NCBI GenBank assembly: GCA_945861855.1
Contig: CAMAWG010000009.1
Coordinates: 1-54,891 of the forward strand
From: Rhodoplanes serenus
GTDB taxonomy: Bacteria; Pseudomonadota; Alphaproteobacteria; Rhizobiales; Xanthobacteraceae
Direction: 5' to 3'
Length of the DNA: 54,891 nt
Under the pieces are notes generated by a model, which ran no database searches, was not told the DNA's origin, and saw only the letters and a program-made list of their open reading frames with translations. Both the position numbers and the translations under genes were made by a program. This document shows positions 1 to 54,891 of this stretch, one piece after another. Numbering within the stretch: the stretch's first letter is position 1; the number at the start of each line of letters is the position of its first letter.

Positions 1-312
1 GCCCGGTGACGCGAACGCTCGTCGCGCCGGGGCCGATGCGGCTTGGACCGCCGCGCGTTGGGTGTGCGTGTTGCACCCGTGCGCGGCCACCGCCAGCCTG
101 TCCCGCTTAACGACGCCTCATGAAGCGCCCTCGGATGGACCGGCCTGGCCATAGAATTAAGGCCGCCGGAACGAGCGGGGATAAGTTCGGGCAAGAACTT
201 TATTTTGCGAGATGGCGACTTATCCCCGCGGGGATAGCATGAAGATTGCTTCTATCCCCGCCTTCGCGCTGCGCGCTTCGGCGGGCAAGCCCGCCAGCCG
301 CCGCGGCCCCGG
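1..312. other. Non-coding left edge of the window
   Basis: I see no convincing gene here. Short open frames run in from the left edge but close within about 150 bases and match nothing I recognise, so a gene tail cut by the window edge is possible but unsupported. The right half holds the hairpin-forming repeats listed separately. The stretch lies downstream of the minus-strand HAD gene, so any transcript of the 6251-to-313 gene set would end in it. Confidence 0.4.
175..261. repeat. Nested hairpins built from GCGGGGATA / TATCCCCGC units
   Basis: A perfect 12-base inverted repeat pairs GCGGGGATAAGT (175-186) with ACTTATCCCCGC (218-229). Its loop contains a smaller stem, AAGTTC with GAACTT. 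The right arm runs directly into a second copy, GCGGGGATAG, which pairs with CTATCCCCGC near 252-261. The array lies about 50 bases past the stop of the minus-strand HAD gene, so it could end or stabilise that mRNA. There is no clear U-tract for a classical terminator. Confidence 0.55.
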
Positions 313-939
313 TCAACTCAGCTTGCGCGCGATGTCGTCCACGTCCGACAGCATCAGCGCGGGGTTTGCCGCCCGCAGCGCATCGGCATGCGCGTAACCC
401 CACGTCACGGCGGCAAAGGCGATCCCCGATCGTCCTGCCGCTTCCGCGTCGCGAACCTCGTCGCCAATGGCAAGGGCATGATGCGCGCCGATGCCGGATC
501 GCCGCAGCACCTGTTTGAACTTGGCATGCTTGCCGAACAGCGACGCGCCGCAGGCGTAGAGATCGACGAGCTGCGCGTTGTCCGGGCCGAGCGTGGCGCG
601 GACATTGGCCTCGCCGTCCGAGCTGACGATGGCGATGCGGATGCCGCGGTCCTTCAAGTCCTGCAGCATGCGGCCGACGCCGGGAAACAGCGCAATCTCG
701 CCGATGTGCTGCGCCTTTAGGGCGCGCATGTGGCGGGCGATCAGCGGCAGCTTCCAGCGCGGCACGCCGAGCCATTCTAGGATGCCGCGGGAGTCGAGCC
801 GGCGCAGCGTGTCGATGTCGCCTGGCTCGATCCGGCGAAAGCGGAACCTGTCTGCGACGGTGTTCATGACCGTGACGAACCACGGAAAGCTGTCGGCCAG
901 CGTGCCGTCCATGTCGAAGATGATCAGCCGGGGTTTCAA
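313..939 (-). CDS. HAD-family hydrolase (phosphoglycolate-phosphatase-like)
   Basis: This 208-residue protein starts with a typical HAD motif I, DMDGTLADS, at residues 9-17; both aspartates (nucleophile and acid/base) are present. An IVSSDGEA stretch provides motif II, and GDEVRDAEAA near the C-terminus provides the metal-binding acidic motif. Length and a helical cap after motif I fit the small-molecule phosphatases (phosphoglycolate or beta-phosphoglucomutase type). The substrate cannot be read from sequence. It begins 24 bases after the stop of the CoA-ligase gene on the same strand and is probably the last gene of that unit. A housekeeping or detoxifying phosphatase unrelated to the catabolic genes is equally possible. 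Confidence 0.85.
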   Translation of the reverse strand: MKPRLIIFDMDGTLADSFPWFVTVMNTVADRFRFRRIEPGDIDTLRRLDSRGILEWLGVPRWKLPLIARHMRALKAQHIGEIALFPGVGRMLQDLKDRGIRIAIVSSDGEANVRATLGPDNAQLVDLYACGASLFGKHAKFKQVLRRSGIGAHHALAIGDEVRDAEAAGRSGIAFAAVTWGYAHADALRAANPALMLSDVDDIARKLS

Positions 940-963
940 GCCGTTCGGCTCCGAGAACTGGTG

Positions 964-2514
964 CTACTGGGCGAGCGCGAGGCGGGCGACCTGGCTGCGC
1001 TGGGTCTTGCCGTTGGCATTCTTGGGAAGCTGCGGCAGCACGACCACGCGATGCGGCAGCTTGAACGGCGCGATGCGGCCGGCGAGCGCGCTCGCAAGCG
1101 TAACCTTGTCGGTCGGCGCACCGGCGGAGCCCGCGCGCAACACCAGCGCCGCGCCGATCCGGTTGCCGATCTCGCTGTCGGGGATCGGGAACACGCAGGC
1201 CTCCGCCACGTTGCCGAGGCCGAGGATCGCGTCCTCCAGCTCGCGCGGCGCGATCAGCACGCCCTTGCTTTTGAAGCAGTCGTCGGCGCGGCCCATGATG
1301 AAGACGTAGCCGTCGCCGTCCATGCGGGCGAGATCGCTGGTAACAAAGAAGCCGCCGCGCAAGGTCGCGCGGGTCGTCGCCTCGTCGCCCAGATAGCCGA
1401 GGAAGAAGCCCGGATAGTCCGCGCCGAACGCGAGCGTGCCGGCGTCGCCCGCGAGGAGCGCATTCAGGTTCTCATCGAGGATCGCGGCGCGCGCGCCCCA
1501 GGTCTTTCCGGTCGAGCCTTCCTTCTTCGGGATGCCGGGCCCGTCGCCGATCACCATCTGCGCTTCGGAGATGCCGTAGTGCTCCCAGATCGGGCAGCCG
1601 AAGCGGGCCCGCCACTCCTTGCGGACGGAATCCTCGAGCGGCTCGCCGGTGGAATTGGCGCCGCGCAGCGAGGAGAGATCGTGGCGGCGCTCGATGCCGG
1701 GCATCGCCAGGATACGGCGGTAGAGCGTGGCGACGGAGTGCAGGAGTGTGACGCGGTCGCGCTCGATGGTTGCCAGGATGCGCTCGGGCGCTGCGCGGTC
1801 CTCCATGATCGAGCCGGTGGTGCCGTTGCGGAGCGGAAACAGCACGTTGTGGCCGAGCGCGCTGATGAAGCTCCATTCGCCGGTGGCGAGGATGACGTCG
1901 CCCGGCTGCGGCGGGACGCGGGCGCGATTGCTGTCGCCGAGGGCTTCGAGCCAGCGGTGGGCGTGGACGACGCCCTTCGGCTTTCCGGTGGTGCCGGAGG
2001 TGAAGACGATGAAGGCGGGAGTGTCGGGCTTGGCGTCGAAGCAGTCCGGTAATTGTTCATTCCCGCTTTCGCGGGGACGAACGGGCTGCGAATTCGGTCT
2101 TGCTCCGTGCTCAATAAGCCCCGCCGCGGTGACAATCATCCGCCGCACGCCCGGCAGCAGGCCTGCCGTCGCCGGATCGTCGCGCATGTCGTCTGCGAGC
2201 AGAAACAGTGTCGGCTCGGAGAGGCCGACGATGTGAGCAAGCTCGCTCTGTCCCAGTTGCGAGTTCTGCAGCACCGGGATCGCGCCGAGCCAGACGCAGG
2301 CCAGGAACGCCGCGGCGAATTCGGCGGAGTTGGTCATGCGGAAGACGATCTTTTCGCCGGGCTTCACGCCGAGCTGCGCGAGATCGGCGATCAGAGCGGC
2401 CACCATGCGCTGGAAGGCGGCATTGCTGACGGCGCCGGCGGCCGCGCGGAATGCGGGATGACCGGCGCGGGCGGGGTCCTTCCCGGGCCGCAAGGCAATC
2501 TCGGCGAGGTTCAT
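964..2514 (-). CDS. AMP-forming acyl/aryl-CoA ligase (benzoate / 2-aminobenzoate-CoA ligase-like)
   Basis: This 516-residue member of the ANL adenylate-forming superfamily should activate a carboxylic acid to its CoA thioester through an acyl-AMP. Visible motifs are the P-loop FTSGTTGKPKG (171-181), the adenine-site motif HYGISEAQ, the hinge region TSDLARMDGDGY, and a C-terminal PKNANGKTQR with the catalytic lysine. The overall layout recalls the benzoate and 2-aminobenzoate-CoA ligases, but the acid is not determinable. Its start lies one base after the stop of the crotonase gene, so the two are translationally coupled. Just before the P-loop, residues 145-153 (VRPRESGNE) are encoded by a palindromic repeat that is normally intergenic (2055-2082). 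Homologues are expected to lack it. Confidence 0.85.
   Translation of the reverse strand: MNLAEIALRPGKDPARAGHPAFRAAAGAVSNAAFQRMVAALIADLAQLGVKPGEKIVFRMTNSAEFAAAFLACVWLGAIPVLQNSQLGQSELAHIVGLSEPTLFLLADDMRDDPATAGLLPGVRRMIVTAAGLIEHGARPNSQPVRPRESGNEQLPDCFDAKPDTPAFIVFTSGTTGKPKGVVHAHRWLEALGDSNRARVPPQPGDVILATGEWSFISALGHNVLFPLRNGTTGSIMEDRAAPERILATIERDRVTLLHSVATLYRRILAMPGIERRHDLSSLRGANSTGEPLEDSVRKEWRARFGCPIWEHYGISEAQMVIGDGPGIPKKEGSTGKTWGARAAILDENLNALLAGDAGTLAFGADYPGFFLGYLGDEATTRATLRGGFFVTSDLARMDGDGYVFIMGRADDCFKSKGVLIAPRELEDAILGLGNVAEACVFPIPDSEIGNRIGAALVLRAGSAGAPTDKVTLASALAGRIAPFKLPHRVVVLPQLPKNANGKTQRSQVARLALAQ
2055..2082. repeat. Palindromic repeat inside the CoA-ligase coding sequence
   Basis: The segment reads GTTCATTCCCGC-TTTC-GCGGGGACGAAC and folds into a near-perfect hairpin (the arms pair at all but about two positions). 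A related stem-loop with the same CTTTCGCGGGG core is intergenic at 37100-37127. Here it is in frame inside the ligase and is translated as VRPRESGNE at residues 145-153, without stopping the gene. The location just ahead of the P-loop is probably a surface linker that tolerates extra residues. Confidence 0.7.
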
Positions 2515-2515
2515 T

Positions 2516-3397
2516 TCAATCCTTGTAGCCCGGCCCGCGATAGGCCGGCGGGCGCTTGTCGAGGAAGGCTCGAATGCCTTCGCGGCAATCGGCGGTGCGG
2601 GTGATCTCCATCACCGCGTCGAGCTCGGCCTGCGCACCCTCGGCAGTCTTGTTGTGGTCCCAGTAGCGCCGCACCAGCGCCTTGGCGTGGCGCACCGAGA
2701 GGAACGGCGCGGCGGCGATTTTTTCCGCGATCTTGAAAACCTCCTGCATCAGACTGTCGTGCGGGAACACGCGGACCACGAGGCCGATGCGCTGCGCCTC
2801 CGCGGCATCGACGATCTCGCCGGTCAGGATCATCTCCATGGCGCGGCCGAGACCGACGAACTTCGGCAGGTTGCGCGCGCCGCCGGATTCCGGGACGAAG
2901 CCCGCGGGCACCGCGACCTCGCCGAGCTTGGCCTTGTCGGAGGCGTAGCGGATGTCGCAGGCGGTGGCGAGTTCGAGGCCTATTCCGACCGCGGGGCCGT
3001 TGATTGCGGCGATGGTCACCTGCGGCAGCTCTTCGAGCTTGCGGATGGCGCGCTGGATCACGACGTGGCGCAGGTCGTTGAAGAAGTAGTTGGCGAGCTC
3101 CTTGTAGGGGCCGAAGTCGCCGAAGTCGTGCTCGTTGTCGAGCGCGCCCAAGGGGGCGGCTTCCGAGCGGAGATCGCCGCCGGCCGAGAAGCCGCGGCCC
3201 TCGCCGGTGATGACGACGACGCGAAGCCGGTCGTCGCGGCGGATCTGGTCGAGGATCAGATCGAGCTCGACCCGCATGCGCACGTCGATGGCGTTGAGCG
3301 CCTCGGGGCGGTTGAGCGTGATCAGCCCGATGCACTTGTCGTCCGGCGCGCTGGGCGGCGCCTGCACCGACCACTTCAGGGTCTTGAACTCGAACAT
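2516..3397 (-). CDS. Enoyl-CoA hydratase/isomerase (crotonase) family protein
   Basis: This 293-residue crotonase-fold protein should act on a CoA thioester (hydration, isomerisation or C-C bond cleavage). It shows the N-terminal LITLNRPEALNAI motif, the first oxyanion-hole segment RGFSAGGDL, the second at INGPAVGIGLELA, and the GFVPESGG segment that carries the usual catalytic glutamate. It is longer than a simple hydratase (about 260) because of an insert around residues 80-110 after the GGDL motif. A strong AAGGAG ribosome-binding site overlaps the stop of the upstream amidohydrolase, and the CoA ligase begins one base downstream. That arrangement suggests it processes the CoA ester made by that ligase. 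The exact reaction is unknown. Confidence 0.85.
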   Translation of the reverse strand: MFEFKTLKWSVQAPPSAPDDKCIGLITLNRPEALNAIDVRMRVELDLILDQIRRDDRLRVVVITGEGRGFSAGGDLRSEAAPLGALDNEHDFGDFGPYKELANYFFNDLRHVVIQRAIRKLEELPQVTIAAINGPAVGIGLELATACDIRYASDKAKLGEVAVPAGFVPESGGARNLPKFVGLGRAMEMILTGEIVDAAEAQRIGLVVRVFPHDSLMQEVFKIAEKIAAAPFLSVRHAKALVRRYWDHNKTAEGAQAELDAVMEITRTADCREGIRAFLDKRPPAYRGPGYKD

Positions 3398-3407
3398 CGG
3401 CGGCTCC

Positions 3408-4409
3408 TTATTTCAGGCGCGCGAACAGCCGGCGCGGATTGCCATCCGAAATCGCATCGCTGTCCGATTGCGAGAGGCCCGCCGCCTTGAGCAGGGCCAG
3501 CGGCTCCATGTCGGCGGGCGGGAACGAATAGTCGGTGCCGAGCAGCACGTTGTCGATGCCGGCGATGTCGATCAGGAAGCGCAGCGCCTTCGGCGCATGC
3601 ACGATGCTGTCGTAGGTCATCTGCGTGGCGTAGGCCGACGGCATCTTCGCCGCGACATTGCCCTGGGACGCCTTGTCCATGCGCCTGTGCATGACGTCGA
3701 AGCGGCCGGCCAGATAGGGCCAGGCGCCGCCGCCGTGCGACCACAGGAGCTTCAGTTTCGGGAAGCGGTCCATCACGCCGGACATCAAGAGCGAGCCCAC
3801 GCCGAGCGTGGTGTCGTAGGTGTAGAGCGCGATCTGGGCCAGCGCGAATTTCTGCGTGCGCGGGGCGAGCGCGACATTCACCGGATGGATCAGGATGGGA
3901 AGGCCGAGCGCCTCGGCCTTGCGCCAGAACGGATCGAGCGGAAACTCCCCGAGGTTCACGTTCTCGATGTTGGAGGAGATGATGGTGCCGATGGCGCCCC
4001 TATCCGCCGAGCGTTGCAGCTCGGCTGCGGCGGCGTCCGCGTCGGTGAGCGGCACCGACGAAATCCAGGAGAAGCGTTGGGCGTTGTCGGCGGTCCATTC
4101 CGCCAGGGTGTCGTTGAGCATCCGGTGCCAGGCGATGCAGGCGCTGTGCGGCAGGCCGTAGCCGAAAATATCCGGCCAGGTGCCGACGATCTGATGGTCG
4201 ATCCGCTGCTCGTCCATCCACTTGTGGCGCTCCGCCACGGTCTCGACCAGGCGCGGGAAGAACGGCCGCACCTTGAAGCCGTAGTCGAAGGCGAGCGCCT
4301 CCTTGCCGCCGTCGGCGGGAAGCAGGCGGACGCCGATGTCGCCGCCCTTGCTTTTGATGGCGGCGATGAGTTGCGGCGGAACGTAGTGGGCGTGGACGTC
4401 GATGGGCAA
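3408..4409 (-). CDS. ACMSD-type amidohydrolase / decarboxylase
   Basis: This 333-residue protein belongs to the amidohydrolase superfamily branch that includes 2-amino-3-carboxymuconate-6-semialdehyde decarboxylase and related metal-dependent decarboxylases. The metal-site motifs are visible in order: DVHAHYVP at residues 4-11, LIHPVN, LWSHGGGAW and GTDYSFPP. The start is a TTG codon (the residues after it are PIDVHAH) placed behind an AAGGAG site. No ATG fits, because the metal-binding HxH lies at residues 6-8. It sits 10 bases ahead of the crotonase gene. Members decarboxylate or hydrolyse ring-derived acids, so a role in aromatic breakdown is plausible; the substrate is not known. Confidence 0.82.
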   Translation of the reverse strand: MPIDVHAHYVPPQLIAAIKSKGGDIGVRLLPADGGKEALAFDYGFKVRPFFPRLVETVAERHKWMDEQRIDHQIVGTWPDIFGYGLPHSACIAWHRMLNDTLAEWTADNAQRFSWISSVPLTDADAAAAELQRSADRGAIGTIISSNIENVNLGEFPLDPFWRKAEALGLPILIHPVNVALAPRTQKFALAQIALYTYDTTLGVGSLLMSGVMDRFPKLKLLWSHGGGAWPYLAGRFDVMHRRMDKASQGNVAAKMPSAYATQMTYDSIVHAPKALRFLIDIAGIDNVLLGTDYSFPPADMEPLALLKAAGLSQSDSDAISDGNPRRLFARLK

Positions 4410-4462
4410 AGTGACGCTCCTTGAGACGAATCGAAGCTATTCAGTCGGGCGGGATAGTGCTC

Positions 4463-4549
4463 CGTCATGCCCGGCCTTGTGCCGGGCATCCACGTCTTGC
4501 CTAGCAAGAAAGTAAGACGTGGATGGCCGGGACAAGCCCGGCCATGACG
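4463..4549. repeat. Intergenic palindromic repeat, family A (copy 1)
   Basis: An imperfect 87-base palindrome runs from CGTCATGCCCGGCCTTGTGC to its complement, which ends GACAAGCCCGGCCATGACG. Each arm carries its own small stem (CCCGGC/GCCGGG) and the word CCACGTCTT / AAGACGTGG near the centre. Two more copies lie at 10486-10571 and 47330-47410. It occupies most of the 169-base gap between the SDR and amidohydrolase genes, which may therefore be less tightly coupled than their neighbours. Confidence 0.8.
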
Positions 4550-4578
4550 CGGAGAGGATTGTGTCACCCAAAAGGAAC

Positions 4579-5391
4579 CTACTTCCTATCCCTTAGCCGA
4601 TCCATCAGCGACTTCTCCTGGCCGCCGTCCACCTCGATCATGGTGCCGTTGACCATGTGCATCAGCGGCGAGGCGAGCATGACCACGAGGTTCGCCACCT
4701 CCTCGACCTCGGCGATGCGGCCCATCGGGATCGAGGACGGCGCGAGCTGGTCGGCCTCCTCGTAGGAGAGCTTCATGTCCCGCGACATCGCCTTGACCAG
4801 GCCGGCCCAGCGCTCGGTGCGCACCGGGCCCGGATTGACCGCGCAGAAGCTGATGTTGTTCTTGCCGTACTGGCCGGCGAGCGACAGCGTCAGGTTCTGG
4901 CCCGCGGCATTGGCGGCGCCCGGGCAGATTTCCCAGTAGGACGGCTTGACGCCGTCGTTGCCGATCAGGTTCACCACGCGGCCGCCGCCCTGCTTGACCA
5001 TGATCGGCAGCACGTAGCGAAGGCAACGCACATAGCCCATGAACTTGAGCTGAAGTCCCTTTTCCCAATCGTCCTCGGTCAGATGCTCGATGACCCCGCC
5101 GGCCGCTGAGCCGGCGTTGTTGACCATGATGTCGACGCGGCCGAGCGCGTTGCTGGCCTGCTCGATGAAATTCCTGGCGTCGGCGTCCTTTCGCAGATCC
5201 GCCGGGATGGCGACGATCTTGCGGTTGGTGGCCCGCGCAATCTCGGCGGCGGCGGCCTCCAGCACGTCCTTCCTTCGCGCGCAGATCGCGACGTCGACGC
5301 CTTCTTTGGCCAGCGCGAGCGCGATGCCCTTGCCGATGCCTTCGCTGCCACCGGTGACGAGCGCGGTCTTGCCTTGAAGTTGCAGGTCCAT
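4579..5391 (-). CDS. SDR-family oxidoreductase with an atypical active site
   Basis: This 270-residue short-chain dehydrogenase/reductase has a clear Rossmann N-terminus (TGGSEGIG, residues 13-20) and the NNAG motif (91-94). The start at MDLQLQG is set by an AGGAG ribosome-binding site. Where the catalytic Tyr-x-x-x-Lys normally stands, the sequence reads CPGAANAA, with Pro157 and Asn161 at the expected Tyr and Lys positions. The usual active-site serine region reads LIGND. Either a different residue set is used (Tyr152 is nearby) or the protein is not a classical dehydrogenase. A long region before the C-terminal VDGGQ motif forms the substrate lid. It starts 11 bases after the cyclase-family gene. 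Confidence 0.82.
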   Translation of the reverse strand: MDLQLQGKTALVTGGSEGIGKGIALALAKEGVDVAICARRKDVLEAAAAEIARATNRKIVAIPADLRKDADARNFIEQASNALGRVDIMVNNAGSAAGGVIEHLTEDDWEKGLQLKFMGYVRCLRYVLPIMVKQGGGRVVNLIGNDGVKPSYWEICPGAANAAGQNLTLSLAGQYGKNNISFCAVNPGPVRTERWAGLVKAMSRDMKLSYEEADQLAPSSIPMGRIAEVEEVANLVVMLASPLMHMVNGTMIEVDGGQEKSLMDRLRDRK

Positions 5392-5402
5392 TTTTTGTTC
5401 TC

Positions 5403-6251
5403 CTAATATCCGAGGATAGCTTTGGCGGCGTCGCCGACGGCTTCGACATTGTCGCCGGCATCGAGGAAGGCGACGATGCGGCACGGGCAGCTTTCGAGTC
5501 CTTCGTAGCGCCAGGGGAAGGCGCCGATGATGGCGCGTTTGCCGAGCATCATCTCGATGTCGCCGCCGAGGTTCTCGGCGTGCAGCAGCCCCTCCTGGAA
5601 CGCCCAGTTGTGGAACGGGAACACGTCGGCTGAAACCTTCCGTCCCGATTTCTTGTGGGTGTATTCGAATGTGCCGAAGAACTCGCCCGGCGTCTTGCCG
5701 TGCTTTTTGGTGAACTCCTCGGCAAGGTCCGGACGCATGTAACGGATCGAGGTGTTCATGGCGTGGTCGCAGGACCCGGTGTCCATGCCCCACCATTTGA
5801 TCTTCTTCTTGAACATCCAATGCAGCGTCTCGAGGCTCGGACCCGGGTGGTAGCAGAAGTATCGCACCAGATCCTGCTGCGGCCGGCCCTCGTAGTGTTT
5901 GTGCCAGCCGGTGTGCAGGATGAGAATGTCGCCCTCGCGGATGTCGGCGCCCGCGCTTTCGATCATCTGCGGCGTGATGACCGCCCAGTCGTGCATGTGC
6001 CTGGAGATGTCCACCACCACGCCGCGGTTGCAGAGATAATCGAGCGGCAGATGCGCCATGTCGCCGTTGCGGTTGTCGGTCGCATGCATCGCGCCGTCGA
6101 AATGCGTGCCGACGTGGAGCGCGGTGTCGATGCGCTGGGCGACGATCCGCACGGTCTGCAAATTCTGCGCGTAGTACATCTTGTTGCCGGCGTAGCCCAC
6201 CCAGCCGGGGGTGTGCACGTTCATGACGTGAGACATGTCGATGATTTTCAT
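5403..6251 (-). CDS. Cyclase-family metal hydrolase (kynurenine-formamidase-like fold)
   Basis: This 282-residue protein belongs to the 'putative cyclase' family, which includes bacterial kynurenine formamidase and isatin hydrolase. The hallmark metal-binding motif appears as HVGTHFDGAMH around residues 46-56, close to the family pattern HxGTHxDxPxH, and a further PFHNWAFQEGL segment lies near the C-terminus. Such enzymes hydrolyse amides or lactams of aromatic compounds. It is the first gene of the minus-strand catabolic unit, with a GGGGAGCC ribosome-binding site. Its upstream region was split by the transposon-like element at 6338-6688, so its native promoter may have been altered or separated from it. 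Confidence 0.8.
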   Translation of the reverse strand: MKIIDMSHVMNVHTPGWVGYAGNKMYYAQNLQTVRIVAQRIDTALHVGTHFDGAMHATDNRNGDMAHLPLDYLCNRGVVVDISRHMHDWAVITPQMIESAGADIREGDILILHTGWHKHYEGRPQQDLVRYFCYHPGPSLETLHWMFKKKIKWWGMDTGSCDHAMNTSIRYMRPDLAEEFTKKHGKTPGEFFGTFEYTHKKSGRKVSADVFPFHNWAFQEGLLHAENLGGDIEMMLGKRAIIGAFPWRYEGLESCPCRIVAFLDAGDNVEAVGDAAKAILGY

Positions 6252-6329
6252 GGCGGCTCCCCGGCATTGCGCAGCTTCGGTCCCTTGGCTTGTATGTTCT
6301 CAGGGTGCGGACTACCGTTCAAGCGAGGC

Positions 6330-6696
6330 AACGCGCTGGTAGCGTCTCAGTTTGAAATTCGTGGGACTTTTTCTTGTGCGGCCCCGAGTAGGGGGCGCCG
6401 CCCAAACGGAGGGAGCAAGAATGATCTTCACCCACTTGGCCCGACTACTATCCATCGCAGCCCTTTTGCTTGGCCTATTGCATGTCCTACTTGGGCTTGC
6501 CATCGCGACGGAATTTATAGGGCCATATCAAGCCGCCTTGGCTCGCTACACAACCAAATCGTCATCGGGACAGGTGATCAACGAAGGGGCTTACATCGTT
6601 CTCTTTGCCATAGCTCTAGGCACTCTGGCCGAGATTAGTTTTTCAATGCGCAGGCGGTCGATCTAAAATTTCAAACTGAGACATGACCAACGCGCT
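6330..6696. mobile_element. 351-bp mini-transposon with passenger gene (element 6338-6688, flanked by 8-bp duplications)
   Basis: Both ends read GGTnnn followed by GTCTCAGTTTGAAATT in inverted orientation (left 6338-6359; right arm is its complement, 6667-6688). That gives 22-base termini that differ only at positions 4-6. Directly outside lie identical octamers AACGCGCT (6330-6337 and 6689-6696), a clean target-site duplication. Between the ends is a single small gene and no transposase. The interior is visibly less GC-rich than its surroundings. Terminal GG and 8-bp duplications occur in families such as IS1595 and ISL3, so a non-autonomous relative mobilised in trans is the likely explanation. 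The family assignment is inference. Confidence 0.85.
6421..6666 (+). CDS. Small two-helix membrane protein carried as transposon passenger
   Basis: This 81-residue protein starts at ATG 6421 behind a good ribosome-binding site (GGAGGGAGCAAG). An earlier in-frame start at 6352 would begin inside the left terminal repeat and is less likely. It has a hydrophobic N-terminal helix (about residues 8-30, rich in Leu/Ala), a polar loop with the segment RYTTKSSSGQVINEG, a second helix (about 56-72) and a basic end, MRRRSI. Its stop codon ends at the last base before the right inverted repeat, so the gene fills the element. I do not recognise a characterised family. An inner-membrane location is inferred; no function can be assigned. 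Confidence 0.7.
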   Translation: MIFTHLARLLSIAALLLGLLHVLLGLAIATEFIGPYQAALARYTTKSSSGQVINEGAYIVLFAIALGTLAEISFSMRRRSI

Positions 6697-6712
6697 AGCA
6701 GGGCTGGCCTCC

Positions 6713-8983
6713 ATGAACGTCAGGACGCTGATCGGCCAGTCCGTGCACCGGTCCGAGGATTTCCGGTTTCTCAAGGGCACGGGCCGCTTCGTCGACGATC
6801 TCAAGCGCGAGGGGATGCTGCATGCCGTGGTGCTGCGCAGCCCCGTGGCGCATGGCCGCATCCGCGGAATCGACGCGTCGGCCGCGCGAGCCATGCCGGG
6901 CGTGCATGCGGTCATGACGGCTGCGGACATCGGAAACGTCCCGGTCATCCCGTTGCGGCTCGCGAACCTGCCGGAGTTTAGGGGCTACCTCCAGCCGGTG
7001 ATCGCCGGCGACAAGGTGCGCTACGTCGGCGAGCCGATCGCGGTGGTGGTCGCGGAGACGCAAGGCCTGGCCGAGGACGCGCTCGAAGCCATTGCGGTGG
7101 ATATCGAGCGGCTTCCGGCGCTGCCGGATCGCCACGCCGCGGCCGCGGACAAATCGCTTCTGTTCGAGGCGGCCGGCAGCAACCGCGCGGTGCGTTACAC
7201 GGCGTCTTTCGGCGATGCGGATGCCGCTTTTGCGAAGGCTGAATACACGCGGAAGGAAAAGTTCGCCTGCCACCGGCTGACCGGCCTGCCGCTGGAGACA
7301 CGGGGGCAGATTTCCGAATGGGACGTAGCGAAAAAGCGGCTCACGGTGTTCGGCGCGACCAAGGTGCTGTTCTTCAACCGCCGGACGCTCGCGCCGATGC
7401 TGGGCGTCACCGAGAGCGACATCGACATGATCGAGGTCGATGTCGGCGGCGGCTTCGGCGTGAAGGGCGAGTTCTATCCCGAGGATTTTTTGATCCCGTT
7501 CGCGGCGCGGCTCGTGGGCCGCCCGGTGAAGTGGATCGAGGATCGCCGCGAGCATCTCACCGCCACCAACCATTCGCGCGAGGTCGATTGCGAGCTTGAG
7601 ATCGCCTGCACGCGCGACGGCACGATCCTCGGCATGCGCGGGCATATTTTTTCGGACATGGGCGCTTACATCCGCACCAACGGCGGGGTGGTGCCGGCCA
7701 AGGCGGCGCAGTTCCTGCCGGGGCCGTATCGTATCCGCGACATCGCGCTGACGGTGGAGGCCTTTGTCACCAGCAAGACGCCGGTCGGTACGCTCCGCGC
7801 GCCGGGGCGGTTCGAGGCGAATTTCTTCCGCGAAAGGCTACTCGACATCGTGGCGGCCGATCTCGGTCTCGATCCGATGGAGTTCCGCCGGAAAAATCTC
7901 ATTACGGAGGCCGAACTGCCGTTTCACACCGGCAAACTCGTGCCCTACGAGCCGGAAACCGACTTCGACACCGGCGATTATCATGTCGCCTTCGAGCGCG
8001 CGGTGGCCGAGATCGGCTGGGACAAGAACAAATCGATGCAGGGCAAGCTGATCGGCGGACGCCTGCATGGGTTCGCCGCCACGCCGTTCGTCGAGAGCGG
8101 GGGCTCCGGCAAGGAGAATTCGCGGCTGGTCATCGAGAAAGACGGCAGCGTCAGCGTCTATGTCGGTTCGTCGGTGCTGGGGCAGGGGCTGGAGACGACC
8201 TTGGCGCAGGTCGCCGCCGACACGCTGAAGCTGCCGTTCGAGAAGATCAAGATTCTGCACGGCTCGACCACCTACGTCCGCGAGGGCTTCGGCACCTTTG
8301 CGTCGCGCTCGATGGTGGTCGGCGGCTGCGCGGTGATGGACGGCTGCAACAACCTGCTCGCCGCCATTCGCGCGGCGGCGACGGAGCGGTTCGGATTTCC
8401 CAACGAGGAGATCGAGATTTCCGGCGGCGTGGTGACGGCGGGCGGCAAGCGCGCGGGCCTTGGCGAATTCGCCGGCCTCGAAGTGGAGGGCACCTTCGCC
8501 ACCACGACCCGCACCTACAGCTACGGCGCGCATGCCTGCCATGTCGCGGTCGATCCGCGCACCGGCCACGTCGATATCCTCGACTATGTGGCGATCGAGG
8601 ACGTCGGCGTGGCGATCAACCCGCACATCGTCCACGGTCAGGCGATCGGCGCGCTGGTGCAGGGGCTCGGTGGCGTGTTCCTCGACCAGATCCTTTACGA
8701 CCAGGACGCGCAGATGCTCAACGCCTCGCTCGCCGACTATCTCGTGCCGCTGGCGACCGACTTCTCCAATGTGCGCGCGATCACCATGGAACTGCGCCGC
8801 TCCAAGACCAATCCGCTCGGCGCCAAGGGCGCGGGCGAGGGCGGCATGGTGGCGGTGGCGGCGACCACGGCCAATGCGGTGGCGGCGGCGCTGAAGCCGC
8901 TCGGCATCGAACTGCGCGATCTGCCGCTGTCGCCCGCGAGGCTCTGGGGCCTTGTGAATGGTGGCGGGGCCGCTAAGAAATAG
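6713..8983 (+). CDS. Xanthine-dehydrogenase-family molybdopterin-binding large subunit (orphan)
   Basis: The protein is 756 residues from ATG 6713. An ATG at 6683 lies inside the transposon's terminal repeat, has no ribosome-binding site and adds ten residues partly coded by the target duplication, so 6713 is taken as native. It should bind Mo-cofactor and hydroxylate an N-heterocyclic or aromatic substrate. Visible are VDVGGGFGVKGEF (cofactor loop), TLRAPGRFEANF, and the catalytic glutamate motif AKGAGEGGM near the C-terminus. It lacks the AYRCSFR signature of true CO dehydrogenase. No [2Fe-2S] or FAD subunit is adjacent on this strand; the nearest are at 10798-12134 on the other strand. It is followed 40 bases later by a UbiD gene. 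Confidence 0.88.
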   Translation: MNVRTLIGQSVHRSEDFRFLKGTGRFVDDLKREGMLHAVVLRSPVAHGRIRGIDASAARAMPGVHAVMTAADIGNVPVIPLRLANLPEFRGYLQPVIAGDKVRYVGEPIAVVVAETQGLAEDALEAIAVDIERLPALPDRHAAAADKSLLFEAAGSNRAVRYTASFGDADAAFAKAEYTRKEKFACHRLTGLPLETRGQISEWDVAKKRLTVFGATKVLFFNRRTLAPMLGVTESDIDMIEVDVGGGFGVKGEFYPEDFLIPFAARLVGRPVKWIEDRREHLTATNHSREVDCELEIACTRDGTILGMRGHIFSDMGAYIRTNGGVVPAKAAQFLPGPYRIRDIALTVEAFVTSKTPVGTLRAPGRFEANFFRERLLDIVAADLGLDPMEFRRKNLITEAELPFHTGKLVPYEPETDFDTGDYHVAFERAVAEIGWDKNKSMQGKLIGGRLHGFAATPFVESGGSGKENSRLVIEKDGSVSVYVGSSVLGQGLETTLAQVAADTLKLPFEKIKILHGSTTYVREGFGTFASRSMVVGGCAVMDGCNNLLAAIRAAATERFGFPNEEIEISGGVVTAGGKRAGLGEFAGLEVEGTFATTTRTYSYGAHACHVAVDPRTGHVDILDYVAIEDVGVAINPHIVHGQAIGALVQGLGGVFLDQILYDQDAQMLNASLADYLVPLATDFSNVRAITMELRRSKTNPLGAKGAGEGGMVAVAATTANAVAAALKPLGIELRDLPLSPARLWGLVNGGGAAKK

Positions 8984-9023
8984 CCCATGCCTGAAAAGGC
9001 GCCGGCTCGTCAGGGAGTGTAAC

Positions 9024-10457
9024 GTGGCCAACAAGGATTTGCGGGACTGGATCGCCGGCGTCGAAGCGGCGGGCGAGCTCAAGATCATCAAGGGCGCCGA
9101 GCCCAAGGAGGAGATCGGCGGTTTCGTCGACATCTATATGCGGAAGATGGGCAACCCGGCTGTGATGTTCGACGAGGTTCCAGGCTTCCCGAAGGGCCAC
9201 CGCGTCATCGCCAACATTCTCACCTCCGTCCCGCGCATCAATATCGCGCTGGGCCTTCCCCCGGAGACGACCGAGATCGAGCTGACCCAGTGGTGGCGCA
9301 AGTATTTCAAGGACGCGCCGTCGCAGCCGACCAAGGCGGTCAACGGAGGACCGCTGCTGGACAACGTATTTTCGGGCGCGGAGGTCAATATCGAGAAAAT
9401 CCCGACGCCGGTCTGGCACGAGCACGACGGCGGGCCGTTCATCGGCACCGCCTGCCTGGTGGTGATGAAGGACCCGGACACCGGCTGGGTGAACTACGGC
9501 ACCTATCGGGTGCAGTCGCACAAGCCCGACCTGGCCAGCGTGATGATGTCGCCCGGCAAGCACGGCCTGATCATCATGCGCAAGTATCACGAGCGCGGGC
9601 AGCCTTGCCCGGTGGCGGTGATCGCCGGCATGCATCCGGCGCTGGTCATGCTGGGGGGCATCGAGATTCCTTACGGCAAGAACGAGCTTGAGGCCGCTGG
9701 CGGCATCTTCGGCGAGTCCGTCGAGGTCATGAATATGCCGAAGACCGGCCTGCCGGTGCCGGCGAATGCCGAGATCGCCTTCGAAGGGTTCATCCATCCC
9801 GACGACCGAATCAAGGAAGGGCCGCTCGGCGAATGGACCGGCTATTACGCCAGCGGCAGCGACCTGGAGCCCGCGATCCGCATCGAGACATTGATGTATC
9901 GCGACGATCCGATCCTGATGGGCGCGATCCCGGCGGTTCCGCCGAACGACAACACCTACTATTTCGGCGCCTACCGCTGCGGCGCTGTGTGGAACCAGCT
10001 CGAAGCTGCCGGCATCCCCGAGGTGAAGGGGGTGTGGGCGCATGAAGCGGGAGGCAGCCGGTTCTTGCTGGTGATCTCGATCAAGACGCTCTACGGCGGC
10101 CATTCCAAGCAGGCGGCGATGGTGGCGGCGCACTGCCACGCCGGCTCCTACTGCAACCGCTGGACCATCGTGGTGGACGACGACATCGACCCGACCAACT
10201 TCAACGACGTGATCTGGGCAATGTGCACGCGCTGCGACCCGCGCGACCAGGTCGACATCATCCACGGCGGCTGGAGCTCGGCGCTCGACCCGATGTGCTA
10301 CGACACCGAGGATGACCGCCGCAATTCGCGGGTGGTGATCGACGCCTGCATTCCGTTCCGGCGGAAGAAGACGTTCCCGAAGATTGCGCGTTCGAGCAAG
10401 GCGCTCGACGATCGCATGCGGGCGAAATGGGCGAATGATTTGCCGAAGGGGTTTTGA
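9024..10457 (+). CDS. UbiD-family prenylated-FMN-dependent decarboxylase
   Basis: This 477-residue protein belongs to the UbiD family of reversible (de)carboxylases acting on aromatic or alpha,beta-unsaturated acids. The GTG start at 9024 follows an AGGGAG site and gives ANKDLRDWI as the N-terminus. An upstream ATG at 8958 lies inside the preceding gene and is rejected. The conserved C-terminal-half signature is present as AEIAFEGFIHPDDRIKEGPL, with the active-site glutamates, followed by GEWTGYY. The cofactor requires a UbiX prenyltransferase, and none is in the window. Pairing with a molybdenum hydroxylase suggests sequential hydroxylation and decarboxylation of a ring acid; this is inference. 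Confidence 0.88.
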   Translation: MANKDLRDWIAGVEAAGELKIIKGAEPKEEIGGFVDIYMRKMGNPAVMFDEVPGFPKGHRVIANILTSVPRINIALGLPPETTEIELTQWWRKYFKDAPSQPTKAVNGGPLLDNVFSGAEVNIEKIPTPVWHEHDGGPFIGTACLVVMKDPDTGWVNYGTYRVQSHKPDLASVMMSPGKHGLIIMRKYHERGQPCPVAVIAGMHPALVMLGGIEIPYGKNELEAAGGIFGESVEVMNMPKTGLPVPANAEIAFEGFIHPDDRIKEGPLGEWTGYYASGSDLEPAIRIETLMYRDDPILMGAIPAVPPNDNTYYFGAYRCGAVWNQLEAAGIPEVKGVWAHEAGGSRFLLVISIKTLYGGHSKQAAMVAAHCHAGSYCNRWTIVVDDDIDPTNFNDVIWAMCTRCDPRDQVDIIHGGWSSALDPMCYDTEDDRRNSRVVIDACIPFRRKKTFPKIARSSKALDDRMRAKWANDLPKGF

Positions 10458-10485
10458 GCCCTTCAAGGACATTGCATCAAACATT

Positions 10486-10571
10486 CGTCATGGCCGGGCT
10501 TGTCCCGGCCATCCACGTTTTGCTTTGCCCCAAGAAAGGCGTGGATGCCCGGCACGAGGCCGGGCACGACG
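10486..10571. repeat. Intergenic palindromic repeat, family A (copy 2)
   Basis: The segment starts CGTCATGGCCGGGCTTGTCC and ends CGAGGCCGGGCACGACG, an imperfect palindrome closely matching copies at 4463-4549 and 47330-47410. It follows the UbiD stop by about 30 bases and precedes an antitoxin remnant. It may stabilise or attenuate the transcript, or simply be a selfish repeat. Confidence 0.8.
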
Positions 10572-10633
10572 GTGGAGAGACCGGCGTAGACCAGAGCACA
10601 TTTCTATTCGGTGGCGATGGTAGAGAATCAGCG

Positions 10634-10807
10634 ATGGACAAGCCGACACGATTTGATGCTGCTGACTATCTCAACAGCGAGCAACGGCAAGCGAGCTATA
10701 TCGCCGCAGCTCTTGAAACGGGTGAGGCAGATTTTGTGCGCGACGCGCTCGGCCTTGTGGCGCGCGCTCGCGGCATGAGGGCAAATGAGGATAAGGACTA
10801 CGACTGA
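10634..10807 (+). pseudogene. Truncated addiction-module antidote (HigA-like) remnant
   Basis: This 57-residue frame begins MDKPTRFDAADYLNSE and includes YIAAALETGEADFVRDALGL and VARARGM. That matches the N-terminal third of the 'probable addiction module antidote protein' family, in which a helix-turn-helix DNA-binding domain of about 40 residues normally follows VARARGM. Here the frame instead ends after NEDKDYD, overlapping by 10 bases the stop end of the opposite-strand [2Fe-2S] gene. The DNA-binding half is missing and no toxin gene is adjacent, so it is probably a decayed fragment. Its ATG is kept, so a short peptide could still be made. Confidence 0.65.
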
Positions 10808-11304
10808 CTCGTCGCGGCGGGGGGTGGTGGTGAAGGCTCCTGCGGCATCTTCTGCCCCGCAGCGACGATAGCCTTCACGATGTTGGCGTAGCCGGTGCAG
10901 CGGCAGATCTGCCCGCTCAACTCGTGACGAACGGTCTTGTCGTCGGGGCGCGTGTGCCGCTGCAGGATGTCGCGCGCGGCGATCAGCATGCCCGGCGTGC
11001 AGAAGCCGCACTGCAAGGCGTGGCTCTCGTGAAAATGCCGGCGCAGCAGCGCCATCAGCGGATCGCCGCGCAGGCCTTCGAGCGTCGACACCGAGCGGCC
11101 GTCGGCCATGGCGGCGAGCGTCAGGCACGAGCGGGTCGCAAGCCCATCCACCATCACGGTGCAGGCGCCGCAGGCGCCGTGCTCGCAGCCCAGATGCGTC
11201 GCGGTGAGCCCGCAGCGGTCGCGCAGGAAATCGGCGAGCGATAGACGCGGCTCCACGTCGTCGACGACCTTCACCCCATTCAATTCGACGGTGATCGCAG
11301 TCAT
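10798..11304 (-). CDS. [2Fe-2S] small subunit of a molybdenum hydroxylase
   Basis: This 168-residue protein carries both iron-sulfur clusters of the xanthine-dehydrogenase family. The plant-ferredoxin-type site has Cys40, Cys45, Cys48 and Cys60 (CEHGACGAC...C), and the C-terminal four-helix site has Cys99, Cys102, Cys134 and Cys136 (CGFC...CRC). It passes electrons from the Mo centre to the FAD subunit. The start overlaps the stop of the FAD-subunit gene by 4 bases (ATGA), the usual L-M-S order for this strand. The C-terminus is a proline-rich tail (EPSPPPPAATSQS) that looks non-conserved. It could also serve the orphan large subunit at 6713-8983. Confidence 0.92.
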   Translation of the reverse strand: MTAITVELNGVKVVDDVEPRLSLADFLRDRCGLTATHLGCEHGACGACTVMVDGLATRSCLTLAAMADGRSVSTLEGLRGDPLMALLRRHFHESHALQCGFCTPGMLIAARDILQRHTRPDDKTVRHELSGQICRCTGYANIVKAIVAAGQKMPQEPSPPPPAATSQS

Positions 11305-12134
11305 TGGGTCCGCATGTCCCGCGCGGCACGCAGGATGTTCGCTGTGTGCATTCGTTTCTGATAGGCGTCGAGGCCTTCGAAATTGGCGTCGAGGTCGGTG
11401 GCGATGGCGGCACGCAACTGCTCCTCCGTGGTGGCGGGAACGGCAAGCTGGTTCGCCGTCGCGGCCATCGGGCGGGGACGCGGGCCCGCGGCGCCGAGCA
11501 CCACGGTCGCGGGGCCGTCCTTGCCGGCCGCGGTGACGACCGCGATCGAATGGGCGAAGGCGCCGCTCTTGCGCGCCACCTTGGCGAAGCCCCAGCGCAG
11601 GGCTGCCTTCGGCGCCGGGATGTCGAAGCCCATGATGATGTCGCCGGTGGTGAGCGTGGTGGCGTAGGAATCGTGGATGAAATCGGCGACGCGCTGCACG
11701 CTCACGCCGGACCGGCCGACCACCCGCACGGTGGCGTCGAGCGCGATCAGGCAGCACGGCCAGTCCGCGGCGGGATCGGCCAGCGCGACGCTGCCGCCGA
11801 TGGTGCCGTGGTTGCGCACCGCCCGGTAGGAAATCTGCCCCGCCACCCGGCGCATCAGGCCGCCGAACACATCGGGGGTCTTGCCGTCCTCGATCTGCGA
11901 ATGGGTGGTCAGCGATCCGAGCCAGACACCGTCGGGCGTTTCCGTCACCGCCTTGAGATCGTCGAGCCGGCTGATGTCGACCAGGAGGTCGATCAGCGCG
12001 ACGCGGAGCCCCAGCATCGGAATAAGGGACTGGCCGCCTGCGATCGCTGCGGTGGTCGCGCCGCGGCGGCCCAGCGCCACGCTCGCCTCCGCGACCGACT
12101 TCGGCCGGATGTATTCGAACGGCGCCGGTTTCAT
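11301..12134 (-). CDS. FAD-binding medium subunit of a molybdenum hydroxylase
   Basis: This 277-residue CoxM-like protein has the two FAD-binding signatures: AGGQSLIPMLGLR near residues 36-48 and TIGGSVALADP near 109-119. It accepts electrons from the [2Fe-2S] subunit and passes them to an external acceptor. It starts at MKPAPFEYIRP, overlapping the large-subunit stop by 4 bases, and its own stop overlaps the small-subunit start by 4 bases. The three subunits are therefore translationally coupled and probably made in equal amounts. Confidence 0.92.
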   Translation of the reverse strand: MKPAPFEYIRPKSVAEASVALGRRGATTAAIAGGQSLIPMLGLRVALIDLLVDISRLDDLKAVTETPDGVWLGSLTTHSQIEDGKTPDVFGGLMRRVAGQISYRAVRNHGTIGGSVALADPAADWPCCLIALDATVRVVGRSGVSVQRVADFIHDSYATTLTTGDIIMGFDIPAPKAALRWGFAKVARKSGAFAHSIAVVTAAGKDGPATVVLGAAGPRPRPMAATANQLAVPATTEEQLRAAIATDLDANFEGLDAYQKRMHTANILRAARDMRTQ

Positions 12135-14500
12135 GGGGCGGGACTCGTGCCGTCGGCCTTGGCGCGGCGGGCGCGGTCGATCGCCTCGGAGACCCGGCGC
12201 GGCGTCAGGGGTGTCTCGTTGAAGCTTGCGCCGATGCCGCGGAAGGCGTCGGCGATGGCGTTGGCGATGGCCGCGGGCGGGGCGATGGCGCCGCCTTCGC
12301 CGAGGCCTTTCACGCCATATTCGGTGGCCTCCGCCGGATGAACGAGATGGTGCAGCCGGACGGTCGGAATTTCCGGCGCACAAGGCACCATGTAGTCGCC
12401 GAAGGTGGTGGCGAGCGGCTGGCCGATCTCGTCGTAGGGGATTTCCTCGTAGAGCGCCGTGCCGATCCCCTGGGCGATGCCGCCCTGCACCTGTCCATCG
12501 ACGATCATCGGATTGATCATGGTGCCGCAGTCTTCCGACACCGCGTAGTCGAGAATCTCAACCACGCCGGTGTCGGGCTCGACGGCGACCACGACGGCGT
12601 GGGTGCCGTAGGCGAATACGCCGCCGGTTTCCGTGGGCTCGTAGGTGCCGGTGACATCGAGCAGCGGGTCCATGCCGACGGGCAGGTGCTCCTGGCGGAC
12701 GTTGGCGGCATAGGCGATCTCGGCAAAGCTGACGCTGCCAGAGGGCCCGTGCACCGCGCCGGCCTCGATGCGGGTGCTGGTGACGTCGGTCTGCAGCAGA
12801 TGCGCGCCGATCTTCCGGATCTTCTCGATCAGCATCCGGCAGGAGCGCGCCACGGCGCCGCCGGCGAACACGATGGAGCGCGAGGCGAAGGTGCCGAAGC
12901 CGAACGGCGTCGTCGCGGTGTCGCCATAGCGGATGGAAATCTGCGACGGGTCGAGGGAGAGCTCATGGGCGGCGATCTGCGCCAGCGTCGTTTCGTGGCC
13001 CTGGCCGTGATTTTGCGTGCCGACGTGGATGATGAGCGATCCGTCGGGCTGCATGCGGACGTTGGCGGATTCGTAGCCCGGCACCACGCGCGATTTGCGC
13101 TTGACCCATTCGACCGTGCCGTGGCCGCTCTGCTCGGTGTAGAAGGCAAAGCCCACGCCGATGGCGCGGCCGTCGGGCTCAGGCTTGGCCTGGCGCGCGC
13201 GGATCGCCGGGAGGTCGATCATGTCGCGCGCGGATTCGAGCGCCGCGACATAGTCGCCGGTGTCGAGCCGCATGCCGGCCGCGGTGCGGTACGGCAGTTC
13301 CCCGGCGGTGACGATGTTCTGCCGCCGCAGATCGAACGGCTCGCGGCCAAGCTCGCGCGCGACCTCGTCGACCAGCCGCTCGATGGCGAAGCAGGCGCCC
13401 GGCCTGGCGACTCCACGGTAGGGCCCCATCGGCGCCTTGTTGGTGGCGACGGTGAACGTCTTCAGGTTCAGATGCTGGATGCGATAGGGGCCGGTCAGAT
13501 TGCGCGACGCCATGCTGGCTTCCATGAAGGAGCCCGTCGGCCACAGCGAATAGGCGCCGGCATCGATGTAGACCTCGCCCTCGACGCCGAGCAGCGTGCC
13601 ATCCGCCTTGGCGGAGATGGTGAGATCGTAGAAGTGGTCGCGCGCGTGCACCGAGGCGACCAGATGCTCGCGGCGGTCCTCAATCCAGCGCACCGGATGG
13701 CCGACCTTCAGGGCGAGCGCGGCGACGGCGATGTCTTCCGGCATGATCCGGTTCTTGCCGCCGAAGCCGCCGCCGACGTCGGGGGCGATGACACGGACCT
13801 TGTTCTCCGGCAGGCCGAGCGCGCGGGCGAGCCCGATCCGCACCACGTGGCCACCCTGGGTGGAGAGATAGACCACCAGCTCGTCGTGGCGGTGATCCCA
13901 ATGGGCCAGCACGCCGCGGCATTCGAGCGAGACCGTGGCCTGCCGGTTCATGCGGAGCTGGCGGCGAAGCCGGATCGGCGCCTGCGCCAGGGCGGGGTCG
14001 CCCTCCTGAACGGAACTGGCGATGAATGCGTTGTCGGGCCATGTGTCGAACAGGCGCGGGCTGCCGGGTTTCATCGCCGCGACGCAATCGACCACCGCCG
14101 GCAGCGCTTCGAGCTCCACCTCGACATGGTCGGCCAGATCCTCGGCCAGGGCGCGCGACGGCGCGATGCAGGCGGCGATCGGCTGGCCGACATAGCGCAC
14201 CCGCCCGTCGGACAGCGCCGGATAGGGGCTGTGGCGATGCGCGGCGAGCTCGGGTCCGGCTTCGAGGATGTGCATCGGGTCGAGGTCGGACAGCGTGAAG
14301 ACCTGCGCCGTGCCGCCCACCGGCTTGATCACGCGGCGCACCTGCGCGTGCGCCATGTCGCTGCGGACGAAGGCCACGTCCTGCACGCCCGGCATCCGGA
14401 CGTCCGCGATGAACATGCCGTGGCCGAGAAGATGGCGGGCATCCTCCTTGCGCAGCAGGCTCGCTCCGATCCAATTGTCGGAGGACGAGGAAACGACCAT
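12131..14500 (-). CDS. Xanthine-dehydrogenase-family molybdopterin-binding large subunit
   Basis: This 789-residue catalytic subunit is the first gene of the minus-strand L-M-S operon. It shows DVGGGFGGKNRIMPED (Mo-cofactor loop), MGPYRGVARPGACFAIER in place of the CO-dehydrogenase AYRCSFR loop, and the catalytic glutamate in GVKGLGEGGAI near the C-terminus. It therefore belongs to the broad aldehyde or N-heterocycle hydroxylase group and is not a form I CO dehydrogenase. The upstream 210 bases separate it from the divergently transcribed hpnC, so the two units must share a regulatory interval. Substrate unknown. Confidence 0.9.
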   Translation of the reverse strand: MVVSSSSDNWIGASLLRKEDARHLLGHGMFIADVRMPGVQDVAFVRSDMAHAQVRRVIKPVGGTAQVFTLSDLDPMHILEAGPELAAHRHSPYPALSDGRVRYVGQPIAACIAPSRALAEDLADHVEVELEALPAVVDCVAAMKPGSPRLFDTWPDNAFIASSVQEGDPALAQAPIRLRRQLRMNRQATVSLECRGVLAHWDHRHDELVVYLSTQGGHVVRIGLARALGLPENKVRVIAPDVGGGFGGKNRIMPEDIAVAALALKVGHPVRWIEDRREHLVASVHARDHFYDLTISAKADGTLLGVEGEVYIDAGAYSLWPTGSFMEASMASRNLTGPYRIQHLNLKTFTVATNKAPMGPYRGVARPGACFAIERLVDEVARELGREPFDLRRQNIVTAGELPYRTAAGMRLDTGDYVAALESARDMIDLPAIRARQAKPEPDGRAIGVGFAFYTEQSGHGTVEWVKRKSRVVPGYESANVRMQPDGSLIIHVGTQNHGQGHETTLAQIAAHELSLDPSQISIRYGDTATTPFGFGTFASRSIVFAGGAVARSCRMLIEKIRKIGAHLLQTDVTSTRIEAGAVHGPSGSVSFAEIAYAANVRQEHLPVGMDPLLDVTGTYEPTETGGVFAYGTHAVVVAVEPDTGVVEILDYAVSEDCGTMINPMIVDGQVQGGIAQGIGTALYEEIPYDEIGQPLATTFGDYMVPCAPEIPTVRLHHLVHPAEATEYGVKGLGEGGAIAPPAAIANAIADAFRGIGASFNETPLTPRRVSEAIDRARRAKADGTSPAP

Positions 14501-14710
14501 GTCCGATTGCTCTTCCCGGTGACGATTGCGGGCTCAATTTGCACCGGGGCAGGTGATGGCACAAGCGCCGGGCCTTGGCCGGCAAAAACTGCGCGGTGGC
14601 GCGGGCATTAACCCATATTCGGCTCCGAACCCGCATCGTGCCGCGGTATTGCCGTTTTCGGTTCCCTTCCGGTGTCGCATGCCCGCGATTGTTTGTGATA
14701 CGAAGCACCC

Positions 14711-15610
14711 ATGACGCTGGACGCAGCACAGCACCGATCGGGTAAGGGCGCGGGGGACGAGAACTTCCCCGTGGCCTCGTGGGTGGTCGCGCCGCAGCAC
14801 CGCCGTCCGATCATGGCGTTCTACGAGTTCGTTCGCATCGCCGACGACATCGCCGACCATGCGACGCTCCCCGAGCCGGACAAGCTCGCGCATCTCGACC
14901 GCATGGAGGCGAGCCTGCTGGGCCGCGACGATGGCGAGGCGGCGGGCGTTACGCTCCGCGCGGCGCTCGCCGAGCGCGACCTGTCGCCACAGCACGCGCA
15001 GGACCTGCTCCGGGCATTCCGCCAGGACGTGACCAAGCATCGCTACGCGGGCTGGGACGAACTGATCGATTATTGCCGCTACTCGGCGATGCCGGTCGGC
15101 CGCTTCGTGCTCGACGTGCATGGCGAGAGCCGGGCGACGTGGCCCGCCTCGGACAACGTCTGCGCCGTGCTGCAGATCGTCAATCACCTGCAGGACTGCG
15201 TGAAGGACTACCGGGCGCTGGACCGGGTCTATGTCCCGCTCGATGCGCTCGCCGCCGCGGGCTCCCGCGTCGAGGCGCTGGAGGAGCCGCGCGCGAGCCC
15301 GCAACTGCTCGCCTGTCTGCACGGGCTTGCCGGCCGTACCGGCGTCATGCTGGAACAGGGGGCGGCCTTGCCCCTGCAGATCAACGACAGGCGGCTCTCG
15401 CTTGAGATTTCGGCTATCGTCACCCTGGCGAGGCATTTTGTCAGGCTGCTGCGGGAACGGGACCCGCTGAGCGAAAATGTCCGCTTGGGAAAATTCGGCG
15501 TTGCGGCGTTCGGTGCGCTCGGCGTCGCGAAAGGATTGTTCGGACGTCTGGCCCGCGCGCCCGGCGCCGCCAGCGGATCGCCAGCCGATGAACGACGCCA
15601 CACCAACTGA
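14711..15610 (+). CDS. hpnC: Hydroxysqualene synthase HpnC
   Basis: This 299-residue head-to-head prenyl synthase family protein is first in the hopanoid operon. HpnC converts presqualene diphosphate to hydroxysqualene in the three-enzyme bacterial squalene route. The two aspartate-rich motifs are present as ADDIAD (D45, D46, D49) and QDCVKD (D162, D166). The N-terminal DENFPVASWVVAPQHR is typical of the HpnC subgroup. The last 23 bases overlap the start of hpnD, so the pair is coupled. The 210-base interval upstream, shared with the divergent Mo-hydroxylase operon, must hold the promoter; I could not assign boxes with confidence. Confidence 0.93.
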   Translation: MTLDAAQHRSGKGAGDENFPVASWVVAPQHRRPIMAFYEFVRIADDIADHATLPEPDKLAHLDRMEASLLGRDDGEAAGVTLRAALAERDLSPQHAQDLLRAFRQDVTKHRYAGWDELIDYCRYSAMPVGRFVLDVHGESRATWPASDNVCAVLQIVNHLQDCVKDYRALDRVYVPLDALAAAGSRVEALEEPRASPQLLACLHGLAGRTGVMLEQGAALPLQINDRRLSLEISAIVTLARHFVRLLRERDPLSENVRLGKFGVAAFGALGVAKGLFGRLARAPGAASGSPADERRHTN

Positions 15611-16448
15611 AACGCAGATGTCCGGGTCGGTGGCCTCCGGCGCGCCGAGCCGCGCCTCGGGCAGCTCGTTCTACACCGCCATGCGGATTCTGCCGCGCGC
15701 GCAACGCGAGGCGATGTTCGAGATCTATTCGTTCTGCCGGCTGGTGGACGACATCGCCGATTCCACCGCGCCGCATGCCGAACGGCGGCTTGGCCTCGCG
15801 CAATGGCGCAAGGACATCGACGCGCTCTACGCCGGGCATCCGCCGGCGGAGTTGCGGTCGCTGGCGAAGACGGTGCGCGATTTCTCGCTGCGCAAGGAGG
15901 ATTTCCTGGCCGTGATCGACGGCATGGACATGGATGCGGCCGAGGACATCCGCGCCCCGGATTGGGCGACGCTCGACCTTTACTGCGATCGCGTCGCGAG
16001 CGCGGTCGGGCGGTTGTCGGTCCGCGTGTTCGGCACGGGCGAGCAGGACGGCATTGCGCTCGCCCACCATCTCGGCCGCGCGCTTCAGCTCACCAACATT
16101 CTCCGCGATATCGACGAGGACGCCGAACTGGGACGGCTCTATCTGCCGCAGGAGGAGTTGCGCAAGGCCGGGATCGCGAGCACCGATCCCGCTACGGTGT
16201 TGGCAAGCTCCGGGCTCCCGCAGGTCTGCGAGGCGGTCGCCGGGCGCGCGCTGAACCATTTCCAGGAGGCCGATACGATCATGGCGCGCAATCCGCGCCG
16301 GGTGGTGAAGGCGCCGCGGATCATGGAAGAAGTCTATCGCCACATGCTGCAAGGCATGGTGGCGCGCGGCTGGGCGCCGCCGCGCACGCGGGTGAGCGTG
16401 AGCGGGCTCCGCCTCTCCTGGATCGCCGTTCAATACGCAATCATCTGA
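15588..16448 (+). CDS. hpnD: Presqualene diphosphate synthase HpnD
   Basis: This 286-residue protein belongs to the squalene/phytoene synthase family. HpnD joins two farnesyl diphosphates to form presqualene diphosphate, the substrate of HpnC. Motif one is LVDDIAD (D54, D55, D58) and motif two is LRDIDED (D174-D178), followed by GRLYLP. The start at MNDATPTETQ is chosen because it gives the usual HpnD length; an ATG at 15477 would run deep through hpnC. The stop shares one base with the hpnE start (TGATG), consistent with a single operon. Confidence 0.93.
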   Translation: MNDATPTETQMSGSVASGAPSRASGSSFYTAMRILPRAQREAMFEIYSFCRLVDDIADSTAPHAERRLGLAQWRKDIDALYAGHPPAELRSLAKTVRDFSLRKEDFLAVIDGMDMDAAEDIRAPDWATLDLYCDRVASAVGRLSVRVFGTGEQDGIALAHHLGRALQLTNILRDIDEDAELGRLYLPQEELRKAGIASTDPATVLASSGLPQVCEAVAGRALNHFQEADTIMARNPRRVVKAPRIMEEVYRHMLQGMVARGWAPPRTRVSVSGLRLSWIAVQYAII

Positions 16449-17698
16449 TGGCGCGCACGGTCCACATTATCGGCGCAGGTCTCGCAGGCCTCGCAGCGGC
16501 GGTCCGGCTGGCGCCGTCAGGGGCCACGGTGGTCGTGCACGAAGCCACCGCCTATCCCGGCGGCCGCTGCCGGTCGTTTTTCGACCGCACCATCGGCATG
16601 ACCATCGACAACGGCAATCATCTGGTGCTGTCGGGCAATCGTTCGGTGCTGAGCTACGCGGAGGCGATCGGCAGCGCCGCGGGCCTGGTGGGACCGGCGG
16701 CGGCGGAGTTTCCATTCGTCGATCTCACCTCGAACGAACGCTGGACGCTGCGGATCAACGACGGCCTGCCGTGGTGGATCTTCGACAAGAGCCGCCGCGT
16801 TCCCGGCACCCACCTCGGCGACTATCTGCGCCTTTGGCGCTTGCTTCGGGTCGGTGCCGACGCGCCGGTGGGGCAGGTCATCGATTGCTCCGGCTCGCTG
16901 TATCAGCGGCTGGTTCATCCGCTGCTGCTCGCCGCGCTCAACCTCGAGCCGCGCGAGGGTTCGGCGGCGCTGGCTTCGGCGGTGGTGCGCGAGACGCTGG
17001 CGGCAGGCGGCCAAGCGTGCCGTCCGCTGATCGCCCGTGAGGGGCTCGGCCCCGTGCTGATCGAGCCTGCGATCGAGCATCTGCGCGGGCGCAACGTCGA
17101 GGTCCGGCTGGATCACGAATTGCGGGCGATGCGATTTTCGGATGGCAAGGTCGCCGAGCTCGACTTCGGCGCCGACACCGCCAGCATCGGCGCGGGCGAC
17201 GCGGTGATCCTGGCGGTGCCGACCCATGCCGCGGCGGCGCTCGTTCCCGGTCTCTCCACCCCGCAGGGCTACCGGGCCATCGCCAACGCGCATTTCCGCA
17301 TCGATGCCCCGCCCGGCACGCCGCCGATGCTCGGCATCATCAATGGCACGACCGAGTGGGTGTTCGCGTTCCCGGGCCGGCTGTCGGTCACCATCAGCAA
17401 CGCCGACCGGCTGATGGATGTGCCGCGCGCGATGCTGGCCCAGACGATCTGGCAGGAGGTCTCCAGGGCCGTGGGAATTGCCGCCGAACTGCCGCCGTGG
17501 CAAATCGTGCGGGAGCGCCGGGCGACCTTCGCGGCGACGCCCGAGGAAAACGACAGGCGTCCCGCGGCGCGGACGGAATGGGGGAATCTTGTTCTGGCTG
17601 GAGACTGGACCGCGACCGGATTGCCCGCGACGCTGGAGAGCGCGGCCCGGTCGGGTCATCGTGCGGCGGAGCTTGTAATGTCCGGGAGCAGCGTATGA
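16448..17698 (+). CDS. hpnE: Hydroxysqualene dehydroxylase HpnE
   Basis: This 416-residue FAD-dependent amine-oxidase/desaturase-fold protein reduces hydroxysqualene to squalene, completing the HpnCDE route. The N-terminal dinucleotide-binding motif is GAGLAGLAAAVRLA (residues 8-21), followed by PGGRCRSFFD, and the C-terminal FAD segment is LAGDWTATGLPATLE. The start ATG overlaps the hpnD stop, and the stop overlaps the shc start by 4 bases, so the order hpnC-D-E-shc is tightly coupled. Confidence 0.93.
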   Translation: MARTVHIIGAGLAGLAAAVRLAPSGATVVVHEATAYPGGRCRSFFDRTIGMTIDNGNHLVLSGNRSVLSYAEAIGSAAGLVGPAAAEFPFVDLTSNERWTLRINDGLPWWIFDKSRRVPGTHLGDYLRLWRLLRVGADAPVGQVIDCSGSLYQRLVHPLLLAALNLEPREGSAALASAVVRETLAAGGQACRPLIAREGLGPVLIEPAIEHLRGRNVEVRLDHELRAMRFSDGKVAELDFGADTASIGAGDAVILAVPTHAAAALVPGLSTPQGYRAIANAHFRIDAPPGTPPMLGIINGTTEWVFAFPGRLSVTISNADRLMDVPRAMLAQTIWQEVSRAVGIAAELPPWQIVRERRATFAATPEENDRRPAARTEWGNLVLAGDWTATGLPATLESAARSGHRAAELVMSGSSV

Positions 17699-19653
17699 AC
17701 GCGGAACCGGCCGTGCTCGACAACACAAGCCTCGACCGCAACATCGCCGCGGCGACGCGGGCGCTGCTCGATTGCCAGTTGCCCGCCGGCGAATGGTGCT
17801 TCGAGCTCGAGGCCGACGCCACAATCCCGTCCGAATACGTGTTCCTTCGCCACTATCTCGGCGAGCCGGTGGACGCCGGGCTGGAGCAGAAGATCGCGGT
17901 GTATCTGCGCCGCACACAGAGCCCTGCTCACGGCGGCTGGCCGCTGTTCCAGGATGCCGACTTCGACATGAGCGCGAGCGTGAAGGCCTATTTCGCGCTC
18001 AAGATGATCGGCGACTCCTCCGATGCCCCGCACATGGCGCGGGCGCGGGAGGCGATCCGGTCGCGCGGAGGGGCTGGGCGCGCCAACATCTTCACCAAAA
18101 TCATGCTGGCGCTGTACGGGTTCATCCCGTGGCGCGCAGTACCGGCGATGCCGGTCGAGATCATGCTGTTTCCGAAATGGTTTCCGTTCCATCTCGACAA
18201 GATTTCCTACTGGAGCCGCACCGTTATCGTGCCGATGCTGGTGCTGATGGCGCTCAAGCCGCGCGCGCGCAATCCGAAGAACATCCGGATCGACGAGCTG
18301 TTCCTCGAACCGCCGGCGACGCTCGGGCCGGCGCCCAAGGCGCCGCAGCATAACGCGTTGCTGTTCTGGTTCTTCCGCGCCTTCGACATCATGTTGCGCG
18401 CGAGCGAGCCGATGTTCTCCAAGCTGTCGCGGCCGCGTGCGATGGAGACCGCGGTGGCGTGGACGATCGAGCGACTCAACGGCGAAGACGGGTTGGGCGG
18501 AATCTACCCGGCGATGGCCAACAGCGTGATGATGTTCGACGCGCTGGGCCATGGCGAAGACTATCCGCACCGGGCGGTCGCCCGCCGGGCGATCGAGAAG
18601 CTCCTGGCGGTGGGGCCGCACGAGGCCTACTGCCAGCCGTGCGTCTCGCCGATCTGGGACACGGCGCTTGCGGCCCACGCGCTGATGGAAACCGGCGACG
18701 GCGAGGCGCAGCAGCAGGTCGCCAAGAGCCTGCGGTGGCTCGAGACCAAGCAGGTGCTCGACGTCAAGGGCGACTGGGTGGCGCGGCGGCCGGACGTGCG
18801 CCCCGGCGGCTGGGCGTTCCAGTACGCCAACCCGCATTATCCCGATGTCGATGACACCGCGGTGGTGGTCGCGGCGATGGATCGTGCGCGCAGCGTGGAC
18901 GCGCGGATCGACCACCGCCCCTCCATCGCGCGCGCGCGGGAATGGATATTGGGAATCCAGAGCAAGAACGGCGCCTGGGGCGCGTTCGATGCCGACAACG
19001 AATATTACTATCTCAACCACATCCCGTTCGCCGATCACGGCGCGCTGCTCGATCCGCCGACCGAGGACGTCACCGCGCGCTGCGTGTCGATGCTGGCGCA
19101 GCTCGGCGAGACGCCGAAGAATTCGCCCGCGGTCGCGGCGGCGGTGGATTATCTCAAGCGTACGCAGCTTGCCGACGGAAGCTGGTACGGCCGCTGGGGC
19201 ATGAACTACATCTACGGCACCTGGTCGGTGCTGTGCGCGCTCAACGCCGCGGGCGTCGATCGCGGCGCGCCCGAGGTGCGCAAGGCCGCGGCCTGGCTGA
19301 TCTCGATCCAGAACGCCGACGGCGGCTGGGGCGAGGACGGCTCAAGCTACAAGCTCGACTGTCGCGGCCATGAGCCGGCGCCGAGCACCGCGTCGCAGAC
19401 CGCCTGGGCGCTGCTCGGGTTGATGGCGACCGGCGACGTCAACGAGCCCGCGGTTGCCCGCGGTATCCGGTATCTCCAGCGAGAGCAGGGCGACGACGGC
19501 TTCTGGGAGGAAGCGCGCTACACCGCGACCGGTTTCCCGCGGGTGTTCTATCTGCGCTACCACGGCTACCGGAAGTATTTCCCGCTGTGGGCGATGGCGC
19601 GCTATCGCAACCTGACCGCGCGCAACGACCGCACCGTCAAGTTCGGGATGTAA
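17695..19653 (+). CDS. shc: Squalene-hopene cyclase
   Basis: This 652-residue membrane-associated triterpene cyclase converts squalene to hopene/hopanol. The catalytic DXDD acid motif is visible as DVDD at residues 384-387 (context PHYPDVDDTAVV). Several QW-type repeats are present, for example around SKNGAWGAFDADNEYYY and NADGGWGEDG. Length and motif order match alphaproteobacterial HpnF/Shc. The start at MNAEPAVLDN overlaps the hpnE stop by 4 bases. In related genomes hpnG often follows closely; here a repeat (19663-19803) and a minus-strand gene follow, so the operon ends at shc. Confidence 0.96.
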   Translation: MNAEPAVLDNTSLDRNIAAATRALLDCQLPAGEWCFELEADATIPSEYVFLRHYLGEPVDAGLEQKIAVYLRRTQSPAHGGWPLFQDADFDMSASVKAYFALKMIGDSSDAPHMARAREAIRSRGGAGRANIFTKIMLALYGFIPWRAVPAMPVEIMLFPKWFPFHLDKISYWSRTVIVPMLVLMALKPRARNPKNIRIDELFLEPPATLGPAPKAPQHNALLFWFFRAFDIMLRASEPMFSKLSRPRAMETAVAWTIERLNGEDGLGGIYPAMANSVMMFDALGHGEDYPHRAVARRAIEKLLAVGPHEAYCQPCVSPIWDTALAAHALMETGDGEAQQQVAKSLRWLETKQVLDVKGDWVARRPDVRPGGWAFQYANPHYPDVDDTAVVVAAMDRARSVDARIDHRPSIARAREWILGIQSKNGAWGAFDADNEYYYLNHIPFADHGALLDPPTEDVTARCVSMLAQLGETPKNSPAVAAAVDYLKRTQLADGSWYGRWGMNYIYGTWSVLCALNAAGVDRGAPEVRKAAAWLISIQNADGGWGEDGSSYKLDCRGHEPAPSTASQTAWALLGLMATGDVNEPAVARGIRYLQREQGDDGFWEEARYTATGFPRVFYLRYHGYRKYFPLWAMARYRNLTARNDRTVKFGM

Positions 19654-19662
19654 TCTAAGTAT

Positions 19663-19803
19663 TGTCATTCCGGACGCCGCCAACGGGTCCGCGCAAAGCG
19701 CGGCCCGATGACAGGCTCCGCGGCGATCCGGAATCCAGAAACGCAGTCAAAGCTTGCATCTGTATTCCGGGTTCACGCGCTTCGCGCGTGCCCCGGAATG
19801 ACG
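19663..19803. repeat. Intergenic palindromic repeat, family B (copy 1)
   Basis: The segment starts TGTCATTCCGGACGCCGCCA and ends GCGTGCCCCGGAATGACGT, with internal CGCGAAGCGCG-type stems and the words GATCCGGAATCCAG and TATTCCGGGTT. A second copy is at 44861-44980. It separates shc from the convergent LTXXQ-family gene and probably lies in both 3' untranslated regions. Confidence 0.8.
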
Positions 19804-19824
19804 TAGAGGCGTTGTCTCAGCGGG

Positions 19825-21090
19825 TCAACGAAGCGAGTTCAGCTTGCTCTTCTGCTCATCGCTGAGCTGACTGGTGAAGTCGTTGAGCGTGATGTTGACG
19901 TTGGAGGCGGCGAAGATCACAGCGGTCAGACGATCGGCCGCCGCATCGAGCCGCGCCGCCGGCGTGGCCTCGATCGGCTTCAGGCACGAGGCCATCAGGA
20001 ATTGCCCCATCTCGGACGAGGTCTTCTGCAGCGCGTCGAGACTCGCCCGCTGGGCCTTGGTGGGGCGCAGGCTCTGCTCGATCTGCCGCATCGGCGCTTC
20101 GTTCGAGACAGGCGCGCCGCACATCCGCGCCATGTCGGCGCGGCTTATGCCGCGCGCGTTCGCCTGCTGTGGCGCGGGCGCGGCAAACTGCTGCTTCTGC
20201 TGATCGGTCAGCGAGTCATAGAACCGGGCCAGCGGGCCGCGGATGAGCTGCGCTGCACCGTGCACCGCCCACAGCGTGTTCTGCATGACCTGAATGCGCT
20301 CCACCGGCGTGAGACCGGCCTCGTCGCCGCGGCAGGTCGACTTGATGGAGGCGATGGCGTCGCTGAGCGCCGTCGTGAGTTGATCGAGCGCGCCGCGCTG
20401 CGCGGCGTCGAGCTCGATCGAGGTCGCGATCTGGGCGATCGGCCAGTCGGTCGCGGTCAGATCGACGCTGCCGCAGCCGGCGGCCACCGGGGCGGCGTTC
20501 GGCTCGTCGGCACGGGCCTGCGCATTGTTCGCCCGCGTTCTCGCCGCGAGCGTGGCGCTCGGAACGAGCGCGGTGCCGAGCACGTCGGCGATGCCGTGGG
20601 CGCGCAGCCGCTCGCCGTATTCCTTCGGCCAGAGTGCGAAGCCGACGACATCTTCATAGGCGCTCGGCCAGGCCAGCGGGCCGACGGTGCCGAGGCGGGC
20701 GGCCTGACGGACGGGTTCGACCGCGCGGGGCTCGTCGGTGGATGCCGATCCGGTGGTTGCCATCTGCGGGTTCGTGGCGCCGGTTCGAGCGTCGGGTGTG
20801 TCGGAGGGGTTGTTGGCGGCGATGGCGGCGGTTGCGCCGGCCACACCGGCCACTGCCGCTGCGGGAGCCGCCGATCTCGCGACGGCTCTGGCGCGAGCCG
20901 CGCGGATGGCCGCCGCCCGCCGCTGCTGATAGCCCGCCCGCGGTCCGGCGTAGCGGCCAGCCCCGAACACCGGTCCCAGCGGTCCGGCTCTCAGGATTTT
21001 CAACAGCAACGGCCGCGCGTCGGCCTGCGTGGGCGGCATCGCGATGGGTGCCAGCAATAAACCCATAACCAGGATCGTACCCCGACGCAT
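19825..21090 (-). CDS. LTXXQ-motif (Spy/CpxP-like) periplasmic protein
   Basis: This 421-residue protein starts at MRRGTILVMG, where a hydrophobic segment (about residues 4-20) forms a signal peptide or anchor ending near ADARP. An Ala/Arg-rich low-complexity stretch follows (about 40-85). The C-terminal two thirds contain repeated LTxxQ-type motifs: LDAAQRGAL, LTDQQKQQF, PTKAQRASL and LSDEQKSKL. They are characteristic of the periplasmic Spy/CpxP chaperone family and its larger rhizobial relatives. It lies between shc and a divergent MMPL exporter, so an envelope role linked to hopanoids is possible but unproven. Confidence 0.8.
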   Translation of the reverse strand: MRRGTILVMGLLLAPIAMPPTQADARPLLLKILRAGPLGPVFGAGRYAGPRAGYQQRRAAAIRAARARAVARSAAPAAAVAGVAGATAAIAANNPSDTPDARTGATNPQMATTGSASTDEPRAVEPVRQAARLGTVGPLAWPSAYEDVVGFALWPKEYGERLRAHGIADVLGTALVPSATLAARTRANNAQARADEPNAAPVAAGCGSVDLTATDWPIAQIATSIELDAAQRGALDQLTTALSDAIASIKSTCRGDEAGLTPVERIQVMQNTLWAVHGAAQLIRGPLARFYDSLTDQQKQQFAAPAPQQANARGISRADMARMCGAPVSNEAPMRQIEQSLRPTKAQRASLDALQKTSSEMGQFLMASCLKPIEATPAARLDAAADRLTAVIFAASNVNITLNDFTSQLSDEQKSKLNSLR

Positions 21091-21251
21091 GAAGGCCTCC
21101 GGCCCCGTTTGGGCGCCCCTGACAAGATTGCTCGGATTACATAACGGCGGGAGGGGACCCCGGGTTCCCTTCAAGGGCATTCGGTGTACAACTCCGGGTC
21201 CCAAAAACGACCCCGGATTTGGCCTACCCGGACTTCATCGAATAGCGTCAT

Positions 21252-23648
21252 ATGGTCTCAACGCGGCGCACGCCCGAAGGAAAACCTGTGTCGACAAGCG
21301 ATTCCAACAAGATGGATGGCGCCGGGGCGTCACCGCCCCGCAGGCTTCATGACCTGGCCTACGGGGTCGAGCGGATGGGCCTGATCTCGCTGCGCGCGCC
21401 GGTTGTGTCGGCTATCGTCCTCGTCCTGCTCTGCGTTCTTGCGGTTCTTGGCGTGGGGCGTCTCAAGGTCGACGATTCGCTGAGCCAGCTTTTCCGCTCC
21501 GATACCAAGGAGTTCCGCCAGTACGAAGAGGTGACCAAGCGCTTTCCCTCCAGCGAGTTCGACGTCCTGGTGGTGGTCGAAGGCAAGACCCTGATGGAGC
21601 GGGAGTCGATCGAGAAGCTCCGCGACCTCGTCACCGACCTGCAACTGATCGACAGCGTGCGCGGCCTGATTTCGCTGTTCTCGGCCCGGCAGCCGCCGGA
21701 AGGTGGCAGGCTGCCCGCGCCGGTGTTCCCGGAAACGCTGCCGACCGGCCCCGAATATGACGCGCTGGTCAAGCGCGTGCTGAGCAACGAGATCATCCGC
21801 GGCAAGCTTCTGGCGGAGGACGGCACGCTGGCGCTGGTCGTGCTCTCGCTCGATCCGAAGATCGTCAGCGGCAAGGGGCTCAAGACCACCGTCGGCGAAA
21901 TCCGCAAGACGATGCAGGAAAACCTCGGCTCCACCGGGCTTACGGTGCAGTTGGCCGGCGTGCCGACCATGCAGCTCGAAATCCGCAACGCCGTCGAGCG
22001 CGATACGCTCCTTTACAACACCATTGGCTTTGCTGCGGGATGCCTGATCGCCATCGCGTTCTTCCGCCGCGTCTCTTTCATGATCATCGCTGCGGCGCCG
22101 CCGCTGATCGCGATTCTGCTGTCCCTCGGCGCGCTCGGCTGGTTCAACTTCAGCCTCAATATGTTCCTCAACGTGATGACGCCGCTCATCATGGTGATCA
22201 GCTTCTCCGACAGCATGCAGCTCACCTTCGCCGCGCGCGACCGGCTGATCGCCGGCCAGGACAAATACCAGGCATTCCGCGAGGCCGTGCTGGTGGTCGG
22301 CCCGGCCTGCGTGCTGACCCATGGCACCGCCGGGATTTCATTTATTGCCTTGCAGTTCTCGAGCTCGGAGGCGATCCGCACCTTCGGGGAAGCGGGCTTG
22401 ATGGCGACCGTGATCGCGCTCCTGGCGGTGCTGTCCCTGGTGCCGCTGCTCGGCGTACTGCTGATCCGGAAAGAAGCAAGCTTTGCCGTCAACACCAGGG
22501 GAGCGGACATCGGCGTCGATTTCCTGCGCCGCTTCTGTAGCTGGATTGCGCGCCGGATGGTGAGCCATTCGGGACTCTACAGCCTGATCGGCCTGCTGGT
22601 GGTCGTCGGGTTGTCGGCCATCTACATCAGTCTCGAGCCGCGTTACCGGTTGGCCGACCAGGTACCGGACAAGCGTCAGGCGGTCGAGGCTTCGGGCCGG
22701 CTCGACGCCAAGCTCACCGGCGCCAACCCGATCGACGTGCTGATCGAATTCCCGAAGGGCGCGAATCTTTACGACGACCAGACGCTCGCCACCATCGCGG
22801 CGGTGCATACGATCGTGGAGAAGCAGGCCGGCGTCGGCAACGTCTGGTCGCTGGACTCGTTGCGGCGGTGGCTCGCCGAGAAGGCCGGCAAGGCCGATCT
22901 CGACACGCTCAAACAATATGTCGATATCCTGCCGGAGCATCTGACACGGCGGTTTGTCTCGGCGGAAAAGGACGCCGTCGTCGTGTCCGGCCGCATTCCC
23001 GACATCGACGCCAGCGAGTTGCTGCCGGTGGTGCAGAAGCTCGACAAGGCGCTCGACGACGTGCGCAAGGCCCATCCGGGCTACGAGATCGCGGTCACCG
23101 GGCTGGCGGCGATCGCGGCGCGCAACTCAGCCGACATGATCGGCAAGCTCAACCAGGCACTGACGGTGGAGATCGTCTTTGTCGCGGCCTTCATCGGATT
23201 GGCGTTCCGGTCCGTCGTCGTGATGCTGGTGAGCATCCTGCCCGGCATCTTCCCGGTGGTGATGGCGGGCGCGGTGCTGTGGGCGATGGGCCAGGGCCTG
23301 CAGTTTGCCAGCGTCGTGGCTCTGACGGTATCGTTCGGGCTGGGGCTGTCCGCCACCATCCACTTCCTCAACCGGCTGCGGCTGGAGGACAAGCCGGGGC
23401 AGGATCCGGCCATCGGCGTCGAGCGGGCGACCATCCTGGTGGGCCCGGCCCTGATCCTGACGTCGGTGGTGCTGGCCTGCGGGCTTGCGGTGATGGTGTT
23501 CTCGGACCTGCCGTCGCTGCGCCTGTTCGGCTGGCTCTCGGCCTTCGCCATGCTGGCGGCATTGACCGCGGACCTGCTGATCCTGCGGCCGACGGCGATG
23601 TATCTGAATCAGCTGGTCAGGCGCTTTCGTAAGGAGCCGGCCCGGTAG
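21252..23648 (+). CDS. MMPL/RND-superfamily exporter (hopanoid-region, not HpnN)
   Basis: This 798-residue RND permease has the usual twofold layout. A first helix (about residues 50-70) is followed by a large periplasmic domain, a helix bundle at about 255-405, a second isolated helix near 440-460, another periplasmic domain, and a C-terminal bundle from about 640. It is clearly paralogous in design to HpnN at 26089-28695, but the sequences differ. It begins 161 bases from the divergent LTXXQ gene. An ATG at 21312 is an alternative start and would only shorten a polar N-terminus. Substrate unknown; a lipid is plausible from context. Confidence 0.85.
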   Translation: MVSTRRTPEGKPVSTSDSNKMDGAGASPPRRLHDLAYGVERMGLISLRAPVVSAIVLVLLCVLAVLGVGRLKVDDSLSQLFRSDTKEFRQYEEVTKRFPSSEFDVLVVVEGKTLMERESIEKLRDLVTDLQLIDSVRGLISLFSARQPPEGGRLPAPVFPETLPTGPEYDALVKRVLSNEIIRGKLLAEDGTLALVVLSLDPKIVSGKGLKTTVGEIRKTMQENLGSTGLTVQLAGVPTMQLEIRNAVERDTLLYNTIGFAAGCLIAIAFFRRVSFMIIAAAPPLIAILLSLGALGWFNFSLNMFLNVMTPLIMVISFSDSMQLTFAARDRLIAGQDKYQAFREAVLVVGPACVLTHGTAGISFIALQFSSSEAIRTFGEAGLMATVIALLAVLSLVPLLGVLLIRKEASFAVNTRGADIGVDFLRRFCSWIARRMVSHSGLYSLIGLLVVVGLSAIYISLEPRYRLADQVPDKRQAVEASGRLDAKLTGANPIDVLIEFPKGANLYDDQTLATIAAVHTIVEKQAGVGNVWSLDSLRRWLAEKAGKADLDTLKQYVDILPEHLTRRFVSAEKDAVVVSGRIPDIDASELLPVVQKLDKALDDVRKAHPGYEIAVTGLAAIAARNSADMIGKLNQALTVEIVFVAAFIGLAFRSVVVMLVSILPGIFPVVMAGAVLWAMGQGLQFASVVALTVSFGLGLSATIHFLNRLRLEDKPGQDPAIGVERATILVGPALILTSVVLACGLAVMVFSDLPSLRLFGWLSAFAMLAALTADLLILRPTAMYLNQLVRRFRKEPAR

Positions 23649-23659
23649 GTCCAGGCGGG

Positions 23660-24142
23660 TTACCTCCCGCGGGCCATCGAGATCGTGACTTCCGAGACTT
23701 CGCTGCCCGGCGACTTGATCGAGACGTTCAGCGCGGACCCGCTGGTGCGGATCGATAGCGCAGCGGTGAACCCGATGGCCGAGGCCTCGGCCTGGATGTT
23801 GGAGGCGGTGGCCTTGCCTGAAAGCGAGCCGATGACGCCGCGGGTGGTTTCGTTCCACGAGCCGGAAATGTTGCCGCCGTCGGAGGAAATGTCGCTCGCC
23901 AGCTCGAACTTGTAGCTGTCGCTCGCGCAGCGCAGGCTCAAGGCCAGCGACTTGCCGCTGGCGTTGTTGCTGCTGCGGCAGCGGATGCGCTCGCTCGATC
24001 CGTCCTTGACGGTGATCTTGCCGCTGCCCGACCAGTTTCCTGCGAACTGGGCAAGCGGGCCGTCGGCGGCTTTCGAGCCTTGTGCGGCGAAGGCGAGGAG
24101 GCCTGCCGCCATCGCGAGTGCAGCAAAATTTCGTGCGTTCAT
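23660..24142 (-). CDS. Small secreted protein of unknown function
   Basis: This 160-residue protein has a Sec signal peptide: MNARNF, then an Ala/Leu-rich core, with likely cleavage after SKAAD. The mature part is rich in Gly, Ser and Asn, predicted beta, with the phrases FAGNWSGSGKITVKDG, ERIRCRSS, LRCASDSYKFEL and SGSWNETTRG. Two cysteines (RC and RCAS) could form a disulfide. The pattern suggests a small periplasmic beta-barrel or lipocalin-like fold, but no family is recognised with certainty. It converges with the MMPL gene, leaving an 11-base gap, and lies between it and hpnH. Confidence 0.7.
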   Translation of the reverse strand: MNARNFAALAMAAGLLAFAAQGSKAADGPLAQFAGNWSGSGKITVKDGSSERIRCRSSNNASGKSLALSLRCASDSYKFELASDISSDGGNISGSWNETTRGVIGSLSGKATASNIQAEASAIGFTAALSIRTSGSALNVSIKSPGSEVSEVTISMARGR

Positions 24143-24259
24143 AGTCGCCCAAACCCGTGATCCGCCGGCCTGGTTCCCTCCAGGCTTCGTCCACGTTCCC
24201 TGATGATGATATTTTCGGCCCGACCGAGCCCACACTAGCATGTCGGCGAACATAAATGA

Positions 24260-25405
24260 CTACGCGGCTGTGGCGTGCTTGCTGCGCGCCTTGTTCTCCT
24301 GGATCTCGGTGAGCTTCTGATCGACATGGCGTGAGAAGACGTATTGCGCCGGCCGCTGACGGTCGAGCGAGATGTCCGGGGCCATCTCGCCCTCGGTGTT
24401 CACGCCGCGGAGCGTTGCCGCCAGCGCCTTGATCGGGTGCTTGAAGGTGTCCTGGACCGCGGTCGCCTCAAAGCCCGAATGCACCATGCAGTCGGCGCAT
24501 TTTTCGTAGTTGCCGACGCCGTAGGCATCCCAGTCGGTGCCCTCCATCAGCTCCTTGAAAGTCTTGGCGTAACCTTCACCCAGCAGGTAGCAGGGCTTCT
24601 GCCAGCCGAACACGGTCCGCGTCGGGTTGCCCCAGGGCGTGCAGTGATAGGTCTGGTTGCCGGCCAGAAAGTCGAGGAATAGGCCGGACTGGCTGAACGA
24701 CCAGTTCTTGCCGCCCTTGCCGCGGCGGAAGATGTCGCGGAACAGTGTCTTGGTCTTTTCCCGGTTGAGGAAGTGCTGCTGGTCCGGCGCGCGCTCGTAG
24801 GCGTAGCCCGGCGAGACGGTAATGCCGTCGACGCCCATCGCCATGACGGAGTCGAAGAAGTTCGCCATCCGGTCCGGATCGGCATCGTTGAACAGCGTGC
24901 AATTGATGTTGCAGCGGAAGCCGCGAGCCTTGGCGGCCTTGATGGCGGAGACCGCGCGGTCGTAGGTGCCGGCTTGGCAGACCGACTTGTCGTGGTCCTG
25001 CTTGTCGCCGTCCAGATGCACCGACCAGACGAAATAGGGGCTCGGCTCGTAGTCCTTCATGCGCTTTTCCATCAGCAGCGCATTGGTGCAGAGATAGACG
25101 AACTTGCGCCGCGCGATGATGCCCTTGACGATCGTCGGCAGTTCCTTGTGTAGCAGCGGTTCGCCGCCGGCGATCGACACCACGGGCGCTCCGCATTCAT
25201 CGACCGCGCCAAGCGCGTCGGCGACAGAAATGCGCTGATTCAGGATATCGTCGGGATAGTCGATCTTGCCGCAGCCGGCGCAGGCCAGGTTGCAGCGAAA
25301 CAGCGGCTCGAGCATGAGCACCAGCGGGTAACGCTTCCGTCCGGCAAGCTGCTGACGGATCAAATAACCGCCGACGTGAAGCTTCTGTAGGAAAGGAATG
25401 CTCAA
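24260..25405 (-). CDS. hpnH: Adenosyl-hopene transferase HpnH (radical SAM)
   Basis: This 381-residue radical SAM enzyme adds the 5'-deoxyadenosyl group to diploptene to make adenosylhopane, the first step of side-chain extension. The [4Fe-4S] motif CxxxCxxC is Cys38, Cys42 and Cys45 (RCNLACAGCGK), followed by the GGEPLLH segment and a C-terminal cysteine-rich region (YEKCADCMVHSGFE). The family N-terminus (SIPFLQKLHVGGY) implies a TTG start at 25405; no ATG lies near, and the frame stays open for another 66 codons upstream. It is transcribed away from hpnN across a 683-base intergenic region. Confidence 0.93.
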   Translation of the reverse strand: MSIPFLQKLHVGGYLIRQQLAGRKRYPLVLMLEPLFRCNLACAGCGKIDYPDDILNQRISVADALGAVDECGAPVVSIAGGEPLLHKELPTIVKGIIARRKFVYLCTNALLMEKRMKDYEPSPYFVWSVHLDGDKQDHDKSVCQAGTYDRAVSAIKAAKARGFRCNINCTLFNDADPDRMANFFDSVMAMGVDGITVSPGYAYERAPDQQHFLNREKTKTLFRDIFRRGKGGKNWSFSQSGLFLDFLAGNQTYHCTPWGNPTRTVFGWQKPCYLLGEGYAKTFKELMEGTDWDAYGVGNYEKCADCMVHSGFEATAVQDTFKHPIKALAATLRGVNTEGEMAPDISLDRQRPAQYVFSRHVDQKLTEIQENKARSKHATAA

Positions 25406-26088
25406 TGCGACCGCCTGTTTTCTATGCTTGTTTTGCTGTTCAGGATTGCCAAGCCTATCAATCGAATTTGGATATTCTTTGACCTTTGAAGCACTTGCGC
25501 TGGAAACACTTGGCACCAACACTTGGCACGGGCATGCCACCGGCTTGGAGGTGACCGTGCGTGACTTGCAGCCAATATCTAGCATTTTGGCATGGTCACG
25601 CAATGCCGGCCCCGCGATTTGGGATGTGGCCTTTTTGTGCCGATCCCGGCGGCGGAGGACTGGTTCGGAGCGAAACCCAACCTAAGTTATCGACACATCC
25701 GAATGTTTGTGTGACATAGGCGCGCATAAAGTGGCAGAGACGAGCGTCTTCGGCCGGAATTGGCCTGTTATCCCAAACACTTCAGACCTTTCGAGCGGTG
25801 CCGTTGTGCCGTTCGGCCGGTCAATCGCCGGCGAGCGGCGCTGCAACCGCGGAAGCTTTGGGGCGTTCAAATGTGGATTGCTCGGCGCTGCCTGCGGTTT
25901 AAGTCGAGCGTGATTTCAATCCATCACAGGGTGTTGACGGTCGCTTTCGCACCGTGTCGAACGACTGAGGACATTGCAGGGAATCGATCGTGAACTTTGG
26001 AAACACTCATTTCGCCGCACCCAGCCTGCCCGCCGGACGAGGATACCGCCTGCTGCAAGCGCTTCTCCTCGCGAGCCGCTGACGCACC
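25406..26088. promoter_or_regulatory. Divergent intergenic region between hpnH and hpnN
   Basis: This 683-base stretch is the longest gap without a gene in the window and is less GC-rich than its flanks. It must hold the promoters of both hpnH (minus) and hpnN (plus). Short open frames cross it but lack coding character. A tandem 12-base repeat at 25505-25529 is the clearest structured element. A TTGACG hexamer at 25934-25939 could be a -35 box on the hpnN side, but no matching -10 is evident at a normal distance. No general-stress (EcfG-type GGAAC-n-CGTT) site was found by eye. Confidence 0.45.
25505..25529. repeat. Tandem 12-base repeat AACACTTGGCAC upstream of hpnH
   Basis: AACACTTGGCAC occurs at 25505-25516 and again at 25518-25529, a period of 13 bases, about 100 bases upstream of the hpnH start. 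On the hpnH strand it reads GTGCCAAGTGTT twice. Direct repeats of this kind can be binding sites for a regulator acting on one face of the helix; the protein is unknown. A palindrome, GGCATGCC, follows at 25531-25538. Confidence 0.45.
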
Positions 26089-28695
26089 ATGTTGATTTCC
26101 GCGGTCAAAAAAATCGTTGGGCTATGCAACCGTCATGCCTGGACGGTGGTCGCGATCGCCGTGCTGATCTCGGTGGTCTCGGGCATCTATGCGGCGAAGA
26201 ACTTTGCCATCACCACCGACATCAACAAGCTGATCTCGCCTGAACTGGGCTGGCGCCAGCGCGAGCTTGCCTACGAAAAGGCATTCCCCGGCGCGTTCGG
26301 CTCGATCCTGATCGTGGTGGAAGCGCCGACGGCGGAGCTTCTCGCCGAGGCGGGCGACGTCCTGACGCGCAAGCTTGCGGCGCAGTCCAATCTGTTTCGT
26401 TCGGTGAGCGCGCCAAACAGCGACCCGTTCTTCGAGAAGAACGGCCTGCTGTTTCAGCCGGAGGCCGAGCTTGCCCGCATGACGCAGGGGCTAGGGCGGG
26501 CCGGCCCGCTCATCGGCGCGCTGGCCGGCGACCCGACGCTGCGCGGCCTGACGCGAGCGCTGTCGTTCGGTCTCCTCGGCGTGCAGAACGGCCAGGCCAA
26601 GTTCGAGGATCTTCAGCGCGCGCTGACGATGTCCTCCGACACGATCGATCAGGTGCTGGCCGGTCAGCCGGCGAGCTTTTCGTGGCGCGTCCTGCTGACG
26701 GGGCAAACCCCCAAGCCAAGCGAGCTTCGCCATTTCATCGAAGCGCAGCCGATCATGGACTTCTCATCGCTGCAGCCGGGCCGCGCCGCGAGCGACGCCA
26801 TCCGCGCGGCGGTGACCGAGGCCAATCTCGCCACGGACTACCGGGCGCGGGTGCGCCTGACCGGCCCGGTGCCGATGGCGGACGACGAGTTCGGCACGCT
26901 GCAGGAGGGCGCGGTGTTCAACACCGTCGCCACAGTGCTGATCGTGCTGGTCATCCTGTGGCTCGCGCTGCGTTCGCCGCGGATCATTCTCGCCGTATTC
27001 CTCACGCTCGCGGTCGGCTTCGCCGTGACTGCGGCGCTGGGGCTGATGATGGTCGGGGCGCTGAACCTGATTTCGGTTGCCTTCGCCGTGCTGTTCGTCG
27101 GCCTCGGCGTCGATTTCGGCATTCAGTTCGCGGTCCGCTACCGATCCGAGCGCTACAAGGCCGGCGATCTGCCGTCGGCGCTGGCCAGCACCGCCGAGAA
27201 GATCGGCGCGCCGCTGACGCTCGCTGCGGCCGCGGTCGCCGCAGGCTTCCTGTCGTTCTTCCCCACCGACTACAAGGGCGTTTCCGAACTCGGCCAGATC
27301 GCCGGCGTCGGCATGCTGCTCGCCTATGTCACCAGCATCACCGTGCTGCCCGCGCTGCTCACCATCCTGCACCCGCCCGGCGAGGAAGAGGCGATCGGCT
27401 ATCGCGTGCTCGCGCCGGTCGATCGTTTCCTGGAGCAGCAGCGCTTCTGGGTGATCGGCGGAACCCTGCTGGTGGCGCTGCTGGGATCGCCGCTGCTCTA
27501 TTACCTGACGTTCGATTTCAATCCGATCAACCTGCGCAGCCCTGCCGTCGAATCGGTTTCGACGTTCCTCGAACTGCGGACCGATCCGAACATCGGCGCC
27601 AACGCCATCAACGTGGTGCTGCCGAATTCTAACGACATCGACAAGGTCGCCGACCGGCTTCGCAAGATTCCGGAGGTCGATCACGTCTCGATGCTGCAGG
27701 ACTTCGTCCCGGCCGCTCAGGAGCGCAAGCTCGCTTTGATCCGCGGGCTGGCGCGGCAGCTTCAGACGCCGCTCAATTCGGAAGACAACGCGCGCCCGCC
27801 GACCGACGCCCAGACCGTCGCGGCGCTGCAGGGTTCGGCCAGCGCGCTCACGCAACTGGCCTCGAAGGCCAGCGGCCCGGGAGCGGACTCGGCGCATCGC
27901 CTCGCGGCGAGCCTGACCAAGCTCGCGGCGGCGGACAAGGACAAGCGCGACGCCGCGGAAGTCGCATTCGCCAAGCCGCTGCGGGTCGCGCTCGCGGAAC
28001 TGCGGAACTACCTGCTGGCCGGTCCGGTGACGCTGCAGAACCTGCCGAAAAGCCTGACGCGGCTATGGGTCGCCGACGATGGGCGAACGCGGGTCCAGGC
28101 CATACCGAAGGGCGATCCCAACGACAACGAAACGCTGCGCCACTTCGCGCGCGCCATCCAGGTGGAATTTCCGGACGCCGTCGGCGCGCCGGTGTCGATC
28201 CTGGAGTCCGGCAAGACGATCGTCAGGGCCTTCATCCACGCCGGCCTGTTTGCGCTCCTATCCATCGCGATCCTGCTCTGGATCACGCTGGGGCGTTTCG
28301 GCGACATGCTGCTGACGCTTCTGCCGCTGCTGCTGGCGGGCCTGGTGACGCTCGAAGTTTGCGTGCTGATCGGCATGCCGCTCAACTTCGCCAACATCAT
28401 TTCCCTGCCGCTGCTGCTCGGCGTCGGCGTCGCCTTCAAGATCTACTACATCATGGCGTGGCGAAACGGGCAGACCAACCTGCTGCAGTCGAGTCTGACC
28501 CGTGCGGTGATCTGGAGCGCGCTCACCACGGCGACCGCGTTCGGCAGCCTCTGGCTGTCGAGCCATCCGGGGACCTCCAGCATGGGCAAGCTCCTGGCGC
28601 TGTCGCTGGTGAGCACCATGTGCGCGGCGGTGCTGTTCCAGCCCGCGCTCATGGGCAAGCCCCGGGCTGCCGAAGAGCCGCCCCCCACGGCCTGA
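26089..28695 (+). CDS. hpnN: Hopanoid-associated RND transporter HpnN
   Basis: This 868-residue inner-membrane RND permease is known in Rhodopseudomonas to move hopanoids to the outer membrane. The N-terminus, a helix at about residues 17-37 followed by NFAITTDINKLISPEL, is typical of HpnN. A first helix bundle (about 275-430), a second isolated helix (about 460), a second periplasmic domain and a C-terminal bundle (about 710-860) follow. It has its own upstream region shared with hpnH and is followed 103 bases later by a deaminase gene on the same strand. Confidence 0.92.
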   Translation: MLISAVKKIVGLCNRHAWTVVAIAVLISVVSGIYAAKNFAITTDINKLISPELGWRQRELAYEKAFPGAFGSILIVVEAPTAELLAEAGDVLTRKLAAQSNLFRSVSAPNSDPFFEKNGLLFQPEAELARMTQGLGRAGPLIGALAGDPTLRGLTRALSFGLLGVQNGQAKFEDLQRALTMSSDTIDQVLAGQPASFSWRVLLTGQTPKPSELRHFIEAQPIMDFSSLQPGRAASDAIRAAVTEANLATDYRARVRLTGPVPMADDEFGTLQEGAVFNTVATVLIVLVILWLALRSPRIILAVFLTLAVGFAVTAALGLMMVGALNLISVAFAVLFVGLGVDFGIQFAVRYRSERYKAGDLPSALASTAEKIGAPLTLAAAAVAAGFLSFFPTDYKGVSELGQIAGVGMLLAYVTSITVLPALLTILHPPGEEEAIGYRVLAPVDRFLEQQRFWVIGGTLLVALLGSPLLYYLTFDFNPINLRSPAVESVSTFLELRTDPNIGANAINVVLPNSNDIDKVADRLRKIPEVDHVSMLQDFVPAAQERKLALIRGLARQLQTPLNSEDNARPPTDAQTVAALQGSASALTQLASKASGPGADSAHRLAASLTKLAAADKDKRDAAEVAFAKPLRVALAELRNYLLAGPVTLQNLPKSLTRLWVADDGRTRVQAIPKGDPNDNETLRHFARAIQVEFPDAVGAPVSILESGKTIVRAFIHAGLFALLSIAILLWITLGRFGDMLLTLLPLLLAGLVTLEVCVLIGMPLNFANIISLPLLLGVGVAFKIYYIMAWRNGQTNLLQSSLTRAVIWSALTTATAFGSLWLSSHPGTSSMGKLLALSLVSTMCAAVLFQPALMGKPRAAEEPPPTA

Positions 28696-28798
28696 GAATT
28701 GCCTCCGCGATCCCGAGATTCCCGGCGCTACTTGCGGTGGCGCTGCGATTTTTTCTGTTAAGATCGCATTCGGGGAACTGGGCACGATCTGGGGCGCG

Positions 28799-29461
28799 AT
28801 GGGTCAATCCGCAATCGATTTGAGAATGATGCGGCGTTGCGTGGAATTGTCCGCCGCCGCCGTGCGGCAGCAGGAATTGCCGTTTTCCTGCGTGATCTGC
28901 AAGGACGGCGAGATCGTTGCGGAGGCGATCAATCGGGTCGTGCAGGACGGAGACGTCACGCGGCACGCCGAGATCATGGCGATCGCGGCGGCGCAGAAGG
29001 TGCTCGGACGCAGCGACCTGTCGGACTGCACGATCTACTCCAACGTCGAGCCGTGCCCGATGTGTTCGTTCCCGATCCGGGAGACGCGGATTGGCCGGGT
29101 GGTCTTCGCCATCAGCTCGCCGATGATGGGGGGCCTGTCGAAATGGAACGTGCTGGGCGACAACGAAATCTCCAACGTGATGCCGCAGGTGTTCGGCGAC
29201 CGGCCCGAGGTGTCTGCGGGCCTGCTCTACGGCGAGGCCGCCGCGGTGTGGCGAAGCTGGAATCCGATCTTCTGGCTCGGCATCCGCTTCCGCGGCTGTC
29301 TTGCCGAGGCGCCGCCCGAAGGTGTCTATCGGACGCTGCAATCGGCCGCGCCGAGGCGTGGCCCGTTTCGCCGACTGCTGGCGTTTGCGTCGCGGGGATT
29401 TGTTCGAAGGCGCGCGGCACCGGCGCCCGTGCAGCCGCAGGCGGAATCGACCGCTATTTGA
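28799..29461 (+). CDS. CDA-family nucleoside/base deaminase with basic C-terminal tail
   Basis: This 220-residue cytidine/deoxycytidylate-deaminase-fold enzyme has an intact zinc site: His56-Ala-Glu58 (RHAEIMAI) and Cys86-Pro-Met-Cys89 (EPCPMC). The catalytic core ends near residue 155. An extra tail of about 60 residues follows, with a tryptophan-rich patch (VWRSWNPIFWLGIRF) and an Arg-rich stretch (RRGPFRRLLAFASRGFVRRR) that could touch the membrane. Known relatives deaminate guanine, cytosine or tRNA adenosine. It is next to hpnN and near hpnH, so an adenine nucleoside of the hopanoid pathway is a conceivable substrate. A general purine-salvage role is the conservative alternative. Confidence 0.82.
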   Translation: MGQSAIDLRMMRRCVELSAAAVRQQELPFSCVICKDGEIVAEAINRVVQDGDVTRHAEIMAIAAAQKVLGRSDLSDCTIYSNVEPCPMCSFPIRETRIGRVVFAISSPMMGGLSKWNVLGDNEISNVMPQVFGDRPEVSAGLLYGEAAAVWRSWNPIFWLGIRFRGCLAEAPPEGVYRTLQSAAPRRGPFRRLLAFASRGFVRRRAAPAPVQPQAESTAI

Positions 29462-29885
29462 CTGCGTCGGCTCCGGCCTGGGCGACCTGCGCATCCTGGT
29501 GAGACTGGACGCCCGAGACGCCGATTGCGCCGACAATCTTGCCGCCGGACACGATCGGCACGCCGCCTTCGGCGACGCTTGCCCCGAAGGTCAGCACCCG
29601 GAGGCCCACGCCGCCGCCGGCCACCGCATCCTCGAACACCTTGGTCGGCCGGCGAAACTCGGCCGCGGTGCGCGCCTTCTGTTCGGCGATGCGCACCGAG
29701 GAAAGCTGCGCGTTGTCGAGCCGGTGCAGCATCACGAGGTTTGCGCCGGAGTCGACGATGGCGATGGCGACGCCCCAGTTGTTCCGGGTGGCCTCCGCTT
29801 CGGCGGCGGCCATCGCCTGTTTCGCGGCATCGATCGAAATCGGCGCGCCGTAGGGCGTGCCGGGCGGTGCGGCTTGCTGGGCCAT
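29454..29885 (-). CDS. GlcG/HbpS-family heme-binding-like protein
   Basis: This 143-residue protein belongs to the GlcG/HbpS family (formerly DUF336). Recognisable segments are the N-terminal IDAAKQAMAAAEAEA helix, GVAIAIVDSGANLVMLHR, and the GGVPIVSGGKIVGAIGVSG core with the glycine-rich turn. Members bind heme, cobalamin or small ligands and often sit in catabolic operons; function is generally unclear. It follows the DapA-like gene by 18 bases on the same strand and converges with the deaminase gene, overlapping it by 8 bases at the stops. Confidence 0.85.
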   Translation of the reverse strand: MAQQAAPPGTPYGAPISIDAAKQAMAAAEAEATRNNWGVAIAIVDSGANLVMLHRLDNAQLSSVRIAEQKARTAAEFRRPTKVFEDAVAGGGVGLRVLTFGASVAEGGVPIVSGGKIVGAIGVSGVQSHQDAQVAQAGADAVK

Positions 29886-29903
29886 TTTCGGGGTCCTTCT
29901 TAT

Positions 29904-30827
29904 TTACGCGGCCGCCGCCTTGAAGCGGCGCGCCAGCACGGTGTTCTTCAGCGTGGCGGCGAGCGCCGTCATTTCATCGCGGCTGAGCGGCGAATAGGGC
30001 GGGTAGGGCTCGCCCGCGGGAATGCCGATCAGGTTCATCGCGGCCTTCATGGCGGGCGCAAGCCCCCGGTGCATCCACTTCGACGGAAACAGCGCGAACT
30101 GAAGCTGGATTTCCGCAGCGCGCTCGTGGTCCTTCGCCACGAAGGCGTCGATCACGGCGCGGGCGATCTCGGAGCCGGGCGGCGGCATGGTCGCGCCGGA
30201 GCCGCCGAGCTGCAGGGTCGCCAGCAGCATCTGCATGGTGGTGAAGTAGCGCGCGTGGCCGGCGCGGTCGATCTCCACGATCAGCCGCGACACGCGCGCG
30301 AGATCGCGCGAGCTTTCCTTGATGAGTTGCACCTGGGGAAGCTTGGCCAGCGCGATGGTGTCGGGGATCGAGACGTCGGCGCCGGGGCCGGGGTTGAGAT
30401 AAAGCGTGATCGGCAGTTTGGTCTCGCGGCCGATCGCCTCGAAATAGGCGATGAGGTCGCCTTGCGTCGGCGGGCCCGCGAAGGGGCGGAGCGGCGCGAG
30501 AAGCTGCACCGCGGCGGCGCCCTGCCGTTCGGCGTCGTGCGCGAGCTCGATAGCGGTCCTGAACGAGGCGTGCGAGATGCCGACCATCACCGGCACGCGG
30601 CCGTCGACCAGGTTGATGGTGCGGCGGATCAGCGCCTTGCGCTGCTCGAAGCTCAGATAGGTGTATTCCTGGGTCTCGACGCCAGCGGCGACCACCATGG
30701 TGGCGCGGCAGTCGTTGATCACGTAATCGATCTGGCGCTGCAGCGACGGCTCGTCGACCGTGAGGTCGGCGGTGAAGGGGGTCAGCGGCGCGACGATCAG
30801 GCCGGGCGTTTGCACTGGCGTGGGCAT
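29904..30827 (-). CDS. Dihydrodipicolinate-synthase-family aldolase/lyase
   Basis: This 307-residue (beta/alpha)8 protein belongs to the DapA/NAL family, which forms a Schiff base with a keto acid. The lysine is in VQLIKESSRDL and the supporting tyrosine in ITLYLNPGPG. The usual GTTGE loop is replaced by AAGVETQEYTYLS, which argues against true lysine-pathway DapA and for a catabolic hydratase-aldolase or dehydratase. The start MPTPVQTPG is behind a GGGAGAGA site. It forms a two-gene unit with the downstream GlcG-like gene and is divergent from the HpaB-like gene. Confidence 0.85.
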   Translation of the reverse strand: MPTPVQTPGLIVAPLTPFTADLTVDEPSLQRQIDYVINDCRATMVVAAGVETQEYTYLSFEQRKALIRRTINLVDGRVPVMVGISHASFRTAIELAHDAERQGAAAVQLLAPLRPFAGPPTQGDLIAYFEAIGRETKLPITLYLNPGPGADVSIPDTIALAKLPQVQLIKESSRDLARVSRLIVEIDRAGHARYFTTMQMLLATLQLGGSGATMPPPGSEIARAVIDAFVAKDHERAAEIQLQFALFPSKWMHRGLAPAMKAAMNLIGIPAGEPYPPYSPLSRDEMTALAATLKNTVLARRFKAAAA

Positions 30828-30950
30828 GGGGTCTCTCCCTGCGTCTTGTGCATAGTGATATCGCCCGATTGCATTCATTGCTACCGGGGTCGGCTTGATC
30901 TTTGCGCCGCTGCCAGCAACGCTGCGGCGCAAATAGGGCGGGACCAATCG

Positions 30951-32420
30951 ATGCTGCTGACCGGCGACGAATATCTCGAAAGCATCCGCGACGGACGGCG
31001 GGTCTATGTCGGCAGCGAACTGGTCGACGATGTGACCGCGCATCCGGCGTTCCGCAACGCCGCGCGCTCCTTCGCCATGATCTACGACCGGAAGCGCGCG
31101 CCCGAGAACCGCGAGGTGATGACCTTCGAGGAGGATGGCGAGACGTTTTCCAGCCACTTCCTGTTGCCGCGCACGCGCGAGGACTTGCACAAGCGTTTCG
31201 AGACCCATCGCCGCATCGCATCCTGGACGCATGGGCTGTTGGGCCGCTCGCCGGACAATTTCCCGAGCTATGTGAGCGGCCTTGTCATGGATCCGGCAAT
31301 GTTCGACCGCATCCGGCCGGGTTTCGGCGACAACATGCGGAATTACTACAAGCACATGCGGAGCAACGACATCTTCGCCTCGCACACCGTCACCAATCCG
31401 CAGGGCTGGCGGATGGCCGACCCCAAGAACACCGAGCAGCGCACGCCGCCGACGCTGCGCGTGGTGGCCGAGGACGATCGCGGCGTCACCATCAACGGCC
31501 TCAAAATGCTCGGCACCGCGACCGCGTTCTGCCACGAGACCTGGTGCGGCAATCTCCAGCCGGTGGCGCCGGGCGCGGAGAAGGAATCGATCACCTGCGC
31601 GGTGCCGCTCAACGCCGCCGGTGTGAGCATCTGGTCGCGCAAGCCTTACGAGAAATACGCGGTGAGCGAGTTCGACAATCCGCTCGCCACGCGGTTCGAC
31701 GAGAACGACGCCGCGGTGCTGTTCGAGAACGTGCACGTGCCGTGGGAGCGGGTGTTCTGCCACGACAACATCGAGATGACGCGGGCGATCTACATGCGCA
31801 CGCCCGGCCATGCCATGGCCAACCACCAGGCCAACGTGCGGTTTCTGGAGAAGCTCAAGCTGATCGTCGGCATCGCCAGCAAGGTCGCCGACATGAATGG
31901 CGCGCGGAACGTGCCGGCGGTGCAGTTCACGCTCGGGCGGCTCGCGGCGATGGAGGCGACGCTGGAAGGCCTCATCATGGGCCAGATCAACAGCGGCGAG
32001 GCCCATCCGAACGGCTATCACACCGTCAACCGCCGCTATGTCTATGCCGCGCTGCACTGGTGCAGCACCCACTACGCGGAAATCTGCGACACGGTCCGCG
32101 AGCTGATGGGGGCGGGCGTGTTCCAGATGCCGGCCGACGTTTCCGTGCTGAAGGATGAAAAGCTGCGCGAGACCTTCGAGACCTACTGGTCGGTGCCGGG
32201 TCAATCGGCCTCGGATCGCATGAAGCTTCTCAACCTTGCCTGGGACCTGCTCGGCTCGGACTTCGCCGGCCGGCACATGCAGTACGAGAAGTTCTATGCC
32301 GGGCCGGGCTTCGTGATGAACAGCTACAGCTACCTGACCGGCCCCTGGGGAGAATGGTCCGGCTTGGTCGATGACCTGCTGGCGAGCTACGACGCGCCGG
32401 ATTCTACGCCGAAAAAATAA
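30951..32420 (+). CDS. HpaB-family FADH2-dependent hydroxylase
   Basis: This 489-residue protein is a 4-hydroxyphenylacetate 3-hydroxylase (large component) family member. It shows the N-terminal LTGDEYLESIRDGRRVYVGSE (residues 3-23), the FAD-region segment FASHTVTNPQGWR, and the C-terminal LLGSDFAGRHMQYEKFYAGP that closes this family. It hydroxylates a phenolic or related substrate using reduced FAD supplied by a separate reductase; no HpaC-type reductase gene is adjacent. The start ATG 30951 follows a GGGCGGG site. It is the first of a plus-strand run that continues with the TRAP transporter 175 bases later. Confidence 0.87.
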   Translation: MLLTGDEYLESIRDGRRVYVGSELVDDVTAHPAFRNAARSFAMIYDRKRAPENREVMTFEEDGETFSSHFLLPRTREDLHKRFETHRRIASWTHGLLGRSPDNFPSYVSGLVMDPAMFDRIRPGFGDNMRNYYKHMRSNDIFASHTVTNPQGWRMADPKNTEQRTPPTLRVVAEDDRGVTINGLKMLGTATAFCHETWCGNLQPVAPGAEKESITCAVPLNAAGVSIWSRKPYEKYAVSEFDNPLATRFDENDAAVLFENVHVPWERVFCHDNIEMTRAIYMRTPGHAMANHQANVRFLEKLKLIVGIASKVADMNGARNVPAVQFTLGRLAAMEATLEGLIMGQINSGEAHPNGYHTVNRRYVYAALHWCSTHYAEICDTVRELMGAGVFQMPADVSVLKDEKLRETFETYWSVPGQSASDRMKLLNLAWDLLGSDFAGRHMQYEKFYAGPGFVMNSYSYLTGPWGEWSGLVDDLLASYDAPDSTPKK

Positions 32421-32595
32421 GTAGCAATCCGCGGTGTTATGACGCCCGGAGGCTTGGCCATGTAGTTGGTCTTGGGGGCTGGTCAGGGTTCCGACCCTAT
32501 GCGATGCTTTTTTATATTGCCGCCGGCCTGAAAAGCAAAACGATCCGAATCCGACAGGTCCAGCGGCCGGCGCTGTCATGCAGGGGAGGTTGAGG

Positions 32596-33624
32596 ATGTT
32601 CAAGACGCGAAACATGCTGCTTACGACAATGGGCGTCGCACTCGCCGGCGGAATGCTGGCGGCGCTGCTGGCCCCGGCTCCGGCCGTTGCGCAGGCCCCC
32701 ATCGTGATGAAGCTGTCGACGGCGACGCTCAACGACACGCAGCACGAATACTTCAAGCGTTTCGCGGCCGCGGTCGAAAAGGATTCCGGCGGCCGCATCA
32801 AGGGCGAGGTCTATCCGGCGAGCCAACTCGGCCCGATCCCGCGGCAGATCGAAGGCGTGCAGTTCGGGTCGATCCAAGGCTGGATGGGCCCGCCGGAATT
32901 TTTGGTCGGCATTGACGTCCGCTTTGAGGTCCTAAGCGCGCCCGGGCTGTTCTCCAACTATGCCCAATACGAGCGCGTCATGGGCGATCCGGTGGTGCAG
33001 AAGATGCTGTTCGATCTGGGCGCGGCCAAGGGCCTGGAAGGCATGGGCCTCGTGCCGATCGGGCCGTCGTCGATTGTGATGCGCAAGGAGGTCAAGACCC
33101 TCGCCGACCTGAAGGGTTCGAAGATCCGTGTGCTCGCCTCGCCGTTTCAGCTTGAACTGATCCGCCGCATGGACGCCTCGCCGGTGGCGATGACCCTGGC
33201 CGACGTGCTGCCGGGAATTCAGCAGGGCGCGATCGACGGCGCGCTCGGCGTCATCACGGTGTGGACGCCGTTCCAATATCAGGACGCGGCGAAATACGTG
33301 ATGGAGAACGACCAGCCCTACGTGAGTTCGATCGTCGTGCTTAGCAAGCGCTGGATGGCGACGCTGCCGCCGGACCTGCAGAAGATCGTGCGCGACAACG
33401 CCGCCAAGACCTCCAAGGAAATCCTGCCATTCGTGACGGAGTTCTTCGCGCGGCAGACGGCGGTCTGGAAGAGCAAGGGCGGGGTGATGGTTTCGCCGCC
33501 GGCGGCGGAGAAGGCCGCGATGCTGGCGAAGGTCTCCACCATCGCCAACGATCTGTCGAAGGACAAGCCGGAGCTGGCCGCCGCGGTGAAGGTGGCGTTC
33601 GACTCGGCCGCCCGCAACAAATAG
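32596..33624 (+). CDS. dctP: TRAP transporter substrate-binding protein DctP
   Basis: This 342-residue periplasmic protein has a Sec signal peptide (basic start MFKTRN, hydrophobic core, cleavage after AVAQA). The start at 32596 is preferred over ATG 32578 because the sequence GGGGAGGTTGAGG lies directly ahead of it. The mature part has the DctP pattern, with an N-terminal VMKLSTATLNDTQHEY, a conserved LKGSKIRVLASP segment containing the ligand-binding arginine, and a long C-terminal helix. It captures an organic acid and hands it to the DctQM permease encoded next. The ligand is not readable. Confidence 0.9.
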   Translation: MFKTRNMLLTTMGVALAGGMLAALLAPAPAVAQAPIVMKLSTATLNDTQHEYFKRFAAAVEKDSGGRIKGEVYPASQLGPIPRQIEGVQFGSIQGWMGPPEFLVGIDVRFEVLSAPGLFSNYAQYERVMGDPVVQKMLFDLGAAKGLEGMGLVPIGPSSIVMRKEVKTLADLKGSKIRVLASPFQLELIRRMDASPVAMTLADVLPGIQQGAIDGALGVITVWTPFQYQDAAKYVMENDQPYVSSIVVLSKRWMATLPPDLQKIVRDNAAKTSKEILPFVTEFFARQTAVWKSKGGVMVSPPAAEKAAMLAKVSTIANDLSKDKPELAAAVKVAFDSAARNK

Positions 33625-33723
33625 CGGGGCCGTGGCCGGCCGCCGGTGCCATCGCGGTTCGATGCATCGGCGGCGGGGCGGCTGCGAGGTTCGACAAGGG
33701 GGCGCGGCGAGGGTGATTTGGGA

Positions 33724-34227
33724 ATGACCGATCTCGTGTTGGGGGGCGTGCGAGCCTTCGTCAACCTGCTCCGCATCGTCGCGGGCGTGTTGCTTCTCCT
33801 GAGCGTCACGCTCAACTTCGTCAATGTTGTCGCCCGCTACTTCTTCAACGCCTCCTTCCACTGGGCGGAGGAGTCGATGTTGTTTCTGATGGTCGGCTGC
33901 GTGTTTCTCGGCAACGGCGTGGTGTCCTGGACCGGCCGGCAGATCCGGATGGACGTGATCGTCGGCATGATGCCGCCGAGGATCCGCGATGCGCTCAATC
34001 TCGCCGCCGAACTCGTCTTTGTAGCGACCGCGCTGACCATCGTGTATTACGCCTCGCCGGTGATCCGCGATCTCTACTCCTTCGACCAGCGCAGCCAGTC
34101 GGCGGAAATCCCCATGTACATCCCGCAATCCCTGGTTCCCATCGGCCTGTCGATCATGGCGTTCCTGGTGGTGGTGCGGCTCATCACCGGCGGCGAGCCG
34201 GACACATCCGGCAAGTCGGGTCACTGA
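33724..34227 (+). CDS. dctQ: TRAP transporter small permease DctQ
   Basis: This 167-residue inner-membrane protein has four predicted helices (about residues 12-34, 46-64, 86-108 and 133-153). It carries the DctQ signature VVARYFFNASFHWAEE between helices one and two. The ATG at 33724 follows a GGGTGATTTGGGA stretch; earlier starts give a non-hydrophobic Arg-rich extension and are rejected. It bridges the binding protein to DctM and lies 28 bases ahead of it. Confidence 0.9.
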   Translation: MTDLVLGGVRAFVNLLRIVAGVLLLLSVTLNFVNVVARYFFNASFHWAEESMLFLMVGCVFLGNGVVSWTGRQIRMDVIVGMMPPRIRDALNLAAELVFVATALTIVYYASPVIRDLYSFDQRSQSAEIPMYIPQSLVPIGLSIMAFLVVVRLITGGEPDTSGKSGH

Positions 34228-34255
34228 CCGGCGCAATACTTCCGAGAAAGCTTCC

Positions 34256-35530
34256 ATGTCGGCGGTTCTGGCCTATTTCGTCCTGCCTGCGGTCCTCCTC
34301 ATTCTGGGGCTGCCGATCTTTCTCGTGCTGCTGGTGACGTGTCTCGTCGTCATTCTGTTCGTCGCCAGCGTGCCGCCCGAAGCGGTGCAGACCTTCCTGT
34401 TCAGCGGCCTCGACAATTTTCCGCTGCTGGCGGTGCCGTTCTTCGTATTGGCTGGCGAGATCATGGCGCAGGGCGGCATCGCCCGCCGGGTGGTGGTCTG
34501 GGTGATGTCGCTGATCGGCGGCGTGCGCGGCTCGCTCGCGGTCACCACGGTCGCGGCCTCCGAACTGTTCGGCGCGATGGCGCACACCGCCGTCGGCACG
34601 GTGGTCGCCGTCGGCCGCATGATCTACCCGTCGCTGCGGGAGGGCGGCTACAACGAGCGCTTCTCGGTCGGCCTGATCGCGTCGTCCGGCGCCATCGCCG
34701 TGGTGATCCCGCCGTCGATCGCGATGATCCTCTACTCGCTCTCGGCGCAGCAGTCGGCGATCGCGCTGTTCACCGCCGGCATCCTGCCGAGCCTGCTGAT
34801 CGGGCTGGTCGATGCGGCCTATGTGATGATCTATGCCCGCATCAAGATGGTGCCGCTGACGTCGAAGGCGCGCTGGGTGACGATCTGGAGCACCACCAAG
34901 GATGCAGGCTGGTCGATCGGCACGGTGGTGGTGATTTTCGGCGGCATCTACGGCGGCATCTTCACGCCGACCGAGGCCGCGGGCGTCGCCGTCATCTATT
35001 CGCTGTTCGTCACCATGGTGGTGCACCGCGAGGTGGACTTTCCGCAGCTCTGGCGGATCGTGCAGAGTTCCGTGTATCTGATCTCGCAGATCCTGATGAT
35101 CGTCACCGCCGCGGGCCTCTACTCGTGGCTGCTGACCACCAGCGGCATTCCGCAGCACATCGTCGCCGAGATCCATGCGATGCAGATGCCGGCCTGGGCG
35201 CTGCTGCTGGCGATCAATATCGTGCTGCTGATCATGGGCAGCTTCCTGGAGCCGCCGGCGGCGATCCTGATCCTGACGCCGCTTATGCTGCCGCTGGTGC
35301 AGTCGGTCGGCGTGGACCCGATCCACTTCGGAATCATCATGGCGGTCAACCTGAGCCTCGGCATGTACGCGCCGCCGTTCGGGTTGAACCTGTTCGCCAC
35401 CCAGGCGGTGTTCCAGACGCCGCTCGGCAACATTTATCGCGGCGTGCTGCCGTTCCTGGCGATCAATTTCGTCACGCTGATGGTCATCACCTACGTCCCG
35501 GCGATCTCGATGGTGCTGCTCGGCAAGTAG
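34256..35530 (+). CDS. dctM: TRAP transporter large permease DctM
   Basis: This 424-residue, about twelve-helix ion-coupled permease is the transport channel of the tripartite system. The family glycine/proline motifs are visible, for example SSGAIAVVIPPSIAMILYS and the FGGIYGGIFTPTEAAGVAVIY segment. The gene directly follows dctQ. With dctP and dctQ it gives a complete TRAP system, which probably imports the acid substrate of the downstream catabolic genes. Confidence 0.92.
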   Translation: MSAVLAYFVLPAVLLILGLPIFLVLLVTCLVVILFVASVPPEAVQTFLFSGLDNFPLLAVPFFVLAGEIMAQGGIARRVVVWVMSLIGGVRGSLAVTTVAASELFGAMAHTAVGTVVAVGRMIYPSLREGGYNERFSVGLIASSGAIAVVIPPSIAMILYSLSAQQSAIALFTAGILPSLLIGLVDAAYVMIYARIKMVPLTSKARWVTIWSTTKDAGWSIGTVVVIFGGIYGGIFTPTEAAGVAVIYSLFVTMVVHREVDFPQLWRIVQSSVYLISQILMIVTAAGLYSWLLTTSGIPQHIVAEIHAMQMPAWALLLAINIVLLIMGSFLEPPAAILILTPLMLPLVQSVGVDPIHFGIIMAVNLSLGMYAPPFGLNLFATQAVFQTPLGNIYRGVLPFLAINFVTLMVITYVPAISMVLLGK

Positions 35531-35542
35531 ACTTTCGTTTTG

Positions 35543-35627
35543 GTATGATCTTGTCCGACCTTCCTTCGCCCGCCGAAGCGGGCTTCGCGAAGGCGGGAAA
35601 CCGGTTCACACTTTTCGGGATCATGCT
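35543..35627. repeat. Rhizobial-type mosaic palindromic repeat
   Basis: The ends GTATGATCTTGTCCGA and CTTTTCGGGATCATGC are imperfect inverted repeats, and an internal ACCGGTTCACACTTTTCGG word is typical of a repeat abundant in rhizobial genomes. A second palindrome (CGCCCGCCGAAGCGGG / CTTCGCGAAGGCGGG) is inserted in the middle, giving a mosaic of two repeat types. It lies between dctM and the RidA gene. Confidence 0.6.
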
Positions 35628-35726
35628 CAGCCCAGCGCGGGGCGCGGAGCGGCATTCGCCACATTCATTGCGGGTGCGCGCCGATATGCGCCATGATGCG
35701 GCCCACGGTTGAGCCCCGGGAATACC

Positions 35727-36113
35727 ATGCGCCGCAGCATCTACATCGACGAATTCGCGCACAAGAGCCCGATCCCCAACGCCTCTCGCATCGGCAACAT
35801 CATCGTGTCGGGCCTAATTCGCGGCGTCGATCCGGCGACCCAGGCGTTTCCGCCGACGGTCGAGCAGCAGTGCGCCTTCATGTTCGCGAATGTGCGCCGC
35901 TGCGTCGAGGTTGGCGGCGCCAGGGTCGAGGACATCGTCAAGGTGACGTTCTGGATGAAGGAATTGCAGCGCAAGCCCGTCAATGACGAATGGGTGAAAA
36001 TGTTTCCCGACCCGGCCTCGCGCCCGGCGCGCCAGATCATGGAGGTGCCGATGGAGCCGGAGGTGCTGGTGGAGTGCGACTTCATGGCCGTGATCGAGGA
36101 GTCCAAGCCATGA
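35727..36113 (+). CDS. RidA/YjgF/RutC-family protein
   Basis: This 128-residue protein starts at MRRSIYIDEF. It has the family pattern of N-terminal ASRIGNIIVSGLI, the central VGGARVEDIVKVTFWM and the end ARQIMEVPMEPEVLVECDFMAVIE. RidA proteins hydrolyse reactive enamines/imines, and RutC acts on aminoacrylate derivatives. The substrate-binding arginine region is present as SRPARQIMEV. Its stop overlaps the start of a luciferase-like monooxygenase by 4 bases (ATGA), so the two are produced together. Confidence 0.85.
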   Translation: MRRSIYIDEFAHKSPIPNASRIGNIIVSGLIRGVDPATQAFPPTVEQQCAFMFANVRRCVEVGGARVEDIVKVTFWMKELQRKPVNDEWVKMFPDPASRPARQIMEVPMEPEVLVECDFMAVIEESKP

Positions 36114-37090
36114 AGTTCGGCGTCACGCTATCCAACCGCGGCGTGCTGGTGGGGCTGACCACGACGCGCGATCTGCTCAAGCTCGCCGACGCGGTCGAAG
36201 CCTCGCCGACGATGGATTCGGTCTGGTGCGGCGACGCGCTGTTCGTCAACCGGCGGCTCGATGCGCTCACGCTCCTCGCGGCGGTCGCTGGCCGCACCGA
36301 GCGGGTGCTGCTGGGGCCGGCCTGCATGGGCTCGTTCGGGCTCCGCGATCCGATGGTGTTCGCCTACGAATGGGCCTCGCTCGACGTGATCTCGAACGGC
36401 CGGACGCGGCTTGTCGCCTGCGCCGGCGGCGGCGCGGGGCCGCTGTGGGAGGCGGAATCGGCGGCGATGGGCATCGCGCCCGACGACCGGCGCAAGCACA
36501 TGGTCGAGAACATGCACGTGCTCCGCCATCTCTGGACCAGGGACAACGAGCCGTTCGAGGGCAAGTTCGTCAAGTTCTCCAACATCACGCTGGAGCCGAA
36601 GCCCATCCAGAATCCTTGCCCGATCTGGCTTGCGACCAACGCCGAGCGGCTGTCGTCGGGGCAGGCGGATTCCGGCGGCTCGGAGTTCGCGCTGACCCGC
36701 GTGGGGAAGATCGCCGACGGCTGGATGACCCACTCGGTGAGCCCGGAGGGTTTCCGGAAATCCTGGGATTTCATCTTGAATGTGGGTCGCGGCGAGGGCC
36801 GCGACATGTCGCGCTTCGATCACGTGCTGTACCACCACATCAACGTAAACGAAGACAAGGACGTGGGCCTGGCGGACTCCAAGAAATTCCTCGATCTGTA
36901 CTACACCGCCAACTATTCCAAGGAACGCCTGGAGGCGTGGCTGACCTACGGCTCGCCGCGCGACTGCATCGAGCAGCTCAAGAAATACAAGGACAGCGGC
37001 TGCAACCGCGTCACCTTCCGGATTTCGACCATGGGCGATCCGATGGCGCAGCTCAGGCGCGTCACGGAAGAGGTGCTGCCGTTCGTGTGA
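36110..37090 (+). CDS. LLM-class (luciferase-like) flavin-dependent oxidoreductase
   Basis: This 326-residue protein belongs to the bacterial-luciferase-like TIM-barrel family, using FMN or F420. It begins MKFGVTLSNRG and has typical segments LLGPACMGSFGLRDPMVFAYEWASLD (bound region, residues about 66-91) and LEPKPIQNPCPIWLATNA. Members are monooxygenases or reductases acting on aliphatic or ring substrates. The partner reductase is not adjacent. Coupling to a RidA-family gene recalls the RutA/RutC pairing of uracil breakdown, but sequence alone does not show that substrate. Confidence 0.85.
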   Translation: MKFGVTLSNRGVLVGLTTTRDLLKLADAVEASPTMDSVWCGDALFVNRRLDALTLLAAVAGRTERVLLGPACMGSFGLRDPMVFAYEWASLDVISNGRTRLVACAGGGAGPLWEAESAAMGIAPDDRRKHMVENMHVLRHLWTRDNEPFEGKFVKFSNITLEPKPIQNPCPIWLATNAERLSSGQADSGGSEFALTRVGKIADGWMTHSVSPEGFRKSWDFILNVGRGEGRDMSRFDHVLYHHINVNEDKDVGLADSKKFLDLYYTANYSKERLEAWLTYGSPRDCIEQLKKYKDSGCNRVTFRISTMGDPMAQLRRVTEEVLPFV

Positions 37091-37099
37091 TGCAGGATC

Positions 37100-37127
37100 G
37101 TCATGCCCTGCTTTCGCGGGGCATGAC
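37100..37127. repeat. Short stem-loop repeat GTCATGCCC...GGGCATGAC
   Basis: A 9-base perfect inverted repeat, GTCATGCCC (37100-37108) with GGGCATGAC (37119-37127), encloses TGCTTTCGCG. It lies 10 bases after the luciferase-like gene and has the same CTTTCGCGGGG core as the repeat embedded in the CoA ligase at 2055-2082. It could act as an mRNA-stabilising stem. Confidence 0.6.
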
Positions 37128-37212
37128 AGGCGGAGTGCGTGCGATGCGCAAATAGCGGGACACACGGTGCGTTTCCTTTGCTAGTGTCCCGGCCGTCTAG
37201 GGAACGCAAAAC

Positions 37213-38451
37213 GTGGCAGCGTCACAGCCGACTGAAAAATCCGGACCGCTCGCGGGCGTGCGGGTGCTCGACCTCACTTCGGTTGTGCTCGGGCCCTATG
37301 CGACGCAGATGCTCGGCGACCTCGGTGCGGATATCATCAAGATCGAGCCGCCGGAGGGCGACACCACGCGCTACACCGGGCCGCGGGTGAGCCGCGACAT
37401 GGCCTCGCTGTTCATGGGGGTCAACCGCAACAAGCGCAGCATCGTGCTGGACCTGAAAACGCCGGCGGCGCGCGAGGCGCTGCTGCGACTGGTGGATCGG
37501 GCCGACGTGTTTGTGCACAACATCCGGCCGCAGAAGCTCGAGCCACTGGGACTCGGTTCGGACACGCTCACCAAGCGCAACCCCAGGCTGATCTACGCCG
37601 GCATCCACGGCTGGCGCGAGGACGGCCCCTACAGCGGGCGGCCGGCCTACGACGACATCATCCAGGGGCTCTGCGGCGTCGCGAGCCTGATGGATCAGTT
37701 GACCGGCGAGCCGCGCTATGCGCCGACCATCCTCTGCGACAAGACCAGCGGGCTGGTCGCGGCGCAGGCCATTCTCGCGGCGCTTTACTACCGCGAGAAG
37801 ACCGGCCGCGGCCAGTTCGTCGAAATCCCGATGTTCGAGACCATGGTGGCCTTCATCATGGTCGAGCATCTGCATGGCCTGGGGTTCAATCCGCCGCAGG
37901 GCGAGCCCGGCTACGCGCGCGTGCTGGCGCCGTGGCGTCGGCCCTACCGCACCGCGGACGGCTATCTCTGCATGCTGGCCTACACCGACGCGCAGTGGCG
38001 GCGGTTCTGGGCCGAGGTCGGCAAGCCGGAGATGATGGCGGACCCGCGCTTCGTCGACATGGGGGCGCGGAGCCGCAACATCGACGAGGTCTATCGGCTG
38101 GCCGGCGAGCAACTGACGAGCCGCCCGACCGCCGCGTGGATCGAGACCTTCGACACGCTGGAAATCCCGGCCGGCCCGGTGAAGTCGCTCCGCGAGGTGA
38201 TGGACGATCCGCACCTGGCCGAGATCGGGTTCTTCAAGCACATGCAGCACCCGACCGAGGGCGAACTGGTGATGCCGGACGTGCCGGTGCAGTTTGCGGG
38301 CTCGCCGGCCGCGATCGACCGGCTGCCGCCGCGGCTGGGCGAGCACGGCCGCGAGATCCTGCATGAGATCGGCATGCGGGCGGACGAGATCGAGGCGCTT
38401 GCGGCGGGCGGCGGCGTCGTGCTGCCGGGCGGAAAAGAAAAGGTGGCGTGA
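37213..38451 (+). CDS. CaiB/BaiF-type (class III) CoA transferase
   Basis: This 412-residue family III CoA transferase moves CoA between carboxylic acids through an aspartyl anhydride. It starts with GTG at 37213. The N-terminal AGVRVLDLTSVVLGPYATQ and LGADIIKIEPPEGD are diagnostic, and the catalytic aspartate lies in the GVASLMDQLTGEPRY segment. Most of the family has one domain knotted with a second subunit. It probably activates the ring acid used by the BadH/BadI-like enzymes downstream, replacing the CoA ligase seen in the known cyclohexanecarboxylate pathway. Its last base is shared with the start of the MaoC-fold gene. Confidence 0.88.
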   Translation: MAASQPTEKSGPLAGVRVLDLTSVVLGPYATQMLGDLGADIIKIEPPEGDTTRYTGPRVSRDMASLFMGVNRNKRSIVLDLKTPAAREALLRLVDRADVFVHNIRPQKLEPLGLGSDTLTKRNPRLIYAGIHGWREDGPYSGRPAYDDIIQGLCGVASLMDQLTGEPRYAPTILCDKTSGLVAAQAILAALYYREKTGRGQFVEIPMFETMVAFIMVEHLHGLGFNPPQGEPGYARVLAPWRRPYRTADGYLCMLAYTDAQWRRFWAEVGKPEMMADPRFVDMGARSRNIDEVYRLAGEQLTSRPTAAWIETFDTLEIPAGPVKSLREVMDDPHLAEIGFFKHMQHPTEGELVMPDVPVQFAGSPAAIDRLPPRLGEHGREILHEIGMRADEIEALAAGGGVVLPGGKEKVA

Positions 38452-38921
38452 TGGCGGAAGAGATGCAGACGCTGGGCCTGGGCTTCACCTGGGAGCAGCT
38501 TTCGGTCGGGCAGAAGTTCCGCACGCTCAACCGCACCCTCACCGAAGCCGACCTGATGATGTTCGTCGGCGTCACCGGCATGGTGGAGGTGATCTTCACC
38601 GACCACACCTTCGGCGCCGAGAAGGGGACGATCCAGGGCCGCTTCGTGCCGGCGGCGCTGACCTACAGCCTGATCGAAGGGCTTTTGTGCCAGACCATGA
38701 TCCAGGGCACGGGCCTCGCCATGCTCGAACTGCACAAGAAGGTGCTGGCGCCGGTGCGCATCGGCGACACCGTGCATGCGGAGGTCGAGGTGATGTCGGT
38801 GCGGCCGACCTCCAAGGGCAACCGCGCCATCGTGGCGTCGAAGATCGACGTGAAAAACCAGAAGGGCGAGGTGGTCATTACCTACGAGGCCACGCGGATG
38901 CTGGCGGGCAAGTCGAAGTGA
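38451..38921 (+). CDS. MaoC/hot-dog-fold protein lacking the usual catalytic residues
   Basis: This 156-residue protein looks like a MaoC-type (R)-enoyl-CoA hydratase, with the TEADLMMFVGVTG motif, IQGRFVPAALTYSLIEGL and a C-terminal strand GEVVITYEATRMLAG. At the active site, where family members have Gly-Asp-x-Asn-x-x-His, this one reads GMVEVIF (residues 43-49). The catalytic Asp and His are Met44 and Phe49, and the following AHG motif is VPA. A hydratase of the usual mechanism is therefore unlikely. Thioesterase, binding or structural roles are possible. It is coupled to the CoA transferase by a one-base overlap. Confidence 0.78.
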   Translation: MAEEMQTLGLGFTWEQLSVGQKFRTLNRTLTEADLMMFVGVTGMVEVIFTDHTFGAEKGTIQGRFVPAALTYSLIEGLLCQTMIQGTGLAMLELHKKVLAPVRIGDTVHAEVEVMSVRPTSKGNRAIVASKIDVKNQKGEVVITYEATRMLAGKSK

Positions 38922-38953
38922 TCGGAATGTATCATTCGATCTCTGCAATCCAT

Positions 38954-39045
38954 GACCCCCACCACATTCCTCCCCCTTTCAGGGGGAGGACGACCGTGCG
39001 GCAAGTCCTCCCTCCCCCTGAAAGGGAGAGGGTCGGGGTGGGGGT
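38954..39045. repeat. Intergenic palindrome CCTCCCCCTTTCAGGGGGAGG type
   Basis: The outer arms GACCCCCACC (38954 on) and GGTGGGGGTC (to 39045) are complementary. Each arm also holds its own short stem, CTCCCCCTTTCAGGGGGAG and CTCCCCCTGAAAGGGAGAG. It fills the gap between the MaoC-fold gene and the BadH-like gene and would be transcribed within the operon. Confidence 0.75.
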
Positions 39046-39069
39046 CGTCGATCTGGCACGGAGATTTTG

Positions 39070-39834
39070 ATGCGTGGATTGAAAGACAAGACGGTCCTGC
39101 TGACTGGCGGCGCCAATGGAATCGGTGCGGCGATCGCGAAGCGTCTGGCGGAGGAGGGCTGCGTCGTCGGCATCCTCGATCTCGATGCGGCGGGGGCTGA
39201 GAAGGTCGCGGGCGAGATCAAGGCGGCGGGCGGCAAGGCGAGTTCTTACGCCACGGACATTTCCGACTACGACGCGGTGAAGCGCGCGGTCGAGAGCTTT
39301 GAGGCGGCGTCGGGGCCGGTCGCGTTCCTGGTGAACAACGCCGGCTGGGATCGGGCGGCGAATTTCCTCGATACCACACCGGATTTCTGGAAAAAGATCG
39401 TCGCGATCAATCTCTATGGCCCGCTGAACGTGAGCCATGTGGTGATGAAGGGCATGGCTGCGCGCGGCTTCGGCCGTGTGGTGAACATCGCCTCCGACGC
39501 GGGGCGCGTCGGCTCATCCGGCGAGGCGGTCTATTCGGCCTGCAAGGGCGGCATGATCGCGTTCGGGAAGACCATGTCGCGGGAGCTTGTGAGCAAGGGC
39601 ATCATCATCAACACGCTCTGCCCGGGACCGACCGACACCGCGATCCTGCGGAGCTTCCTCGAAGGGCCGGACGGCGCCAGGATCGCCGAAGGCCTCAAGC
39701 GCGCGATTCCGATGCGGCGGCTCGGCGCGCCTGAGGATTATCCCGGCCTCGTCGCGTTCTTTCTTTCCGACGACGCCGTCTACATCACCGGCCAGACCAT
39801 CAGCGTCTCGGGCGGCCTCACCATGCACGGATGA
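39070..39834 (+). CDS. BadH-like SDR (2-hydroxycyclohexanecarboxyl-CoA dehydrogenase-like)
   Basis: This 254-residue classical SDR has intact motifs: TGGANGIG (12-19), NNAG (89-92), Ser142 and Tyr155-x-x-x-Lys159 (YSACK). The stretches NIASDAGRVGSSGEAVYSAC, CPGPTDTAIL and TGQTISVSGGLTMHG are very close to what I recall of Rhodopseudomonas palustris BadH, which oxidises 2-hydroxycyclohexanecarboxyl-CoA to the 2-keto form. The next gene is BadI-like, overlapping by 4 bases, which is the order expected for ring opening. Start ATG 39070 is used; TTG 39067 is an alternative. Substrate is inferred by similarity. Confidence 0.78.
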   Translation: MRGLKDKTVLLTGGANGIGAAIAKRLAEEGCVVGILDLDAAGAEKVAGEIKAAGGKASSYATDISDYDAVKRAVESFEAASGPVAFLVNNAGWDRAANFLDTTPDFWKKIVAINLYGPLNVSHVVMKGMAARGFGRVVNIASDAGRVGSSGEAVYSACKGGMIAFGKTMSRELVSKGIIINTLCPGPTDTAILRSFLEGPDGARIAEGLKRAIPMRRLGAPEDYPGLVAFFLSDDAVYITGQTISVSGGLTMHG

Positions 39835-40625
39835 AAACGATGGCGGATTACAAGGATATTCTGTTCGACGTGCGCGACGGCGTGGCGAAGATCACCATCA
39901 ATCGTCCGGAAAAGTACAACGCCTTCACCGCGGACACCTGCGAAGAATTGATCGACGCGTTCCGCCGCGCCGGCTGGGACAAGTCGGTGGCGGTGATCGT
40001 GCTGGGCAGCGTGGGCGACAAGGCATTCTGCACCGGCGCCGACCAGAGCGCGCACGAGGGCGCCTACGAGGGTCGCGGCACCATCGGCCTGCCGATCGAC
40101 GAGTTGCAGTCGCTCATTCGCGACGTGCCGAAGCCGGTGATCGCCCGGGTGCAGGGCTTCGCCATCGGCGGCGGTAACGTGCTGGCGACCTTGTGCGATC
40201 TGACCATCGCGTCGGAGAAGGCGGTGTTCGGGCAGGTCGGGCCGAAGGTCGGCTCGGTCGATCCGGGATTCGGCACGGCATATCTCGCTCGGCTCGTCGG
40301 TGAGAAGCGGGCGCGGGAAATCTGGTACCTCTGCCGCCGCTACACGGCGAAGGAGGCCTACGAGATGGGCATGGTCAACGCGGTGGTTCCGGCGGACAAG
40401 CTCGACGAAGAGGTCGACAAGTGGTGCGCGGAAATCTGCGACAAGAGCCCGACCGCCATCGCCATCGCCAAGCGATCGTTCAATGCCGACAGCGAGAATC
40501 TGCGCGCCGTCGGCGCGCTCGGCTTCGAGGCGCTGGCGCTGTTCTACGGCACCGAGGAATCGAAAGAGGGCGGGCGGGCGTTTCGTGAGAAGCGAAAGCC
40601 CGACTTCCGCAGCAAGAAGAAATAG
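39831..40625 (+). CDS. BadI-like ketocyclohexanecarboxyl-CoA hydrolase (MenB/BadI crotonase branch)
   Basis: This 264-residue crotonase-fold enzyme resembles R. palustris BadI, which hydrolyses 2-ketocyclohexanecarboxyl-CoA to pimeloyl-CoA. The diagnostic loop reads GPKVGSVDPGFGTAYLAR (138-155), with Asp144 as in BadI. MenB homologues have the alternative SFDGG form. Other family features are the oxyanion turns KAFCTGADQ and IGGGNVLAT and the end PTAIAIAKRSFN. The start overlaps the BadH-like stop by 4 bases (ATGA); an in-frame ATG at 39840 is the alternative. With the upstream SDR it forms a ring-cleavage pair. Confidence 0.8.
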   Translation: MKTMADYKDILFDVRDGVAKITINRPEKYNAFTADTCEELIDAFRRAGWDKSVAVIVLGSVGDKAFCTGADQSAHEGAYEGRGTIGLPIDELQSLIRDVPKPVIARVQGFAIGGGNVLATLCDLTIASEKAVFGQVGPKVGSVDPGFGTAYLARLVGEKRAREIWYLCRRYTAKEAYEMGMVNAVVPADKLDEEVDKWCAEICDKSPTAIAIAKRSFNADSENLRAVGALGFEALALFYGTEESKEGGRAFREKRKPDFRSKKK

Positions 40626-40632
40626 GAATGGC

Positions 40633-41625
40633 ATGAACATCCAGCTCAGCATCGGCATCACCTCCAATCCCCGCACCTGGCCGGTCATCGGCGGTGTGGT
40701 GAAGGTCGAAGGCGTCGATCTCACGCCGTCCGTCCTGCACCCGTCCGAATTGTTCTGGCGGCAGTTGCGCTTCGCCGAGTTCGACGTGGCCGAAATGTCG
40801 ATGTCGTCGCTGATGATGGCGAAATCGAAGGGCGACGAGCGCTTCGTCGGCATTCCGGTGTTCACCACGCGGATGTTCTTCCACACGCGCATCCTGGTGC
40901 GGAAGGACGCGAAGATCGACAAGCCGTCCGACCTCAAGGGCAAGCGCGTCGGCGTGCCCGAGTATCAGCAGACCGCGGCGCTCTGGATTCGCGGCGCGAT
41001 GCAGCACGAGTTCGGCGTCGAGCCGAAGGACATGGAATTCTGGATGGAGCGGCCGCCGTCGAAGAGCCACGGCGGCGCGACCGGCTTCAAGGCGCCGCCG
41101 GGGGTGACGGTGAACCAGGTGCCGTCCGACAAGAGCCTCGGCTCGATGATGCTGTCGGGCGAATTGGACGCGGTGATGTTCTATCTGGTCGATCCGAACC
41201 TGATCGACCGCAGCACCGCGGACCTGCACAACCATCCCGAGATCAAGCCGCTGTTCGCGGACTCGGCCGCGGAGGGCGTGCGCTACTACCGCAAGACCGG
41301 GCTTTATCCGATCAACCACGGCATGGTGATGAAGCGCGAGTTGGCCGAGCGGCACCCCTGGGCGCTCACCAATATTCTCAAGGCGTTCAAGGCGGCGGCG
41401 GCGCTGGCCGACCGCCAGCGCGTCGAACAGGCCGAGTATTATTTCGAGACCGGCGTGCTGCCGGCGGCGGCGCAGAAGGCGTTCGCCGCCCCGCTCATCA
41501 CCCATGGCGTGGCGGCGAACCGCACGGTGCTGGAAACCATCGCGCAATATTCGCTGGAGCAGGGGCTGACGCCGAAGCTGACGCAGATCGAGGATTTGTA
41601 TCCGCCGAGCATGATCGGTCAGTAA
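40633..41625 (+). CDS. Solute-binding-like protein related to 4,5-dihydroxyphthalate decarboxylase (Pht5 family)
   Basis: This 330-residue type II periplasmic-binding-protein fold (NMT1/SsuA-like) has segments FDVAEMSMSSLMMAKSKGDE, KPSDLKGKRVGVPEY and a C-terminal half matching proteins annotated as 4,5-dihydroxyphthalate decarboxylase. It begins directly with MNIQLSIGITSNPRTWPV. There is no signal peptide and no space for one, because the preceding stop is 7 bases upstream. It may therefore work in the cytoplasm as an enzyme or sensor and not as an importer component. It is the last gene of the plus-strand run. Confidence 0.75.
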   Translation: MNIQLSIGITSNPRTWPVIGGVVKVEGVDLTPSVLHPSELFWRQLRFAEFDVAEMSMSSLMMAKSKGDERFVGIPVFTTRMFFHTRILVRKDAKIDKPSDLKGKRVGVPEYQQTAALWIRGAMQHEFGVEPKDMEFWMERPPSKSHGGATGFKAPPGVTVNQVPSDKSLGSMMLSGELDAVMFYLVDPNLIDRSTADLHNHPEIKPLFADSAAEGVRYYRKTGLYPINHGMVMKRELAERHPWALTNILKAFKAAAALADRQRVEQAEYYFETGVLPAAAQKAFAAPLITHGVAANRTVLETIAQYSLEQGLTPKLTQIEDLYPPSMIGQ

Positions 41626-41636
41626 GGGCAGGGCAT

Positions 41637-41772
41637 CGTGTCCCGGGCGCCCTGCAGCACGCAGTGCTGCGGCGCAGACCCGGGACCCCGGTTTCTTTAC
41701 CAAGCAAGCTGGGTCCCGGATCGGCGATGCACCGCTTCGCTGCGCTACGCGCTGCATCGCACCCGGGACACG
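41637..41772. repeat. Intergenic palindromic repeat, family C (copy 1)
   Basis: The ends CGTGTCCCGGGCGC and ACCCGGGACACG are inverted, and inside are the words GGTCCCGGATCGGCGATGC and GCACCGCTTCGCTGCGCT. Similar copies lie at 48661-48785 and 53358-53503. It separates the plus-strand catabolic run from the convergent FMN-dependent dehydrogenase gene. Confidence 0.8.
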
Positions 41773-41788
41773 TGTGGAGAGGTCGCGC

Positions 41789-42916
41789 TCAATACCTGTC
41801 GTCAGGCCCGTCGATATACGGGAACGCGCTCAGCACATGCGGCACCCGCACCGGCGGCGCGGCGCGCAGGTACGCAGGGCTGAGTTCCGACAACTTGTTC
41901 ACGCCGAGCAGGCCCATGTCGCGGATCATCTCGTCCTGGAGCAGTTCCAGGACGCGGAAGATGCCGTCGCGGCCCGCCGCCGCCATGCCGTAGGCATAGA
42001 GCCGGCCGATGCAAACGAGGTCGGCGCCGAGCGCGATTGCCTTCACCACGTCGGTGCCGCGGCAGAAGCCGCCGTCGACGATGATCGAGGCCTTGCCCTT
42101 GGCCGCGGTGACGATCTCCGGCAGCACGTCGATGGTGCCGAGCCCGTGGTCGAGCTGGCGGCCGCCGTGGTTGGACACATAAATCACATCGACGCCGTGC
42201 TCGACCGCAAGCTTGGCGTCCTCGGCGGTGGCGATGCCCTTGATGACGATCGGCAGCTTGTATTTCTTCTTCACCTTGTCCACCTGCGCCCAGTCGAGCG
42301 CCTTCTGGTGGCGCGAAGCGTCCGGATCGCGCGACGACGCGGCGGCATAGCGCTTGGAGATGTCGCGCTCGCGGCGGCTGTAGTGGTGGGTGTCGACGGT
42401 GAGGCAGAGTGCGCCGAATCCCGCCTTGACCGCGCGGTCGAAGATCGCCTCGACCCAGGCCTGGTCGCCGCGCACGTAGAGCTGGAAGATCTTCAGGCCG
42501 TTCGGCACGATCTTGCCGGTTTCCTCGATGTCGGGCTTTGCCACCGAGCTCTGGAACATCGGGCAGCCGAAGGTGCCGGCGGCGTCGGCCACGGAAATGC
42601 AGGCATTGGGGTCGAACCGCTCGATGCTGCCGATGGGCGCGAGCGCCACCGGCATCGCGATCTTGCGGCCGAGGAACGTCGTGCTCGTGTCGGTGTGGTT
42701 CACATCGCGCAGCACGCGCGGTCGGAACGCGAGCGAGTCCAGTCCAAGCCGGTTGCGGCGCAGGCTCGTTTCGGTCTCGGCGCCGCCGATCAGATAGTCC
42801 CACACGTTGCGGTCGAGCCTGGCGCGGGCGACCGAAACGAACTCGTGCAGATTGTGGAACTGCTCCCGGACATGGTCGATGCGCGAAAGCGGCTTGGCGG
42901 CGGAAACGTCGTTCAT
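41789..42916 (-). CDS. FMN-dependent alpha-hydroxy-acid dehydrogenase/oxidase
   Basis: This 375-residue (beta/alpha)8 protein belongs to the lactate/glycolate/mandelate dehydrogenase family and oxidises a 2-hydroxy acid. The catalytic histidine motif is YVSNHGGRQLDHGLG, the FMN phosphate-binding segment is GADLVCIGRLYAYGMAAAG, and the FMN-stacking N-terminal part is WDYLIGGAETETSLRRNR. The start MNDVSAAKP is chosen because it gives the family length; the frame continues upstream into the next gene. It begins 7 bases after the Gfo/Idh gene on the same strand. Confidence 0.9.
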   Translation of the reverse strand: MNDVSAAKPLSRIDHVREQFHNLHEFVSVARARLDRNVWDYLIGGAETETSLRRNRLGLDSLAFRPRVLRDVNHTDTSTTFLGRKIAMPVALAPIGSIERFDPNACISVADAAGTFGCPMFQSSVAKPDIEETGKIVPNGLKIFQLYVRGDQAWVEAIFDRAVKAGFGALCLTVDTHHYSRRERDISKRYAAASSRDPDASRHQKALDWAQVDKVKKKYKLPIVIKGIATAEDAKLAVEHGVDVIYVSNHGGRQLDHGLGTIDVLPEIVTAAKGKASIIVDGGFCRGTDVVKAIALGADLVCIGRLYAYGMAAAGRDGIFRVLELLQDEMIRDMGLLGVNKLSELSPAYLRAAPPVRVPHVLSAFPYIDGPDDRY

Positions 42917-42923
42917 TGCAGGC

Positions 42924-43901
42924 TCATCCGTTGATATGCGCCGGGGCGCGGGTTTCAAGCGAGGCGACGATGGCTTCGAAGGCGCCGATGAGGTCGAGCA
43001 TCTGATCGGTGGAAACGAGGAACGGCGCGCGGCCTTCGACCGCATCGGCGAAGGATTCGACCAGGACCTTCAGCGAGTCGACCTGCTCGTAGGTGTGGGT
43101 TTGTGGCGTCCCGCCGATCGGGCTCACGGTCAGCGTGTTCTCGTCGCGCGCCTCGGCCATGCCCTTGGTTCCGAACACATGGACGCGCCAGATGTTGGGT
43201 GCGGCGCGGACCGTCGCGAATGTGCCGGTCGCGCCGGAGGCAAACTGCACCAGCACGGCGAGCGAGTCGCGCGGATCGGGCGGGGGCTTCTGCTCGTAGA
43301 GCTTGGCGTCGACGCTTTTGATCGGCCCGCCGAGATTGATCAGCGCGTCGAGCACATGCAGGCCTGCCCCGGTGAGGCCGCCGCCGGGCGATTCCTTCGG
43401 GTCGTCGCGCCAGCCGCCGCCGATCACGCGGGTCGAATGCTCGTTGGAGAAATGCGCCTCGATGTGAACGATTTCGCCGATGGCGCCGCTCTCGACCACG
43501 CGCTTCAATTCGCGCATCGAGGCAAAGCAGCGCTTGTTGTTGCCGCTGCCCAGCACAATGCCGGCCTCGCGGCAGGCCGCGACGGCACGCGCCGCGTCCT
43601 TGCGGGTCAGCGCCAGCGGCTTCTCGCACCACACGGGTTTTTTTGCGCGGGCGACCGCCTCGATCTGCGGGACGTGCAGCGAATGCGGCGTCGCCAGGAA
43701 TATGGCCTGCACGGCCGGGTCGGCGATGGCGTCGGCGAGGTCGGTGGAGAGCCTGAAGCCGTGCTGGCCCGCGAAGGCGCGCACGTCGTCGGGCTCCTTG
43801 CTGACGCCATGCACGAAACGCAGCTTCCGGCTCTTGCCCTGCACGGCGGTGACAAGGGATTTGCCCCAGCGGCCGAGGCCGATCACGGCAGCATCGATCA
43901 T
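42924..43901 (-). CDS. Gfo/Idh/MocA-family NAD(P)-dependent oxidoreductase
   Basis: This 325-residue protein has an N-terminal Rossmann domain (AAVIGLGRWGKS at residues 4-15) and the family motif CEKPLAL, whose lysine is catalytic. The C-terminal alpha/beta domain holds HIEAHFSNEH. Members act on sugars, inositols or hydroxy acids. The start MIDAAVIG is preferred because it begins immediately before the nucleotide-binding strand; an ATG 42 bases further upstream is possible. It is expressed with the downstream alpha-hydroxy-acid dehydrogenase. Substrate unknown. Confidence 0.87.
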   Translation of the reverse strand: MIDAAVIGLGRWGKSLVTAVQGKSRKLRFVHGVSKEPDDVRAFAGQHGFRLSTDLADAIADPAVQAIFLATPHSLHVPQIEAVARAKKPVWCEKPLALTRKDAARAVAACREAGIVLGSGNNKRCFASMRELKRVVESGAIGEIVHIEAHFSNEHSTRVIGGGWRDDPKESPGGGLTGAGLHVLDALINLGGPIKSVDAKLYEQKPPPDPRDSLAVLVQFASGATGTFATVRAAPNIWRVHVFGTKGMAEARDENTLTVSPIGGTPQTHTYEQVDSLKVLVESFADAVEGRAPFLVSTDQMLDLIGAFEAIVASLETRAPAHING

Positions 43902-43982
43902 TACACGGGGTCCCCGGACTTTGGCGTTGCCAATGTCGGGCATTCACGCTGACATGGCAACGGGTGCAGGAAGGGCAGGGCA

Positions 43983-44852
43983 ATGGCGAAACAGACTGTC
44001 GGAGTGATCGGGCTCGGCCTGATGGGCGAGGTGCTGGCCGGCCGGCTGATGGCCGCGGGCTACGGCGTGCTGGGCTATGACATCGATCCGGCGAAGAACG
44101 CCCGCCTGACCGCGCGCGGCGGGAGGGCGACAGGCTCGCCCGCCGAGGTTGCGGGCTGCGGCGTGATCGCGCTCGCGGTGTTCAGCACCGATCAGGTCGA
44201 AGAGGTGGTGGAAGAGGCGTTGCTGCCGGCGGTGGCCGAGGGGACGGTCGTGCTCTGCACCTCGACCTGCGACCCGGACCGCATCGAGGCGCTGGGCGGG
44301 CGGCTCGCCGGCACCAAGCTCCGTTTCCTCGAAACGCCGGTGTCGGGAACGAGCGAGCAGGTGCGCCAGGGCGACGGCGTCGGGCTCATCGGAGGCGATC
44401 CGAAAACCGCCGAGGAGATCGCGCCCATTCTCGACGCACTGTTCCCGCGGCGCTTCCACATCGGCGGGATCGGCGACGGCGGCCGCGCCAAGTTCGCGGT
44501 CAACCTGATCCTGGGATTGAACCGTATGGCGCTGGCGGAGGGGCTGACCTTCGCCGAACGCATGGGGCTCGACCCGAAGGCGTTCCTGGCGGTGGCGAAG
44601 GGAGCGGCGTCCTATTCGCAAGTGATGGAGACCAAGGGCGAAAAGATGCTGGCGCGGGATTTCGCGCCGGAGGGAAGGGTCAAGCAGACGCTCAAGGACG
44701 TGCACATGATGCTCGATCAGGGGGAGAAGCTTGGGCAGGAGCTGCCGATGCTCAAGGTGCACTGCGACGTGCTGGAATCCTGCGTCCGCGCCGGAGAGGC
44801 CGAGCGCGACAACAGCATCATCGTCGAGGAGATTAGACGACGACGGCGATGA
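43983..44852 (+). CDS. 3-hydroxyisobutyrate-dehydrogenase-family oxidoreductase
   Basis: This 289-residue beta-hydroxyacid dehydrogenase has GLGLMGEVLAGRLMAAGY (NAD(P) loop, residues 9-26), the substrate-site ETPVSGTSEQVRQGD and the catalytic lysine in GRAKFAVNLILGLNRMALAE. It should oxidise a 3-hydroxy acid or reduce a semialdehyde. Ribosome-binding site AGGAAGGGCAGGG precedes ATG 43983. It is divergent from the Gfo/Idh gene. It could also belong to the glyoxylate-reductase-like branch; the substrate is not predictable. Confidence 0.87.
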   Translation: MAKQTVGVIGLGLMGEVLAGRLMAAGYGVLGYDIDPAKNARLTARGGRATGSPAEVAGCGVIALAVFSTDQVEEVVEEALLPAVAEGTVVLCTSTCDPDRIEALGGRLAGTKLRFLETPVSGTSEQVRQGDGVGLIGGDPKTAEEIAPILDALFPRRFHIGGIGDGGRAKFAVNLILGLNRMALAEGLTFAERMGLDPKAFLAVAKGAASYSQVMETKGEKMLARDFAPEGRVKQTLKDVHMMLDQGEKLGQELPMLKVHCDVLESCVRAGEAERDNSIIVEEIRRRRR

Positions 44853-44860
44853 ATGGCACG

Positions 44861-44980
44861 CGTCATTCCGGACGCCGCGCGAAGCGCGGCGATCCGGAAT
44901 CCATAACCCCTGTGGCTGTATAAGGAGAGACAGGGGTTATGGATTCCGGGTTCGCGCCTCCGGCGCGCCCCGGAATGACG
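44861..44980. repeat. Intergenic palindromic repeat, family B (copy 2)
   Basis: The segment starts CGTCATTCCGGACGCCGCGC and ends GCGCGCCCCGGAATGACG. Inside, GAATCCATAACCCCTGTG and CAGGGGTTATGGATTC form a strong central stem. It follows the 3-hydroxyisobutyrate-dehydrogenase-like gene by 8 bases and matches the copy at 19663-19803. Confidence 0.8.
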
Positions 44981-45060
44981 CTGCAACTGTCTTGACCAAG
45001 CGTCTTCCGCCGCGTTTGATCGCGCCAGAAATTTGTCACTTCACCGGAAAGGGTTTGCCC

Positions 45061-45675
45061 ATGCTGACGTTGTATTACGGTCCCGGCGCGTGCTCGATGG
45101 CTTCGCATATCGTCATGGAGGAGAGCGGCGAGAAATACGAGCCCAAGCGCATGGACCTCGCCAAGGGCGAGCAGCGCACCGAAGCGTATCTCAAGATGAA
45201 CCCGCAGGGGCGGGTGCCGCTCCTGCAACTCGACAACGGCGAGCCGCTTGCCGAGAACACCGCGATCCTGCCCTATCTCGGCAAGCGCTTCAGCCTGTGG
45301 CCGACCGACGGGCTGGCCGAGGCCAAGGCGCTTTCGCTGATCGGCTTCTTCGCGGCGAGCGTGCATCCGGCGCATGCCCATGTCGGCCGGCCCGAACGCT
45401 ACACTGAAGACAAGTCGGCGCTGCCCGGCATCAAGGAGCAGGGGCTGAAGACCTTCCACGGCCATCTCAAGCAGATCGACGGCATGCTGGCCGGCCGCGA
45501 ATGGTTCGGCGACAAGTTCTCGGTGCTCGATCCCTATGGCTTCGTGTTCTACACTTGGGGCGTCCGCCGCGAGCTGCCGATGGGCGAGCTGAAGAACTAC
45601 ACCGCGTTCAAGGACCGCATGACCCAGCGGCCGGCGGTGGCACGGGTGCTGGAGGACGAGAAGGTCAAGGTGTGA
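45061..45675 (+). CDS. Glutathione S-transferase family protein
   Basis: This 204-residue protein has an N-terminal thioredoxin-fold domain (MLTLYYGPGACSMASHIVM, with Tyr/Ser candidates at the glutathione thiol site) and the cis-proline segment GRVPLLQLDNGEPLAENTAI. An all-helical C-terminal domain follows. It fits the beta-class GSTs of proteobacteria, which detoxify electrophiles or act in ring degradation (isomerases, dehalogenases). ATG 45061 has only a weak ribosome-binding site (AAAGGG). The 13-base gap to the next gene suggests joint expression. Confidence 0.87.
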   Translation: MLTLYYGPGACSMASHIVMEESGEKYEPKRMDLAKGEQRTEAYLKMNPQGRVPLLQLDNGEPLAENTAILPYLGKRFSLWPTDGLAEAKALSLIGFFAASVHPAHAHVGRPERYTEDKSALPGIKEQGLKTFHGHLKQIDGMLAGREWFGDKFSVLDPYGFVFYTWGVRRELPMGELKNYTAFKDRMTQRPAVARVLEDEKVKV

Positions 45676-45688
45676 TCGGCGCCGAGCG

Positions 45689-46573
45689 ATGGCCGCGATC
45701 GATTGTCATCATCATGTGTGGTGGGTGGCCAAGCGCCCCCACCAGTTCCCGCCGTCGTGGGGCACGAGCCTCAACCGCGATTTCACGCCGGACGATCTCG
45801 TGCCGGAGCTCCGCGCCGCCGGCATCGACGGCACCGGGCTGGTGCAGTCGATGGACAACTACGACGAGACGCTCGAATACCTCGACCTCGCCGATACGAC
45901 GCCTTTCATCCGCGCGGTGGTCGGCTGGATTCCGCTCGCAGATCCGGCGGCCTGCGCCAAGGCGCTCGAAGCTCTGGCAGGCCGGAAGAAATTCGTCGGT
46001 ATGCGGCACCTCATCAACTTCGAGCCCGACCCGCGCTGGCTGTTGCAACCCGGCGTGCAGGAGTCGCTTCAGATGCTGCGACAGAGGCGGCTGGTGCTAG
46101 AGGTGATCCCCAACACCGAGCCGCAGATGGCATCGGTGCTGGAGACGGCGCGGCGGATGCCGGACCTTCCGGTGGTGCTGAATCATCTCGGCCGGCCGCC
46201 GGTGCCGGAGGGCGGCTGGGAGCCTTGGGCGTCGCAGATCGTGCAGGCGGCGGCGCTGCCGAACGTCAGCGTGAAGCTCTCGCTCGGCGGCGATGTGGTG
46301 TGGCGCTGGAAATGGTCCACCGAGGCGCTGCGGCGCTATTCCGATCACGTGCTGACGCATTTCGGCGCGAGCCGCGTAATGGCGGCGAGCAACTGGCCGG
46401 TGGTTCTGCTGAGCGGCGGCTTTCAGGAGGTCTGGCGCGGCATCGAGGACTTGGTGTCGGGCCTCACCGCTGCCGAGCGGGCGGCGGTGATGGGCGGCAC
46501 GGCGGAGCGCGTCTACGGGCTGTCATCGAAGGTGCGCACAGGCGAGCCGGATGCCGGCGCGCCACGGCCTTGA
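45689..46573 (+). CDS. Amidohydrolase, 2-pyrone-4,6-dicarboxylate-lactonase-like
   Basis: This 294-residue TIM-barrel metal hydrolase belongs to the COG3618 family, which includes LigI lactonase and L-fucono-lactone/rhamnono-lactone hydrolases. The metal motif is DCHHHVWW at residues 5-12, and later conserved positions are in VVLNHLGRPP (histidine) and VMAASNWPVVLL, which replaces the common GSDWP form. It hydrolyses lactones in sugar-acid or aromatic pathways. It follows the GST gene by 13 bases. Confidence 0.82.
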   Translation: MAAIDCHHHVWWVAKRPHQFPPSWGTSLNRDFTPDDLVPELRAAGIDGTGLVQSMDNYDETLEYLDLADTTPFIRAVVGWIPLADPAACAKALEALAGRKKFVGMRHLINFEPDPRWLLQPGVQESLQMLRQRRLVLEVIPNTEPQMASVLETARRMPDLPVVLNHLGRPPVPEGGWEPWASQIVQAAALPNVSVKLSLGGDVVWRWKWSTEALRRYSDHVLTHFGASRVMAASNWPVVLLSGGFQEVWRGIEDLVSGLTAAERAAVMGGTAERVYGLSSKVRTGEPDAGAPRP

Positions 46574-46615
46574 GCCGAGCGCGGGTCCAGCCCGAACAAT
46601 CCCAAGAAGAGTTGC

Positions 46616-46837
46616 TCAGATCTCGTATTTGAACGAGAGCGCAACACGGGTGCGGAACGCCGAGACCTTGCCGTTCTCCACCGTCATGTCCATTTTGGTG
46701 ACCTCGGCCACGCGCAGATCGCGCAGCGAATTGGCTGCGGTTTCCACCGCGCGCCGGCCCGCATCCTCCCACGACGTCTTGCTGACGCCGACGACATCGA
46801 CGATCCGGTAAACGCCACCGCCCTTGCTCTTCGCCAT
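46616..46837 (-). CDS. Dodecin (flavin-binding dodecamer)
   Basis: This 73-residue protein starts MAKSKGGGVYRIVDVVGVS behind a GGAGG site. It has the dodecin pattern, with the flavin-stacking tryptophan in TSWEDAGRRAVETA and the strand ENGKVSAFRTRVALSFKYEI. Dodecins store or buffer riboflavin, FMN or FAD in the cytoplasm as a hollow dodecamer. In this neighbourhood rich in flavoenzymes a buffering role is reasonable. Confidence 0.93.
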   Translation of the reverse strand: MAKSKGGGVYRIVDVVGVSKTSWEDAGRRAVETAANSLRDLRVAEVTKMDMTVENGKVSAFRTRVALSFKYEI

Positions 46838-46922
46838 TTCAACCTCCCGTATGGGCGCATTGAAAACTGCGCGCACGGTAGCCTAACGCCGCGCGGGGGC
46901 GGCCCCAAGGGCCTAAACGCCG

Positions 46923-47306
46923 CTAGATATTCTTCTCTTCCGCCAGCACGTCCATCGCGGCGCGGTGTGCCTCGTTGGCGGCGGGGATGCCGCAGTAGAG
47001 CGCGACCAGCAGCAGGATTTCGCGGATTTCCTCCGGGGTGCAGCCGTTCTTCAGCGCTCCCTTGAGATGCACGCGCAGCTCCGCCGGCCGGTTGGCGGCG
47101 GCCATCATGGCGATCATGGCGAGGCTTTTCACGCCGAGGGAAAGACCCGGCCGGCTCCAGACGTCGCCATAGGCATAGGCGTTGATGATGTGCTGCAGCG
47201 GCTCGCCGAATTCGCCGAACGCGTTCATGCGCTGCTCGACGGCCTTGTCGCCGAACAGCTCCTTGCGAAGCTTCAGGCCTTTTTCGGCGAGGTCTTTGGT
47301 GTCCAT
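46923..47306 (-). CDS. Carboxymuconolactone-decarboxylase-family protein
   Basis: This 127-residue all-helical protein has the CMD signature: AYGDVWSRPGLSLGVKSLAMIAMMAA, LRVHLKGALKNGCTPEEIREIL and YCGIPAANEAHRAAMDVL. It has the single-Cys/His arrangement of the decarboxylase branch and lacks the CxxC of AhpD peroxidase-type members. True PcaC acts in the beta-ketoadipate pathway, but no other pca genes are present, so the reaction is open. Repeat copy A3 lies 23 bases upstream of its start. Confidence 0.87.
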   Translation of the reverse strand: MDTKDLAEKGLKLRKELFGDKAVEQRMNAFGEFGEPLQHIINAYAYGDVWSRPGLSLGVKSLAMIAMMAAANRPAELRVHLKGALKNGCTPEEIREILLLVALYCGIPAANEAHRAAMDVLAEEKNI

Positions 47307-47329
47307 GCCCGTTACTCCGCTTTAGAGTT

Positions 47330-47410
47330 CGTCATGGCCGGGCTTGTCCCGGCCATCCACGCCTTGCTGTTCTAAAGACGTGGATGCCCGGCACAAGGCC
47401 GGGCATGACG
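47330..47410. repeat. Intergenic palindromic repeat, family A (copy 3)
   Basis: The segment starts CGTCATGGCCGGGCTTGTCC and ends CAAGGCCGGGCATGACG, the most symmetrical of the three family A copies, with CCACGCCTT / AAGACGTGG near the centre. It lies between the acyl-CoA dehydrogenase gene (ending 47439) and the CMD-family gene. Confidence 0.85.
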
Positions 47411-47438
47411 TGGATAGGTTGTGTGCGAACAGCCGGCG

Positions 47439-48644
47439 TCAATGCGCCGCCATCTTCGCCAGCCGTGCGGCGACCTTGAGCCGCTGCACCGTGTCGCCGG
47501 CGAGGTGGCTCCAGATGAAGCCGTCGCGGACGAGCTTTTCCGCGTGCCGCGCGACCTTGCAGCCCGCGCCGCCGTGAATCTCCAGGTTCAGCTCGGTCAC
47601 CTCCTGGATCACGTCGGTGGAGAAGTTCATGGCGAGGCCGGCGTTGGCGGAATGCACCTTGTGGTCGTGCTCCCAGGCGATCCGCATCACGAACGAGCGC
47701 AGCGCCTCGGTCAGCATGTTCATCTTGTTGATCTTGAGCTGCACCATCTGCTGCTCGAACAGCGGCACGCCGCCCTGCGTCGCGGTCTTGGCATGCCTCA
47801 TCGCCTGCTCGCAGGCGTCGGTGCAGACGCCGAGCGCGTTCGCCGCTAGCTCCAGGTCGCCGAAGATGTCGCCGCCGGTGCGGTCGCCGGCGGCCTGCGT
47901 CTTCATGTCGGAGTTGTTGACGTGGCCCACGACATTGGCGTGCGGCACGCGGGCGTTCTCGAAAATCATCTCGCCGTTGCGATAGAACCGCCAGCCGCTC
48001 TTGTTGAACACCTTGCCGATGCGGAAGCCCGGCGTGTCGCGCTCGACCAGGAACATGGTGGTGCCCTGACGCAGCGGCGCGTTCGGGTCGGTGCGGGCGT
48101 CGATGAAGAACAGCTTTCCGACCGGCGCGTTGGCGATGAAGCACTTCTCGCCGTTCAAGATCCATTCGTCGCCCTGGCGCTCGGCGCGAAGTTTTAGGCC
48201 CGCCTTGGGCGCGTCCTTCGGCGGCATGCGGTTGTCGGAGCCCGCGGTCGGCTCGGTGATGCCCTTGCCCAGCAGGAAGCGGTGGTCGGCGACGAACGGC
48301 CGCAGGAAGCGCTCCTTCTGCTCGGGGTTGCAGGCCTGCGCGATCAGGTGGCTCCATTTCCAGTTCTGGCTGAAGGTCTTCGAGATTGCGCTGTCGCCGC
48401 GGGCGAGCTCGGCCATCACCAGCGCCTGGGTGACGTAATCGGTGCCTTCGCCGCCGAACTCCTTCGGCACGGCCAAGGTGCGGAAGCCGAGTTTCGACCC
48501 CTTCTCGACGATCTCCCAGTCGAACGTGCCGTGCGCGTCGGGCGCCTCGTCGAGATCGAGCGTGATCGGCTTGATCTCCTCCTCGGCGAACTGGCGCGCG
48601 GTCATCTGCCAGGCGCGCTGCTCGTTGCTCAGTGAAAAGTCCAT
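47439..48644 (-). CDS. Acyl-CoA dehydrogenase (first of two)
   Basis: This 401-residue flavoprotein has the acyl-CoA dehydrogenase fold, with an N-terminal helical domain from MDFSLSNEQRAWQ and the FAD-binding segment FLLGKGITEPTAGSDN in the middle domain. The C-terminal helix carries LNLEIHGGAGCKVARHAEKLVRDGF. Where most members have the catalytic base in YEGT, this reads SHLAGDT, so the glutamate may come from another helix (as in isovaleryl-CoA dehydrogenase) or the partner subunit. The start MDFSL gives the normal length. A second dehydrogenase gene lies upstream. Confidence 0.88.
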   Translation of the reverse strand: MDFSLSNEQRAWQMTARQFAEEEIKPITLDLDEAPDAHGTFDWEIVEKGSKLGFRTLAVPKEFGGEGTDYVTQALVMAELARGDSAISKTFSQNWKWSHLIAQACNPEQKERFLRPFVADHRFLLGKGITEPTAGSDNRMPPKDAPKAGLKLRAERQGDEWILNGEKCFIANAPVGKLFFIDARTDPNAPLRQGTTMFLVERDTPGFRIGKVFNKSGWRFYRNGEMIFENARVPHANVVGHVNNSDMKTQAAGDRTGGDIFGDLELAANALGVCTDACEQAMRHAKTATQGGVPLFEQQMVQLKINKMNMLTEALRSFVMRIAWEHDHKVHSANAGLAMNFSTDVIQEVTELNLEIHGGAGCKVARHAEKLVRDGFIWSHLAGDTVQRLKVAARLAKMAAH

Positions 48645-48660
48645 TGCACTAGTCCTTTTG

Positions 48661-48785
48661 GTGTCCCGGGCGCAGCGCAGCACGAGCGTAGCGAAGTGGT
48701 GCGCTGCAGAACCGGGACCGTTCCAATCCGTGACGGTCCCGGATCAGCGATGCACCGCTTCGCGCTGCATCGCATCCGGGACACG
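48661..48785. repeat. Intergenic palindromic repeat, family C (copy 2)
   Basis: The ends GTGTCCCGGGCGCAGCGCAG and GCATCCGGGACAC are inverted, with a central pair AACCGGGACCG / CGGTCCCGGATC. It lies directly upstream of the first acyl-CoA dehydrogenase start, within its 5' region, and matches copies at 41637-41772 and 53358-53503. Confidence 0.8.
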
Positions 48786-48810
48786 CGCTGAGGGGCTGTT
48801 GCATTCGATG

Positions 48811-50019
48811 TTACTCCGCCGCCAGCATCGGCTGCGTGCGCCGGTGGCTCGTCAGCGCCTCGGCGATCCGCAGCTTGTCGTCGGCGCTGCCGCCGCCGGT
48901 GTGCAGGCAGATCATCGCGTCATGGATGTACTTCTGCAGCGGCATGTCGCGCATCACGCCCATGGCGCCGAAGCATTCGGCGGAGTCCTTGGCGGCGCGA
49001 TAGACCGTCTCCGCGGTGAACACCCTGGCGATGGTGGTGAGCGGCAGGTCGGGCAGGCTGCGGTCGGCGGTGGCGTCCGGGTGATCGGAGGCCCAGGCCG
49101 CCCGCCAGATGGCGGTGCGCGCGACCTCGAGGCGGACGGCAATCTCGGCGAGCTTGGTGCCGATTGCCTGGTGCTCGACGATGCGGCGGCCGCCCTGCAC
49201 GCGAAGCTGCGCGTATTCCAGCGCCGCTTCGTAGGCGGCGCGGCCGATGCCGAGATTGAGCGCAGGATAGAGCGGCACGCCGCGGCCGTTGTCCGAGGCG
49301 TCGCCGAGCGACAGGAGATTGGCCGCCGGGACGCGAACGCCCTTCAGCGAAATCTGTCCGCAGGAGCCGTGATACCAGCGCGGCCCGGGCTGACCGGTGA
49401 CGGCGAGGCCGGGGGTCTCCCGCGGCACGAGGAACAACGCCGGTCCCTTGTCGGTCTGCGCCTCGACGGCGATCAGCTTGGCGATGGGGCCGTTGGCGAC
49501 GCAGTCCTTGGCGCCGTCGATGACGAAGCCGCCGCCGTCGCGGGTGGCGGTGGTGGCAAGCCGCATCCTGGCGGCGGGGCGGTGGTAGTTGATGCCGAGC
49601 GCGCTGTCGTCGCCGGGCTCGCGGCAGGCCAGCGCCAGATGATAGTCGTCGTCCTCCAGGAACGCCGGGCCGAAGCGCGCTCGCTGCTCCGGCGTCATCG
49701 CGGAGAACAGCCGCAGCCCAAGCGACGACGTCTCGGCCAGCACCGCCGCGACGTCGGTGTCGCCCACTGCGAGTTCTTCGGTGACGATGCAGCAGGTCAG
49801 GGCGTCAGCCCCCACGCCGCCCAGGTCCTCGGGCAGTGCGAGCGTGCGGAGCCCCATTTGCGAGGCCTTGCGCAGCACCTCGACCGGCAGTGTGCGGTCG
49901 TTGAGATCGAGGCGGTCGGCTTTCAAGGTGACCGGCTTGACCTCGTCCTCGACGAAATCCCGCACCGTGTCGCGGAACTCGATCTGCTCGGGGCTTAGGT
50001 GAAGATTGTACATGGGCAT
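48811..50019 (-). CDS. Acyl-CoA dehydrogenase (second of two)
   Basis: This 402-residue acyl-CoA dehydrogenase-fold protein starts MPMYNLHLSPEQIEFRDTV (an ATG two codons later is also possible). It has the FAD-contact segments LALACREPGDDSALG and ECFGAMGVMRDMPLQKYIHD. The position of the usual catalytic glutamate (YEGT) reads HTGGGSADD, so no glutamate is there. With the downstream dehydrogenase it may form a mixed enzyme, as FadE pairs do in steroid breakdown. A substrate from the ring-degradation genes is plausible. Confidence 0.86.
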   Translation of the reverse strand: MPMYNLHLSPEQIEFRDTVRDFVEDEVKPVTLKADRLDLNDRTLPVEVLRKASQMGLRTLALPEDLGGVGADALTCCIVTEELAVGDTDVAAVLAETSSLGLRLFSAMTPEQRARFGPAFLEDDDYHLALACREPGDDSALGINYHRPAARMRLATTATRDGGGFVIDGAKDCVANGPIAKLIAVEAQTDKGPALFLVPRETPGLAVTGQPGPRWYHGSCGQISLKGVRVPAANLLSLGDASDNGRGVPLYPALNLGIGRAAYEAALEYAQLRVQGGRRIVEHQAIGTKLAEIAVRLEVARTAIWRAAWASDHPDATADRSLPDLPLTTIARVFTAETVYRAAKDSAECFGAMGVMRDMPLQKYIHDAMICLHTGGGSADDKLRIAEALTSHRRTQPMLAAE

Positions 50020-50044
50020 GAGCCTGCTGTGTTGCGCGCCCGGA

Positions 50045-51016
50045 TCATTGCACCTTGATGCCGGCCTTCTTCACGACATCGTCCCATTTGGTGAGCTCGG
50101 TCTTGATGTAGCCCGTGAACTCAGGCGAGTCCTTGTAGCTCGCGGTGATGAACTGATCGGCGAAGTATTTTTTCACCGACTCCAACTGCAAGAAATCCGA
50201 CACCGCCTTGGAGAGCTTGGCGACGATCGCGGGCGGAGTCTTGGCCGGCACGTAGATGCCGATCCAGGCGGAGAATTCGTAGCCGGGGACGGTCTCGGCG
50301 ATGGTCGGAACGTCCGGCAGGCCCGGCAGGCGCTTGGCTTCGCCGATGGCGAGCCCGTTGGTCTTGCCAGCTCGAACGTGCTCCAGCGAGGTGGTGACGT
50401 TGTTGTAGAGAAGCTGCACGTCGCCTGCGAGGATCGCCTGCGTCGCGGGGCCGATGCCGCGATAGGGCACATGGACGATCTTGATGCCGGTCTGGTTGGC
50501 GAGCAGTTCCAGCCCCATGTGGCTGAAGTTGCCGATGCCGCCGGAGGAATAGTTGAGCGTGCCGGGCTTCTCCTTGGCCACCCGGAGCAGATCGGCCACA
50601 TTCTTGATTCCGGTGGATGGGTTCGCGGTCAGCATCGACGGAAACCGGTTCATCATCGCGACCGGAACGAAGTCGCGCAGCGTCTGATAGGCGTTGTTCG
50701 GATAGAGGGCAGGGTTGACGATCATCGGCCCGTCCGAGAAGACGCCGATGGTGTAGCCGTCCGGCTCCGCCCGCATCACCGCCTGCACCCCGATCGAGCC
50801 ATTCGCGCCGCCGATGTTCTCGACATAGACCTGCTGTCCAAGCAGGTCGCCGATGTGCTTGGCGGCAAGCCTGCCGATCAGATCGGTGCCGCCGCCGGCG
50901 GGAAACGGCACGACCGCCTTGATCTGCCGCTGCGGCCACTCCTGCGCCGCCGCAAGCGCGGGCAAGAGGCACATCAGGCCGATCGCGGCCAGAGCGTTCT
51001 TCAGGAGCCTTTGCAT
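50045..51016 (-). CDS. Bug/TctC-family tripartite tricarboxylate-type substrate-binding protein
   Basis: This 323-residue periplasmic protein has a signal peptide (MQRLLKNALAAIG start, cleavage after ALAAA) and the Bug family hallmarks IKAVVPFPAGGGTDLIGR, NIGGANGSIG and the VPTIAETVPGYEFSAWIGIYVPA block. The start has a GGAGG site. Such proteins bind carboxylic acids and often lack an adjacent TctAB permease, as here. It lies 47 bases after the isopropylmalate-dehydrogenase-like gene. Confidence 0.92.
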   Translation of the reverse strand: MQRLLKNALAAIGLMCLLPALAAAQEWPQRQIKAVVPFPAGGGTDLIGRLAAKHIGDLLGQQVYVENIGGANGSIGVQAVMRAEPDGYTIGVFSDGPMIVNPALYPNNAYQTLRDFVPVAMMNRFPSMLTANPSTGIKNVADLLRVAKEKPGTLNYSSGGIGNFSHMGLELLANQTGIKIVHVPYRGIGPATQAILAGDVQLLYNNVTTSLEHVRAGKTNGLAIGEAKRLPGLPDVPTIAETVPGYEFSAWIGIYVPAKTPPAIVAKLSKAVSDFLQLESVKKYFADQFITASYKDSPEFTGYIKTELTKWDDVVKKAGIKVQ

Positions 51017-51063
51017 CGTCGTCCTCCCAAGGGTTGTCTTTGCGTTTCGTTCTCGTCTTGCCG

Positions 51064-52116
51064 TCAGAGCGCCGAGGCGATGGCGTCGCCCATCTCCGTG
51101 GTGCTGGCGCTGCCGCCCAGGTCGCGGGTGAGCTTCCTGCCCTCGCCGATCACCTTCGTCACCGCCTTCTGCATCAGCTCGGCGGCGGCGCTGGCCCTGG
51201 CGTCCTTGTGCTTTCGCCCGAGCCAGCCCAGCAGCATCTGCCCGGACATGATCATGGCATAGGGATTGGCGATGTTCTTGCCGTAGATGTCCGGCGCCGA
51301 GCCGTGCGTCGCCTGCGCCATCGCCTGCTTGTCGCCGATGCACAGCCCGGGCGCGAGGCCGAGGCCCCCCACGAGGCCCGCGCCGATGTCGGTCAGGATG
51401 TCGCCGAACTGGTGGGTGGTGACGACCACGTCGAAGCGCTGCGGATCGGTGACGAGCTTCATCGCGATCGAGTCGATCATCATCTCCTCGAAGGCGACGT
51501 CGGGGTATTCCTTGGCGACCTTGCGGCATTCCTCGGCAAACATGCCGCAGGCGAGCCGATAGACCGGCTCCTTGTGGGCCGCGGTCACCTTCCTGCGCGG
51601 CCGCGTGCGGGCAAGCTCGAACGCCTCGCGTGCGACCCGGTTGGAGCCCTTCCGCGTGATGACACGCGACGAGATGGTGATGTCGTCGTTCGGCCGGAAC
51701 TCGGGCAGGCCCGCCACCACCGTCTCGGAATAGAGCATGCCCTCGGTCAGCTCGCGGAAGAAGGCGATATCGACGTTCTGGTGGATCGAGGGAATCGTCG
51801 GATGCGACAAAGCCGGGCGCAGCGCGGTGAAGAGATCGAATTTTTTCCGCACCGGCGGCATCACCCAGGTCATGTCGCCGCGCGGATAGGCGTTGTGCCC
51901 GATCGGACCCATGATCCAGCCGTCGAGCTCGCGCAGGGTCTCTTCGGTGATCTTCGGCAGCGTGTCGCCGTGCTGCTCATGGCCGGCCTTGCCGATCGGC
52001 AATTCGTGCCATTCGATGGCGAGTCCGGTCTTGGCGGCGGCGGCCTTGATCACCTTGACGCTCTCGGGAACGACTTCGAGGCCGATATCGTCGCCGAGCA
52101 GAATTCCAATTTTCAA
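51064..52116 (-). CDS. Isocitrate/isopropylmalate-dehydrogenase-family protein
   Basis: This 350-residue beta-decarboxylating dehydrogenase-family protein uses a TTG start (after AAGGAAATGAAC); no in-frame ATG precedes the N-terminal strand KIGILLG. It resembles tartrate and isopropylmalate dehydrogenases, with VTAAHKEPVYRLACG, MIDSIAMKLVTDPQRFDVVVTTHQFGDILTD and QATHGSAPDIYGKNIANP (substrate/NAD region). The universal N-terminal GDGIGPE appears as GDDIGLE, an uncommon change. It is placed between two Bug proteins and probably oxidises an imported hydroxy-dicarboxylate. Confidence 0.86.
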   Translation of the reverse strand: MKIGILLGDDIGLEVVPESVKVIKAAAAKTGLAIEWHELPIGKAGHEQHGDTLPKITEETLRELDGWIMGPIGHNAYPRGDMTWVMPPVRKKFDLFTALRPALSHPTIPSIHQNVDIAFFRELTEGMLYSETVVAGLPEFRPNDDITISSRVITRKGSNRVAREAFELARTRPRRKVTAAHKEPVYRLACGMFAEECRKVAKEYPDVAFEEMMIDSIAMKLVTDPQRFDVVVTTHQFGDILTDIGAGLVGGLGLAPGLCIGDKQAMAQATHGSAPDIYGKNIANPYAMIMSGQMLLGWLGRKHKDARASAAAELMQKAVTKVIGEGRKLTRDLGGSASTTEMGDAIASAL

Positions 52117-52144
52117 AGTTCATTTCCTTTGCTGACTCGCTCCG

Positions 52145-52239
52145 CCTCATCCTGAGGAGCGGTCCGAAGGACCGCGTCTCGAAGGATGGGGCGGCCCCAT
52201 GCTTCGAGACGCGCCCTGCGGGCGCTCCTCAGCATGAGG
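52145..52239. repeat. Intergenic palindrome CCTCATCCTGAGGAGC...GCTCCTCAGCATGAGG
   Basis: The outer arms CCTCATCCTGAGGAGC and GCTCCTCAGCATGAGG, and the inner arms CGCGTCTCGAAGGATGGGGC and GCCCCATGCTTCGAGACGCG, are complementary. Together they form a long cruciform-capable element. It fills the gap between the IPMDH-like gene and the second Bug gene. No other copy is in the window. Confidence 0.8.
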
Positions 52240-52263
52240 CCGGGAGAGGTTGCGGCTGCGAGA

Positions 52264-53256
52264 TCACTCATCCACCTTGATCCCCGCGTCCGCGATGTCG
52301 CGCCGCCAGGTTTCCATTTCCTTCTTCAGCCAGGCCCGCGCCTCGGCGGGCGACTTGTCGTTCGGGGCGACCATGCCGCCCTTCTCGAAGATCGCCTGCA
52401 GCTCCGGTGTCCGCGCCGCCGCGGCGAACGCCTCGTGCAGCTTGTCGATAATCTCGCGGGGGACGCCGGCCGGCGCGAAGGCCGCGGACCATTGCGAGGG
52501 GCGAAAGCCCGCGAAGCCGACCTCGGCCAGCGTCGGCACGTCGGGCCAGGCCGGCAGCCGCGCTTCGGCGGCGACCGCGAGCGGGCGCACCTTGCCGGCC
52601 TTGATCATGCCGACCGGGTTGGTGACGTTGAACCAGGATACATGGGTGTCGCCGCCCGCCACGTCCCTGAGGATGCCCGAGCCGCCGTCCTTGAATGGGA
52701 TGTGGACGAGCTGCAGCCCGCCGGCGCGCTTCGCCAGGATCTCGGTGTTGACGTGCTGATAGGCGCCGATGCCGGCCGAGGCGTAGCGCACATCGCCCGG
52801 ATGTGCCTTGGCATAGGCGATGAACTCGGCGAAAGTCTTCGGCGGAAAGTTCGTGGTGGTGGCGAGGAAGAACACCGGCGCATCGGCGGTGCGCGCGATG
52901 ATCTGCACGTCGCGATCATAGTCGATCTTCATGCGCTTGGCGAGCAGGACAGGTGTGAGGCAATTGGTCGAGATGTTGCCGACCATGATGGTGTAGCCGT
53001 CGGGTTTGGCGCGGGCCATTTCCTCGATGGCGATGATGCCGGATGCGCCGGGCTTGTTCTCGACCAGCACGTTCTGGCCGAGCGATTTGCGCAGGTGCTC
53101 GGCGTAGTGGCGCGCCACCACGTCGGTCAGGCCGCCGGGGGCGTAGGGGATGAGCACACGGATCGGCCGGGTGGGATAGGCGCCTTGGGCGGAAGCTTGG
53201 CCCGCGGCCAGCGCGAGACCGACGATCGACAGCAGAATGGCACTGAGCCTGCGCAT
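52264..53256 (-). CDS. Bug/TctC-family substrate-binding protein
   Basis: This 330-residue protein has a signal peptide (MRRLSAILLSIVG start, cleavage after GQASAQG) and family motifs IRVLIPYAPGGLTDVVAR, LVENKPGASG and WPDVPTLAEVGFAGFRPSQW. A GGGAGAG site precedes the start. The ligand is unknown; the paired protein at 50045-51016 is a different sequence of the same family. No permease gene adjoins it. Confidence 0.92.
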   Translation of the reverse strand: MRRLSAILLSIVGLALAAGQASAQGAYPTRPIRVLIPYAPGGLTDVVARHYAEHLRKSLGQNVLVENKPGASGIIAIEEMARAKPDGYTIMVGNISTNCLTPVLLAKRMKIDYDRDVQIIARTADAPVFFLATTTNFPPKTFAEFIAYAKAHPGDVRYASAGIGAYQHVNTEILAKRAGGLQLVHIPFKDGGSGILRDVAGGDTHVSWFNVTNPVGMIKAGKVRPLAVAAEARLPAWPDVPTLAEVGFAGFRPSQWSAAFAPAGVPREIIDKLHEAFAAAARTPELQAIFEKGGMVAPNDKSPAEARAWLKKEMETWRRDIADAGIKVDE

Positions 53257-53357
53257 GACGTCTCTCCCTGCGGAACCTGGGAGCGGTTCGTCCGCCCTCT
53301 GTTGTGGCGGAGATTGTAGGGAGCGGCGGTGGGGCTGCACAAGCGGTCTTCTGGGCG

Positions 53358-53503
53358 CGTGTCCCGGACGCGGTGCAGCGCAAGTGCGAAGCACGCAGCG
53401 GTGCGCCGCTGATCCGGGACCGTTTCGCACTCGGAGCTTGGAGCGGTCCCGGTTCTGCAGCGCATCACTTCGCTTCGCTCGTGCTGCACTGCGCCCGGGA
53501 CAC
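53358..53503. repeat. Intergenic palindromic repeat, family C (copy 3)
   Basis: The ends CGTGTCCCGGACGCGGTGCA and CTGCGCCCGGGACACA are inverted, and CGGTGCGCCGCTGATCCGGG and GGTCCCGGTTCTGCAGCGCA are related internal units. It matches copies at 41637-41772 and 48661-48785 and takes up most of the 272-base gap between the Bug and DctP-like genes. Confidence 0.8.
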
Positions 53504-53528
53504 AGCCTTTGAGGTGGAGGAAGTCGCC

Positions 53529-54452
53529 TCAACGCCCCAATAGCTTGAACAACTCGTCGCCCAGGAGCTTTCGCGCTTCCGCATAGATCGGCTGGACCGC
53601 CGAGGCGAAGGCATCGTGCTGCGCGGCGTCGAGCGTGACGATCTCGCAGCCCTCCGCCTTGATCGCGCGCTCGGCGTCCTCCTCCTCCTTGACGTGGAGG
53701 TCGCGCTGGAACGCGACGGATTCCGTGACGGCCTTCTGCATCGCCTCCTTCAGATCGGCGGGCCAGGCGTCGAAGGCCGGACGGTTCAGGAAGATCGGCC
53801 GCGAAATGTAGAAATGATTGCTGACGGTGTGGAAGCGGTGAAACTTGTGCACGCCGTAGGTCACCGTATTGGTGAGCGGATTCTCCTGCGCGTCGATCTC
53901 GCCGGCCTTGATCATGCGGATCGCGTCGGTGAGATCCATGATCATCGGGTTCGCACCCAACAGTTCGAAGGTGCGTTTCTGGATCTGGCTCGGCAGCACG
54001 CGGATGGCGATGCCCTTGAGGTCGGACGGCGTGCGCACGGTGCGGACGCGGTTGGAGATGTGGCGGAAGCCGTTCTCATACCAGCCGAGGACGCGATAAT
54101 TCGCCTTGCTCTCGATCGCCTGCACCAGCCGCTTGCCGAGCGTGCCGTCCATCGCGCCGCGGGCGTGGTCGTTGTCGCGGAACAGGAACGGCAGATCGAC
54201 GAAGCTCAGCTCCGGCACGCGGTCGGTGAGATAGCTCGACGACTGGTAGCCGAGAGTGAGAATGCCGCTCTCCACAAGCCAGAGGATTTCCTCGGCCTTG
54301 TAGCCGAAATCCATGATGTTCCAGCAATACTTCACGTCGATGCGATCGCCGAACTGCTTCTCAAGGCTGTCGCCGATGCGCTTCAGCGACTGGCTGAAGC
54401 CCGTGGCCGGCGGGCCGTAGCCGCCCATGCGGATGGGAATGGGTTTGGTCAT
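53529..54452 (-). CDS. DctP-like TRAP solute-binding protein without signal peptide
   Basis: This 307-residue protein has the DctP fold: LVESGILTLGYQSSSYL, LSFVDLPFLFRDNDHARGA, the ligand-binding-arginine region DLKGIAIRVLPSQIQKRTFE, and the DAQENPLTNTVTYGVHKF block. It begins MTKPIPIRMGGYG with no hydrophobic leader. The upstream gene ends only 8 bases before, so no signal peptide can have been missed by a start choice. It is either a cytoplasmic protein that binds a carboxylate or a leaderless, possibly non-functional, binding protein. No TRAP permease adjoins it. Confidence 0.85.
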   Translation of the reverse strand: MTKPIPIRMGGYGPPATGFSQSLKRIGDSLEKQFGDRIDVKYCWNIMDFGYKAEEILWLVESGILTLGYQSSSYLTDRVPELSFVDLPFLFRDNDHARGAMDGTLGKRLVQAIESKANYRVLGWYENGFRHISNRVRTVRTPSDLKGIAIRVLPSQIQKRTFELLGANPMIMDLTDAIRMIKAGEIDAQENPLTNTVTYGVHKFHRFHTVSNHFYISRPIFLNRPAFDAWPADLKEAMQKAVTESVAFQRDLHVKEEEDAERAIKAEGCEIVTLDAAQHDAFASAVQPIYAEARKLLGDELFKLLGR

Positions 54453-54460
54453 GCGCGCGC

Positions 54461-54891
54461 CTACTTCATATTTTCTGCAAGCCAGTCGGCGGCGAAGTCG
54501 ATGCCGATCTGGCGGTTGTCGACATGGGCGTGCTCGGCGCCGCCCTCTTCGGTGGTGAAGATTTTTATGGTCTTGTTCGTGGAGCCGGCGGCATCGAAAA
54601 GCTTCTGCGCGTTCTCGACTGGCACGACGCGGTCGTTGCCGGCGTGGGTGACGAGGAACGGGCAGGTGATGTTCTTCGCCACATCCTTGAGCGAGAATCT
54701 TTTCGCGATCTCGATGCCCTCGTCCTCGTCCTTGGCGCCGGCCACCCAGCGCCACTGGAAGTTCGATTGCGCGACGGACTTCGGCGCGCTCTTGTTGGCG
54801 TCCTTGATCTTCTGCTGCCAGGCGGCGAGGTCCCAGTGCAGCGCGGAAAGCGCGATGCAGGCGGCATAACGCTTCTCGAAGGCCGCGACGC
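54461..54891 (-). CDS. Alpha/beta hydrolase, prolyl-oligopeptidase-like (5' end outside window)
   Basis: This is a partial gene: the frame is open from the right edge to a stop at 54461, giving 142 C-terminal residues. The visible part has an AACIALSALHWDLAAW helix region, CPFLVTHAGNDRVVP (a late beta-strand with the conserved Asp loop) and EEGGAEHAHVDNRQ, which holds the catalytic histidine. This fits serine hydrolases of the dipeptidyl-peptidase/dienelactone type. The nucleophile serine lies outside the window. The last codons are 8 bases from the DctP-like start, so the two are cotranscribed. Confidence 0.8.
   Translation of the reverse strand, partial: VAAFEKRYAACIALSALHWDLAAWQQKIKDANKSAPKSVAQSNFQWRWVAGAKDEDEGIEIAKRFSLKDVAKNITCPFLVTHAGNDRVVPVENAQKLFDAAGSTNKTIKIFTTEEGGAEHAHVDNRQIGIDFAADWLAENMK

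Follow-up and report, generated by a model that had tools for sequence, protein, structure and literature searches.

A 351-bp element in Rhodoplanes serenus carrying one small predicted membrane-protein gene between the ends of an IS1-like transposon group

A 54,891-nucleotide stretch of the Rhodoplanes serenus genome (the window) contains a 351-bp element, at positions 6338-6688, that is very probably a mobile insertion cassette, a non-autonomous kind of transposon, for which an IS1-like transposase would act in trans. It is a new case fitting the mobile insertion cassettes and is attached to an IS1-like, cargo-carrying transposon group.

Structure of the element and its insertion site

The element has a G+C content of 0.52, compared to 0.66 for the whole window, and is bounded by 22-bp inverted ends (GGTnnnGTCTCAGTTTGAAATT) that differ from each other at 3 of 22 positions, all inside the nnn triplet. 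Identical copies of the octamer AACGCGCT (8/8) flank it. The original prediction had described these termini and octamers, and both are seen directly in the sequence, as follows.

6330-6337, no strand: left target-site duplication AACGCGCT, read directly and identical to 6689-6696
6338-6359, plus strand: left terminal inverted repeat GGTAGCGTCTCAGTTTGAAATT, read directly, with the same pattern in relatives
6360-6394, minus strand: possible relic of a transposase 3′ end, suggested by gapped similarity to transposase-end interiors
6395-6420, plus strand: leader of the passenger gene with the ribosome-binding site GGAGG (6408-6412), from homology to a Bradyrhizobium chromosomal relative
6421-6666, plus strand: passenger open-reading frame for an 81-aa predicted membrane protein (P0001), from homologues and hydropathy
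6667-6688, minus strand: right terminal inverted repeat GGTCATGTCTCAGTTTGAAATT (reverse strand, 6688-6667), read directly
6689-6696, no strand: right target-site duplication AACGCGCT, read directly

The nnn triplets of the two window ends are AGC and CAT and differ from AGT, the commonest in the group, so these ends may not be fresh. A tblastn search gave no transposase match inside the element, where P0001 is the supported reading frame, and a promoter and terminator scan of 6200-6760 gave one promoter and one terminator match, where shuffled sequence gave 0.3 and 0.7 on average.

The element sits between the divergent genes 5403-6251 (minus strand) and about 6713-8983 (plus strand). Ten other genomes of the genus were compared at this site with a joined-flank query, and a complete orthologous intergenic region was present in five of them at 79-92% identity. 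In all five of these comparable congeners, the stretch fetched contains neither the element nor an exact copy of its 12-base end core. The intergenic gap has diverged among the congeners and the exact octamer AACGCGCT is not preserved there, so that the empty site anticipated in close relatives was recovered as regards the missing element but not as a single intact octamer. Just left of the insertion, a block at 6292-6326 (GTATGTTCTCAGGGTGCGGACTACCGTTCAAGCGA) has hardly changed in four of the five congeners and is partly kept in the fifth, unlike the rest of the gap, and is possibly a promoter or operator. On the other side, the right terminal repeat supplies an ATG at 6683 that is in frame with the downstream reading frame (6683-8983), and the likely native ATG of the downstream gene follows at 6713.

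An IS1-like transposon group with the same ends

The 22-base end pattern was found in 29 of 391 genomes of the family and in 22 of 397 genomes of the order (two overlapping samples), and a reversed-pattern control gave 0 in both. Loci were fetched and numbered (L), 30 of them around end matches in other genomes of the family. Together with the window and two loci of the source genome (L015 and L016), these 33 loci yielded 17 end pairs, with the duplication not used as a criterion; 11 pairs had a perfect 8-bp duplication, two matched at 7/8 and four at 3-6/8. Only a single end was found at 15 of the 30 family loci, also in a relaxed search, some of these loci being cut by contig ends. The two-ended family loci are mostly 2.6-4.7 kb long with an 8-bp duplication, usually encode an IS1-like transposase and vary in cargo. 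Transposase-bearing relatives span about 2.6-4.7 kb (L070, 2655 bp; L054, 2805; L074, 3116; L052, 3927; L057, 4691), and the 19 defined end bases of the window element recur identically on such elements (L070, L052, L074 and others). The original prediction of a bounded mobile element is borne out by the ends, the perfect duplication and these other elements with the same ends, and the full-length relative that it called for, with the same ends and an apparently full transposase, exists, for example L070.

Four relatives on named plasmids were fetched, and three of them combine two ends and a perfect 8-bp duplication with a gene annotated 'IS1 family transposase': one from Acidiphilium (2634 bp), one from Hoeflea (4224 bp) and one from Mesorhizobium loti (3370 bp, ends GGTAGTGGGTCAGTTTGAAATT). 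The fourth, from Methylocapsa, has two end-like sequences and lacks a perfect duplication. Across the searches made, the group is found mainly in Alphaproteobacteria.

The transposase of the group is a single reading frame of about 285-324 aa as called. All 12 members examined matched the NCBIfam IS1 model. In the two that were tabulated it outscored the other NCBIfam models, with 67 and 64 bits, below its cut-off of 100. PF03400 was matched at E 0.01 by 11 of the 12 aligned members, with scores of 26.4 for L015, above the cut-off of 24.1, and 21.4 for L070, below it. All 12 rows of the alignment share D65, D137 and E200, which probably form the catalytic triad. In full-length relatives the transposase gene typically runs into one end, and in several members the terminal repeat itself encodes its C-terminal EISN and stop; some passenger genes adjoin the opposite end. 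Target duplications of the IS1 family are 8-9 bp long, and the 8-bp duplication of this group falls within that length.

The source assembly is a draft, about 85% complete, in which we found no transposase with GAAATT-type ends. Its sole related transposase, 68% identical to that of L070 over residues 1-288, belongs to a 4371-bp element on contig C19 (36229-40599; L015, 730-5100) with perfect 22-bp ends (...GATTGT, unlike the window ends), the duplication GAAAGGGA and an IS1-like transposase. This element looks autonomous in sequence, and its cargo comprises an RmrA-type protein (HTH/M78), the 209-aa partner of that protein, and a GPKGERRP protein of 76 aa. A lone end (GGTAGTGTCTCAGTTTGATTGT) with a small reading frame beside it lies on contig C92 (L016, 1157-1178), where a convincing partner end is absent. 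Ten other congeners were searched for a related transposase; one distant full-length match was found in one genome (G080), fragments only in three, and none in six. The claim that the element had moved recently by a transposase acting in trans therefore stands in part: mobilisation in trans by an IS1-like transposase of the group is most likely, but the only related transposase in the draft serves different ends, and the donor may be encoded in sequence that the draft lacks, belong to a different strain, or have been lost.

The IS1595 family, which has GG... ends and an 8-bp duplication, was considered as a source for these reasons. Three IS1595-type transposase matches occur in the genome (contigs C8, C165 and C14; two open frames and one with stops), and window-type ends with up to 3 mismatches are absent from these contigs, which led us to reject this source. 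The C19 transposase scored 67 bits with the IS1 model versus 19.4 bits with IS1595. The title of Siguier et al. 2009 reportedly links IS1595 to IS1.

Cargo differs widely within the group. The transposases of L052 and L057 are 96% identical, yet their cargo is largely different; the cargo common to both is a small GPKGEKRP-type protein. Such small basic proteins, (M)PRGPKGEKRPADVIG...AAAVALGRMGGKARA..., mostly of 61-98 aa, occur in 13 of the 15 elements clustered (L015, L052, L053, L054, L057, L058, L061, L068, L070, L074, L075, L077 and L078), mostly toward the transposase-distal side, and are missing from L056 and the window element; they may be an accessory factor conserved across the group. 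L015 and L068 carry an HTH and M78-peptidase protein with a partner of about 200 aa ahead of it and PADLOC RmrA matches, and other relatives carry what we take to be RelE/YafQ/DinJ-like and other toxin-antitoxin-like pairs. In the full elements L061 and L057, cargo reads outward into the transposase-distal end. At L056 (556-6652), 6.1 kb lie between such ends, one of them divergent, with a 6/8 duplication; this stretch holds a 1405-aa protein that gave no PADLOC match and that, judged by eye, presumably starts like a TIR domain and continues as an NTPase.

Short relatives recur. When 84 loci (30 from the family, 52 from viral contigs, plus the window and L015) were scanned under a rule demanding at least a partly matching duplication, 31 elements emerged. 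Of these, 27 have an 8/8 duplication, a share that the rule partly builds in, and 13 have a nearly full-length transposase match. Twelve of the 31 rows are shorter than 1 kb and have no complete transposase: L064 (245 bp), the window element (351), L139, L149 and L155 (396 each), L123 (454), L073 (554), L115 (592), L160 (656), L120 (819), L078 (843, from the same genus as the window) and L152 (895). These represent nine distinct sites, since L123 (3863-4316), L139 (179-574), L149 (1197-1592) and L155 (7317-7712) have common flanks and are one insertion site on four viral contigs, where the 454- and 396-bp versions reflect an internal length change with the transposase relic kept. Besides the window element, four distinct mini-element sites (L078, L123/L139, L115 and L120) keep transposase C-terminal sequence. 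Because transposase-less short relatives recur in this way, the window element is one case of a recurring form, and it is the cleanest one-gene case found. Two others hold mainly one small gene each and are less perfect: L064 (10227-10471) has a gene of about 66 aa with its stop inside the terminal repeat and a 6/8 duplication, and L073 (580-1133) has a perfect left end, a degenerate right end (13/22), an 8/8 duplication and a gene for a small membrane protein with three segments, directed outward to the perfect end, with an extra 53-aa reading frame beside it.

The passenger gene P0001

The reading frame of P0001 is intact, with GGAGG located 8 nt upstream of its ATG and its TAA stop (6664-6666) adjoining the right end at 6667, in agreement with the single 81-residue gene, ribosome-binding site and abutting stop of the original prediction. 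A longer in-frame start exists (TTG at 6352); homologues favour the ATG at 6421. By hydropathy alone, P0001 is hydrophobic from about residue 2 to 30 and from about 52 to 70, which suggests a membrane hairpin, and the same rule finds only the first of these stretches in the homologue L017.

A single-sequence search matched P0001 in 10 of 397 genomes of the order, and a profile in 4 of 391 of the family, both counts including the source genome and one of the latter four matches being partial and borderline. Further homologues, among the matches listed, lie on a Rhizobium plasmid and a Bradyrhizobium lablabi contig. The inner reading frame is thus conserved in other genomes, as had been proposed: 11 homologues align with P0001 over its length, with M1, F3, G56, G67, L69 and I72 invariant, and the sequences place P0001 in what appears to be a family of small membrane proteins scattered through Rhizobiales. 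No pair of such ends was found at the 15 homologue loci (the 11 aligned, L018 and L111-L113), three of which have an isolated single 10-of-12 core match. For P0001, Pfam and NCBIfam gave nothing above a cut-off, PHROGs and PADLOC gave no match, and the family profile found nothing below E 0.17 in 87 related loci. An origin as a phage gene was also considered and rejected, as phage records gave no match and none of 12 family members had a PHROG.

Third codon positions differ most between P0001 and the homologues L017 (52 of 109 differences), L080 (52/100) and L081 (55/119), which indicates past purifying selection. dS is saturated in these three comparisons and is 2.18 against L082, and dN/dS against the frameshifted Bradyrhizobium copy, taken in two pieces, is about 0.47 and 0.10. 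These values speak for past constraint only, and purifying selection since insertion was rejected as a reading of them. Expression of P0001, and any function it has, are putative.

Origin of the cassette and its place among known elements

The 40-bp interior of the left end was compared, with gaps, to the interiors of 11 transposase ends, and the mean score was 27.5 where the null gave 21.3 (z = 3.4; 4 of 2000 letter shuffles); the other three end comparisons in this test were null. The 11 came from 16 other elements, of which the test omitted L015, with its differing ends, and L057, L068, L107 and L108, in which the right end is no transposase stop. A second gapped test, on the 4 of 8 previously unused viral-contig transposase ends that could be placed, gave z = 2.4 (25 of 2000 dinucleotide shuffles). 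Without gaps, 38 positions gave 6-14 matches where chance gives about 10, and nothing was clear. One frame of the relic region reads xGPHKKKSHE, which may be compared with RGPYKK...AEISN of the transposase family. The relic signal at the left end is thus a modest one. Homology to the frame-broken chromosomal Bradyrhizobium copy begins at 6395, where the relic ends, and extends to the end of the coding region, and the similarity of the left end together with this starting point suggests a cassette built as an end with relic, a gene with its leader, and an end.

Resemblance of the left end to a transposase 3′ end suggests that the cassette arose by internal deletion, which is the most likely origin on this evidence. 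A larger element would have lost everything between the last transposase codons and the leader of a distal passenger gene, leaving a terminal repeat with about 35 bp of relic, the small membrane-protein gene with its leader and ribosome-binding site, and the other terminal repeat. A related transposase supplied in trans would then recognise these ends and insert the cassette between the divergent genes, duplicating 8 bp, with P0001 travelling as cargo and no sign of transposition machinery or an addiction pair.

A single capture event, in which two ends came to surround a host gene by aberrant or one-ended transposition and not by deletion, is possible but somewhat doubtful. It would fit the homology of the gene leader to the chromosomal copy from 6395, the homologues without ends, the lack of any larger element carrying P0001 among those found, and a relic invisible in the ungapped comparison. 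Against capture, the left end resembles transposase 3′ ends once gaps are allowed, other mini-elements retain clear transposase remnants, and the outward-reading cargo of L061 and L057 sits at the transposase-distal end.

It is very unlikely that P0001 is itself a functional part of the element, whether addiction-like, immunity-related or a transposition helper, with the mini-element selected as a selfish module. An intact frame that occupies the whole element and can be aligned along its length with 11 homologues, the third-position excess with its implied past selection, and the small membrane protein lying likewise against one end of L073 all speak for such a role, but a partner gene is absent, the family and defence searches above gave nothing beyond a cut-off, the profile found nothing below E 0.17 in the 87 loci, and no end pair accompanies the 15 homologue loci. 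The idea of an addiction-like module has no support for the same reasons: there is no partner gene, no family match, and the sampled homologues are not bounded by such ends. Chance repeats around an ordinary, immobile chromosomal gene are scarcely credible, for although the element has one copy only in its own genome, the 16-base core GTCTCAGTTTGAAATT (up to 3 mismatches) is expected 0.04 times per shuffled window and was observed twice, both exact, the identical 19 defined bases bound transposase-bearing elements elsewhere, and the element is missing in all five comparable congeners.

The closest known class is that of the mobile insertion cassettes (MICs), of which MIC231 is an example. The window element has ends in common with a transposase-encoding element and a passenger coding sequence replacing the transposase, together with an 8/8 duplication and an element-free site in five of five comparable congeners, where the exact octamer is not preserved. 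As excerpted, PMC5444012 describes MICs and MITEs as non-autonomous derivatives formed by internal deletion and told apart by coding sequence, and a qnrS2 cassette of the Aeromonas plasmid pAC3 bracketed by 22-bp inverted repeats; MIC mobility depends on an active transposase, according to the text seen of PMC6542083. The window element differs in that the transposase of its group is IS1-like, its passenger has no assigned function and its movement in trans is putative. One-gene elements without a transposase had been called unusual, whereas such cargo elements are this known class. No second copy of the cassette was found: it is single in its own genome, and no copy occurred in the 391 family genomes, the 397 order genomes or among the matches listed.

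Other classes fit less well. MITEs are short, transposase-less and intact in their inverted ends, and so is the window element. A MITE, for example MITEAba12 (PMC6382973, in part), has no passenger gene by the excerpted account of PMC5444012, whereas the window element has an intact, conserved 81-aa reading frame. Transporter ISs, for which PMC3129680 (in the portion available) cites Siguier et al. 2009 on the IS1-IS1595 group, are IS copies with passenger genes unrelated to transposition, as are the full relatives here; these differ in fitting IS1 models best, under the NCBIfam IS1 cut-off in the two tabulated, and the window element differs in having no transposase. Tn3-family transposons with toxin-antitoxin passengers are known (PMC7157771, in part), and some full relatives here likewise carry toxin-antitoxin-like pairs, but their transposase is another one, and the window element, with a single supported reading frame and no known family match, holds no such pair. 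No description of the IS1-like cargo group was found in the literature searched, which lay mostly outside subscription journals.

More speculatively, and with rather low probability, the group may be a cassette-dispersal system in which larger transposons with cargo give rise, time and again, to units of less than 1 kb that retain only the ends and one small gene. If so, single host genes, some of them for small envelope proteins or proteins of no known kind lying against an end, would gain a mobility of their own throughout Alphaproteobacteria, in a parallel to integron cassettes that is driven by a transposase. The window element offers a base-pair view of how little extra sequence can make one small gene mobile, and it points to an IS1-like transposon group, mostly of 2.6-4.7 kb, that carries and swaps toxin-antitoxin-like and defence-like cargo in rhizobia and their relatives.
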